Below are positions 1-36,882 of a stretch of 36,882 nt of DNA, in pieces; positions within the stretch are counted from its first letter, which is position 1; every line of letters begins with the position of its first letter. This DNA comes from Bacillota bacterium (GTDB lineage: Bacteria; Bacillota; Desulfotomaculia; Desulfotomaculales; Desulfallaceae). Under the pieces are notes generated by a model. That model was not told the DNA's origin, searched no databases, and saw only the letters and a list, made by a program, of their open reading frames with translations. The stretch is taken from assembly GCA_022360435.1 (NCBI GenBank), contig JAKSCU010000109.1, positions 1 to 36,882 on the forward strand. Reading direction: 5' to 3'. The position numbers and the translations under genes are program-made.

Positions 1-225
1 CTTTTACTCTTAACTCCGGCCATAAATATGGCCGGTAAAAAAATTTACCGCTTAATTAAAATTTTTTAATAAATCTTATTAAAAAATTTTAATTAAGCAA
101 AGGAAAAACGTTACCTACTATAGAATGACTATATTGTCTCCTAAAAAAACAAACTTACAGAACCAGCCATACCTAAAGCATATGTACTTTCCTGAATACT
201 AGAAAAGGGGAGTTGATAGACAAAA
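1..225. other. Upstream region with stacked inverted repeats
   Basis: No gene is seen here. Three hairpins follow one another. Positions 16-35 form CCGGCCAT/ATGGCCGG with an AAAT loop. Positions 34-49 form GGTAAA/TTTACC. Positions 50-98 are a perfect 23-bp inverted repeat (arms 50-72 and 76-98) around a 3-base ATC loop, almost wholly A+T. The first hairpin matches part of a repeat also found near 18890. They probably end transcription of a gene left of the window and separate it from the regulator at 226. A GGGGAG ribosome site lies at about 207-212. Confidence 0.6.
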
Positions 226-903
226 ATGGCCGAAGGGAAAACAGATATTCATCCTGAGCTGCAAGCTCTAATCCCAATTGCAACGGGAATAGCAGAAACC
301 TTTGGAAAACATTGTGAAGTAGCCGTGCACGATTTGCGCAGGCCTGAGTCTTCGCTGATTTTTATCGCCGGAACCGTCACGCGCCGCCAAAAAGGCGCTC
401 CCATCACAAATATTGTGCTGGAAAATATGCGTAAACACCAAAATAACTGCCCTGATTTAATTGGTTATAAAAATGTCACCAAGGATGGCCGGGTTTTAAA
501 GTCATCCACCATTTTTACCCGGGACCGCGACGGCAAAATTATTGGCTGCCTCTGCATCAATTACGATATCACGGAATTAATAATTTATAAAAATCATTTA
601 GAAGAACTCATGTCCTTTAGGGAAAGATCTCAGTCCACAGGTGAAACCGAGGAGCTTTTTGCGGCAGATATCACCGAAGTGCTGGAAGCTATTATAGACC
701 AGGTTATAACAAGCATAGGCATCCCTGTGGCGCTGATGCAAAAGGACCATAAAGTCCAGGTGGTTCGCGAACTTGATCTGAAGGGAGTTTTCCTGATTAA
801 AGGAGCGGTTGATAAAGTAGCCGCGGTGCTGGGAGTGTCCCGTTACACGGTTTACAACTATCTGGAAGAGGACCGTTCAAACCGGACAAGCAACATCATA
901 TAA
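226..903 (+). CDS. YheO/DauR-type PAS and HTH transcriptional regulator
   Basis: A 225-residue cytoplasmic DNA-binding regulator. The N-terminal half (about residues 10-120) matches the YheO-like PAS fold, with the family patterns AVHDLRRPESS, GAPITNIVLENM and GCLCINYDIT. The C-terminal part (about 170-215) is an HTH of the DauR/YheO type (VDKVAAVLGVSRYTVYNYLEE). Relatives such as DauR control D-amino-acid or iminium-linked genes. Here the gene stands 28 bp upstream of ridA and in line with threonine synthase and an amino-acid symporter, so it is likely the local regulator of that cluster. The ligand is not evident. The start follows a GGGGAG site with rather long spacing. Function as a regulator is well supported; the target genes are inferred from position. 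Confidence 0.85.
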   Translation: MAEGKTDIHPELQALIPIATGIAETFGKHCEVAVHDLRRPESSLIFIAGTVTRRQKGAPITNIVLENMRKHQNNCPDLIGYKNVTKDGRVLKSSTIFTRDRDGKIIGCLCINYDITELIIYKNHLEELMSFRERSQSTGETEELFAADITEVLEAIIDQVITSIGIPVALMQKDHKVQVVRELDLKGVFLIKGAVDKVAAVLGVSRYTVYNYLEEDRSNRTSNII

Positions 904-931
904 ATAAAAACCAATTGGGAGGCACTATTTT

Positions 932-1315
932 ATGAACAAAGTTACAGTCAGTACCAAACAGGCGCCGGCCGCCATTGGCCCCTATTCGCAGGCGGTAAAG
1001 ATTGGAAACTTGCTATTCGTATCGGGACAAATACCCATCGATCCGGCCACCGGCAGCGTGATTGAGGGAGACATCCAAGCTCAAACCGAGCGCTGCCTGT
1101 TGAACCTGCAGGCGATTTGTGAAGCAGCCGGAAGCTCGCTGGACCATGTTGTCAAAACCAGCGTTTATGTAATTGACATGAACCGGTTTGACAAAGTTAA
1201 TGAAACTTACGCGCAGTTTTTTCAAAAGCAGCCGCCGGCTCGGGCTTGCGTGGAAGTATCCTGCTTGCCCAAGAATGTCCTCGTAGAAATCGAAGCCGTT
1301 GCAGTTGTCAAATAA
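932..1315 (+). CDS. ridA: RidA family reactive enamine/imine deaminase
   Basis: A 127-residue RidA (YjgF/YER057c/UK114) protein. The family hydrolyses reactive 2-aminoacrylate and 2-iminobutanoate, released by PLP enzymes such as threonine/serine dehydratases, to 2-ketoacids and ammonia. Visible hallmarks are APAAIGPYSQAV near the N-terminus, LFVSGQIPIDP, QTERCLLNLQAICEAAG and the C-terminal PARACVEVSCLPKNVLVEIEAVA. The last holds the conserved Arg that binds the substrate carboxylate. Length is normal. A GGGAGG ribosome site stands 9 bases before the ATG. It lies between a YheO-type regulator and threonine synthase, which fits removal of toxic intermediates of threonine metabolism. Confidence 0.93.
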   Translation: MNKVTVSTKQAPAAIGPYSQAVKIGNLLFVSGQIPIDPATGSVIEGDIQAQTERCLLNLQAICEAAGSSLDHVVKTSVYVIDMNRFDKVNETYAQFFQKQPPARACVEVSCLPKNVLVEIEAVAVVK

Positions 1316-1338
1316 AAACAATGCCAGGAGGTGCATCT

Positions 1339-2547
1339 ATGAGTTACATGTCACACTTGGAATGCTCCAAATGCGGCAAGCGGCTTGACAGTGAAAAAGT
1401 ACAGCAGCTATGCCAATGCGGGGGGCCGTTGCTGGTGCGCTACGATCTGAAGCGGGTAAAAGAAAACTTCAACCGAAACGACTTAAAGGAACGCCAACCC
1501 AGCCTGTGGAGGTACTGGGAACTGCTACCTTTAAAAGACAAAAAAAACTTGGTTTCGCTTGGGGAAGGGATGACTCCCGTAATCAAGATGGAAGCGGCCG
1601 GCCCCATGGTTGGCCTAAAAAACCTGTACTTGAAAGACGAAGGAAATATCCCATCCGGCACATTCAAATCCCGGGGTGCCACGGTGGGGGTTTCCAGGGC
1701 CAAGGAACTGGGAATAAAGACACTTGCGATGCCCACCAATGGCAATGCGGGCGCTTCCTGGTCCACTTACGGGGCCAGGGCCGGCATTAAATCGGTTATT
1801 GTCATGCCCCAGGATGCTCCAGAAATTACCCGCAATGAATGCGCCATCACCGGCGCCGACCTTTACTTGGTAGATGGGTTAATCAGCGACGCGGGCAAAA
1901 TTGTGGCCCGGGCGGTTAAAAAATATGGCTGGTTTGACGTTTCCACGTTAAAAGAGCCTTACCGCATTGAAGGAAAAAAGACTATGGGTTTGGAAATTGC
2001 GGAACAGTTCAACTGGGAGGTACCTGATGTCATCCTGTACCCTACCGGCGGGGGGGTTGGGATCATCGGCATATATAAAGCTCTGCAAGAATTGCAAGCC
2101 ATTGGTTGGATCGGTGATAAAATGCCCCGCCTCGTGGCAGTGCAAGCTGAAGGTTGCGCACCCATTGTCAAGGCTTGGGAGGAAGGGAAAACAGAATCGG
2201 AATTCTGGAACCACGCTTACACCTGCGCTTTCGGCATTACCGTGCCTAAAGCTTTGGGCGACTTCCTTGTACTGGATGCCATTTACAAAACCAATGGCTG
2301 CGCCATTACCGTCGGTGATGATGAGATTCTGGAGGCGCAATCCGTATTGGCTAAAAAGGAAGGGGCATTTATCTGCCCCGAGGGTGCGGCTCTTTACACA
2401 GCGACCCAAAAACTAAAGCAGCAAGGCTGGCTAAAAGAAGAAGAAACCGTTGTTATGCTCAATACCGGCACCGGGTTGAAATACCCTGAAACAGTAAAAG
2501 TTAGAGTTCCTCTTTTACAACCCGATGATGATATTCCAAATGCGTAA
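1339..2547 (+). CDS. thrC: Threonine synthase (PLP-dependent)
   Basis: A 402-residue fold-type II PLP enzyme that converts O-phosphohomoserine to threonine. The N-terminus has a short cysteine knuckle (CSKCGK, then CQCGG) typical of the bacterial/archaeal subclass. The PLP lysine lies in SGTFKSRGA (about residues 108-116), and the phosphate-binding glycine run is PTGGGVGIIG. The reading frame is open upstream to 1246, but the start at 1339 is preferred because an AGGAGGTG ribosome site precedes it and the family sequence begins there. It follows ridA by 23 bp and probably shares its transcript. Related enzymes on cysteate or other phospho-amino acids cannot be fully excluded, but this neighbourhood favours threonine. 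Confidence 0.9.
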   Translation: MSYMSHLECSKCGKRLDSEKVQQLCQCGGPLLVRYDLKRVKENFNRNDLKERQPSLWRYWELLPLKDKKNLVSLGEGMTPVIKMEAAGPMVGLKNLYLKDEGNIPSGTFKSRGATVGVSRAKELGIKTLAMPTNGNAGASWSTYGARAGIKSVIVMPQDAPEITRNECAITGADLYLVDGLISDAGKIVARAVKKYGWFDVSTLKEPYRIEGKKTMGLEIAEQFNWEVPDVILYPTGGGVGIIGIYKALQELQAIGWIGDKMPRLVAVQAEGCAPIVKAWEEGKTESEFWNHAYTCAFGITVPKALGDFLVLDAIYKTNGCAITVGDDEILEAQSVLAKKEGAFICPEGAALYTATQKLKQQGWLKEEETVVMLNTGTGLKYPETVKVRVPLLQPDDDIPNA

Positions 2548-2787
2548 TACCCGCTAAAAGTGCTCGTTATGTTGCCCGGCCACATCGGCCCGGTGTACAG
2601 ATTTGACCCCATTGCCCCGACTGTTTGTTTTACGAAAAAACGTGGCAAAGCCCGGTAGAATTTTTAACGCCTGCCGGGCCAAGCTTAAAAAAACAACCAA
2701 CATTCCGAAATACCCAAAAGTCTTCTGGTATTTCCAAACATGTTTCCCTAAGCTTATCAAAAACTACGTTTGAATGGAGGGAAAGCA
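2548..2787. other. Intergenic region with GC-rich inverted repeat
   Basis: A 240-bp gap between thrC and the symporter gene. It holds an inverted repeat GCCCGG/CCGGGC at about 2650-2680 with no clear T-run, so it is not a confident terminator. No open frame with a ribosome site was found. Confidence 0.4.
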
Positions 2788-4035
2788 ATGACCAGTATAA
2801 AAAAGATGGGCCTCCCGGCCAAGATGGGTATAGGTCTGGGCGCCGGTATAATCGCCGGCTTGATTTTTCAAGCCACCGGATGGGGTGTTGAATACCTAAA
2901 ACCATTTGGCGATTTGTTTATCCGCTTAATTCGCATGGTGGTGGTTCCGCTGATATTCGCCACACTGGTTGCCGGCGCCGCCAGTATGGGTGACGCCAGA
3001 AAATTGGGCAGCGTGGCTACCAAAAGCATCGGCTGGATGTTTAGCACCACTGCCATTGCCGTTGGCCTGGGACTGTTTTTCGCCAATATATTCAATCCCG
3101 GCCTGGGACTGAATTTATCCACAGCAGGGCTTAACGTTAAGGAAATAGCTTCGCCCAATGTTGTTGACACCCTGTTAAACATCGTTCCCATTAATCCCGT
3201 GCAAGCTTTCGCGGAAGGCAAATTGCTTCAAATCATTTTCTTTTCAGTTTTCTTTGGTTTCGCCTTAAACGCCCTGGGAGAAAGGGGCCGGCCGCTGCTT
3301 AATATCTTTGAAACAGTTGCCGAAACCATGATTAAGCTCACTAATTTAATCATGCAATATGCTCCCATTGGGGTTTTCGCCTTGATCACTTATACTGTGG
3401 CCCTAAATGGCCCGGCCGTATTTCTCCCTTTGCTGAAACTGATTGTTGCCATGTATGTTATATGTTTAATTCACATCGTTGTTGTTTACTTTGCGGCTGT
3501 TAAATTCATTGCCGGGAAGAGCCTGAAAGAGTTTTTGCTGGCTGTTTCGGAACCGCTGATGGTGGCTTTCACCACCTGCACCAGTGCCGCCGCGCTGGCC
3601 CTTAATCTTAAGGCTGTGCGCAAGCTGGGCGCTTCCAAAAACGTGTCCAGTTTTACCATTCCTTTGGGAAATACCATTAATATGGACGGAGCGGCTATTT
3701 ATCTCGGGTTGGCGGCGGTGTTTGTGTCCCAAATATATGGCATGCCCTTGACCTTTGCTGAACAATTGACCATTCTTCTAATTGGGGTGCTGGCCTCCAT
3801 TGGTTCCGTGGGTGTTCCTTCCATGGCACTGGTGGTTATGACCATGGTTTTCGTATCCGTAGGGCTCCCCTTAGAGGGGATCGCTTTGGTGGCCGGTGTG
3901 GACCGGATTTTGGATATGGCCCGGACCTCGTTAAACGTTATCGGTGACGCAACCACCGCCCTGGTGGTCTCTAAAATGGAGGGTGAGTTGGGCGAAACTG
4001 ATTTATCTCTAGACACAAACGAAGCAAAATCTTAG
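2788..4035 (+). CDS. Dicarboxylate/amino acid:cation symporter (DAACS family)
   Basis: A 415-residue polytopic membrane protein of the DAACS (GltP/DctA/SstT) family, which takes up glutamate, aspartate, C4-dicarboxylates or serine/threonine with Na+ or H+. Family signatures are the hairpin-1 Ser/Ala segment (TTCTSAAALALNLK), the unwound TM7 motif TINMDGAA, hairpin 2 (GSVGVPSMALVVM) and the TM8 motif DRILDMARTSLNVIGD. The last keeps the Asp and the Arg that in GltPh contact an acidic side chain. A TTG codon at 2770 is in frame, but GGAGGG lies between it and the ATG at 2788, so the ATG is chosen. Following thrC, it may import an amino acid used or degraded by this cluster. The exact substrate is not readable. 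Confidence 0.88.
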   Translation: MTSIKKMGLPAKMGIGLGAGIIAGLIFQATGWGVEYLKPFGDLFIRLIRMVVVPLIFATLVAGAASMGDARKLGSVATKSIGWMFSTTAIAVGLGLFFANIFNPGLGLNLSTAGLNVKEIASPNVVDTLLNIVPINPVQAFAEGKLLQIIFFSVFFGFALNALGERGRPLLNIFETVAETMIKLTNLIMQYAPIGVFALITYTVALNGPAVFLPLLKLIVAMYVICLIHIVVVYFAAVKFIAGKSLKEFLLAVSEPLMVAFTTCTSAAALALNLKAVRKLGASKNVSSFTIPLGNTINMDGAAIYLGLAAVFVSQIYGMPLTFAEQLTILLIGVLASIGSVGVPSMALVVMTMVFVSVGLPLEGIALVAGVDRILDMARTSLNVIGDATTALVVSKMEGELGETDLSLDTNEAKS

Positions 4036-4200
4036 GCATTTCTACAAATACCTTATTTATTCACCCGGCCCGGAGGGTGCCGGGCACCATTTTACAATAG
4101 CCAGAATTTCCGGCCCGGAGGCGGAAACCCTTCTCTCCCCAAACCCTTGATACTTTGCAGTTCGAATCCCAGTCCCAAGGCCAGAGCAGCATTCATATGT

Positions 4201-4240
4201 CAAAAGCACCTCCTGCTGAATAGAGCGGGAGGTGCTTTTG
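4201..4240. terminator. Bidirectional terminator, dispersed repeat copy 1
   Basis: A hairpin with 13-bp arms (CAAAAGCACCTCC and GGAGGTGCTTTTG) around TGCTGAATAGAGC. U-runs occur on both strands, between the convergent symporter and DUF1836 genes. The hairpin, its loop and about 15 bases on the right (ending in CAGTTTAGCCC) recur almost unchanged at 8841-8900, again at a convergent junction. Confidence 0.85.
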
Positions 4241-4270
4241 ATATTACAGTTTAGCCCCACGTTTATCTTG

Positions 4271-4360
4271 CCTCCTTCTTGCTCCCCTCTCTTGATTCCC
4301 TTGGCAAAGTGTGGAAGGTAGTAAGAAAACCTTACCGAGCCCCCGTTCGCCGTAACCTTT
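4271..4360 (+). repeat. Dispersed ~90-bp repeat, copy 1
   Basis: This stretch begins CCTCCTTCTTGCT and aligns by eye over about 90 bases with 10507-10599, with scattered mismatches and small indels (shared blocks TTGCT, TGATTCC, GGCAAAG). Here it lies between the repeat terminator and the 3' end of the DUF1836 gene. On the minus strand it forms part of an open frame of about 110 codons (4057-4389), judged not to be a gene. Confidence 0.6.
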
Positions 4361-4385
4361 CGGAAGGCCAGGGACAGCGCATGGC

Positions 4386-4991
4386 TCACTGTATTTTTTT
4401 AAAATAGTTATCGATTATCTTCTCAGCTAACCGTTTGGCTGCGTTGGCTTGTGCCATCAACATTAAAATTGTTAAGAATACCTCGGCCTGTTCTTGGTTC
4501 CTCTCGTCCATTATGTTTTGGGTCTTTTTTTTAATTAGTATAATTTTTTCGTTAAAAGTATCGCAAAACTCTTCCAACTCATCCTCTTTTAATTCAAGAT
4601 ATGTTGCATAAATATCTTCCAGAGAAATAATATCGTCATCCCGGTTGGCTATATCATTCAAAACAGGAGTAAAAATAGCGCGAATGTCGTTGATAGATAA
4701 AATGTTCTTTAAATTATAAATAATCACCAGTAAAATAATGTGTTCCTTAGTGTATTTTTTGTTTTTTGGCGAATGCAGAATTCCATTTTTTATATAATTG
4801 TTAATCATGGTTTTGGTAAAAATTTTATCATCTTCGTCTCTTTTCAAGTGACCAAGTTTACTTTCCAAAAATCCAAGTATTTGCTCCATGTATAATTCAA
4901 GATCCGGGATCTCGGAAAGTTTAATTTCATCCGTTAAGGACAGCTCCCCACCTATTTTTTCAAATTTTTTGTCATTTAATTTTATATTCAC
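4386..4991 (-). CDS. DUF1836 domain protein, putative HTH regulator
   Basis: A 201-residue protein of the DUF1836 family, common in Firmicutes and thought to contain a MerR-like winged helix. The family core is at about residues 25-135: LSEIPDLELYMEQILGFLE, the YIKNGILHSPKNKKYTKEHI segment that resembles a DNA-binding wing, and LKNILSINDIRAIF. The C-terminal third is helical and carries no recognisable ligand domain. The frame is open to an ATG at 5033, but GAGGTG lies 6 bases before a GTG at 4991, giving a start that fits the family better. The gene is clearly AT-rich compared with thrC or the hyd genes. Its target is unknown; it stands alone between convergent and divergent neighbours. Confidence 0.75.
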   Translation of the reverse strand: MNIKLNDKKFEKIGGELSLTDEIKLSEIPDLELYMEQILGFLESKLGHLKRDEDDKIFTKTMINNYIKNGILHSPKNKKYTKEHIILLVIIYNLKNILSINDIRAIFTPVLNDIANRDDDIISLEDIYATYLELKEDELEEFCDTFNEKIILIKKKTQNIMDERNQEQAEVFLTILMLMAQANAAKRLAEKIIDNYFKKIQ

Positions 4992-5475
4992 TGCAATCAC
5001 CTCTAATGCATTATATGGTCTTAAATACCACATGTCAATAGTTTAATAACCACAAATTACCCTATCAATAATAGCGTGCCAGAATATTAATAGAAAATGA
5101 TAAGCATATAAAGAAAACTTGTCATAGTTTACAAAACATTGGGCTAATCTATATAATTTGGCATAGGTGGGTGTTGAGCAATTTAATGCCACATGATAAA
5201 GTATTAATAAGACAAGATATCGTTTTAATTACTATTACAAACGCTTGGCAAATGCCATGAACTCGTTGCTGCGAATGCGTTTCAGCATCTATAAAGATAA
5301 TCGCCGCCAATGAGTCGGCCCTCAGCCAAGATGCGAATAATGTTTTAGACATGTAAATGTAAAAGAAAGGAGGTACTTCAAATAAAATATTTGATTTAAA
5401 ACGTTGTTGGTTTTGCGAATATTAAAGTGTAACATTTGGCGCCTTTCGGATACTGAATAAAGGAGCGTGGTTGGT
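4992..5475. other. Non-coding region, possible gene remnant
   Basis: About 480 bases without a convincing gene. On the plus strand a frame starting at 5184 (MPHDKVLIRQDIVL) meets a stop after 24 codons and continues in the same frame to a stop near 5352, so it could be a decayed small gene. An orphan AAAGGAGGT ribosome-like site stands at about 5366-5374 with no usable start behind it. Close to the sigma gene there is TAACATTTG followed by CGGATAC (about 5430-5455), which resembles an ECF promoter but with short spacing. Confidence 0.35.
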
Positions 5476-6006
5476 ATGGCAATGTCAACCATGGAAAATC
5501 TCTACCGCCAATATAAAGGTCCGGTGTTCCGTTACTTATACCGTATGAGCGGAGACTACCACCTGGCGGAAGAGTTGACCCAGGAAACGTTTTATCGGGT
5601 CTTGATTTCACTGAAAGGCTTTAGGGGCGAATCTACCCTTTCCACCTGGTTGTTTCGCATCGCATTTAATGTATATACCGTTAATTTGCGCGACCTTCGC
5701 CGGAGACACAATCTGCCGCTGGACCTGGATATTCCCGACGATGGAAGGTCGGGTGACCCGGCACACGCTCTGGAAGATGCGGAAAACCATCATTTGATTA
5801 AGCTGGCTTTACAACAGCTGCCCGCAGGATACCGAACAGTGATTGTGCTCCGGGCATTTGAAGGGCTGTCCTTCGAAGAAATAAGCGTAGTATTGAATAA
5901 ATCTCCATCTACGACCAGGGTAGCTCTTTTCCGGGCCAGACAAAAGTATCGCCAAGTCTATAATCAATTAGCCAAAGGTGTTTCTGACCTATTAATAACT
6001 AAATAA
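5476..6006 (+). CDS. ECF-type RNA polymerase sigma factor (SigW-like)
   Basis: A 176-residue group 4 sigma factor. Region 2 spans about residues 5-75 (LYRQYKGPVFRYLYRMSG, HLAEELTQETFYRV, STLSTWLFRIAFN), and region 4 spans about 115-165 (LQQLPAGYRTVIVLRAFEGLSFEEISVVLNKS, then STTRVALFRARQK). AAGGAG (5459-5464) stands about 11 bases before ATG 5476. An in-frame GTG at 5467 is too close to that site. No zinc-type anti-sigma gene follows. The next genes are pspA, an NfeD-like gene and flotillin, the same classes that SigW controls in Bacillus subtilis, so this factor probably directs a membrane-stress regulon. Regulation without a neighbouring anti-sigma is unexplained. Confidence 0.88.
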   Translation: MAMSTMENLYRQYKGPVFRYLYRMSGDYHLAEELTQETFYRVLISLKGFRGESTLSTWLFRIAFNVYTVNLRDLRRRHNLPLDLDIPDDGRSGDPAHALEDAENHHLIKLALQQLPAGYRTVIVLRAFEGLSFEEISVVLNKSPSTTRVALFRARQKYRQVYNQLAKGVSDLLITK

Positions 6007-6048
6007 ACTAACTTTTATTTAATATAAAAAAAACAAGGGGGCGATGCA

Positions 6049-6726
6049 ATGAGTTTGTTTAAAAGAATCGGTGACAACATCAGGGCAAATTTGAACAGTT
6101 TGCTGGACAAAGCTGAAGACCCGGTGAAAATGCTGGAACAATACCTGCGAGACATGGAGGATGATATCGCTGACGCCGAAGTGGCCGTGGCCAAGCAAAT
6201 TGCGGTGGTTAAACGTTTAGAAATGTCTTATAAAGATGCCCACGCCATGGTGGAAAAAAGGACGGCCCAGGCCATGCAAGCAATTGAGGAAAGTCGCGAT
6301 GATCTGGCCAAAAAAGCCCTGGAAGACAAGAAGATTCATGCCGGCAAAACCGCTGATTACCAAGCTCAATACGAGCGGGCCCGGGAAGTGGCGGACAACC
6401 TTAAAAAACAGCTGCAGGATATGAAAGAAGAGTTTGAAAATATGCAGGCCAATAAAGCCACGCTGGTGGCCAGAGCCGAAGCGGCCAAAGCACAAAAGGA
6501 AATCAACAAAACCATGTCCGGATTTGGCAAGGACACCGCCCGTAAAGGTTTTGAGCGGATGGAAGCCAAGGTGCTGCAAAACGAAGCTGAGGCGGCGGCC
6601 GCCCTTGAGCTGCGCGATTACAACAAGAGCTTGGATGAGGAACTGGCCGAACTGGGTAACAGCGCCAGTGAAATTGAAGAAGAGCTGGCGCGTTTAAAAG
6701 CCGACTTGCAAAAGAAAAACCAGTGA
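6049..6726 (+). CDS. pspA: PspA/IM30 family membrane-stress protein
   Basis: A 225-residue PspA/IM30 (ESCRT-III-like) protein. The start MSLFKRIGDNIRANLNSLLDKAEDPVKMLEQYLRDM, read in pieces, is the family N-terminal amphipathic helix and helix 1. The rest is a long coiled coil (about residues 25-220) rich in Ala, Glu and Lys. Such proteins bind the inner leaflet, oligomerise and protect membranes under stress. A GGGGGCG site precedes the ATG. It follows the ECF sigma gene by 42 bp and precedes NfeD-like and flotillin genes, a combination seen in envelope-stress operons. Function is secure at family level. Confidence 0.93.
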   Translation: MSLFKRIGDNIRANLNSLLDKAEDPVKMLEQYLRDMEDDIADAEVAVAKQIAVVKRLEMSYKDAHAMVEKRTAQAMQAIEESRDDLAKKALEDKKIHAGKTADYQAQYERAREVADNLKKQLQDMKEEFENMQANKATLVARAEAAKAQKEINKTMSGFGKDTARKGFERMEAKVLQNEAEAAAALELRDYNKSLDEELAELGNSASEIEEELARLKADLQKKNQ

Positions 6727-6803
6727 TTATGAAATTAAGCCCTAAAGGGGGAATGTGCCACGGTACATAAAATGAAATATCCGCGGACGAAGGGTGGTTT
6801 AAA

Positions 6804-7355
6804 ATGCTGCTAAAAATTTTTCAGTTGTGCTTCTGGGTGGGTGTACTTTTTACCATAGCATCCTTTGTGCTCGGGCAACTTCTTGATCTAAAAAAGTTGG
6901 ACGCTGATTTTGACACGGACTCGGGTATAGCTGGCGGCGGCAAAGGCGATACCATAATATCACCGTTCAAGCCGGTATTAATAGCGGCGTTTATTACCGT
7001 ATTCGGCGGAGTGGGCATTATCGGCTTAGAGTACCTGGGGTATGCCGCGTTGATTACCTTGGTCATGGCCTTTTCTTCGGCGTTTTTAATTTCCTTTTTA
7101 ATGTATAGGCTTTTAATTGTCCCGCTGTATAAAGCCCAAAGCACCAGCGCCGTGTCGCAAAAAGAACTGATTGGCCTTCCGGCCGTGGTACAGCTGGATA
7201 TAAGGAGCAATAGTTTTGGCCGCATCACCTATAACGTTAACGACAGTACATATTCCGCTCCGGCCAAATCAATGGACAGCGAGGAAATATTAAAAGGGAA
7301 CAAAGTAGCCATTGTGGATATCGACAAAAATGTTTTTTTGGTAACCAGAATGTAA
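6804..7355 (+). CDS. NfeD-like membrane protein (YuaF-type)
   Basis: A 183-residue membrane protein. Hydrophobic segments lie at about residues 5-25, 55-75 and 78-100, followed by a soluble C-terminal domain (about 115-183: KELIGLPAVVQLDI, GRITYNV, ILKGNKVAIVDI). This has the pattern of the NfeD OB-fold. The short form without a protease domain corresponds to YuaF of Bacillus subtilis, encoded next to the flotillin YuaG/FloT. Here flotillin begins 13 bp downstream, so the two proteins probably work together at membrane microdomains. A GGGTGG site stands before the ATG. The assignment rests on topology and neighbour more than on sequence identity. Confidence 0.8.
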   Translation: MLLKIFQLCFWVGVLFTIASFVLGQLLDLKKLDADFDTDSGIAGGGKGDTIISPFKPVLIAAFITVFGGVGIIGLEYLGYAALITLVMAFSSAFLISFLMYRLLIVPLYKAQSTSAVSQKELIGLPAVVQLDIRSNSFGRITYNVNDSTYSAPAKSMDSEEILKGNKVAIVDIDKNVFLVTRM

Positions 7356-7368
7356 AGGAGGCATTTGT

Positions 7369-8790
7369 GTGTTCTGGATTGCAGTTGGCATTGTTGCGGT
7401 ACTAATCCTTTTATCACTTAGCGTCGCCACCATGTGGAAAAAGGCTCCCCAGGATAAAGCCCTTGTGGTTACGGGTTTAAAAAGGCGGGTTATTTCCGGC
7501 GGCGGTGGTTTTGTCGTTCCATTGCTGGAGCGGGCGGATAAAATATCACTGGAAAATATGAAAATAAACGTAGAGACCCGGGGCGCTTTAACAGAACAGG
7601 GGGTTGACATTAAAGCTGACGGCGTGGCGGTGATCAAGGTTAAATCAGATAAGGAGTCTATTTTATCGGCTCTGGAACAGTTTAACACCGGCAAAGAAGC
7701 CGACACCATAAACGTGATTAAAGACACCGCCAAGGACGTCCTGGAAGGTAAGCTGAGGGAAATTATTTCCAAACTCACCGTGGAGGAAATATATAAAGAC
7801 CGTGAAAAATTTGCCTCCCAGGTGCAGGAAGTAGCCGCAGTGGATCTGGCGGACATGGGCCTGGAGATCAAGGCATTTACCATCAGGGACATTTCCGACG
7901 ATAACGGTTACCTGGAGGCCCTGGGCAAAAAGCGGATTGCCGAGGTTAAGCGCGACGCCAATATTGCCGAGGCCGAGTCCCTAAAAGAAACCAATATTCG
8001 CACCGCGGAAGCCAACCGGCTTGGCGAAGAGGCGCAGCTGCTGGCCGAAACCCAAATTGCCGAAGCAACCAAGGAAAAAGAATTAAAGGTAACGCATTAC
8101 AGGCAAGAACAGGAAACAAAAAAAGCCGGCGCCGACCTGGCTTATGATATACAAGCCAATAAAGTCAAACAAAATGTCGAGCAGGAAAAAATGCAAATTG
8201 AAATTGTCCGCAAGATAAAAGAAATTGAAGTTGCGGAACAAGAAGCGCTGCGCCGGGAAAAGGAACTCCAGGCGACAATAAAATTACAAGCCGATGCCGA
8301 AAAATACAGCCAGGAAAAGCAGGCGGAAGCCCTAAAGTTTAAGAATATCCAGGACGCCCAGGCCAAGGCTGAAGGAATCAAGCTGCTCGGTGAAGCTAAT
8401 GCCCAGGCCAAGAGGGCTGAAGGTGAAGCTGAAGTGGAGGTTATCCGCAAAAAAGGTGAGGCTGAAGCCGAAATTTTGCTGAAAAGAGCGGAAGCCTTCA
8501 AACAATTCAACGATGCCGCCATGGCCCAGATGATTATTGACAAGCTGCCCAACATTGCTCAAAGCATCGCCGAACCGCTTTCCAAAGTTGAAAAAATTGT
8601 CATCGTAGATTCAGGAAGCGGTCAAGGTCAAGGCGCTGCCAAGGTCTCCGGTTACATTACCGATATCATGGCCACCTTGCCTGAAACAGTGAAAGGCCTC
8701 ACCGGTTACGATCTGATGGATTTGTTTAACAAGGGAGAGCCTGGAACAACAACCACCGAAGAGGGCTATCAATCAGCGGGTTCTGATTAA
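7369..8790 (+). CDS. floT: Flotillin (SPFH domain scaffold protein)
   Basis: A 473-residue flotillin. An N-terminal membrane-inserting segment (FWIAVGIVAVLILLSLSVA) is followed by the SPFH/band-7 domain (about 25-190, e.g. RRVISGGGGFVVPLLERADKIS in pieces and TVEEIYKDREKFASQVQEV). A long Ala/Glu coiled coil (about 195-385) ends in the oligomerising region (QFNDAAMAQMIIDKLPNIAQSIAEP). The last 30 residues are Gly/Thr-rich. It organises membrane microdomains. Start is GTG 7369 after AAAGGAGG; it is probably translated with the NfeD-like gene, 13 bp upstream. The gene ends before a bidirectional terminator, closing the ECF-pspA-nfeD-floT unit. Confidence 0.95.
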   Translation: MFWIAVGIVAVLILLSLSVATMWKKAPQDKALVVTGLKRRVISGGGGFVVPLLERADKISLENMKINVETRGALTEQGVDIKADGVAVIKVKSDKESILSALEQFNTGKEADTINVIKDTAKDVLEGKLREIISKLTVEEIYKDREKFASQVQEVAAVDLADMGLEIKAFTIRDISDDNGYLEALGKKRIAEVKRDANIAEAESLKETNIRTAEANRLGEEAQLLAETQIAEATKEKELKVTHYRQEQETKKAGADLAYDIQANKVKQNVEQEKMQIEIVRKIKEIEVAEQEALRREKELQATIKLQADAEKYSQEKQAEALKFKNIQDAQAKAEGIKLLGEANAQAKRAEGEAEVEVIRKKGEAEAEILLKRAEAFKQFNDAAMAQMIIDKLPNIAQSIAEPLSKVEKIVIVDSGSGQGQGAAKVSGYITDIMATLPETVKGLTGYDLMDLFNKGEPGTTTTEEGYQSAGSD

Positions 8791-8840
8791 TCCATATCTT
8801 TTTGGTCATAAATGAATCCCGGGCCCCAGGCGTTTATATG

Positions 8841-8886
8841 GTCAAAAAGCACCTCCTGCCGAATAGAGCGGGAGGTGCTTTTTGAC
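8841..8886. terminator. Bidirectional terminator, dispersed repeat copy 2
   Basis: Arms of 16 bp (8841-8856 and 8871-8886, GTCAAAAAGCACCTCC and its complement) lie around the same loop as the copy at 4201-4240. It separates the convergent flotillin and LysR genes. The match to copy 1 extends to CAGTTTAGCCC on the right, so the two are copies of one element and not independent hairpins. Confidence 0.88.
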
Positions 8887-8925
8887 ACTACAGTTTAGCC
8901 CGGGTGAACTTATAATGCTCGTTGC

Positions 8926-9855
8926 TCATTTTCGGAATATCGTAAAGTCTTCTATAAACCGGTTGATAATCTCCTCGTCGGTGATAAAGGTTCGAAAGGC
9001 CCGGGAAGCAAGGCTCTCCTGGTCGGGCCGATTCCAGGCCAGATAAAGTTCGTAGCTAAAACCGACTCCCGGGACGGTAACCTGGCCCAGCGCACCTTTT
9101 TCCAGCAACTCTCCCGCCGCCCAGCGTGACACAACGCCGATGCCCAGCCCCAGGCGTACGGCATTGATTAACGCCCGGGCGCTTCCCAACTCCAGCAAAC
9201 CCGAAAATTGGTCCAAAGTGATATTGTGTTTCAACAGCTGGCGCTCCAGGGCCTGTCTGCTGCCGGAACCAGCCTCGCGTACAATGATGGACTCGCCGGT
9301 CAGTACGGCCAGCGGCGCCTCTTCCCCATTCAGCGGATGCCAGGGGGGTGTAATCACCACCATATCGTCGGTAATCCACGGCTGGCATTCCACCCCTTCG
9401 GCTTTCACCTGGTAACCGGCGATACCAATTTCAACTTCCCGCTCTTTAAGCCACCGGGCCACCTGGGCACTGCCCCCTATTTGCAAGCTCACGGTAACGC
9501 CGGGATATTGTTCCCGAAATCCGCCGATTAACAGCGGCAGCAGACATTCCCCGGCCACGGGCGCCGCGGCCAGCATCAGGTGTCCCGCTTTAACTTCGCG
9601 CAGGTCGTCTATCCCGGCCTTGATCTTGTTATACATGCGCACCATCTGTAGCGCGTTGGGGTATAGCAGCCTGCCCGCCTCGGTGAGAACCACCTTTTTG
9701 TCTGTACGTTCAAAAAGCGTAATATTTAACTCTTCCTCCAGGGATTTAATTTGGAAACTAATGGCGGGCTGGCTCATATCTAACTGCGCAGCCGCCTTGG
9801 TAAAGTTTTTGAGCTGGGCAATTAATAAAAATGCTTCCATTTGTTTAATATTCAA
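8926..9855 (-). CDS. LysR family transcriptional regulator
   Basis: About 309 residues with the LysR layout. An N-terminal winged HTH (residues 1-60: NIKQMEAFLLIAQLKNFTKAA, DMSQPAISFQIKSLEEEL, FERTDKKVVLTEAG) is followed by a linker helix and a periplasmic-binding-like effector domain (about 90-295). The sequence is closest in style to CysL/CbbR-type members, but the inducer cannot be read. A TTG at 9855 matches the usual family start and has GGTGAT close by; an ATG at 9870 would add five residues. It is transcribed away from the hyd maturation operon, so the 390-bp divergent region could hold operators for both. That link is inferred only from position. Confidence 0.88.
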   Translation of the reverse strand: MNIKQMEAFLLIAQLKNFTKAAAQLDMSQPAISFQIKSLEEELNITLFERTDKKVVLTEAGRLLYPNALQMVRMYNKIKAGIDDLREVKAGHLMLAAAPVAGECLLPLLIGGFREQYPGVTVSLQIGGSAQVARWLKEREVEIGIAGYQVKAEGVECQPWITDDMVVITPPWHPLNGEEAPLAVLTGESIIVREAGSGSRQALERQLLKHNITLDQFSGLLELGSARALINAVRLGLGIGVVSRWAAGELLEKGALGQVTVPGVGFSYELYLAWNRPDQESLASRAFRTFITDEEIINRFIEDFTIFRK

Positions 9856-9940
9856 GTTAATCACCGTCATAATCGGATTTATTGCCTATAGTTTCTTCGT
9901 TTTGTTCATGATTCCTTTAGTTTTTTCCCGTTCATCCTAC

Positions 9941-9984
9941 CTAAACCCCCATATGGCAAGGTACGCTTTCCTAAAATAAAATAA
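9941..9984 (+). repeat. Dispersed AT-rich repeat, copy
   Basis: This contains ATATGGC followed by GTACGCTTTCCTAAA and TAAAATAAA. The same series, with two mismatches in the right half, occurs at 18903-18940, and its left half also occurs at 11-36. Here it lies just upstream of the hyd promoter. Confidence 0.55.
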
Positions 9985-9993
9985 ATTTTATAC

Positions 9994-10022
9994 TTGCCAA
10001 AAGATTAATGTAAAATTATAAT
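9994..10022 (+). promoter_or_regulatory. Sigma-A promoter for the hyd maturation operon
   Basis: TTGCCA (9994-9999) and a perfect TATAAT (10017-10022) are separated by 17 bases. Transcription would begin near 10029, leaving a leader of about 220 bases before the first gene at 10250. Confidence 0.75.
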
Positions 10023-10107
10023 GGCATAAATCCATATTGATATGCCTGACCGTAAAGGAGGAATTTCAGCCTGAGCGGGAGGGACGTAACACATCGCTTT
10101 AATCAAA

Positions 10108-10207
10108 ACCCTGCGGCAAACAGGTACCACGGGTACTGCGGTCAAGGGGCGAGGGTATGGCACTTGCCTTTTTCCGGCCTGTTTTCCACTGGGGAAACAG
10201 GCTTTTT
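10108..10207 (+). promoter_or_regulatory. Attenuator-like leader of the hyd maturation operon
   Basis: A strong intrinsic terminator (10177-10207: 11-bp stem GCCTGTTTTCC with GGGGAAACAGGC, then five T) stands 43 bases before the first gene. Upstream, AAACAGG (10118-10124) repeats the terminator 3' arm and can pair with CCTGTTT (10178-10184). It overlaps a small hairpin CAGGTACC-ACG-GGTACTG (10121-10138). This gives a three-way switch of anti-antiterminator, antiterminator and terminator. It does not match any riboswitch or T-box class I recognise. The switch is inferred from base pairing only; the terminator itself is clear. Confidence 0.65.
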
Positions 10208-10249
10208 ACATTTAACTGGCAACATCTGGAACCAAAAGGAGGGTAAAAA

Positions 10250-10501
10250 ATGAGCGTTGAACTACGTGTCGGGGTTATAGGCATCGTGGTGGAAAAACGA
10301 GAACAGGCCCCGGCCATAAACGCCATCCTCACCGACTTCGCCGGGGTTATCGTGGGACGAATGGGCATTCCTTACCGGGAAAAAGGGCTGTCTGTTATTG
10401 CACTCATTGTGGACGGAAGCACCGACCAAATCGGTGCCCTTACGGGCAAACTCGGCCAGGTGGGCGGGGTGCGGGTAAAAAGCGCCTTGGTCACACGCTG
10501 A
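10250..10501 (+). CDS. TM1266-type iron-only hydrogenase system regulator
   Basis: An 83-residue ACT-like protein of the TM1266 family, annotated as putative iron-only hydrogenase system regulator because it is nearly always encoded beside hydE, hydF or hydG. Typical parts are RVGVIGIVVEKREQA, NAILTDFAGVIVGRMGIP and LSVIALIVDGSTDQIGALTGKLG, with KSALVTR at the end. There is no DNA-binding domain, so the word regulator is historical; it may act as a small ligand- or partner-binding protein. An AGGAGGG site precedes the ATG. It is the first gene after the attenuator-like leader and is followed by the aspartase homologue. Family membership is clear; the biochemical role is not known. Confidence 0.88.
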   Translation: MSVELRVGVIGIVVEKREQAPAINAILTDFAGVIVGRMGIPYREKGLSVIALIVDGSTDQIGALTGKLGQVGGVRVKSALVTR

Positions 10502-10506
10502 GGGAA

Positions 10507-10599
10507 CCTCCTTCTTGCTTTCCCCTCCCATGATTCCTGCGGCAAAGGGTGAAATGTACTGATAAAAACTTGCTGGTCCTCGATTCACCGCAAGCTTCG
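10507..10599 (+). repeat. Dispersed ~90-bp repeat, copy 2
   Basis: This aligns with 4271-4360 in the same orientation (CCTCCTTCTTGCT, TGATTCC, GGCAAAG, then diverging). Here it fills most of the gap between the TM1266-type gene and the aspartase homologue. Confidence 0.6.
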
Positions 10600-10609
10600 T
10601 TTTACTTAA

Positions 10610-10689
10610 AACTATTTGCCAAGGCAGGTGTTCATGTAATGGAAAATAACTCCTCCAACTTGCAACAAACCCCACTTGCAACACCTAAC
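10610..10689 (+). repeat. Start-region repeat, copy A (with 33-bp ACTTGCAAC element)
   Basis: About 77 bases here match 12092-12169: the ribosome site, the ATG and the following codons. The last 33 bases (10657-10689) consist of two ACTTGCAAC units 16 bases apart followed by ACACCT. That 33-bp core also occurs on the minus strand at 34375-34407, at the start of anfO but in another reading frame. Confidence 0.85.
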
Positions 10690-12048
10690 ACCCGCCGGGC
10701 GGTGGAGAATTTCGCCGTCAGCGGTTGTCCGGTGCATCCCGCCCTGGTGCAAGCCCTGGCCGAAGTCAAGTGGGCAGCGGCCAAGGCCAATCAAAGAGCC
10801 GGGCTGCTGGATGAAAAGACTGCCGGGGCGATATGTGCGGCGGCCCGGGAGGTGGCTTCCGGCGGGCTGGCGGACCAGTTTATCGTTGACGCCCTGCAGG
10901 GCGGTGCCGGAACATCCACCAACATGAACATGAACGAAGTGCTGGCCAACCGGGCCATCGAGCTGCTGGGCGGACACAATGGCGACTATCGCCTGGTAGA
11001 CCCGTTAAGCCACGTCAACCTGTCCCAGTCCACCAACGACACGTACCCCACGGCGCTGCGGGTGGCCGCCATCCGTCTGGTGCTTGCTTTGAGTGAAACC
11101 ATGGCGGAACTGCAAAATACCCTGCAGGAAAAGGAAACGCAGTTCGCCGGGGTGCTTAAATTAGGCCGCACGGAAATGCAGGACGCCGTGCCGGTTACCC
11201 TGGGCCAGGAGTTCGGCGCCTTTGCCGAAGCCGTGGCGCGAGACCGGTGGCGCCTTTACAAGGTGGAGGAGCGCCTGCGCCAGGTAAACCTGGGCGGCAC
11301 CGCCGTGGGCACCGGATTGAACGCTTCCCGGAATTACATTTACCATGTGGTGGAAGAATTACGGGACATCACCGGCCTGGGGCTGGCCCGGGCGGAAAAC
11401 CTGCTGGACCTGACCCAAAATGCCGATGTTTTTGCCGAAGTGTCCGGATTGGTCAAAGCCGCCGCCGTGAACCAAGCCAAAATCGCCGGCGATCTGATGC
11501 TGATGGCATCCGGTCCCGCCGGGGGGTTGGCGGAAATTAACCTGCCCCCGCGCCAGATGGGTTCATCCATTATGCCGGGCAAAGTAAACCCGGTGATCCC
11601 GGAGATGGTTACCCAGGTAGCCTGGCAGGTGATGGGGGCGGATCTGGTAATCACCCAGGCCTGCGCGTCCGGAAGGCTGGAGCTTAATTCATACCTGCCG
11701 GTGGTGGCCCATAACCTGCTGCACGGACTGGAAATGCTGGCCAAAACCACCCGCCGTTTCGCCCACCTGTGCATCACCGGCATCACCGCCAACGAAGCCC
11801 GCTGCCGCCGGTGGCTGGAGGAAAGCGGCGCTCTGGCAACCGCCCTGGTGCCCTACATCGGCTATCACCGGGCCGCCGAGCTGGTTGAGGAAGCGCAACG
11901 CCGGAACAAGACCATTAAAGAACTGGCGCTTGAATATCAGTTGATCAACGAAGAAGAATGGGAGGCCATCACGGCGCCGGGCCAACTGACCCGCCCGGGC
12001 ATCGCCGGGAAGCGTGGGGACGGCTCTCTCCTTTTGCCAAGGCGGTAA
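10639..12048 (+). CDS. aspA: Aspartate ammonia-lyase homologue of the hyd maturation operon
   Basis: A 469-residue aspartase/fumarase superfamily protein. Conserved blocks are GGAGTSTNMNMNEVLANRA, HVNLSQSTNDTYPTA and the signature GSSIMPGKVNP (about residues 309-319), whose Ser is the catalytic base. Aspartase converts aspartate to fumarate and ammonia. Homologues are often encoded with hydE/F/G; a supply of ammonia for the azadithiolate bridge of the H-cluster is an attractive inference. Oddity: the usual N-terminal segment of the family (LGE..VP..AYYG before T.RA.ENF) is absent. The protein begins with MENNSSNLQQTPLATPNT, encoded by a repeat shared with hydF. Start at 10639 follows AAGGCAGGTG. 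Substrate preference between aspartate and fumarate/malate cannot be proved by eye. Confidence 0.85.
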   Translation: MENNSSNLQQTPLATPNTRRAVENFAVSGCPVHPALVQALAEVKWAAAKANQRAGLLDEKTAGAICAAAREVASGGLADQFIVDALQGGAGTSTNMNMNEVLANRAIELLGGHNGDYRLVDPLSHVNLSQSTNDTYPTALRVAAIRLVLALSETMAELQNTLQEKETQFAGVLKLGRTEMQDAVPVTLGQEFGAFAEAVARDRWRLYKVEERLRQVNLGGTAVGTGLNASRNYIYHVVEELRDITGLGLARAENLLDLTQNADVFAEVSGLVKAAAVNQAKIAGDLMLMASGPAGGLAEINLPPRQMGSSIMPGKVNPVIPEMVTQVAWQVMGADLVITQACASGRLELNSYLPVVAHNLLHGLEMLAKTTRRFAHLCITGITANEARCRRWLEESGALATALVPYIGYHRAAELVEEAQRRNKTIKELALEYQLINEEEWEAITAPGQLTRPGIAGKRGDGSLLLPRR

Positions 12049-12091
12049 AAGAACCATACGGCAATACCTGGGGTCGTCGTACATTTCAAAC

Positions 12092-12169
12092 AGTTCGCCA
12101 AGGAAGGTGTTCATGTTAATGGAAAATAATTACTCAAACTTGCCACAAACTCAACTTGCAACACCTGGC
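12092..12169 (+). repeat. Start-region repeat, copy B (with 33-bp ACTTGCAAC element)
   Basis: This matches 10612-10689 through the ribosome site, the ATG and the leader codons, with one indel and scattered changes. The core 33 bp is at 12137-12169. Compared with the anfO copy (34375-34407, minus) it differs at only three positions. Confidence 0.85.
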
Positions 12170-13387
12170 ACGCCTAGGGGCAGCAGGCTGCATATCGCCC
12201 TATTCGGCCGGCGCAACGCCGGCAAGTCCAGCCTGATTAACGCTATTACCGGCCAGGAACTGGCCATTGTTTCCCCGGTGGCCGGCACCACCGCCGACCC
12301 GGTGTACAAATCAATGGAAATTCTGCCCATCGGCCCGGTGGTGCTAATTGACACAGCGGGGTTGGACGACACCGGGGAACTGGGGCAAAAACGAGTGGCC
12401 AAGAGCGTGGCCGTGCTGGATAAAACCGACCTGGTACTGCTGGTGGTGGACCCGCAGCAAGGTTTCGGCGCGGTGGAACAACAAGTGACCGACACCGCCG
12501 TCAATAAACAGGTTCCTTTGCTGGTGGTAATAAACAAAATCGACCTGCTGCCCGACCCGGACGCCGGCCCGGCTACGCCGCCGGACCATCCCCGGGTGGC
12601 GGTGAGCGCCCTTACCGGCCAGGGCGTCGGTGAGTTGAAACAAGCCCTGGTCAAACTGGCCCCCAAGGACTGGACGGCGCCCACCATCGCCGGCGACCTG
12701 GTGCCTCCGGGGGAGGCGGCGCTGCTGGTGGCGCCCATCGACCTGGCGGCTCCCAAGGGGCGGCTGATCCTGCCCCAGGTGCAAACCATCCGGGACCTTT
12801 TGGACCACGACTGCCTGGCCATGGTAGTCAAGGAAAGGGAGTTGAAAGCCGCTTTGCAAAGGCTGACAAAACCCCCGGCCCTGGTGATCACCGACTCTCA
12901 AGCTTTTCTCAAAGTGGACGCCGACACGCCGCCCGGCGTGCCCATGACTTCCTTCTCCATCCTGTTCGCCCGCTACAAGGGCGACCTGGCCACCCTGGTG
13001 GCCGGCGCACTGGCGGTGGATGAGTTGCAGCCCGGCGATCCGGTGCTGATTGCCGAGGCCTGCACCCACCACCGGGTGGCCGACGACATCGGCACCGTGA
13101 AGATACCCCGCTGGCTGCGCCAAAACGTGGGCGGCCAGCTGGATTTCCACTGGTCCAGCGGTATCGAGTTGCCGCCGGATCTAACCAGATACAAGTTGAT
13201 TGTGCACTGTGGCGCCTGTATGATTAATCGCCGGGAAATGCTCAGCCGGATTATGGCCGCCCGGGCCGCCGGCGTGCCCATAGTAAACTACGGGGTCTTG
13301 ATCTCCCACATGCACGGCATCCTCAGGCGAACGCTGGGTCCTTTCCCCGGGGTGCTGGCCATGCTGGATCAAAAAGGTGTGTATTAA
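12119..13387 (+). CDS. hydF: [FeFe]-hydrogenase maturation GTPase HydF
   Basis: A 422-residue scaffold GTPase that receives the 2Fe precursor and passes it to HydA. GTPase motifs are G1 GRRNAGKSS (about residues 28-36), DTAGLDD and NKIDLL. The C-terminal cluster-binding motif is present as CTH followed far downstream by HCGAC, the CxH...HCxxC pattern that ligates the [4Fe-4S] cluster. The start at 12119 follows AAGGAAGGTG; an ATG two codons earlier (12113) is possible. The first 16 residues (MENNYSNLPQTQLATP) are encoded by the repeat shared with the aspartase homologue and are not part of the conserved fold. hydE begins immediately after the stop. Confidence 0.96.
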   Translation: MENNYSNLPQTQLATPGTPRGSRLHIALFGRRNAGKSSLINAITGQELAIVSPVAGTTADPVYKSMEILPIGPVVLIDTAGLDDTGELGQKRVAKSVAVLDKTDLVLLVVDPQQGFGAVEQQVTDTAVNKQVPLLVVINKIDLLPDPDAGPATPPDHPRVAVSALTGQGVGELKQALVKLAPKDWTAPTIAGDLVPPGEAALLVAPIDLAAPKGRLILPQVQTIRDLLDHDCLAMVVKERELKAALQRLTKPPALVITDSQAFLKVDADTPPGVPMTSFSILFARYKGDLATLVAGALAVDELQPGDPVLIAEACTHHRVADDIGTVKIPRWLRQNVGGQLDFHWSSGIELPPDLTRYKLIVHCGACMINRREMLSRIMAARAAGVPIVNYGVLISHMHGILRRTLGPFPGVLAMLDQKGVY

Positions 13388-13388
13388 A

Positions 13389-14444
13389 TTGAATCCCTTT
13401 ACTGTTGCACTGAACAACGCCCTGACGGACAAAGGCCCGGGGCAACCCGAAATTGAAACCCTGCTTGGCGCCAAAGGCAGGCAAATACCACAGCTTTTTG
13501 CCGCCGCCGACCGGGCGCGCCGGCGGGGTGTCGGAGATACCGTGCACCTGCGGGCCATTATAGAATTTTCCAACCACTGTCGCAAAAATTGTCTTTACTG
13601 CGGCTTGCGCCGGGATAACAAGACCCTGCCGCGTTATCGCCTGCCGGTGGAAGAGATTATGGACGCCGCGGGGCGGGCCGCCGGCCTGGGGTACCGCACA
13701 GTGGTGCTGCAGTCGGGCGAAGACCCGTATTTCAGCGCCGCCGACATAGCCCGGCTGGTGGAACAAATCAAGGCCCGGCATGACTTGGCCGTCACCCTGT
13801 CACTGGGTGAGCGCCGCCGGGAAGCATACCGGATTTGGCGGGAGGCCGGCGCCGACCGCTACCTTTTAAAACAGGAAACCAGCGACCCGGCCCTGTTCGG
13901 ATACCTGAAACCGGACGACAGTCTGCAAGAACGGCTGCAGTGCCTGTGGTGGTTGCGGGAATTGGGCTACCAAACCGGCAGCGGCAATATGGTGGGTCTG
14001 CCGGGCCAAACCACGGCCACCCTGGCCCGGGACATAGCCCTGATGCGCGAACTGGACGTGGAAATGGCGGGCATCGGGCCATTCCTGCCCCACCAGGACA
14101 CTCCCCTGCGGGACACCGCGCCGGGCAAACTGGAAGCCACGCTGGTAACGCTGGCCGTGGCCAGGCTGTGCCTGCCCCGGGCCCACCTGCCGGCCACCAC
14201 CGCCTTGAGCACCCTGGCCCCCCAAGGCCACAGTCTGGCCCTGGGCTGCGGCGCCAACGTGATTATGCCCAACCTTACCCCGTCCCGAGTACGGGATAAA
14301 TATCTGATCTACCCCCAAAAAGCCGACATCGGAGATGACCCGGTGCAGGCCAAAAAGGACATCGAAGCCTTGCTGGCCGGTCTGGCCAGACCACCGGCCA
14401 CTGATTACGGCCATGCCCGAAAAATACCAAGTGGGCGCAACTAA
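13389..14444 (+). CDS. hydE: [FeFe]-hydrogenase maturation radical SAM enzyme HydE
   Basis: A 351-residue radical SAM protein. The cluster motif CX3CX2C is seen as NHCRKNCLYCGLR (about residues 59-71) within a TIM barrel. The pattern QSGEDPYFSAADIARLV, the glycine region GNMVGLPGQTTATLARD and GIGPFLPHQDTPL are typical of HydE. It acts on the HydG-derived Fe(CO)2CN-cysteine complex during assembly of the 2Fe subcluster. A TTG at 13389, two bases after the hydF stop, has AAGGTG at suitable spacing; a GTG at 13377 would overlap hydF and lacks a spaced ribosome site. It is co-transcribed with hydF and hydG. Confidence 0.94.
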   Translation: MNPFTVALNNALTDKGPGQPEIETLLGAKGRQIPQLFAAADRARRRGVGDTVHLRAIIEFSNHCRKNCLYCGLRRDNKTLPRYRLPVEEIMDAAGRAAGLGYRTVVLQSGEDPYFSAADIARLVEQIKARHDLAVTLSLGERRREAYRIWREAGADRYLLKQETSDPALFGYLKPDDSLQERLQCLWWLRELGYQTGSGNMVGLPGQTTATLARDIALMRELDVEMAGIGPFLPHQDTPLRDTAPGKLEATLVTLAVARLCLPRAHLPATTALSTLAPQGHSLALGCGANVIMPNLTPSRVRDKYLIYPQKADIGDDPVQAKKDIEALLAGLARPPATDYGHARKIPSGRN

Positions 14445-14467
14445 GTATTATGTGGGAGGTTTTTAAC

Positions 14468-15940
14468 ATGCCAAAAGAACGGGCCGACTTTATTGACGAA
14501 AAACAAATTGAAGCCTGGCTGGAAAAAGCCCGCCGGGCCGGCCGCGAGGAAGCCCGACAAATCATAGAAAAGGCGCGCCAGGCCAAGGGCCTGTCACCTT
14601 ACGAGTGCGCCGTGCTGCTGCACTTGGAGGACGGGGAACTGCTGGAAGAGATGTACCGGGAAGCCAAAAAGAGCAAGGAAAACATCTACGGGCGGCGGCT
14701 GGTGCTTTTCGCCCCGCTGTACGTCAGCAACTACTGCGTGAACAACTGTGTTTACTGCGGCTACCGGCGCGCCAACGACACCATGCCTCGCCGCCGCCTG
14801 GACATGGAGGAACTGCGGGCCGAGGTAAAAATTCTGGAATCCCTGGGGCACAAGCGCCTGGCCCTGGAAGCCGGCGAAGACCCGGTAGAGTGTCCCATCG
14901 ATTACATCCTGGCAGCCATACGCGCCATTTATGAAGTAAAGGAAGCCAACGGCAGCATCAGGCGCATCAACGTCAATATCGCCGCCACCACGGTGGAAAA
15001 TTACCGCCTGCTTAAAGAAGCCGGCATCGGCACCTATATCCTGTTCCAGGAAACCTACCACCGGGCAACCTACGCCGCCATGCACCCGTCGGGACCCAAA
15101 CGGGACTACGATTACCACACCACCGCCTTGGACCGGGCCATGCTGGGCGGTATCGACGACGTGGGCGCCGGAGTGCTTTTCGGCCTTTACAACTACAAGT
15201 TTGAGGTGCTGGCCCTGCTGCAACACGCCCTGCACCTGGAGAAAAGGTTCGGCGTGGGGCCCCACACCATTTCGGTACCCCGGCTCCGGCCAGCCCGGGG
15301 CGTCAATTACGACAACTTCCCCCACCTGGTTGACGACGCCGCGTTCAAGAAAATCATCGCCGTGCTGCGCCTGGCCGTGCCTTACACCGGAATTATCCTG
15401 TCCACCCGGGAGCGGGCCGAGCTTAGGGACGAACTGATTTCGGTAGGGGTGTCACAAATCAGCGCCGGTTCCTGCACCGGCGTGGGCGGCTACCAGTTGG
15501 AACATGATAAGCCTCAAAGTAGTTTACAATATTCTTCTAATTGCAAGGGTGGTTGTTCCCATTATGAACAGGACCCCACTAACGCCGGTGACACCATGCA
15601 GTTCCAGGTGGAGGACCACCGCAGCCCCGACGAGGTGCTGCGCAGCGTCTGCCAAGCCGGCTACATTCCCAGTTTCTGCACGGCCTGCTACCGCAGCGGG
15701 CGCACCGGCGACCGGTTCATGGCCCTGGCCAAAAGCGGCCAAATCCAAAACGTCTGCCAGCCCAACGCCATCCTGACATTCAAGGAGTTTCTGGAGGATT
15801 ACGCCTCCCCCGCCACCAGGGAAGCCGGCGCGAAGGTCATAGCGGATCACCTGCGGGAAATCACCAACCCCAAGGTACGCCACCTGACCCAAGAACGGCT
15901 GAAGCTGATCGAACAAGGCCAAAGGGACTTTTATTTTTAA
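14468..15940 (+). CDS. hydG: [FeFe]-hydrogenase maturation radical SAM enzyme HydG
   Basis: A 490-residue tyrosine-cleaving radical SAM enzyme that makes CO and CN ligands. The N-terminal SAM cluster motif is NYCVNNCVYCGYR (about residues 90-102). The C-terminal dangler-iron cluster motif CX2CX22C is present (FCTACYRSG...QNVCQPN). The start at 14468 follows TGGGAGG. Oddity: between GGY (residue 342) and QFQVEDHRSPDEV (from 378) there is an extra segment of about 25-30 residues containing NCKGGCSHYEQD (Cys359, Cys363, His365). Its codons (15504-15575) are AT-rich inside a GC-rich gene. Most HydG proteins are about 20 residues shorter. It is the last gene of the operon. Confidence 0.95.
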   Translation: MPKERADFIDEKQIEAWLEKARRAGREEARQIIEKARQAKGLSPYECAVLLHLEDGELLEEMYREAKKSKENIYGRRLVLFAPLYVSNYCVNNCVYCGYRRANDTMPRRRLDMEELRAEVKILESLGHKRLALEAGEDPVECPIDYILAAIRAIYEVKEANGSIRRINVNIAATTVENYRLLKEAGIGTYILFQETYHRATYAAMHPSGPKRDYDYHTTALDRAMLGGIDDVGAGVLFGLYNYKFEVLALLQHALHLEKRFGVGPHTISVPRLRPARGVNYDNFPHLVDDAAFKKIIAVLRLAVPYTGIILSTRERAELRDELISVGVSQISAGSCTGVGGYQLEHDKPQSSLQYSSNCKGGCSHYEQDPTNAGDTMQFQVEDHRSPDEVLRSVCQAGYIPSFCTACYRSGRTGDRFMALAKSGQIQNVCQPNAILTFKEFLEDYASPATREAGAKVIADHLREITNPKVRHLTQERLKLIEQGQRDFYF

Positions 15941-16261
15941 AAGGGCAGACACTTAACATCATTTACAAATAAGCAGTTTAAAAAACAAGGTGCGGCCCGG
16001 CCACTTTTATATCAACTATAAAACTAATTGGAAAAGCAGGATTTAACGGGTGGGTCATTTAAATACACACGCCAAGGGAAAAAGAAACTATTTTCATTCA
16101 AATGGCCAAATCTCGGCACAGGGTGGCACATCTTTATCACGAGGTTGATACAAGGAAATTTACCAAATTTCTAAAAATATCCTTGATGATTTTAGGTTAT
16201 TTATCGGAGCGGTAATAAAGAAGTTTTTATAAGTATAGTAAGCAAATAGGGGTGGTATTAT
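15941..16261. other. Intergenic region after hydG
   Basis: About 320 bases with no supported gene. A short GC-rich inverted repeat followed by TTTTAT at about 15991-16012 may be a weak terminator for the hyd operon. The rest is AT-rich and probably holds the promoter of the DUF3786 gene; no clear structured RNA was recognised. Confidence 0.4.
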
Positions 16262-16945
16262 ATGTCATATTTTCCGTACATGACCGGGTCCGCCGACCCG
16301 GGGAATTATGAACTGGCCTTTGCCGTAGCCAGAAAAAAACTTGCCGGGCGCTTGCCCGCCGACATTGCCTCTGCGGCGGAGGTGTTTTTTGACCGCCAAA
16401 ACAGTGTGTTCATAGTGCCAAGCTTCGGTACGGAACTAATTGTCACCTACCCTGACGGCAATGTTTGTTTCCGTGCCGACGGCACTCCCCCCCTGGTCGG
16501 GTGGAGATTGATAACAATTAATTATCTGGCCCGGGCCAGCGGTAATTCACTACAGGAACACCCGATTAGTTACCGGGACTTGGAAGACGGCAACCTTTTT
16601 TACCCGGCCTTTTACCGGGAAGCAATACAAAAATTAATACAATGGCTGCCTGGTAAATCTTTGGATACGGTAAAAAAAGTAGTCTTGGATCTGGGGGCTA
16701 AAAACCGAGAAGGTGCGGACCTGGCTTTTGTTTTTGCCGCCTTTCCCCGTTTTCCGATAACCCTTAAAATTTGGCTGCCGGATGATGAGCTTCCTGCCTC
16801 GGCCAACATTACTTTTGACTCCAGCGCCAACCATTACCTTCATACCGAAGACATAGCCGTGCTAGGGTGGTATCTAACATCATTTATCATCAAGCATCAT
16901 GAACTGCTTGTCAGCGGCAACACCGCCCCCGAAATACTGCCCTGA
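16262..16945 (+). CDS. DUF3786 domain protein
   Basis: A 227-residue soluble protein of the DUF3786 family, found mostly in anaerobes. Family features are NYELAFAVARKKLAGR near the N-terminus, a central LITINYLARASG segment, and the C-terminal block FPRFPITLKIWLPDDELPASANITFD, followed by SSANHYLHTEDIAVLG. No catalytic motif or transmembrane segment is seen. A GGGGTGG site stands before the ATG. It is a single gene downstream of the hyd operon, separated by 320 bases, so a shared role cannot be claimed. Function unknown. Confidence 0.75.
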   Translation: MSYFPYMTGSADPGNYELAFAVARKKLAGRLPADIASAAEVFFDRQNSVFIVPSFGTELIVTYPDGNVCFRADGTPPLVGWRLITINYLARASGNSLQEHPISYRDLEDGNLFYPAFYREAIQKLIQWLPGKSLDTVKKVVLDLGAKNREGADLAFVFAAFPRFPITLKIWLPDDELPASANITFDSSANHYLHTEDIAVLGWYLTSFIIKHHELLVSGNTAPEILP

Positions 16946-17171
16946 CTGCTCATTTTGTGCCCAGTCCGCCCATCACAATACAGGTGTTTTTTTAGCCGCT
17001 GCTGGGCAAGATTTGGGGCAAACAGTCTTATGATAAGGCGATTAATTGACTACCGGCAGCGAATCATTGCTGCATGAACTTGGAAATGCTGCGGACCCGG
17101 GCCTGTTCACTTAAAAAGCGAGTCCCCGAGAGTTTTAAAAACTTAACCTATTGGAAATTAGCACCAATAAG
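16946..17171. other. Intergenic region after the DUF3786 gene
   Basis: No gene is seen. An inverted repeat TATTGG/CCAATA (about 17149-17170) precedes the terminator at 17172-17212. Confidence 0.4.
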
Positions 17172-17212
17172 GCTCAAAAAACAGGTTACGCCTGACATTT
17201 GAGTTTTTTTTT
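17172..17212 (+). terminator. Intrinsic terminator
   Basis: CTCAAA (17173-17178) pairs with TTTGAG (17198-17203), with an inner CAGG/CCTG stem and a TTACG loop, followed by nine or ten T. It ends transcription before the ECF sigma gene at 17368. Confidence 0.8.
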
Positions 17213-17276
17213 GCGCAAAATTAGTCCTAGAAAAAACCATCTATATGGGAACCTAGCGGTGCTATTATGCCTCTTA

Positions 17277-17282
17277 TATAAT
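17277..17282 (+). promoter_or_regulatory. Possible promoter of the ECF sigma/anti-sigma operon
   Basis: TATAAT (17277-17282) is a good -10 box, but there is no matching TTGACA at 17 bases. GGAACC at 17248-17253 resembles an ECF -35 element, which would fit autoregulation by the sigma factor encoded downstream. Either reading is possible. Confidence 0.35.
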
Positions 17283-17304
17283 AGAGATGCATCTTATAAC
17301 CTTT

Positions 17305-17389
17305 TTAAGAAAGGAGGCTCACATTTGGAAGAAACACAGTTCATCCTTAAGAAAGGAGGCTCCACATTTGGAAGAAACACAGTTTATCC
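17305..17389 (+). repeat. Tandem duplication of a translation start region
   Basis: Two adjacent copies, 17305-17346 (42 bp) and 17347-17389 (43 bp), each hold AAGAAAGGAGGCTC, a TTG start and the codons for EETQF. The second has one extra C and one C-to-T change. The start codons (17325 and 17368) are therefore 43 bases apart and in different frames. Confidence 0.92.
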
Positions 17390-17414
17390 AATGTTTCCAG
17401 CAGGGAAATCTTAA
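17325..17414 (+). CDS. Short overlapping upstream frame made by the duplication
   Basis: From TTG 17325, behind a full AAAGGAGG site, a 29-residue frame (beginning MEETQFILKKGGSTFG) runs to a stop at 17414. It covers the ribosome site and start of the sigma gene in another frame. The product resembles no known protein. If translated it would compete with initiation at 17368, so it may act as a regulatory upstream frame and not encode a functional peptide. Confidence 0.35.
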   Translation: MEETQFILKKGGSTFGRNTVYPMFPAGKS

Positions 17415-17955
17415 AATATCAGAACAATTATTCGCTGCATTGTATGATAAATATGCTTTAAAAGCTGTGCGCACAGCTTACCTGATCACGGGCAATCGTC
17501 AGTTGGCGGAGGATATCTTACAAGAAACATTCCTTCAATGTTACACCCAACTACACACCTTAAAAGAACCGGATAAATTTCAATCATGGTTCTATAAAAT
17601 ACTTGTAAGGCTCTGCTGGCATTTTAATTCCAGAGAGAAGAAAAAATTTAAATCCGAGCCGTTTGATGAAAACCTTGGTAGACAAGCGAACGGCTCTGCA
17701 AATGTGGAGGAGCGGCTCGAAACTTCAGAAGAATACGTAAAACTGAACCAAACGATTCAACAACTTAGCCATCCCCTGCGGGAAGCGATTATCCTTTATT
17801 ATTTCAACGATTTAAGTGTAAAAGAGATCGCAGAGATATTGGGGTGCTTTGAAAATACAGTTAAGACAAGGTTGTATAAAGCAAGAAAAAAGTTGAAGAT
17901 AGAAATAGAAAAATTTTATGGCAGTCAAGAGAAAGGGGTTGAAGTCTATGGATGA
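17368..17955 (+). CDS. ECF-type RNA polymerase sigma factor
   Basis: A 195-residue group 4 sigma factor. Region 2 lies at about residues 20-95 (LFAALYDKYALKAVRTAYLIT in pieces, LAEDILQETFLQCY, FQSWFYKILVRLCWHF). Region 4 lies at about 130-180 (IQQLSHPLREAIILYYFNDLSVKEIAEILGC, NTVKTRLYKARKKLK). TTG 17368 is chosen because the conserved sequence EETQFIQCFQQGN starts there behind AAAGGAGG. A frame from 17287 would include the duplicated region. It overlaps the following membrane protein gene by 8 bp, the usual sigma/anti-sigma arrangement. The pair is AT-rich and Bacillus/Clostridium-like in codon use, unlike the hyd genes, suggesting a different origin. Confidence 0.88.
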   Translation: MEETQFIQCFQQGNLKISEQLFAALYDKYALKAVRTAYLITGNRQLAEDILQETFLQCYTQLHTLKEPDKFQSWFYKILVRLCWHFNSREKKKFKSEPFDENLGRQANGSANVEERLETSEEYVKLNQTIQQLSHPLREAIILYYFNDLSVKEIAEILGCFENTVKTRLYKARKKLKIEIEKFYGSQEKGVEVYG

Positions 17956-18832
17956 ATCAACTGCCTTTGAAAAAATGATAAAAGCTTCTCTACGGGAAAA
18001 AGCAAGGCATGTACAATTATCCGAAGGCATAAAAAACCATATTATGAACAATATTCCCCAGGAAGGGCAGAAAAACATTAACCGGGAACATAATAACAAT
18101 TATGGCAAGGAGATGAATATATTGAAAAGATTAAGATATTCTTTAGGATATAAGAAGATGACTGCAGCAGTATTGGGATTAACGCTGTTGTTTACAGTGG
18201 CTGCGTCTGAACAGGCAAGAGTATGGGCCATGGATAGTATTGAAAAAGCATGGATTGTCATAAAAGGAGAAAATGGACAGTACTCCTTAACACAGGTGCC
18301 GGAAAATGAGGCGCCAGGCTACGATAAGAATGTAAAAAGCGTCTTTTCGATAGGAGCAAAGTCCGTAACAGAAGATTCATTATCACTGGAATTTGAAGAA
18401 AAATTAGGGATTGCAATACCCAATAAACTACCAGGTGGATGGATATTAGATGGTACACAATTAACCCAAGCCGATGGAGTGAACGATATAGAAAAGCTAT
18501 TGGGGGCAAATTATAAAAAAGATAATCACAGAATTTTTGTCAGTATGACCAGCGATGAATGGTGGAAAAACACACACTTCCAGTTTACCGAAGAAAATAA
18601 AGTAAAGGATGTAAAAATAGGTAATAACCAAGGGGCTTGGTATAAATTAGGAAGCCCCCGGTATGGCATCATAGATAATTCCAATACCAAAGACCCCATC
18701 GGAATTAGTATTGTTCAAGGACTTTGCTGGAAAGATGAAGGCGTATATTACTTTATTTATGAACACTATGATGAGCAAAGTGTAGGCAGCTTTACAATTG
18801 AACAAGCGGTTAAAATGGCCGAATCAATGTAA
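17948..18832 (+). CDS. Membrane anti-sigma factor (DUF4367-like C-terminus)
   Basis: A 294-residue protein. The N-terminal 65 residues are cytoplasmic and helical. One transmembrane segment follows at about residues 68-85 (MTAAVLGLTLLFTVAASEQA), then a large extracytoplasmic domain (about 90-294) of the DUF4367-like type seen in Bacillus-group anti-sigma proteins (VTEDSLSLEFEEKLGIAIP, GGWILDG, SIVQGLCWKDEGVYYFIYEH). ATG 17948 overlaps the end of the sigma gene by 8 bases, giving translational coupling. It most likely holds the sigma factor at the membrane and senses an envelope signal. No zinc-finger anti-sigma motif is present. The role is inferred from gene pairing and topology. Confidence 0.75.
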   Translation: MDESTAFEKMIKASLREKARHVQLSEGIKNHIMNNIPQEGQKNINREHNNNYGKEMNILKRLRYSLGYKKMTAAVLGLTLLFTVAASEQARVWAMDSIEKAWIVIKGENGQYSLTQVPENEAPGYDKNVKSVFSIGAKSVTEDSLSLEFEEKLGIAIPNKLPGGWILDGTQLTQADGVNDIEKLLGANYKKDNHRIFVSMTSDEWWKNTHFQFTEENKVKDVKIGNNQGAWYKLGSPRYGIIDNSNTKDPIGISIVQGLCWKDEGVYYFIYEHYDEQSVGSFTIEQAVKMAESM

Positions 18833-18837
18833 TAAAA

Positions 18838-18878
18838 AAGCGCGCTTTCATTCGGTTCCATCTGCGCGCGGCTTCTTG
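18838..18878 (+). terminator. Possible terminator of the sigma/anti-sigma operon
   Basis: GCGCGC (about 18841-18846) pairs with GCGCGC (about 18864-18870) around an 18-base loop, followed by a weak T-rich CTTCTTG. Placed just after the anti-sigma stop. Confidence 0.5.
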
Positions 18879-18889
18879 ATACTAAATCC

Positions 18890-18940
18890 TTAATTTCGAC
18901 CATAAATATGGCCGAGTATGCTTTCCTAAAGTAAAATAAA
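18890..18940 (+). repeat. Dispersed AT-rich repeat, fullest copy
   Basis: The left part (CGACCATAAATATGGCCGA) matches 11-36 at about 22 of 26 positions. The right part (GTATGCTTTCCTAAAG and TAAAATAAA) matches 9961-9984 with two differences. This copy joins both halves. Confidence 0.6.
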
Positions 18941-18974
18941 AATCCCGGCCCCTTATCTTAGGGCGCCGGGATTT
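18931..18974 (-). terminator. Terminator of glnA
   Basis: AAATCCCGGC (18940-18949) and GCCGGGATTT (18965-18974) form a 10-bp stem. On the minus strand it is followed by a T-rich run, 24 bases past the glnA stop. Confidence 0.88.
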
Positions 18975-18997
18975 GTCATCTCGCTCTATTGATAATT

Positions 18998-20320
18998 TTA
19001 AAACATATTCAAGTACTGGTCCACTTCCCACTGGTGTACCTTGGTACGGTAGTCGTCCCATTCCTTCATCTTGGCTTGCGCCAGTTTTTCATGGATATGT
19101 TCACCCAGGGTAGCTTTTATCACTTCGTCTTTGGCCAGTTCTTCGTAAGCTTCCTGCAGACTGGCGGGCAATGAATCAATGCCCAGCTCACCAAGTTCGG
19201 ACGGGGTCATTTGGTAAATATTTCTGTCGCAGGCCGGCGGCGGATCGATTTTGTTCACGATTCCGTCCAGACCGGCGCTAAGGCAGACGGCCAGGGCAAG
19301 ATAAGGGTTGCAGGACGGGTCGGGATTACGCAATTCAACCCGGGTGCTGGAACCACGCTTGGCCGGGATGCGAATTAGCGGGCTGCGATTGCGACCGCTC
19401 CAGGCCATATAAACCGGGGCTTCATAACCGGGCACCAGGCGCTTGTACGAATTAACGATGGGGTTGGTTATGGCGGTAAAGGCACGGGCATGCTTCAACA
19501 GGCCGCCGATATAGTAATATGCTTCCATACTAAGCTGCATGTCGCCTTTGGGGTCAAAGAAAGCGTTTTTGTCGCCCGTAAACAGTGACTGGTTGGTATG
19601 CATGCCGCTGCCGTTGATGCCGAAAATAGGTTTGGGCATAAAGGTGGCATGCAGGCCGTGTCGCTGGGCTATGGTCCTGACCACAAATTTAAAGGTCATG
19701 ATTTTGTCGGCGGTGTCCAAGGCATCGGAATATTTAAAGTCAATCTCATGCTGGCCCGGGGCCACTTCATGGTGGGACGCTTCAATTTCAAAGCCCATCT
19801 GCTCCAGGGTCAACACAATCTCCCGGCGGGCCTGCTCGCCGAAGTCCACCGGCGAAAGGTCGAAATATCCGGCACTGTCGTGGGTCTGTAGGGTGGGAAC
19901 GCCGTTTTCATCCAGTTTGAACAGGAAAAATTCAAGCTCCGGACCTACCTGCATGCTGTAACCCATCTCCGCCGCCTTGGCCAGCGACCGCCTCAGGGTC
20001 TGTCTGGGGCAGCCGGAGAAAGGGGTACCGTCGGGATTGTAAATGTCGCACATCAGCCTGGCCACGCCGCCTTCCCGGGGACGCCACGGGAATACGACAA
20101 AAGTGTTGGGATCCGGGCGCAAATACATGTCGGACTCCTCAATCCTGGTTAACCCGTAAATAGAAGAACCGTCAAACATTAATTCCCCATCCAAGGCCTT
20201 TTCCAGCTGTTCAATGGTAATAGCGACATTCTTCATTACCCCTAGAATGTCGGTAAATTGCAGCCGGATAAATTTGACCCCCTTTTCTCTGGCCTCTGCG
20301 ATAACGCTCCTCTTGTCCAC
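18998..20320 (-). CDS. glnA: Glutamine synthetase type I
   Basis: A 440-residue GlnA of the short (GSI-alpha) type, which joins ammonia and glutamate using ATP. Landmarks are the beta-grasp N-terminus with [29 protein letters not shown], the glutamate/metal region [10 protein letters not shown] and DGSSI. The ATP-binding signature is [17 protein letters not shown] (Asn where His is common), and [22 protein letters not shown] is also present. The adenylylation-loop form of proteobacterial GSI-beta is not seen. The start is GTG 20320 behind GAGAGGTGAT. It has its own promoter (20547-20575) and a leader with paired hexaloop hairpins and a terminator (20427-20523), so expression is probably controlled by ANTAR-type antitermination. 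glnK and amtB lie upstream on the same strand. Confidence 0.96.
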
Positions 20321-20426
20321 TTAAAATCACCTCTCGTTTAAGTTCATATGCTATTAAAAGCCGGCCCAAGACCCGGATAATCTCCCGGCCTTTCCACCGG
20401 CTCAATTGCCCCGTCCGGTTGGCGGG

Positions 20427-20523
20427 AAAAAACAAAGCCCCCGAAACAAATTGGATAAACCAACCTGTTTCGAGGGCATCTTTGCCTCTGCGCCAGATAA
20501 TCCGATTAATACGCCTTTGTATT
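20427..20523 (-). promoter_or_regulatory. ANTAR-type antitermination leader of glnA
   Basis: Read on the minus strand, the leader has P1 AATAC-AAAGGC-GTATT (20523-20508), then 19 bases, then P2 GAGGC-AAAGAT-GCCCTC (20488-20472, one bulged C). Both hexaloops have A at position 1 and G at position 4, the hallmark of ANTAR-protein binding sites. The 3' arm of P2 (GCCCTC) is also the 5' arm of an intrinsic terminator (20477-20437, GCCCTCGAAACA with TGTTTCGGGGGC, then TTTGTTTTTT). P2 and the terminator therefore exclude each other. Binding of an ANTAR regulator to P1-P2 would let transcription enter glnA. The regulator gene is not in this window. Confidence 0.82.
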
Positions 20524-20546
20524 AGAGTATTTAATTGGATGAATAA

Positions 20547-20575
20547 ATTATAGATCAACCCAAGGCAAAAATCAA
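20547..20575 (-). promoter_or_regulatory. Sigma-A promoter of glnA
   Basis: On the minus strand TTGATT (20575-20570) and a perfect TATAAT (20552-20547) are 17 bases apart. The start would be near 20540, about 17 bases before the P1 hairpin of the leader. It lies downstream of glnK, so glnA can be expressed independently of amtB-glnK. Confidence 0.75.
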
Positions 20576-20639
20576 TACATATTATTAAATTGCACAGGCC
20601 CACAGTCGACATTTGGAGAAAAACCGGCATTTTTACCAG

Positions 20640-20978
20640 TTACAAAGCCGCGTCGCCTTTTTCGCCGGTGCGAATGCGAATGGCGTCCTCAATCTTGGTA
20701 ATAAATATTTTTCCGTCGCCGATTTCACCGGTTCTGGCCGAATTGGCAATTAAACCGATCACATCGTCCACATCCTTGTCGTTAAGAACAATTTCAATTT
20801 TAACCTTTGGCAACAGATTAATGCTGTATTCAGTACCGCGATATACTTCCTTGCGCCCTTTCTGCAAACCGCAGCCCATTACTTGGGATACCGTCATGCC
20901 GTGGATTCCGGACTTGGCCAGGCCCTCTTTAATATCTTCCAATACGCCCGGCCTGACGATGGCTTCTATCTTGACCAT
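20640..20978 (-). CDS. glnK: Nitrogen regulatory PII protein (GlnB/GlnK)
   Basis: A 112-residue PII signal protein. It starts MVKIEAIVRPGVLEDIKEGL in the usual way, has the T-loop (GRKEVYRGTEYSINLLPKVKIE in pieces) with the Tyr of the uridylylation position, the ATP-binding GCGLQKG region and the C-terminal GEIGDGKIFITKIEDAIRIRTGE signature. The trimer senses ATP/ADP and 2-oxoglutarate and, when encoded after amtB, normally blocks the ammonium channel in high nitrogen. The GGAAAGG site suits ATG 20978 and not the ATG at 20987. It follows amtB by 46 bp, so GlnK is the better of the two PII names. Confidence 0.95.
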   Translation of the reverse strand: MVKIEAIVRPGVLEDIKEGLAKSGIHGMTVSQVMGCGLQKGRKEVYRGTEYSINLLPKVKIEIVLNDKDVDDVIGLIANSARTGEIGDGKIFITKIEDAIRIRTGEKGDAAL

Positions 20979-21024
20979 AACCAGCATCCTTTCCTCAAAT
21001 TTTTTTTATTTTATCACCTTTGGT

Positions 21025-22308
21025 TTAAATTGAGTACGCCTTCTCGTTGTGTTCGTTCACATCCAGGCCGATTACCTCGGCTTCGTCTTCAACGCGCAGC
21101 TTGGTGACGGTCCCCACAACTTTAAGAATGACAAATGTTGCCACGGCAGCCATGGCAATGGTGGCAAGCACCCCGACGGCCTGGATCGCCAATTGGGCGC
21201 CGTTGCCATAAAACAAGCCTTTGCTGCCTTCCGCCACCGAGAACAACCCGGTGGCCAGGGCGCCCCATATGCCGCCCACGCCATGGATGCCGAACACGTC
21301 CAGCGAGTCGTCGTAACCCAGCTTAACTTTAAGGGTGCTGACCGCAAAGTAACAAAGCGCGCCGGCTATCAGGCCGATAGCCAGGGAGCCCATGGGAGTC
21401 ACAAAACCGCAAGCCGGAGTGATGGCCACCAGGCCGGCGATGGCGCCGGAAGCCGCGCCCAGCATGGTGGGCTTGCCGTGCCGCAGCCATTCGGCCAGTA
21501 CCCATGATATTACGGCGGCGCCGGTGGCCACCTGGGTGTTCACGAACACGCCGGCCGCCAGCCCGTCGGCGGCCAAGGCGCTGCCGGAGTTGAAGCCGAA
21601 CCAACCGAACCACAGCAGGGACGCGCCTATTACTACGTAAGGAATATTGTGGGGCACCATCCGTTCTGTGCCGTACCCCCTGCGCTTACCCAACACCAGG
21701 GCCGCCACTAAAGCCGACACGCCTGAGGAAATATGCACCACGGTACCGCCGGCGAAGTCCAAGGCGCCCATGTTGCCCAGCCACCCGCCGCCCCACACCC
21801 AGTGGCAAACCGGGTCATAAACCAGTGTGGCCCACAAAACCAGGAACAACAGGTAAGCCGGGAAGCGCATCCGTTCCACCAGCGCGCCGGTAATCAGCGC
21901 CGGGGTCAAGATGGCAAACATCATCTGAAACACCATGAACAACTGGTGCGGTATGGTACCGCTGGGCTCCAGCCCGACGCCGTTTAGGGCGAAGTATTCA
22001 AAGCTGCCGATGATACCGCCGGTGGAAGAACCAAAGGAAAGGCTGTAGCCGTAAACCACCCACTGGATAGTTATTACGCCCAGGCAGATAAAGGACATCA
22101 TCATGGTGTTCAACACATTTTTCTGGCGCACCATGCCGCCGTAAAACAGGGCCAATCCCGGCACCATTAAAAACACCAGCGCCGTGGCGACAATAATCCA
22201 CGCGGTATCACCCGTGTCAATGCCTTCTTCCGCCGCAAACGCCAATACAGGAAAAATAAACAGCATTATTAGTGCGAGTAGGGTTATTGCACCAATCTTT
22301 TTTCTCAT
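21025..22308 (-). CDS. amtB: Ammonium transporter Amt
   Basis: A 427-residue Amt/MEP/Rh channel with a cleavable signal peptide (about residues 1-26, LLALIMLFIFPVLAFAAEE) and eleven hydrophobic segments. The two pore histidines are in FAGGTVVHISSGVSALVAAL and DVFGIHGVGGIWGALATGLF. Other Amt blocks are FYGGMVRQKNVLNTMMM and WFGWFGFNSGS. It conducts ammonium into the cell and is coupled to GlnK, encoded 46 bp downstream. The frame is open further upstream, but GGGAGGTATAT precedes ATG 22308 and the signal peptide begins there. It has its own promoter at 22625-22654 and a 310-base leader with two terminators and hexaloop hairpins. Confidence 0.96.
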   Translation of the reverse strand: MRKKIGAITLLALIMLFIFPVLAFAAEEGIDTGDTAWIIVATALVFLMVPGLALFYGGMVRQKNVLNTMMMSFICLGVITIQWVVYGYSLSFGSSTGGIIGSFEYFALNGVGLEPSGTIPHQLFMVFQMMFAILTPALITGALVERMRFPAYLLFLVLWATLVYDPVCHWVWGGGWLGNMGALDFAGGTVVHISSGVSALVAALVLGKRRGYGTERMVPHNIPYVVIGASLLWFGWFGFNSGSALAADGLAAGVFVNTQVATGAAVISWVLAEWLRHGKPTMLGAASGAIAGLVAITPACGFVTPMGSLAIGLIAGALCYFAVSTLKVKLGYDDSLDVFGIHGVGGIWGALATGLFSVAEGSKGLFYGNGAQLAIQAVGVLATIAMAAVATFVILKVVGTVTKLRVEDEAEVIGLDVNEHNEKAYSI

Positions 22309-22422
22309 TCGGATATACCTCCCAAACAATTGAAAGTAGTTCTCAAACAGCATAAAACCACGCCCCGGCCTACCGGTGTGCAACCTGAAAAACTATCTCC
22401 GCAACTTTACAACCACCCCCTT

Positions 22423-22479
22423 AAAAACAAAAAGGCGCCTTTGTCAGGGCGTCAATGCCTCGACCAAGCGCCTTCGCTT
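22423..22479 (-). promoter_or_regulatory. Second attenuator module in the amtB leader
   Basis: On the minus strand, hairpin AAGC-GAAGGC-GCTT (22479-22466; it can also close as a tetraloop) is followed by GTC-G-AGGC-ATTGAC-GCC-C-T-GAC (22464-22443). The loop ATTGAC has A1 and G4. A terminator formed by AAGGCGC (22474-22468) and GCGCCTT (22438-22432), followed by TTTTGTTTTT, competes with the first hairpin. The first loop has G at position 1, so this module fits the ANTAR pattern less well than the one upstream; the terminator itself is strong. Confidence 0.6.
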
Positions 22480-22490
22480 TACATATTAAA

Positions 22491-22551
22491 AGGGGCCTCC
22501 GGAAAAAATGTTTCCGGATAGGCCCCTATGCCTGCTGCCCAACGTTGGACA
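22491..22551 (-). promoter_or_regulatory. ANTAR-type antitermination module in the amtB leader
   Basis: On the minus strand, P1 is TGTCC-AACGTT-GGGCA (22551-22536) and, two bases later, P2 is AGGC-ATAGGG-GCCT (22533-22520). Both hexaloops have A1 and G4. P2 overlaps the 5' arm of a long terminator (22527-22491: AGGGGCCT with AGGCCCCT and CCGGAAA with TTTCCGG, then TTTTAAT), so the two structures exclude each other, as expected for ANTAR control. Confidence 0.78.
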
Positions 22552-22624
22552 TAATTAATTAAAATAAAAAACTTTTGCCGTTGCCAAACCAAATCTCAAG
22601 TAAGCCGCATTCCAACTTGAAGGG

Positions 22625-22654
22625 ATTATACATTAAGCGCGCGTACATTGTCAA
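22625..22654 (-). promoter_or_regulatory. Sigma-A promoter of amtB-glnK
   Basis: On the minus strand a perfect TTGACA (22654-22649) and a perfect TATAAT (22630-22625) are separated by 18 bases. Transcription would start near 22618, upstream of both leader attenuator modules. Confidence 0.85.
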
Positions 22655-22803
22655 TAGCCAGCGCCAAATCTTTATTATTATAAAATATAAAAGTTACCCT
22701 TAATTATTGGGCCATTTTATTTTATATTTTAAGTTGATTTTTACCACCGCCGGGTTAATATATATTATAGCCGATTCCAATAATAAACAAACGGGGTGAA
22801 AAA

Positions 22804-24435
22804 ATGCTCATTGCGCTGGCCCAGATTAATCCCGTGGTTGGAGACCTGCGGCACAACACCGCCAAGGTTTTGGAATACACCGCAAAAGCCGGATCGGCAG
22901 GAGCGGAACTGGTTATTTTTCCCGAATTAACCCTCACCGGTTACCCGCCGAGGGACTTGTTGTTCAGCAGCAAGTTTTTGGACGCGGTGGACGCCCAAGT
23001 GGAAGAAAAACTGCTCCCGGCCAGCGCCGACACCGGGATCTTAATCGGCGCGCCCCACCGGGACGCCGGCGCGCTGTATAACGCCGCGCTGCTTTTACAC
23101 CAAGGGAAGCTCGTGGGCAAGCAATACAAAAGCTTGATCCCATATTACGATGTTTTTGACGAGCAAAGGTATTTCACTCCCGCCGGCGAGAGGAACCGCA
23201 TTGATTTCAAAGGTATCAAACTGGGGGTCACGGTTTGCGAAGATATATGGAACGACAAGGATTACTGGATTCAAAGGCGTTATGACATCGACCCGGTGGA
23301 AGAACAGGTGCAAAAAGGAGCGGAGCTAATCATCAACCTGTCCGCCTCACCGTACAGCTACGGCAAGCACAAACTGCGCTGCGACATGCTCGGCCGGGCC
23401 GCCGTCAAACACCGGGTGGGTATACTTTACGTGAACCAGACGGGCGGCAACGACCATTTGCTCTTTGACGGCTCCAGCTGCGGAGTCACCCGGGACGGAA
23501 CCGTGTGCCTGCAATTGAATAACTTTGCCGAAGATTTCGCGGTGATTGACACCGGGCAAATGCGGCAAAAAGCCGCAGACGCCTGTCACTCCGAAAATAT
23601 AGGCTGGATATACAAAGCCCTGGTCACCGGCGCCAGGGATTACCTGCACAAAAACGGTTTCCGGAGCGCCGCCCTGGGTCTCAGCGGCGGTATCGACTCC
23701 TCGGTAACCGCCGCAGTGGCGGCCGAAGCCCTGGGTCCGGCCAATGTAATAGGCGTTTCCATGCCCTCCCGCTATTCTTCGTCGGGGAGCAAGGACGACG
23801 CCCGGGCTCTGGCCCGCAACCTGGGTCTCCGGTACCGGGTAATACCCATTGAGAACATGTTCAACGCTTACATCCGGGAGCTGAGCGCCGGCGGGATACA
23901 CCAGGTAGACCTGGCCGAAGAAAACGTGCAGGCCCGCGTCAGGGGCAACATCCTGATGTTCATCTCCAACCGGGAAGGCCCCATGGTGCTGACTACCGGC
24001 AACAAGTCTGAAATGGCCATGGGTTACAGCACCCTGTACGGTGACATGTCCGGCGGGCTGGCCGTGCTGGCGGACGTGCCCAAAGTCATGGTTTATGAGT
24101 TGGCGGAGTATATCAACCGGGAACGGGAGATTATCCCCCGCAGCGTGATTACCAAGCCGCCTTCCGCCGAGCTGCGGCCCGGCCAGAAGGACGAGGACAG
24201 CCTGCCTCCTTATGAGGTACTGGACGCCATATTAAAAGCTTACATAGAGGAGATCAAGTCCATTGATGAAATAGCGTCCCTGGGCTATGACCGGTCCCTG
24301 GTATTGGAAATCGCCCACCAGGTGAACAGCGCGGAGTACAAGCGGCAGCAGGCGCCTCCCGGACTGCGGGTGACTTCCCGCGCCTTCGGCCCCGGTCGTC
24401 GCATGCCCATCGCCCACCGCTGGCACCTAGAGTAA
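22804..24435 (+). CDS. nadE: Glutamine-dependent NAD+ synthase
   Basis: A 543-residue two-domain enzyme that amidates nicotinate adenine dinucleotide to NAD+. The N-terminal nitrilase-like glutaminase (about residues 1-250) shows the catalytic triad regions: ELVIFPELTLTGYPPRDLL (Glu), GKQYKSLIPYYDVFDEQRYF (Lys) and LGVTVCEDIWND (Cys). The C-terminal ATP pyrophosphatase domain (about 270-543) starts with the P-loop LGLSGGIDSSVTAAV and contains GNKSEMAMGYSTLYGDMSGG. The ATG follows GGGGTG. It is divergent from amtB, and both use the nitrogen pool, glutamine being the amide donor here. Length and domains are typical of the glutamine-dependent form. Confidence 0.95.
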   Translation: MLIALAQINPVVGDLRHNTAKVLEYTAKAGSAGAELVIFPELTLTGYPPRDLLFSSKFLDAVDAQVEEKLLPASADTGILIGAPHRDAGALYNAALLLHQGKLVGKQYKSLIPYYDVFDEQRYFTPAGERNRIDFKGIKLGVTVCEDIWNDKDYWIQRRYDIDPVEEQVQKGAELIINLSASPYSYGKHKLRCDMLGRAAVKHRVGILYVNQTGGNDHLLFDGSSCGVTRDGTVCLQLNNFAEDFAVIDTGQMRQKAADACHSENIGWIYKALVTGARDYLHKNGFRSAALGLSGGIDSSVTAAVAAEALGPANVIGVSMPSRYSSSGSKDDARALARNLGLRYRVIPIENMFNAYIRELSAGGIHQVDLAEENVQARVRGNILMFISNREGPMVLTTGNKSEMAMGYSTLYGDMSGGLAVLADVPKVMVYELAEYINREREIIPRSVITKPPSAELRPGQKDEDSLPPYEVLDAILKAYIEEIKSIDEIASLGYDRSLVLEIAHQVNSAEYKRQQAPPGLRVTSRAFGPGRRMPIAHRWHLE

Positions 24436-24471
24436 TTATGCCGGATGTAATAAGATTTGCATGTTAATTTT

Positions 24472-24490
24472 GGGGACACCTTACTTAATT
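24472..24490 (+). repeat. Stop-proximal GGGGACACC element, copy 1
   Basis: GGGGACACCTTACTTAATT, 36 bases after the nadE stop and in the nadE orientation. It is identical over 19 bases to 27495-27513, and two variant copies lie on the minus strand (28172-28189 and 33762-33779). Confidence 0.85.
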
Positions 24491-24686
24491 CTTTGGATGT
24501 CGCAAAACAACTAGCGCAATGTGTGCGGTGTCCTCCATGACCCTGGGGAACCGCCGCCTTCATACCAATTTAACTTTAAAATTATCAGTTGACACAGCTT
24601 AATTTCATAGTATATGATTTAAAAGGAAGTAGGGTTGATTGGAACAACCTTTTGTTAAAAATTATTTTGCGTTACCCAATAAATAC

Positions 24687-24734
24687 ACCACGAAGGTTTA
24701 TGTTTTGCGAAAAAGCAAACTTTAACTTCGTGGT
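24687..24734. repeat. CCACGAAG inverted repeat
   Basis: ACCACGAAG (24687-24695) and CTTCGTGGT (24726-24734) form a 9-bp stem with a second inner stem GTTT/AAAC. A related hairpin lies at 33420-33472, sharing AAACCTTCGTGGT in the opposite orientation. Confidence 0.6.
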
Positions 24735-24766
24735 TTATGTTTTTATGTTAATAACGTGTTTATATT

Positions 24767-24825
24767 ATACCTTGAAGGTATTCATCCCTCAGAGGCGGGG
24801 GAATTCCAGCAAGGTATTTTTTTTT
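24767..24825 (+). terminator. Intrinsic terminator or attenuator before the metal ABC operon
   Basis: ATACCTTG (24767-24774) and CAAGGTAT (24810-24817) close a long hairpin with inner pairs ATTC/GAAT and CCC/GGG, followed by nine T (24817-24825). It may end the nadE transcript or attenuate the operon that begins at 24987. Confidence 0.7.
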
Positions 24826-24986
24826 GGCAAAACCTTTTACCTTGGCAGTTTTATTTATTTAACAATTAGTGTTTAAAAAAGAATATGATTTTGCGGTCAC
24901 TCCACAACTGAAGCAACCATTCACCTCCCATGATTTATAGTTAACTGCTATCCTTGTGAGCGAAGCGAAAGGAAAGGGGATAATAC

Positions 24987-25859
24987 ATGAAAAGAGGTTT
25001 TATACTGTTGTCGTTGGCTATAGCCCTAATTTTATTATTGTTGTCAGTAGGGTGCGGCGGGAGCAGGGTTGCCCCTGATCCCGGACAAGGAAATCAACAA
25101 ACCGAACGACTAAAAATTGTGACCACTACCTCTTTGATTAGCGAAATCGCCGCATCGGTGGGTGGAGACAAAGTGGAAGTAATCAGCATTATCCCGCCCG
25201 CATCCTGTCCGGGGCATTTCGATGTAAAACCGGACGATGTGAAAATCCTGTCAGACTCTACTTATTTCATGCTACACAATTGGCAAGGTGAAAAATTCAG
25301 CGAAGCGTTAATCAAATCTGCCGGAAACGCCGACCTGCAGAAAATAGTTTATGACATCAAAGGCAACTGGATGGTTCCGCCGGTAAGACTGCAAGCCATT
25401 GACATGATTACGGCGGACCTGTCAGGCGCGTTACCGGAGAACCAAACGGCGTTTAGCGAGGCTGCCGCAAAAATGCAGCAAGAAGTGGTACAAGTAGCCA
25501 CTGAACAGAAAAAACGCTTGAATGATAAGAGTACCGGTCAGATTAATGTATTGACAAACGATAATCAGGCGGGATTTGTGAAATGGGCCGGACTGAATGT
25601 GGTGGGTACTTTCAGTCGGGCGGAAGACATGTCCCCAAAAGACATAGAAGATTTAATCAACCTGGGACGGGATAAAAATGTAACTCTGGTCGTCGACAAC
25701 CTGCAAAGCGGCAAGGAAACGGGTATCGGCATCGCCAAAGAAATCGGTGCCGCACAGGTTACGCTGAACAACTTCCCCGGCGGGTCTCCGGGTACCGATA
25801 ACTGGGCCGAGGCCATTAAAAAGAATGTTGATTTAATCCTGGAAAACATACCGAAATAG
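24987..25859 (+). CDS. Metal ABC transporter substrate-binding lipoprotein (ZnuA-like, atypical)
   Basis: A 290-residue lipoprotein of the cluster A-I (ZnuA/PsaA) family. The signal peptide ends in a lipobox (LSVGC, Cys at about residue 23). The fold is recognisable from IVTTTSLISEIAASVGGDKVEVISII, PGHFDVKPDDVKILSDS and GSPGTDNWAEAIKKNVDLIL. The usual metal ligands are altered. His is kept in PGHFD and LHNWQGE, but the third His region reads TNDNQAGFVKWAGLNV without His, and the acidic fourth site lies in LVVDNLQS. It therefore may bind a metal other than Zn or Mn, or a metal complex. It is co-directional with an ATPase 8 bp downstream and a type-3 permease, forming a complete importer. Confidence 0.8.
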   Translation: MKRGFILLSLAIALILLLLSVGCGGSRVAPDPGQGNQQTERLKIVTTTSLISEIAASVGGDKVEVISIIPPASCPGHFDVKPDDVKILSDSTYFMLHNWQGEKFSEALIKSAGNADLQKIVYDIKGNWMVPPVRLQAIDMITADLSGALPENQTAFSEAAAKMQQEVVQVATEQKKRLNDKSTGQINVLTNDNQAGFVKWAGLNVVGTFSRAEDMSPKDIEDLINLGRDKNVTLVVDNLQSGKETGIGIAKEIGAAQVTLNNFPGGSPGTDNWAEAIKKNVDLILENIPK

Positions 25860-25867
25860 GTGAAAAA

Positions 25868-26599
25868 ATGTCCGACATCATTATCTCTTTAAGGGATGCC
25901 GTGGTATCTTACAGGGAAGATGTGGCTTTGCAAGGAGTCAGCCTGGAGGTCAAGAAAGGCGAACTGGTGGGTGTCATGGGACCCAACGGATCAGGCAAAA
26001 CAACCATTCTTACCCTGGTAAACGGTCTGGGCAAACTACTCCAAGGCCAAGTGCGGGTGCTGGGCAATACAACAGAAAATGGTTTCCCGACCGCGCTGCG
26101 CAGGAAAATCGGCTACGTGTCCCAGGTACATAACATCGACCCCAGGATGCCGGTCAACGTTGAAGAAGTGGTCATGATGGGACGTTACGGTAAACTGGGA
26201 ATCCTGCGCCGACCCGGAACAATGGACAGGCAGGTGGTAGCAAAAATGCTGCACCTGGTGGGCATGACTCATTTGACCGAACGCCCCATCGGGCACCTTT
26301 CAGGAGGCGAACAGCAGCGGGTTGCCATAGCACGCGCCCTGGCCCAGGAACCCGACATCCTGCTGCTGGACGAACCCACCACGGGGTTGGACCACCGGGC
26401 TAGGGTGGAAATAATGCACTTGGTTTACGAAATACACCTGGCCCGTGGTTTGACTACAATGATGGTTACCCATGAGCACAAAACCGCCACGGCCTTGTGC
26501 GACAAAATAATTTTAATGAAAGGCGGACAAATTTGGGATCGGGGAAAACCGGGAGAAATATTGCGTAAAGAGGTGCTGGACCGGTTATACGAGCATTAA
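25868..26599 (+). CDS. Metal ABC transporter ATP-binding protein
   Basis: A 243-residue ABC ATPase of the ZnuC/MntB type. Walker A is GPNGSGKTT (about residues 38-46), the Q-loop region is IGYVSQVHNIDPRMPVNVEE, the signature is LSGGEQQRVAIARAL, Walker B is ILLLDEPTTGLD and the switch His is in MMVTHEHK. It powers the importer whose binding protein and permease genes flank it. It begins 8 bases after the binding-protein stop behind AGGTG. Confidence 0.93.
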   Translation: MSDIIISLRDAVVSYREDVALQGVSLEVKKGELVGVMGPNGSGKTTILTLVNGLGKLLQGQVRVLGNTTENGFPTALRRKIGYVSQVHNIDPRMPVNVEEVVMMGRYGKLGILRRPGTMDRQVVAKMLHLVGMTHLTERPIGHLSGGEQQRVAIARALAQEPDILLLDEPTTGLDHRARVEIMHLVYEIHLARGLTTMMVTHEHKTATALCDKIILMKGGQIWDRGKPGEILRKEVLDRLYEH

Positions 26600-26645
26600 A
26601 TAACTGGTTTTTAATGAATATGGTAATTATTTTTCAATACGGGAG

Positions 26646-27494
26646 TTGGGTCAACTGAATTTCTCCATACTGCAATACGAATTTATGCACAATGCGCTAT
26701 TGGCCGGCTGCCTTGGCGGCGTGGCTTGTTCCCTCATCGGTGTGCTGGTGGTAACCATGGGCCTGTCTTTCATTGGCGTCGCCATCGCCCACGCTGCCTT
26801 TGCCGGCGCCTTGTTCGGCACTTTTATGGGCTTCAGCCCCGAAGTCGGGGCGTTTGCTTTCAGCCTGGCGGCCGTGGCCACCATCGGTCCCCTTGCCGAC
26901 CGGGGAGAACTGAACACCGATATACCCATCGGCATCGTGTTTTCCCTGACCATGGGATTGGCTTTTTTGTTTATGGGTATCATGCCGGGCCCGAAAACCG
27001 ACGCCTTGGAACTCCTCTGGGGCAGTATTCTTACCATAACCCGCTCCGATTTGGCTTTGTTGTTTGTTGTAGCATTAATTATTGTTTTGCTCATAGCTTT
27101 GTTTTTTAAAGAAATACAGGCAGTAATATTTCATCGGGAAGTCGCTTTGGCCGTCGGCCTTCCGGCCAACTTTATCTTTTACGCTCTTCTTATACTAACC
27201 GGTTCGGCCATTACGGTTTCCCTGGGCAGCATCGGCGGTCTACTGATTTTCAACTTGATTCTCAATCCTGCCGCGGCGGCTTACCAGTTGACTTACAGTT
27301 TACGGAATATGTTTATCCTCTCCGCATTATTCGGGGTCCTTTCCAGTTGGATTGGCCTCATGCTTTCATACATGTTTCATTTCCCCAGCGGGGCGTCCAT
27401 TGTGTTGGTTTCCACGTTGATATTTATCGCCGCCGCCGTTTTTTCACCCAAGCGCCGGGTTAAAAAGTGGCGGGGAGCCAGCATTAAAATTTAA
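26646..27494 (+). CDS. Metal ABC transporter permease (ABC-3 family)
   Basis: A 282-residue integral membrane protein of the ZnuB/MntC family with about eight hydrophobic segments (for example SLIGVLVVTMGLSFIGVAIAHAAFAGA and GSAITVSLGSIGGLLIFNLIL in pieces). The family start sequence FMHNALLAGCLGGVACSLIGV is present. The start is unclear: TTG 26646 directly follows GGGAG, CTG 26655 is better spaced and ATG 26685 is the first ATG. The stop codon (TTTAAGGGG) lies inside the copy-2 stop-proximal element, so the last residues may have been changed by it. It forms the pore of the importer encoded with the two upstream genes. Confidence 0.88.
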   Translation: MGQLNFSILQYEFMHNALLAGCLGGVACSLIGVLVVTMGLSFIGVAIAHAAFAGALFGTFMGFSPEVGAFAFSLAAVATIGPLADRGELNTDIPIGIVFSLTMGLAFLFMGIMPGPKTDALELLWGSILTITRSDLALLFVVALIIVLLIALFFKEIQAVIFHREVALAVGLPANFIFYALLILTGSAITVSLGSIGGLLIFNLILNPAAAAYQLTYSLRNMFILSALFGVLSSWIGLMLSYMFHFPSGASIVLVSTLIFIAAAVFSPKRRVKKWRGASIKI

Positions 27495-27513
27495 GGGGAC
27501 ACCTTACTTAATT
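27491..27513 (+). repeat. Stop-proximal GGGGACACC element, copy 2
   Basis: The element provides or touches the TAA stop of the metal permease gene and has the same orientation as that gene. Its core (27495-27513) is identical to copy 1. Together with copy 3 it brackets the methyltransferase gene as an inverted pair. Confidence 0.88.
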
Positions 27514-27543
27514 AGTTTTTAGAATTATTCGGGAGGAAGCAAC

Positions 27544-28143
27544 ATGTCATTAAAAGAGTATTTTGATCAAGTGGCGTCTAAGTGGGATTCCATCATGGGG
27601 CCGGCAGAGGCCGTAAAGCTTGAGGAAATTCTGAACAGTTGTTGCATACCAAATGGGGCCGAAATACTGGATGCGGCATGCGGCACGGGCATTATAACCC
27701 CTATTTTACTGGAAGCGGTCGGAAGCAGCGGCACAGTGACAGCAGTTGATTTTGCGCCGGAAATGATTATAAGAGCCCGCGCCAAGAACTTCGGCCCAAA
27801 TGCGCGTTTCCTGGTGGCCGATGTTATGGACCTGCCTTTTGAAAACTGCACTTTCGATCTTGTTGTATGCAACGGCTCTCTCCCCCACTTTCCCGACCTG
27901 AAAGGCTCTTTACGGGAAATGAAACGGGTGCTCAAAAACGGGGGCCGGTTGATAATCAGCCACGCCAACAGCCGGGAGGAAATCAATGCCACCCACCGCA
28001 AGATCGGCGGGCCTGTGGCCGACGATTTGCTGCCCACTGCTGTTGAGCTTGAATCAATGTTAAAAAACGCCGGTTACATAGAAATTAATTTTGAGGACAA
28101 ACCTGACCGGTTTGTTTTTCTTGCCACCAAACCATCGGCATAA
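27544..28143 (+). CDS. Class I SAM-dependent methyltransferase
   Basis: A 199-residue methyltransferase of the Methyltransf_11/25 type. Motif I is EILDAACGTGIITPILLEA (about residues 40-58), then TAVDFAPEMI (acidic loop binding the SAM ribose), NARFLVADVMDLPFEN (motif II region) and DLVVCNGSLPHFPDL (motif III). The N-terminal LKEYFDQVASKWD is typical of small-molecule methylases of this group. The substrate cannot be read. A GGGAGG site precedes the ATG. The gene stands alone between two inverted copies of the GGGGACACC element, separate from the metal ABC operon and the minus-strand transporter. Confidence 0.88.
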   Translation: MSLKEYFDQVASKWDSIMGPAEAVKLEEILNSCCIPNGAEILDAACGTGIITPILLEAVGSSGTVTAVDFAPEMIIRARAKNFGPNARFLVADVMDLPFENCTFDLVVCNGSLPHFPDLKGSLREMKRVLKNGGRLIISHANSREEINATHRKIGGPVADDLLPTAVELESMLKNAGYIEINFEDKPDRFVFLATKPSA

Positions 28144-28171
28144 GAAGCCAACTATTTGAAATTAAAGGTGA

Positions 28172-28197
28172 AATTAAGTAAGATGTCCCTTTAATTA
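28172..28197 (-). repeat. Stop-proximal GGGGACACC element, copy 3
   Basis: Minus-strand variant (TAATTAAAGGGACATC then TTACTTAATT). Its TAA is the stop codon of the short transporter ATPase gene (28195-28791), and it has the same orientation as that gene. Confidence 0.82.
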
Positions 28198-28791
28198 CCC
28201 AAGAGCAACAACCTTGCCACACAGGCGTTTGATCAGGCTTTGCTCATGACTTATCACCAGCACCCCCAGGTTGCGCCTGCGCGCAACGTCAAGTACCACA
28301 CGCCAGATTTGGGCTTGGGTGATGGCGTCAAGCATGGTGGTCATCTCATCGGCAACCAGGAAGCGGGTCTTCGGGCCAAGGGCCCGGGCCACGCAGAAAC
28401 GCTGCAACTCCCCGCCGGACAGCTCATTGGGCCAGCGGTTGAGCCACTCCCGCTCAATACCCAGTGATTTCAAAATCCCATCGTCGGGATTCCAGCCTTC
28501 GCTTATCGTGTCTTTCATTTTCCAACGGGTGTTCACCGCTTTTTCGGGATGTTGAAACACCATTTGCACGGGATTATATCCGCCTACGGGCAGGGGCCGC
28601 CCGTCCAGCATTACATTGCCCCGGCACGGAAGCTCGTAACCGGCCATAATGCGGCCCAGGGTTGTTTTCCCGCACCCGCTTGGCCCGGTAAGACCCACCA
28701 CTTCGCCGGAATTGACGACAATATCAACCTCCCGCAGCACCCACGGGCCGCCGCTATAACGAAAACCTATGTTCCGCGCTTCAAGCGGCAT
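28195..28791 (-). CDS. ABC transporter ATP-binding protein (NikE/OppF-like, short)
   Basis: A 198-residue ATPase. Walker A is GPSGCGKTT (about residues 37-45), the Q-loop is PVQMVFQHPEKAV, the signature is LSGGELQRFCVARAL, Walker B is FLVADEMTTMLD and the switch His is in VLVISHEQS. Start at 28791 has GAGGTG five bases upstream and overlaps the other ATPase gene. It ends GKVVALG, well short of typical NikE/OppF proteins, because the stop lies in the copy-3 repeat element. All ATPase motifs remain, so it is probably functional. It pairs with the OppD-like ATPase to drive the importer encoded upstream. Confidence 0.85.
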   Translation of the reverse strand: MPLEARNIGFRYSGGPWVLREVDIVVNSGEVVGLTGPSGCGKTTLGRIMAGYELPCRGNVMLDGRPLPVGGYNPVQMVFQHPEKAVNTRWKMKDTISEGWNPDDGILKSLGIEREWLNRWPNELSGGELQRFCVARALGPKTRFLVADEMTTMLDAITQAQIWRVVLDVARRRNLGVLVISHEQSLIKRLCGKVVALG

Positions 28792-29806
28792 GAACACACC
28801 TCACCATTCCGCCGCGCAGCTCCCGCGCCTCGGGCCGGTCCATGCCGCACCGGGGGGTGGCCCACCGGCAGCGGGGCTCAAACAGACATCCCGGCGGCAA
28901 TGCGTTGGGCAGCGGCTGGAAGCCCGTTATGGGCTCGAAGCTGTTCTGCGGCAGCGCCCTCCACAAAGCTCGGCTGTAAGGATGGCGCAGCGACTCACCG
29001 TCACCGGCAAAATCAGCCGCCGGCGCAATCTCCACGGTTGTGCCGGCATAGAATACGGCAATCCGATCCGCCACTTTGAGCGCGGTTTGGATGTCGTGGG
29101 TAATCAGCATAACCCCACAGCCCTCGTCGGCCAACTCCCGGAAGTGGCCCAGCGTTTCCCGCACCACTTGGGGATGGAGTCCCGGCGTGGGCTCGTCGGC
29201 TATGACAAGACGCGCGCCGCTTACCACGGCGCCGGCCACAAGCACCCTGCGGGCCATGCCCCCGGACAATTGGAAAGGAAACAATCGCCCGGCCCGGGGC
29301 ATCAACTGATAGCGGGCAAAAACTTTTTGCTGGGCGGCGGCCGCGTCTCCGTTTTTAACGGCTGTGCGCACCTGCGCCCCCACCCGCATGAGCGGGTCCA
29401 AGAAAGTCACCGCCTGGGGTATCAGCGCAATCTCCCGCCCCCGCAGCTTCGCCTGACGATCCGGGGTCAATTCTTCCCCGGCGTAATGCATGGAACCGGT
29501 GACGCCGGCATTATCCGGCAGTATGCCCAAAATGGCGTGGGCCAGCAGGCTTTTGCCGGAACCACTGGAGCCCACCACCGCCACAATCTCCCCGGGCTCA
29601 ACAGTCACATTAAGGCCGGTAATCACATCAAGATTTCTTTGCCGGAGGCCGCCGGTGTATTGCACGAAAGATACGGCAAGCTCTTTTACTTCCAATATGG
29701 GCGGGGTCTTCCCGGCTGCCGGCCAAACCGGGCATGCGTTACGAACTGCTTCGGTTTCCACCGCGCTTGATGATAAAAACTTGGCTATAATAGACAGCAA
29801 TCTCAT
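28781..29806 (-). CDS. ABC transporter ATP-binding protein (NikD/OppD-like)
   Basis: A 341-residue ATPase of the peptide/nickel family. After a 35-residue N-terminal extension, the domain begins ILEVKELAVSFVQY. Walker A is GSSGSGKSLLAHAI, the signature LSGGMARRVLVAGAV, Walker B LVIADEPTPGLH and the switch His in MLITHDIQTAL. The C-terminal extension carries the Cys-containing family motif (PPGCLFEPRCRWATPRC) that binds an Fe-S cluster in some DppD proteins. The start follows GGGAGG. It lies between the DppC-like permease and the shorter ATPase in a five-gene unit. Confidence 0.9.
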   Translation of the reverse strand: MRLLSIIAKFLSSSAVETEAVRNACPVWPAAGKTPPILEVKELAVSFVQYTGGLRQRNLDVITGLNVTVEPGEIVAVVGSSGSGKSLLAHAILGILPDNAGVTGSMHYAGEELTPDRQAKLRGREIALIPQAVTFLDPLMRVGAQVRTAVKNGDAAAAQQKVFARYQLMPRAGRLFPFQLSGGMARRVLVAGAVVSGARLVIADEPTPGLHPQVVRETLGHFRELADEGCGVMLITHDIQTALKVADRIAVFYAGTTVEIAPAADFAGDGESLRHPYSRALWRALPQNSFEPITGFQPLPNALPPGCLFEPRCRWATPRCGMDRPEARELRGGMVRCVHAA

Positions 29807-29842
29807 TTTTGCCTCCCTTGGCGTTTGCTCTTTTTGCCATGT

Positions 29843-30715
29843 TCATTTGTGAGCGCTGTGCGGGTCCGTAAGCATACGCAGGTTGTCACCCAGTATGTCA
29901 AAAGCGCGCACTATAACCAGCAGACATAGACCCGGGAAGAACGCCAGCCACCACATGCCGGTGGACAGGTACCGCATTGATTCCGAAAGAATAATGCCGA
30001 TGGCGGGCTGGTGCGGCGACAAGCCGAAGCCCAAAAAGGTGACGGCGGCCTCGTGCAGTATAGCATGGGGGAACAATAAAATCAGACCTACAAAAAATTG
30101 CGGTATCACGTGCGGAAATATGTGCCGCACGGCCACCCACCACCGCGGCCTGCCCAGCTGGCGGGAAGCCTGCACAAACTCGGCGGCGCGCAACTGTAGC
30201 ACCTCGGCGCGGATCACCCGGGCCAGGCTGGGCCAATGAGTCAGGGCGATACCTACAACCACGCCCTTAAATCCACCGCCCAGCACAAAGGCGATCAGGA
30301 TCAGGGTTACCAGGTGCGGTATGCTCAGGAAAAGATCCACCAGCCAGGATATTATACCGTCCACCGCCCGGCCCATGGTGGCCGCCGCCATGCCCAGCGC
30401 CAGGGCGATGACCACGCTGCAAGAAGCGGCTATCATGCCGACGCCGATGCTCAAAGCAAGACCCATAATGGTGCGGGTAAGCATATCCCGTCCCAGCCAG
30501 TCGGTGCCAAAGGGGTGCTCCAGCGAGGGAGCCAGATTCTTTGCCGCAAAATTAGTTGCCAACTTCTCGGTGCTTAAAAGCAGCCCGCCCATAATCACAC
30601 TTAGCAACAGCGCCGCGGCCAACACCGATACTATCAAGGTGCGCTGGCGAAGGTTCAGTTTGGGCAATAAATTAATACGCCGCACCTTTGCCATTGTTGT
30701 TCCCGAATTGTTCAT
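29843..30715 (-). CDS. ABC transporter permease (NikC/DppC-like)
   Basis: A 290-residue inner-membrane permease. A first helix at about residues 30-50 precedes the family motif HPFGTDWLGRDMLTRTIMGLALSI. Five further hydrophobic segments and the EAA-type coupling loop (RVIRAEVLQLRAAEFVQASRQLG, FPHVIPQF) follow. It forms the channel with the DppB-like protein; the two genes overlap by 4 bases. Nickel or short peptides are the usual substrates of this family, and the sequence does not decide between them. Confidence 0.9.
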   Translation of the reverse strand: MNNSGTTMAKVRRINLLPKLNLRQRTLIVSVLAAALLLSVIMGGLLLSTEKLATNFAAKNLAPSLEHPFGTDWLGRDMLTRTIMGLALSIGVGMIAASCSVVIALALGMAAATMGRAVDGIISWLVDLFLSIPHLVTLILIAFVLGGGFKGVVVGIALTHWPSLARVIRAEVLQLRAAEFVQASRQLGRPRWWVAVRHIFPHVIPQFFVGLILLFPHAILHEAAVTFLGFGLSPHQPAIGIILSESMRYLSTGMWWLAFFPGLCLLVIVRAFDILGDNLRMLTDPHSAHK

Positions 30716-31689
30716 ACCGGCCTTCCCTCCCGGATCCGCGGGTCCACCACGCGGTAGATTATGTCGGCTATGAGGTTGCCGGCAAACACGAACAGGGCGC
30801 TGAAAATAACTATACCCAGCAGAAGCGGCACATCACCCCGCAGGCCGGCCTGCACCGTGGCCTGTCCCAGCCCGGGATACGAAAACACCTGTTCCGCCAG
30901 CACCGCGCCGCCAAAAAGCTCGCTAAAAGACGCGAACTGCAATGTAACGGCGGGCAGAGCCACGTTACGCAAACCATGGCGCCAGAGCAGCACCAGCCCG
31001 CTCTCGCCCTTGGCCCGGGCAAATAGTACGTAATCGGTGCTAAGAACGTCCACCAGTTTCTGCCTGGTATGCAAAGCCACGTTTGCCACGCCAATAATGC
31101 TTAACGTCAAGGCGGGCAGAACCAGGTGCTTGATCCGATCCCCCAGGGTTACCTCTTCGGCCAACACCCCGGCCGGGACCCCCAATCCCGCCGGAAACCA
31201 GTTAAGCCATACGGCAAAAACAATAAGCAAAAGCAAGCCCAGCCAAAACACCGGGGTGGAAGCCAGGGTAAAACAATACCACTTGATTAGCCGGTCCGCC
31301 CAGGTGCCTTGCCGCATGGCCGCTATTATCCCCAGGGCAAACCCGATGAGCCCGGAAAAAAGCCAGGCCGCGCCCATCAGGGCAAGGGAGGCCAGGAATT
31401 TTTCCCCGATGACATCCGCCACCGGGCGGCGGTGTATCATTGACGTGCCCAAATCACCCTGCATCACCGCTGCGCCCCAGTGCATAAAACGTTCCGGGGG
31501 TGACTTGTCAAGTCCCCAGTATTGGGCAATATTTTCCCGCTGCTCGGGGCCGACCCGCATCATGTCGGCCCCCACATAAGCCCGGACCGGATCGATGGGA
31601 GAGTAATTCACCAGACAGAAGCAAATAGCGCTAAGGGCGATGAGGAGCGTGGCCATCCGCACGATCTTGCCGATAATAAATTTCAACAT
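30712..31689 (-). CDS. ABC transporter permease (NikB/DppB-like)
   Basis: A 325-residue permease. The N-terminal helix with CFCLVNYSPIDPVRAYVG is the standard DppB/NikB entry. It is followed by QYWGLDKSPPERFMHWG, GDLGTSMIHRRPVADVIGEKF and the coupling-loop region LFARAKGESGLVLLWRHGLRNVALPAVTL. Six hydrophobic segments are visible. It is the first permease gene after the binding protein and overlaps the DppC-like gene by 4 bases, so both are co-translated. Confidence 0.9.
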   Translation of the reverse strand: MLKFIIGKIVRMATLLIALSAICFCLVNYSPIDPVRAYVGADMMRVGPEQRENIAQYWGLDKSPPERFMHWGAAVMQGDLGTSMIHRRPVADVIGEKFLASLALMGAAWLFSGLIGFALGIIAAMRQGTWADRLIKWYCFTLASTPVFWLGLLLLIVFAVWLNWFPAGLGVPAGVLAEEVTLGDRIKHLVLPALTLSIIGVANVALHTRQKLVDVLSTDYVLFARAKGESGLVLLWRHGLRNVALPAVTLQFASFSELFGGAVLAEQVFSYPGLGQATVQAGLRGDVPLLLGIVIFSALFVFAGNLIADIIYRVVDPRIREGRPV

Positions 31690-31720
31690 TTTACATTTAC
31701 CGCCTGATATTTATTGTAGG

Positions 31721-33322
31721 TTAATCATCCCAGCGCCACTCCACGATATTATCGGTAACCGGCCACCCATGGCCGTGGGGCTGGATCTTTTGCCGGCCGA
31801 CAACAAGGTTTTCTTTTACCAGATACAAATGATTTAAGTTGACCAGCCATGCCCAGGGAGCATCTCCCCTGGCGCTGAGCCCGGTTTGACCGTCCCACTG
31901 GGCCTTTTTCCAGTAAGCAATGGCCTCTTCCTCGCTGGTGGCGGCCAACGCTTTGTCCATGTACCCATCCACCGCCGTATTATGGTAAAAGCCCGCGTTG
32001 TACCAACCCGAACCGGTCGTCTCGCTATGATACAGGTTATACATCTCCAGCGGGTCGTGACTGCCCCAGCCAAACAGCACCGCGTTGGAGTGCATCATTG
32101 TTTTAATATCGTCCCAACTCTTGCCTGTTACCCTGATGTCAATGCCAAGGGGTTTGAGCATATCCGCCACTGAAATGGCCAGGTACTGGCGGGTTTGGTC
32201 ATTGGAGGGATAAAGCAGTGTAAATTGCGCCTTGAGGTCACCCTTTTCCAGAATACCGTCACCATCATTATCAAGCCACCCTGCATCGGTAAGTATCTGC
32301 CCGGCCCCATCCATATCGGCATCTTCAATAACGGCCTCCGGGTTCCACCACGGTAAGCCGTCACACACCGTGTAAGCCGGGGTGCCCCGGCCCTCCAGCA
32401 CTCCATCGACCAACGCCCGGCGGTCCACCGCCACATTGACGGCCCGGCGTATGGCCGCGTCGGCTGTCACATCATTGCCCACATTCAGGCCGTCCGCGGT
32501 TTTTTGCCCGGATGGCGCATAGGGAAACATGATCCCGCGATTGTCAACACTGTCTAAAGCAACGAGGCGCATCCCGGGCACCTGCTGCCTGCTGAATGCG
32601 GGCGGTATCCCGGCCATGTCCACCTGGCCCGCTTTGGCGGCGGCAAAGGCCGCGTCCTCAGCCAGAAACAGAAAAGTTAACTTTTTAAAGTATGGCTCGG
32701 CCCCGTAATACAAGGGATTGGCTTCCACGATAAGCTGCTGGCCCTTATCCCACTGCACAAACTTAAAAGGCCCCGAGCCAATGGGTTTTTGGGCATAATC
32801 CCCGCCGTGGGCGTGCTTGGGCACTATGCCGGTGGTTAAAAGCGAATTTACAAAAGTAGACCGGGCCTCTTTGAGGACAAACTCCACCGTGTACTCGTCC
32901 ACCGCTTCCACGCTCTCCATGACATTGAGGTCGATAACCGAGCCGCTTTTAGAGGCCGTGTCAAAAGTGTACTCCACATCAGCAGCCGTGAGGGGCTTGC
33001 CGTCCGAAAATTTGGCGTCATTACGCAGCTTGACGCTCCACACCAAGCCGTCACCGCTCACCTCATAACCGGTGGCCAGGTCGTTTACGATTTTAAGATC
33101 ACTATCCCTGGTGAGCAGCGTACTCTGGAAAAGCGGCGAACCGTAGCGACCCCAGCCGGTGGTGGGGTCAAACCCGTCATCGGGCTCCGAACCGATGGCC
33201 AGGATCAGTTCATCTTTTTCTTTTTCATTTATCCCTTCCATCCGCTCCGATTGCGTGCAGCCCGACAGGCTTAACACGGTCAACACCAGGGCCAAAAGCA
33301 TAATAAACAATTTATTTAACAT
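31721..33322 (-). CDS. ABC transporter substrate-binding lipoprotein, family 5 (nickel/peptide)
   Basis: A 533-residue family-5 solute-binding protein. The signal peptide ends in a lipobox (LSLSGC, Cys at about residue 22). Typical blocks are ELILAIGSEPDDGFDPTTGWG, WSVKLRNDAKFSDGKPLTAADVEYTF, KPIGSGPFKFVQW and DAAIRRAVNVAVDRRALV. The tail IQPHGHGWPVTDNIVEW carries two His, a feature I associate with NikA-like rather than OppA-like members. Nickel or a nickel-chelate is a reasonable but unproved substrate. The start follows TGGAGTG. It is the first gene of the five-gene minus-strand operon that ends at 28195. Confidence 0.85.
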   Translation of the reverse strand: MLNKLFIMLLALVLTVLSLSGCTQSERMEGINEKEKDELILAIGSEPDDGFDPTTGWGRYGSPLFQSTLLTRDSDLKIVNDLATGYEVSGDGLVWSVKLRNDAKFSDGKPLTAADVEYTFDTASKSGSVIDLNVMESVEAVDEYTVEFVLKEARSTFVNSLLTTGIVPKHAHGGDYAQKPIGSGPFKFVQWDKGQQLIVEANPLYYGAEPYFKKLTFLFLAEDAAFAAAKAGQVDMAGIPPAFSRQQVPGMRLVALDSVDNRGIMFPYAPSGQKTADGLNVGNDVTADAAIRRAVNVAVDRRALVDGVLEGRGTPAYTVCDGLPWWNPEAVIEDADMDGAGQILTDAGWLDNDGDGILEKGDLKAQFTLLYPSNDQTRQYLAISVADMLKPLGIDIRVTGKSWDDIKTMMHSNAVLFGWGSHDPLEMYNLYHSETTGSGWYNAGFYHNTAVDGYMDKALAATSEEEAIAYWKKAQWDGQTGLSARGDAPWAWLVNLNHLYLVKENLVVGRQKIQPHGHGWPVTDNIVEWRWDD

Positions 33323-33761
33323 GCCGTCACTCCATTACTTTAATATCTTTTTTTCTTGCCAAGCGTCTTGCTAAAAACACTTTAAACTTGTCGCCTTTGC
33401 CAATAAGTTTAACGCAAAAAAACCACGAGAAAGTAACCCTACCATACCGGTAAAGCACAAACCTTCGTGGTTCATTTTTATCTGCCTAAATTATAAGCAT
33501 ATTAAGTTGTCTGCTTGCCGGGAAAACGCTTAAAAGTGCGTTTTACTTATTTATCTTACCACATGGCCTCATTCTAGTAAATGCAAAAACCACAAAAGTA
33601 TCCCCCGGGGAAATACTTTCATGGTTTATAGCTATAACAGCATGCTTGCCAAAATTATTTTCAGCCCCCCTTTCCCAAAGGTTGCCGGCCAAGAAAAAGC
33701 TATATCGCCGGCCCATGCAGACAGAGCTTTTTAGTTGAAAAAAGAAGCATATCAAGTTGAT
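33323..33761. other. Intergenic region with hairpins
   Basis: About 440 bases with no supported gene. Two related hairpins occur. At 33420-33472, AACCACGA pairs with TCGTGGTT. At 33584-33636, a nearly perfect inverted repeat runs from AACCAC through AAAGTAT and CCCC to GGGG, ATACTTT and TGGTT. AGCATATTAAGTTG (33496) and AGCATATCAAGTTG (33747) are also repeated. The region holds the promoter of the transporter operon and the 3' flank of anfO. Confidence 0.5.
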
Positions 33762-33786
33762 AATTTAGTATGGTGTCCCCTTAATT
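33762..33786 (-). repeat. Stop-proximal GGGGACACC element, copy 4
   Basis: Minus-strand copy (TAATTAAGGGGACACC then ATACTAAATT). It encodes the last seven residues (VIKGTPY and neighbours) and the stop of anfO, and has the same orientation as anfO. Confidence 0.85.
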
Positions 33787-34415
33787 ACCAGTTTGATTTC
33801 TCCCCGGCCCGTACTTAAAACTTCGCCTTTCAGCAAACCCGTGGCAAATTCGGCTTCCAGCCAGGGCGGCACATGGCTGCAGGTAATTTCAAGTTCGCAA
33901 AACTCGCCCCGGCCCAGGAAGGGCCGCAGCACTTGCTTGGATGTCACACCGCTGTCGCCGTCCTGTATTTCCTTGATGGAAATCCGGTAGCGCCCCCGCC
34001 CCACCTCCACCGGCACCGGCAGCATAAAGGTCCCTTTGCCCAACTTGCTTTCTTTTTCCTCCCGTTCCATAACGTAATCAAGAAAATTGTCGGGCTTGCC
34101 CTGCATTTCCCAGACCGTGCATTTGGCTTTTTCCAATTCGAAATATGCTATCCCGGTAACGGTATGACCCACGAAAATTCTGCATTCACCCATAAACTCG
34201 ACCATTTCGCGCATCATCCGGCGCAGCCCGCCCATACCCGCCCCGGCAACCGGGTAAAACCCTTTTTCCCGGCCCACCGTCCAGCCGCCCCGGCTTTTAC
34301 CGTACACCATCAGTTGGCCCGGGTCACTGAGCGACGCCGTTTCACCATGTTTACCCAGGTAAACCGCTATTGACGCCAGGTGTTGCAAGTTGGTTTTGTT
34401 GCAAGTTGATACCAT
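33765..34415 (-). CDS. anfO: AnfO family nitrogenase accessory protein
   Basis: A 216-residue protein of the AnfO family, first named from Fe-only nitrogenase loci. The conserved region starts at IAVYLGKHGETASL and includes GGWTVGREKGF, FMGECRIFVGHTVTGIAYFELEKAKCTVWEMQGKP in pieces, FLDYVMEREE, GVTSKQVLRPFLGRGEFCELEI and HVPPWLEAEFATG. The biochemical role is unknown. ATG 34415 has GGGGTGG six bases upstream. Two anomalies: the first codons are the 33-bp ACTTGCAAC element shared with aspA and hydF, and the last codons plus the stop are a copy of the GGGGACACC element. The gene is thus bounded at both ends by repeats. It follows nifB on the same strand. Confidence 0.85.
   Translation of the reverse strand: MVSTCNKTNLQHLASIAVYLGKHGETASLSDPGQLMVYGKSRGGWTVGREKGFYPVAGAGMGGLRRMMREMVEFMGECRIFVGHTVTGIAYFELEKAKCTVWEMQGKPDNFLDYVMEREEKESKLGKGTFMLPVPVEVGRGRYRISIKEIQDGDSGVTSKQVLRPFLGRGEFCELEITCSHVPPWLEAEFATGLLKGEVLSTGRGEIKLVIKGTPY
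34375..34407 (-). repeat. 33-bp ACTTGCAAC element, copy C
   Basis: On the minus strand two ACTTGCAAC units lie 16 bases apart, ending in ACACCTGGC. It matches 12137-12169 at 30 of 33 positions and 10657-10689 at 29 of 33, but is read in a different frame from those copies. Confidence 0.88.
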
Positions 34416-34531
34416 TTTTGTCCACCCCAACTTTAAATTTTATAACGGATTTATCCGCCCGGTTCCTACTTTATCAAGGAGGTGTTCCGGCACGCTGCGA
34501 CTTTGGCTATGCTCCTCCGGGATGGATTACT

Positions 34532-35482
34532 TTATGACGCCGCCACCACTTTTTCCGGCCGGCAGCCGCCGCAATTGGTTTCGGTTTGTTTGCCGGCGTC
34601 GGCGAATTCCCGGGACCGGTCCTCGCCCAACAAGCCGACGGCGTCGGCCCGGCACTGTTTGCAATGGCGCATTTGCGGCATATCCCGGCCGCAAAGATCG
34701 CGCATGCGGTTCAGTTCCGCGGCGCCGGTGGGAGCGCAGTCCTGAAACACACTGCCCGGAGCGGGCACCAGCGGCATAATGTTGGTGATAAACGCGCCCA
34801 GTTCCTTCATCCGCCGCACCACTTCCGGAACCTCGTCGTCATTAACGCCCGTGATCATTACAATATTCACTTTAACCAGCACCCCGTTGGCGGCCAAATA
34901 CCCGATGCCTTGCTGCTGGTTGCGCAGCAAAACCTCCGCTCCCGCCGCTCCCCGGTATACTTGGCCCCGGTAACCGACATACCGGTAAATCCGGGAGCCC
35001 GTGGCCCTTTCAAGGCAGTTGACCGTCACCGTGATGTGTCGGACGCCCAGGGCCACAATCTCCCGGGCGTAGTCCGGCAGCATCAAGCCATTGGTGGACA
35101 GGCAGAGAATTACTTCCGGATCGGCTTCTTTTATCAATTTTATGGTTTTCCCGGTGCTTTCCCAGTTGGCCAGGGCATCTCCCGGCCCGGCGATACCCAC
35201 CACGCTGAGATTGGCCACCTTTTCCCGCACCAGCAGGAATTTGTCCCTGGCTGCCTCGGGAGTCAATATTTTGCTGGTCACACCCGGCCTGCTTTCGTTC
35301 ACGCAGTCGAACTTGCGGTGACAGTAATTGCAGCCAATGTTGCACCGGGGCGCCACCGGCAGATGCATCCGGGCATACTTGCCATGAGCTTCCCGTGCAT
35401 AACAGGGGTGCCGGCGGATGCTCTCCGGCGCGCCGGACTCCTCCCGCTCCGGCTGAATGTCTTTTGCCCGGCCACTGTCCAA
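34532..35482 (-). CDS. nifB: Nitrogenase cofactor biosynthesis radical SAM protein NifB
   Basis: About 316 residues. The N-terminal core holds HPCYAREAHGKYARMHLPVAP and the SAM cluster motif CNIGCNYCHRKFDC, the exact NifB pattern. Also conserved are GIAGPGDALANWE, STNGLMLPDYA and VNIVMITGVNDDEV. The C-terminus has RHCKQCRADAVGLLGED, holding cysteines for the extra clusters that form NifB-co. There is no fused NifX domain, as usual in Firmicutes and archaea. TTG 35482 with GAGGTG six bases upstream is preferred. The ATG at 35509 lies in an inverted repeat. It makes the 8Fe-9S-C precursor for the nitrogenase cofactor and follows nifN on the same strand. Confidence 0.95.
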   Translation of the reverse strand: MDSGRAKDIQPEREESGAPESIRRHPCYAREAHGKYARMHLPVAPRCNIGCNYCHRKFDCVNESRPGVTSKILTPEAARDKFLLVREKVANLSVVGIAGPGDALANWESTGKTIKLIKEADPEVILCLSTNGLMLPDYAREIVALGVRHITVTVNCLERATGSRIYRYVGYRGQVYRGAAGAEVLLRNQQQGIGYLAANGVLVKVNIVMITGVNDDEVPEVVRRMKELGAFITNIMPLVPAPGSVFQDCAPTGAAELNRMRDLCGRDMPQMRHCKQCRADAVGLLGEDRSREFADAGKQTETNCGGCRPEKVVAAS

Positions 35483-35501
35483 TATAATCACCTCACATAC
35501 C

Positions 35502-35519
35502 GGGGACATTACCGTCCCC
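35502..35519. repeat. GGGGAC/GTCCCC inverted repeat between nifN and nifB
   Basis: GGGGAC-6-GTCCCC (6-bp arms) about 30 bases after the nifN-like stop. It covers the first ATG of the nifB frame. It resembles the GGGGAC core of the stop-proximal elements. Confidence 0.6.
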
Positions 35520-35548
35520 CAAGGAATACCTCAACTCCGGCGGGTGTG

Positions 35549-36882
35549 TCACCTTTGGGCCGCTCCCCGGTAAAACTGCCGGAACATGGCGGCGCGATAG
35601 TTTTTATGCTTGTACTCCAACAAAGTGTTGGTGACCCGGTCCAGAAACATGGCGGTGCCGGCGTACCCAACCGAAAGCAGCCGCTGACCGCCCACCCGAT
35701 CGTGGATGGGAAAGCCCATCCTCACCAGGGGGATGTCTTCCTTTTCGGTCAGATATTTGCCGTCGGAGTGGCCAATGGCGATATTGACCCCGCTTTTCCG
35801 GCACGCCGTCCTGATGCGGACAAAATCGGCCTCGCTATAAAAACACACCTGGCCGGGACATTCCGCCAGCACGGGCTTTAGGCATTTCTCCAGCCCGGCG
35901 TTTCCGCTGCCGGTGGCCACCACCGCCGAGTACAGCCCGTTTTCCGCGCAGGTGCGCACCAGGGCGTCAACCAACTCCGGATCCCCGAAGACGGCTGCCC
36001 GGCCCTGGGCGTTGTATTTGTGGGAATCCACCATGCAATCCAACAACCGGCCTTTCTCCAGTGCCAAGGCGGGGTGCGCCCGGCCGCCGGTGATTTTGGC
36101 CAGCAGGTCGACGAACAAACCCGTGGCCCCCACGCCTATGGGTACGGGCAAATTATACAGGGGCACCCCGAACTCTGATTCCAGGTAACGGCCCGGCGAG
36201 GCGTTTTCCTCCACCGTTAGGCCGAACTGGATGGTGGCCGCGGCTCCCGGCATGCGCCGGATGGCCTCCACCCCGGTGCCGCCGGGCGGGATTTTGGTAT
36301 ATGGCCGGGCAATGGGCCGGTCCAGGGTTTCCGAAATATCGGGCACGAGGGTATATTTAACATCCATTAACGCCAGAATACGCTTAATTTCCCGAATGTC
36401 GGCAGGACTCAGATTGGGCACAATAATGTTGCACCCGCCGTGTTTTTCAGCAGGCCGGGCCAAAGAGACAACAATCCTTTTCACCGCCAGCCAGTAGCCC
36501 TCGGTGTGCGAGCCGCCGTAACCGGGCGTGGATACCGCCACCAGGGGAAAACCATCCAGACCCCGCTGTTTCAGGTAATCCCGAGCGATACCCTCCACGT
36601 CCTCGCCAATGGTTTCCGCCAGGCAGGAGGTAAGAATGCCGATGAGCCGGGGGTTATAAACCTGGCGGATATTGTCCAGGGCCTGAAACAAGTTTTGCGA
36701 GCCGCCGTAAATAGTGCCCTTTTCGTTTAAAGAGGAAGAACCGACGTCCACGGGCTCGTTAAAATGCTCGGCAATGTGCCGCCGCATGTAAGTGCTGCAG
36801 CCCTGGGAGCCGTGAATCAACACCATGCTCTCTTCGACGCCCTTGAAGGGCAGGATCCCGCCCATAGGCATACACATGTTGC
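35549..36882 (-). CDS. nifN: Nitrogenase cofactor scaffold subunit NifN-like (partial, 5' end outside)
   Basis: At least 442 residues of a nitrogenase component 1 family protein; the start lies beyond the right edge, since the frame is still open at CMCMPMG. Typical blocks are MCMPMGGILPFKGVEESM, IHGSQGCSTYMRRHIAEHFNEP, LIGILTSCLAETIGEDVEGI and a C-terminal GGQRLLSVGYAGTAMFLDRVTN. With NifE it scaffolds maturation of the NifB product into FeMo-co or a related cofactor. The NifN call is favoured over NifK/AnfK because of the CxPxG entry, the moderate length and nifB following directly. A cofactor scaffold of an alternative nitrogenase (VnfN-like) is possible given the anfO gene. Confidence 0.82.
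   Translation of the reverse strand, partial: NMCMPMGGILPFKGVEESMVLIHGSQGCSTYMRRHIAEHFNEPVDVGSSSLNEKGTIYGGSQNLFQALDNIRQVYNPRLIGILTSCLAETIGEDVEGIARDYLKQRGLDGFPLVAVSTPGYGGSHTEGYWLAVKRIVVSLARPAEKHGGCNIIVPNLSPADIREIKRILALMDVKYTLVPDISETLDRPIARPYTKIPPGGTGVEAIRRMPGAAATIQFGLTVEENASPGRYLESEFGVPLYNLPVPIGVGATGLFVDLLAKITGGRAHPALALEKGRLLDCMVDSHKYNAQGRAAVFGDPELVDALVRTCAENGLYSAVVATGSGNAGLEKCLKPVLAECPGQVCFYSEADFVRIRTACRKSGVNIAIGHSDGKYLTEKEDIPLVRMGFPIHDRVGGQRLLSVGYAGTAMFLDRVTNTLLEYKHKNYRAAMFRQFYRGAAQR

Follow-up and report, generated by a model that had tools for sequence, protein, structure and literature searches.

A palindromic repeat at the starts of hydF, aspA and anfO belongs to a dispersed family with a likely RAYT/TIRYT-kind partner transposase

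The 36,882-nt stretch of DNA analysed here (the window) carries three copies of a two-unit repeat, ACTTGCAAC-N7-ACTTGCAAC, at 10658-10682 (plus strand), 12138-12162 (plus strand, one mismatch) and 34382-34406 (minus strand). Each copy lies at the start of a gene, and the gene names given in a preliminary description of this DNA were confirmed: aspartate ammonia-lyase (aspA), HydF and AnfO. With up to three mismatches allowed, the window count was exactly three versus 0.06 expected from shuffled sequences, none of which gave three. The anfO copy of the 33-mer originally described is identical to the aspA copy at 29 of 33 positions and to the hydF copy at 30 of 33, yet it is translated in another frame, as had been noted: the encoded peptides are ..NLQQTPLATP (aspA) and ..NLPQTQLATPGT (hydF) versus ..TCNKTNLQHLAS (anfO). 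A conserved-peptide reading was rejected because the repeat is read in two frames, and these data support the earlier proposal that copying acted on DNA rather than on peptide. The 33-mer proved too short, the element reaching about 3-4 nt beyond it on the tip side (..ACACCTGGCACC). The features are as follows.

10606..10692, plus strand: aspA leader, a duplicate of the hydF leader (ribosome binding site, start codon and repeat) in place of the native aspA N-terminus
10639..12048, plus strand: aspA (aspartate ammonia-lyase), with homology to relatives from residue 17
10656..10692, plus strand: single-arm repeat copy at the 5' end of aspA, in frame, predicted to be translated as SNLQQTPLATPNT
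12085..12172, plus strand: hydF leader, the likely source of the aspA duplicate
12122..13387, plus strand: hydF (H-cluster maturation GTPase), with family homology from residue 17, directly past the repeat-encoded part
12136..12172, plus strand: single-arm repeat copy at the 5' end of hydF, in frame, predicted to be translated as SNLPQTQLATPGT; the insertion is common to two congeners
33765..34415, minus strand: anfO (Fe-only nitrogenase accessory protein), with homology to relatives from residues 14-15
34372..34408, minus strand: single-arm repeat copy directly 3' of the anfO start codon, in the other frame, predicted to be read as STCNKTNLQHLAS
10215..10233, plus strand: possible degenerate copy of the repeat tip, 16 nt before the TM1266 regulator gene (three mismatches in 19), doubtful

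The tip-pattern search that gave the doubtful copy at 10215-10233 also gave one match with the reversed control pattern. A NifB-like radical SAM protein is encoded directly upstream of anfO (34532-35509, minus strand), beside a nifN/nifK-like gene.

The repeat was then sought by pattern search in the home genome (G000; 3.5 Mb in 626 contigs, flagged as 6.9% contaminated) and in related genomes, most of them drafts. Two of these, Desulfotomaculum sp. BL5_bin.2 (G001) and Peptococcaceae bacterium BRH_c8a (G002), belong to the same genus as the home organism and carry 64 and 142 tips, respectively, with up to two mismatches. Their repeats are mostly inverted pairs, for example GGTGCCAGGTGTTGCAAGTTGGATTTGTTGCAAATC TAGATTTGCAACAAATCCAACTTGCAACACCTGGCACC, together with lone arms that have exactly the two-unit structure of the preliminary description. 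The 33-mer therefore makes up a single arm of a palindrome. The dispersed palindrome is GGTGCCAGGTGTTGCAAGTT...AACTTGCAACACCTGGCACC, with arms of about 37 nt plus AAAG that read GGTGCCAGGTGTTGCAAGT. Each arm consists of a tail (an AT-rich stretch followed by CCAG), the body CAACTTGCAACAAAnnCAACTTGCAACACC and the tip TGGCACC, after which AAAG usually comes. A consensus built from 40 two-unit singlets shows CCAG in the tail and contains no GTAG (or CGTC) tetranucleotide. Inverted doublets numbered 47, one of which (74 nt) folds at -63.9 kcal/mol (z -15.6), and the inverted arm pairs that enclose no gene mostly span 28-76 bp. The home genome gave 14 two-unit matches and 18 tip matches (ACTTGCAACACCTGGCACC, up to three mismatches), the reversed controls giving 0-1. 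This amounts to about 16-25 copies, mostly decayed, with only four exact tips.

A search for Y1_Tnp genes revealed long single genes with inverted arms on both sides, tips outward and about 1.05-1.15 kb apart, in five genomes from four genera (G001, G002, G004, G005 and G008). In these five genomes and in G009 a Y1_Tnp gene adjoins argS, although the argS-linked gene of G009 has no recognisable arms. The NCBIfam model REP_Tyr_transpos (NF047646) was the top match for all three transposases tested, with scores of 78-85 bits around the cut-off of 80 (one above, two just below). The transposase scored 57 bits against PF01797, its nearest solved structure is TnpA_REP 4er8, and the HUH motif and catalytic tyrosine are conserved (NHVHW and ARYIHLNP). 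Bac_DnaA_C was the top match for all three C-termini (E 0.005, 1e-06 and 2e-04), in each case below the Pfam cut-off. At argS in the home genome only the first 39 residues of the transposase plus out-of-frame scraps are left between two arms. As the gene is wrecked, the home-genome copies are relics, and the family there looks dead. The loci fetched from G013 and G011 (L041, L044, L056 and L058) yielded no bracketed transposase, although these genomes are rich in TTTCAA repeats, with 122 and 37 exact TTTCAACACCYGGCACC copies, respectively.

The dispersed copies match the transposase locus of their own genome. The TTGCAA variant is present in 53 copies in G001 and 122 in G002 and is missing from G004, G005 and G008, whereas the TTTCAA variant has 23, 15 and 73 copies in the latter three genomes and only five each in G001 and G002. 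In each case the dispersed variant follows the arms of the argS transposase. Vertical inheritance of the argS locus was established. Copies lie at the same place across species at hydF, argS, purH, the end of ligA and the start of the HMG-CoA lyase gene; other sites differ. A 72-bp inverted pair of G002 is missing from G001 where the flanks match, and at a second site one singlet has become two in G002. The shared copies together with those present in one species and absent from another indicate that the family spread before the genus split and went on spreading afterwards. The fetched loci, a set enriched for copies, contained no exact empty site accompanied by a duplicated target, and 19 bases stay unmatched in the best presence/absence pair. 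The recurrence of TTACC beside some copies prompted consideration of an IS608-like TTAC target, an idea set aside because in the 65-bp class the motif is on the wrong side.

The singlets of G001 and G002 are placed at gene edges with a fixed polarity. Of 30 intergenic singlets, 25 have a start or a convergent stop no more than 60 nt from the tip (GGCACC), against an expectation of 27% (p = 2e-10). Downstream starts account for 13 of the 30 (14% expected, p = 9e-5) and convergent stops for 12 (13% expected, p = 2e-4). For the tail end the corresponding count is 8 of 24, near chance. The joint edge bias holds in G002 alone, where the copies are separate loci (p = 1e-6), and the few copies of the home genome point the same way. 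Although the loci are 83% coding, only 9 of the 39 singlets of the two congeners overlap a coding sequence, all at gene edges, and mid-gene insertions numbered zero among the 39. Note that gene starts were taken from a simple gene caller that rewards ribosome sites, and thus the start distances carry some error. The outcome named as refuting in the preliminary description, random placement without a start-codon bias, was thus not observed for the single arms; the bias concerns gene edges in general rather than starts alone. Of the earlier suggestion of a mobile start-region cassette, the mobile element at gene starts stands and the specificity for start codons does not, as single arms are found at convergent stops about as often. 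Either targeting or selection could cause the edge bias. Selection explains the absence of copies inside genes but does not easily explain the polarity, and so directed insertion is possible.

At hydF the insertion is in frame and common to three species (G000, G001 and G002). In the two congeners the gene reads ATGGAAAAT..[arm]..ATGCACGATACGCCCCGG: the arm is preceded by a ribosome site and start codon and directly followed by the native start, MHDTPRG. In most relatives that lack the insertion HydF starts with M-[HN]-[ED]-TPR or near it. In the home genome a 12-nt gap removes the native start including its ATG, and hence translation most likely proceeds from upstream, the first ~18 residues coming from the repeat-bearing leader. 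To judge from the sequence, the repeat is probably translated there as the N-terminus of HydF.

The aspA copy has a different origin. The aspA and hydF leaders match over about 80 bp (10606-10691 versus 12085-12171), and this longer common leader holds the ribosome site, in agreement with the preliminary description. In aspA the N-terminus of relatives, including the AYYGIHT motif, has been replaced by the copied hydF leader, homology beginning at residue 17 in nearly all close matches. The putative aspartase of the hyd operon is without, at 10639-10700, the LEKDLLGELPVPAxAYYGIHT N-terminus conserved in relatives. Because the aspA copy duplicates the hydF leader, the window copies are not three independent events. 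Upstream of aspA there is a full palindrome of the variant TTTTACACCCGGCACC in G009 (L143) and a degenerate TTTCAA-like arm in G008 (L139), suggesting that the aspA slot has been struck repeatedly. AnfO homology begins at residues 14-15 in nearly all relatives. The anfO genes of G002 and G008 also have an arm (degenerate in G008), but it sits before the ribosome site, and the home-genome insertion is best read as a separate event.

We hold with considerable confidence that the 33-mer represents one singlet from a dispersed palindromic family that pairs, as the non-autonomous member, with a single-copy HUH/Y1 transposase (RAYT/TIRYT kind), and that arms landed at hydF and anfO. In this scheme the transposase gene at argS sits between two arms with tips outward, the inverted arm pairs without a gene are the miniature form, and the lone arms are singlets. 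From the sequence evidence, the argS-locus transposase likely mobilises the repeats, and it would do so by single-stranded transposition, as do other Y1 enzymes. Before the genus split, one ancestral arm would have inserted at the hydF 5' end, where translation from the upstream ATGGAAAAT probably ran through it in frame. The home lineage would then have lost the native hydF ATG, fixing ~18 leader-encoded HydF residues. The hydF leader would later have been duplicated onto aspA, and a separate arm would have landed inside the anfO start.

The preliminary description also raised a regulator binding site or an RNA control site, in which the palindromic TTGCAA and the units 16 bp apart would serve a dimeric regulator or an RNA structure that co-regulates the tagged genes. 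Many singlets do lie just upstream of a ribosome site or directly after a start codon, and for the consensus singlet folding gives a modest hairpin (-8.3 kcal/mol, z -2.2). However, the same arm brackets a transposase gene, arms occur at convergent stops about as often, and one congener has more than 100 copies, mostly inverted pairs. Moreover, in folding the three window copies show no advantage over shuffles (z 0.69, -0.66 and 1.34), an Rfam search of the window gave no matches, and no function is common to the tagged genes. The proposed metalloenzyme-assembly theme likewise finds no support, given the further copies at argS, purH, ligA, the HMG-CoA lyase gene and elsewhere. We consider a regulatory origin improbable, and a sigma-54 or other regulator-site reading was rejected on the copy number and the bracketed transposase, although individual copies may have been co-opted as control sites.

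Alternatively, the arms could be the terminal inverted repeats or MITEs of an unrelated transposon, the argS-linked Y1 gene being a bystander with two copies beside it. Where a genome holds more than 100 copies, two near a gene could be coincidence, and G013 and G011 are rich in repeats although their fetched loci include no bracketed Y1 gene. Yet five genomes from four genera show the bracketing, always with tips outward, the arm variant and the dispersed-copy variant change together, and genomes with a dead gene or none (G000, G003, G006 and G012) have few copies. Such a coincidence seems very unlikely. Local duplication alone among metalloenzyme genes, without transposition, deserves even less credence. 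It holds for the aspA/hydF pair with its matching leaders, but anfO has the arm without the leader, and the arms at anfO of G002 and G008 are elsewhere, upstream of the ribosome site. The copies at unrelated genes throughout the genome refute it as a full account.

The transposase-partnered repeat family inferred here resembles known systems. TIRtrons and their TIRYT genes (PMC3733652) are equated with TnpA_REP subclass 2.1 in PMC6006769. Such systems have an IS200-like Y1/HUH transposase of the RAYT type with a DnaA-like helix-turn-helix C-terminus, as here. They also share a transposase gene flanked by long terminal inverted repeats (in five genomes here), with repeats also dispersed as singlets, dimers and clusters. 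Unlike many TIRYT repeats the present arms lack GGGGWSAS, a motif of many but not all of them and thus not strictly defining; other terminal inverted repeats are described as unrelated to one another (PMC3733652). The family also resembles REP/REPIN sequences and RAYTs (PMC3116915, PMC3733652) in its short dispersed palindromic units, present as singlets and as inverted doublets that form a hairpin, and in its vertically inherited tyrosine transposase with the same repeat at its ends. In contrast to REP/REPIN sequences, the arms have no GTAG (or CGTC) tag, and the doublet, instead of two small hairpins, is a single near-perfect palindrome whose arms reach up to about 37 bp. Published REPs are mostly placed near gene 3' ends; the present repeats are mostly intergenic, with singlets about equally at starts and convergent stops. 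In-frame insertions in coding genes, including N-termini, are shared with the Rickettsia palindromic elements and intragenic REPs summarised in PMC3733652; in contrast to these, an associated transposase is identifiable here and the insertions are confined to gene edges. The main texts of PMC3733652 and PMC6006769 name no Desulfotomaculum or Pelotomaculum example, nor did we find in them a description of fixed-polarity singlets at gene starts or convergent stops. A literature search for REP repeats in Desulfotomaculum or Firmicutes returned nothing relevant.

Other repeats were seen in the window. A second dispersed repeat, with ends like TTAAGGGGACACCTTACTTAATTA, occurs in both orientations at 24465-24490, 27491-27514, 28172-28197 and 33761-33784, and its GGGGACAC fits the GGGGWSAS reported for other TIRYT repeats. 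Two 38-bp hairpins, AAAAGCACCTCCTGC.GAATAGAGCGGGAGGTGCTTTT, at 4202-4239 and 8845-8882 are 97% identical and are possibly a repeated terminator. An intergenic repeat resembling ATATGGCCGAGTATGCTTTCCTAAAGTAAAATAAA is found at 9951-9985 and 18889-18940 (86% identical), with a related piece at 9-34.

The repeat family adds a new example to a type already known, and its partner transposase is identifiable. It places a RAYT/TIRYT repeat system, complete with an inferred transposase locus, in Desulfotomaculum-related bacteria, for which none was described in the literature searched. The genomes form a natural series for the life and death of such repeats, from an intact gene with many copies, through a dead gene with relics, to an absent gene with few or no copies. 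The family also cautions that shared leader motifs need not mean regulons. Two features are of most interest: the polarity of the singlets at gene edges, and a HydF N-terminus that probably derives from the repeat. That a RAYT-type transposase, by placing single arms in a fixed orientation at gene edges (ribosome sites, start codons and convergent stop codons), repeatedly supplies proteins with new N-termini, as in HydF, is a speculative proposal about which we remain doubtful. The polar placement and the lost start of HydF nevertheless make the creation of new protein N-termini by repeats testable.
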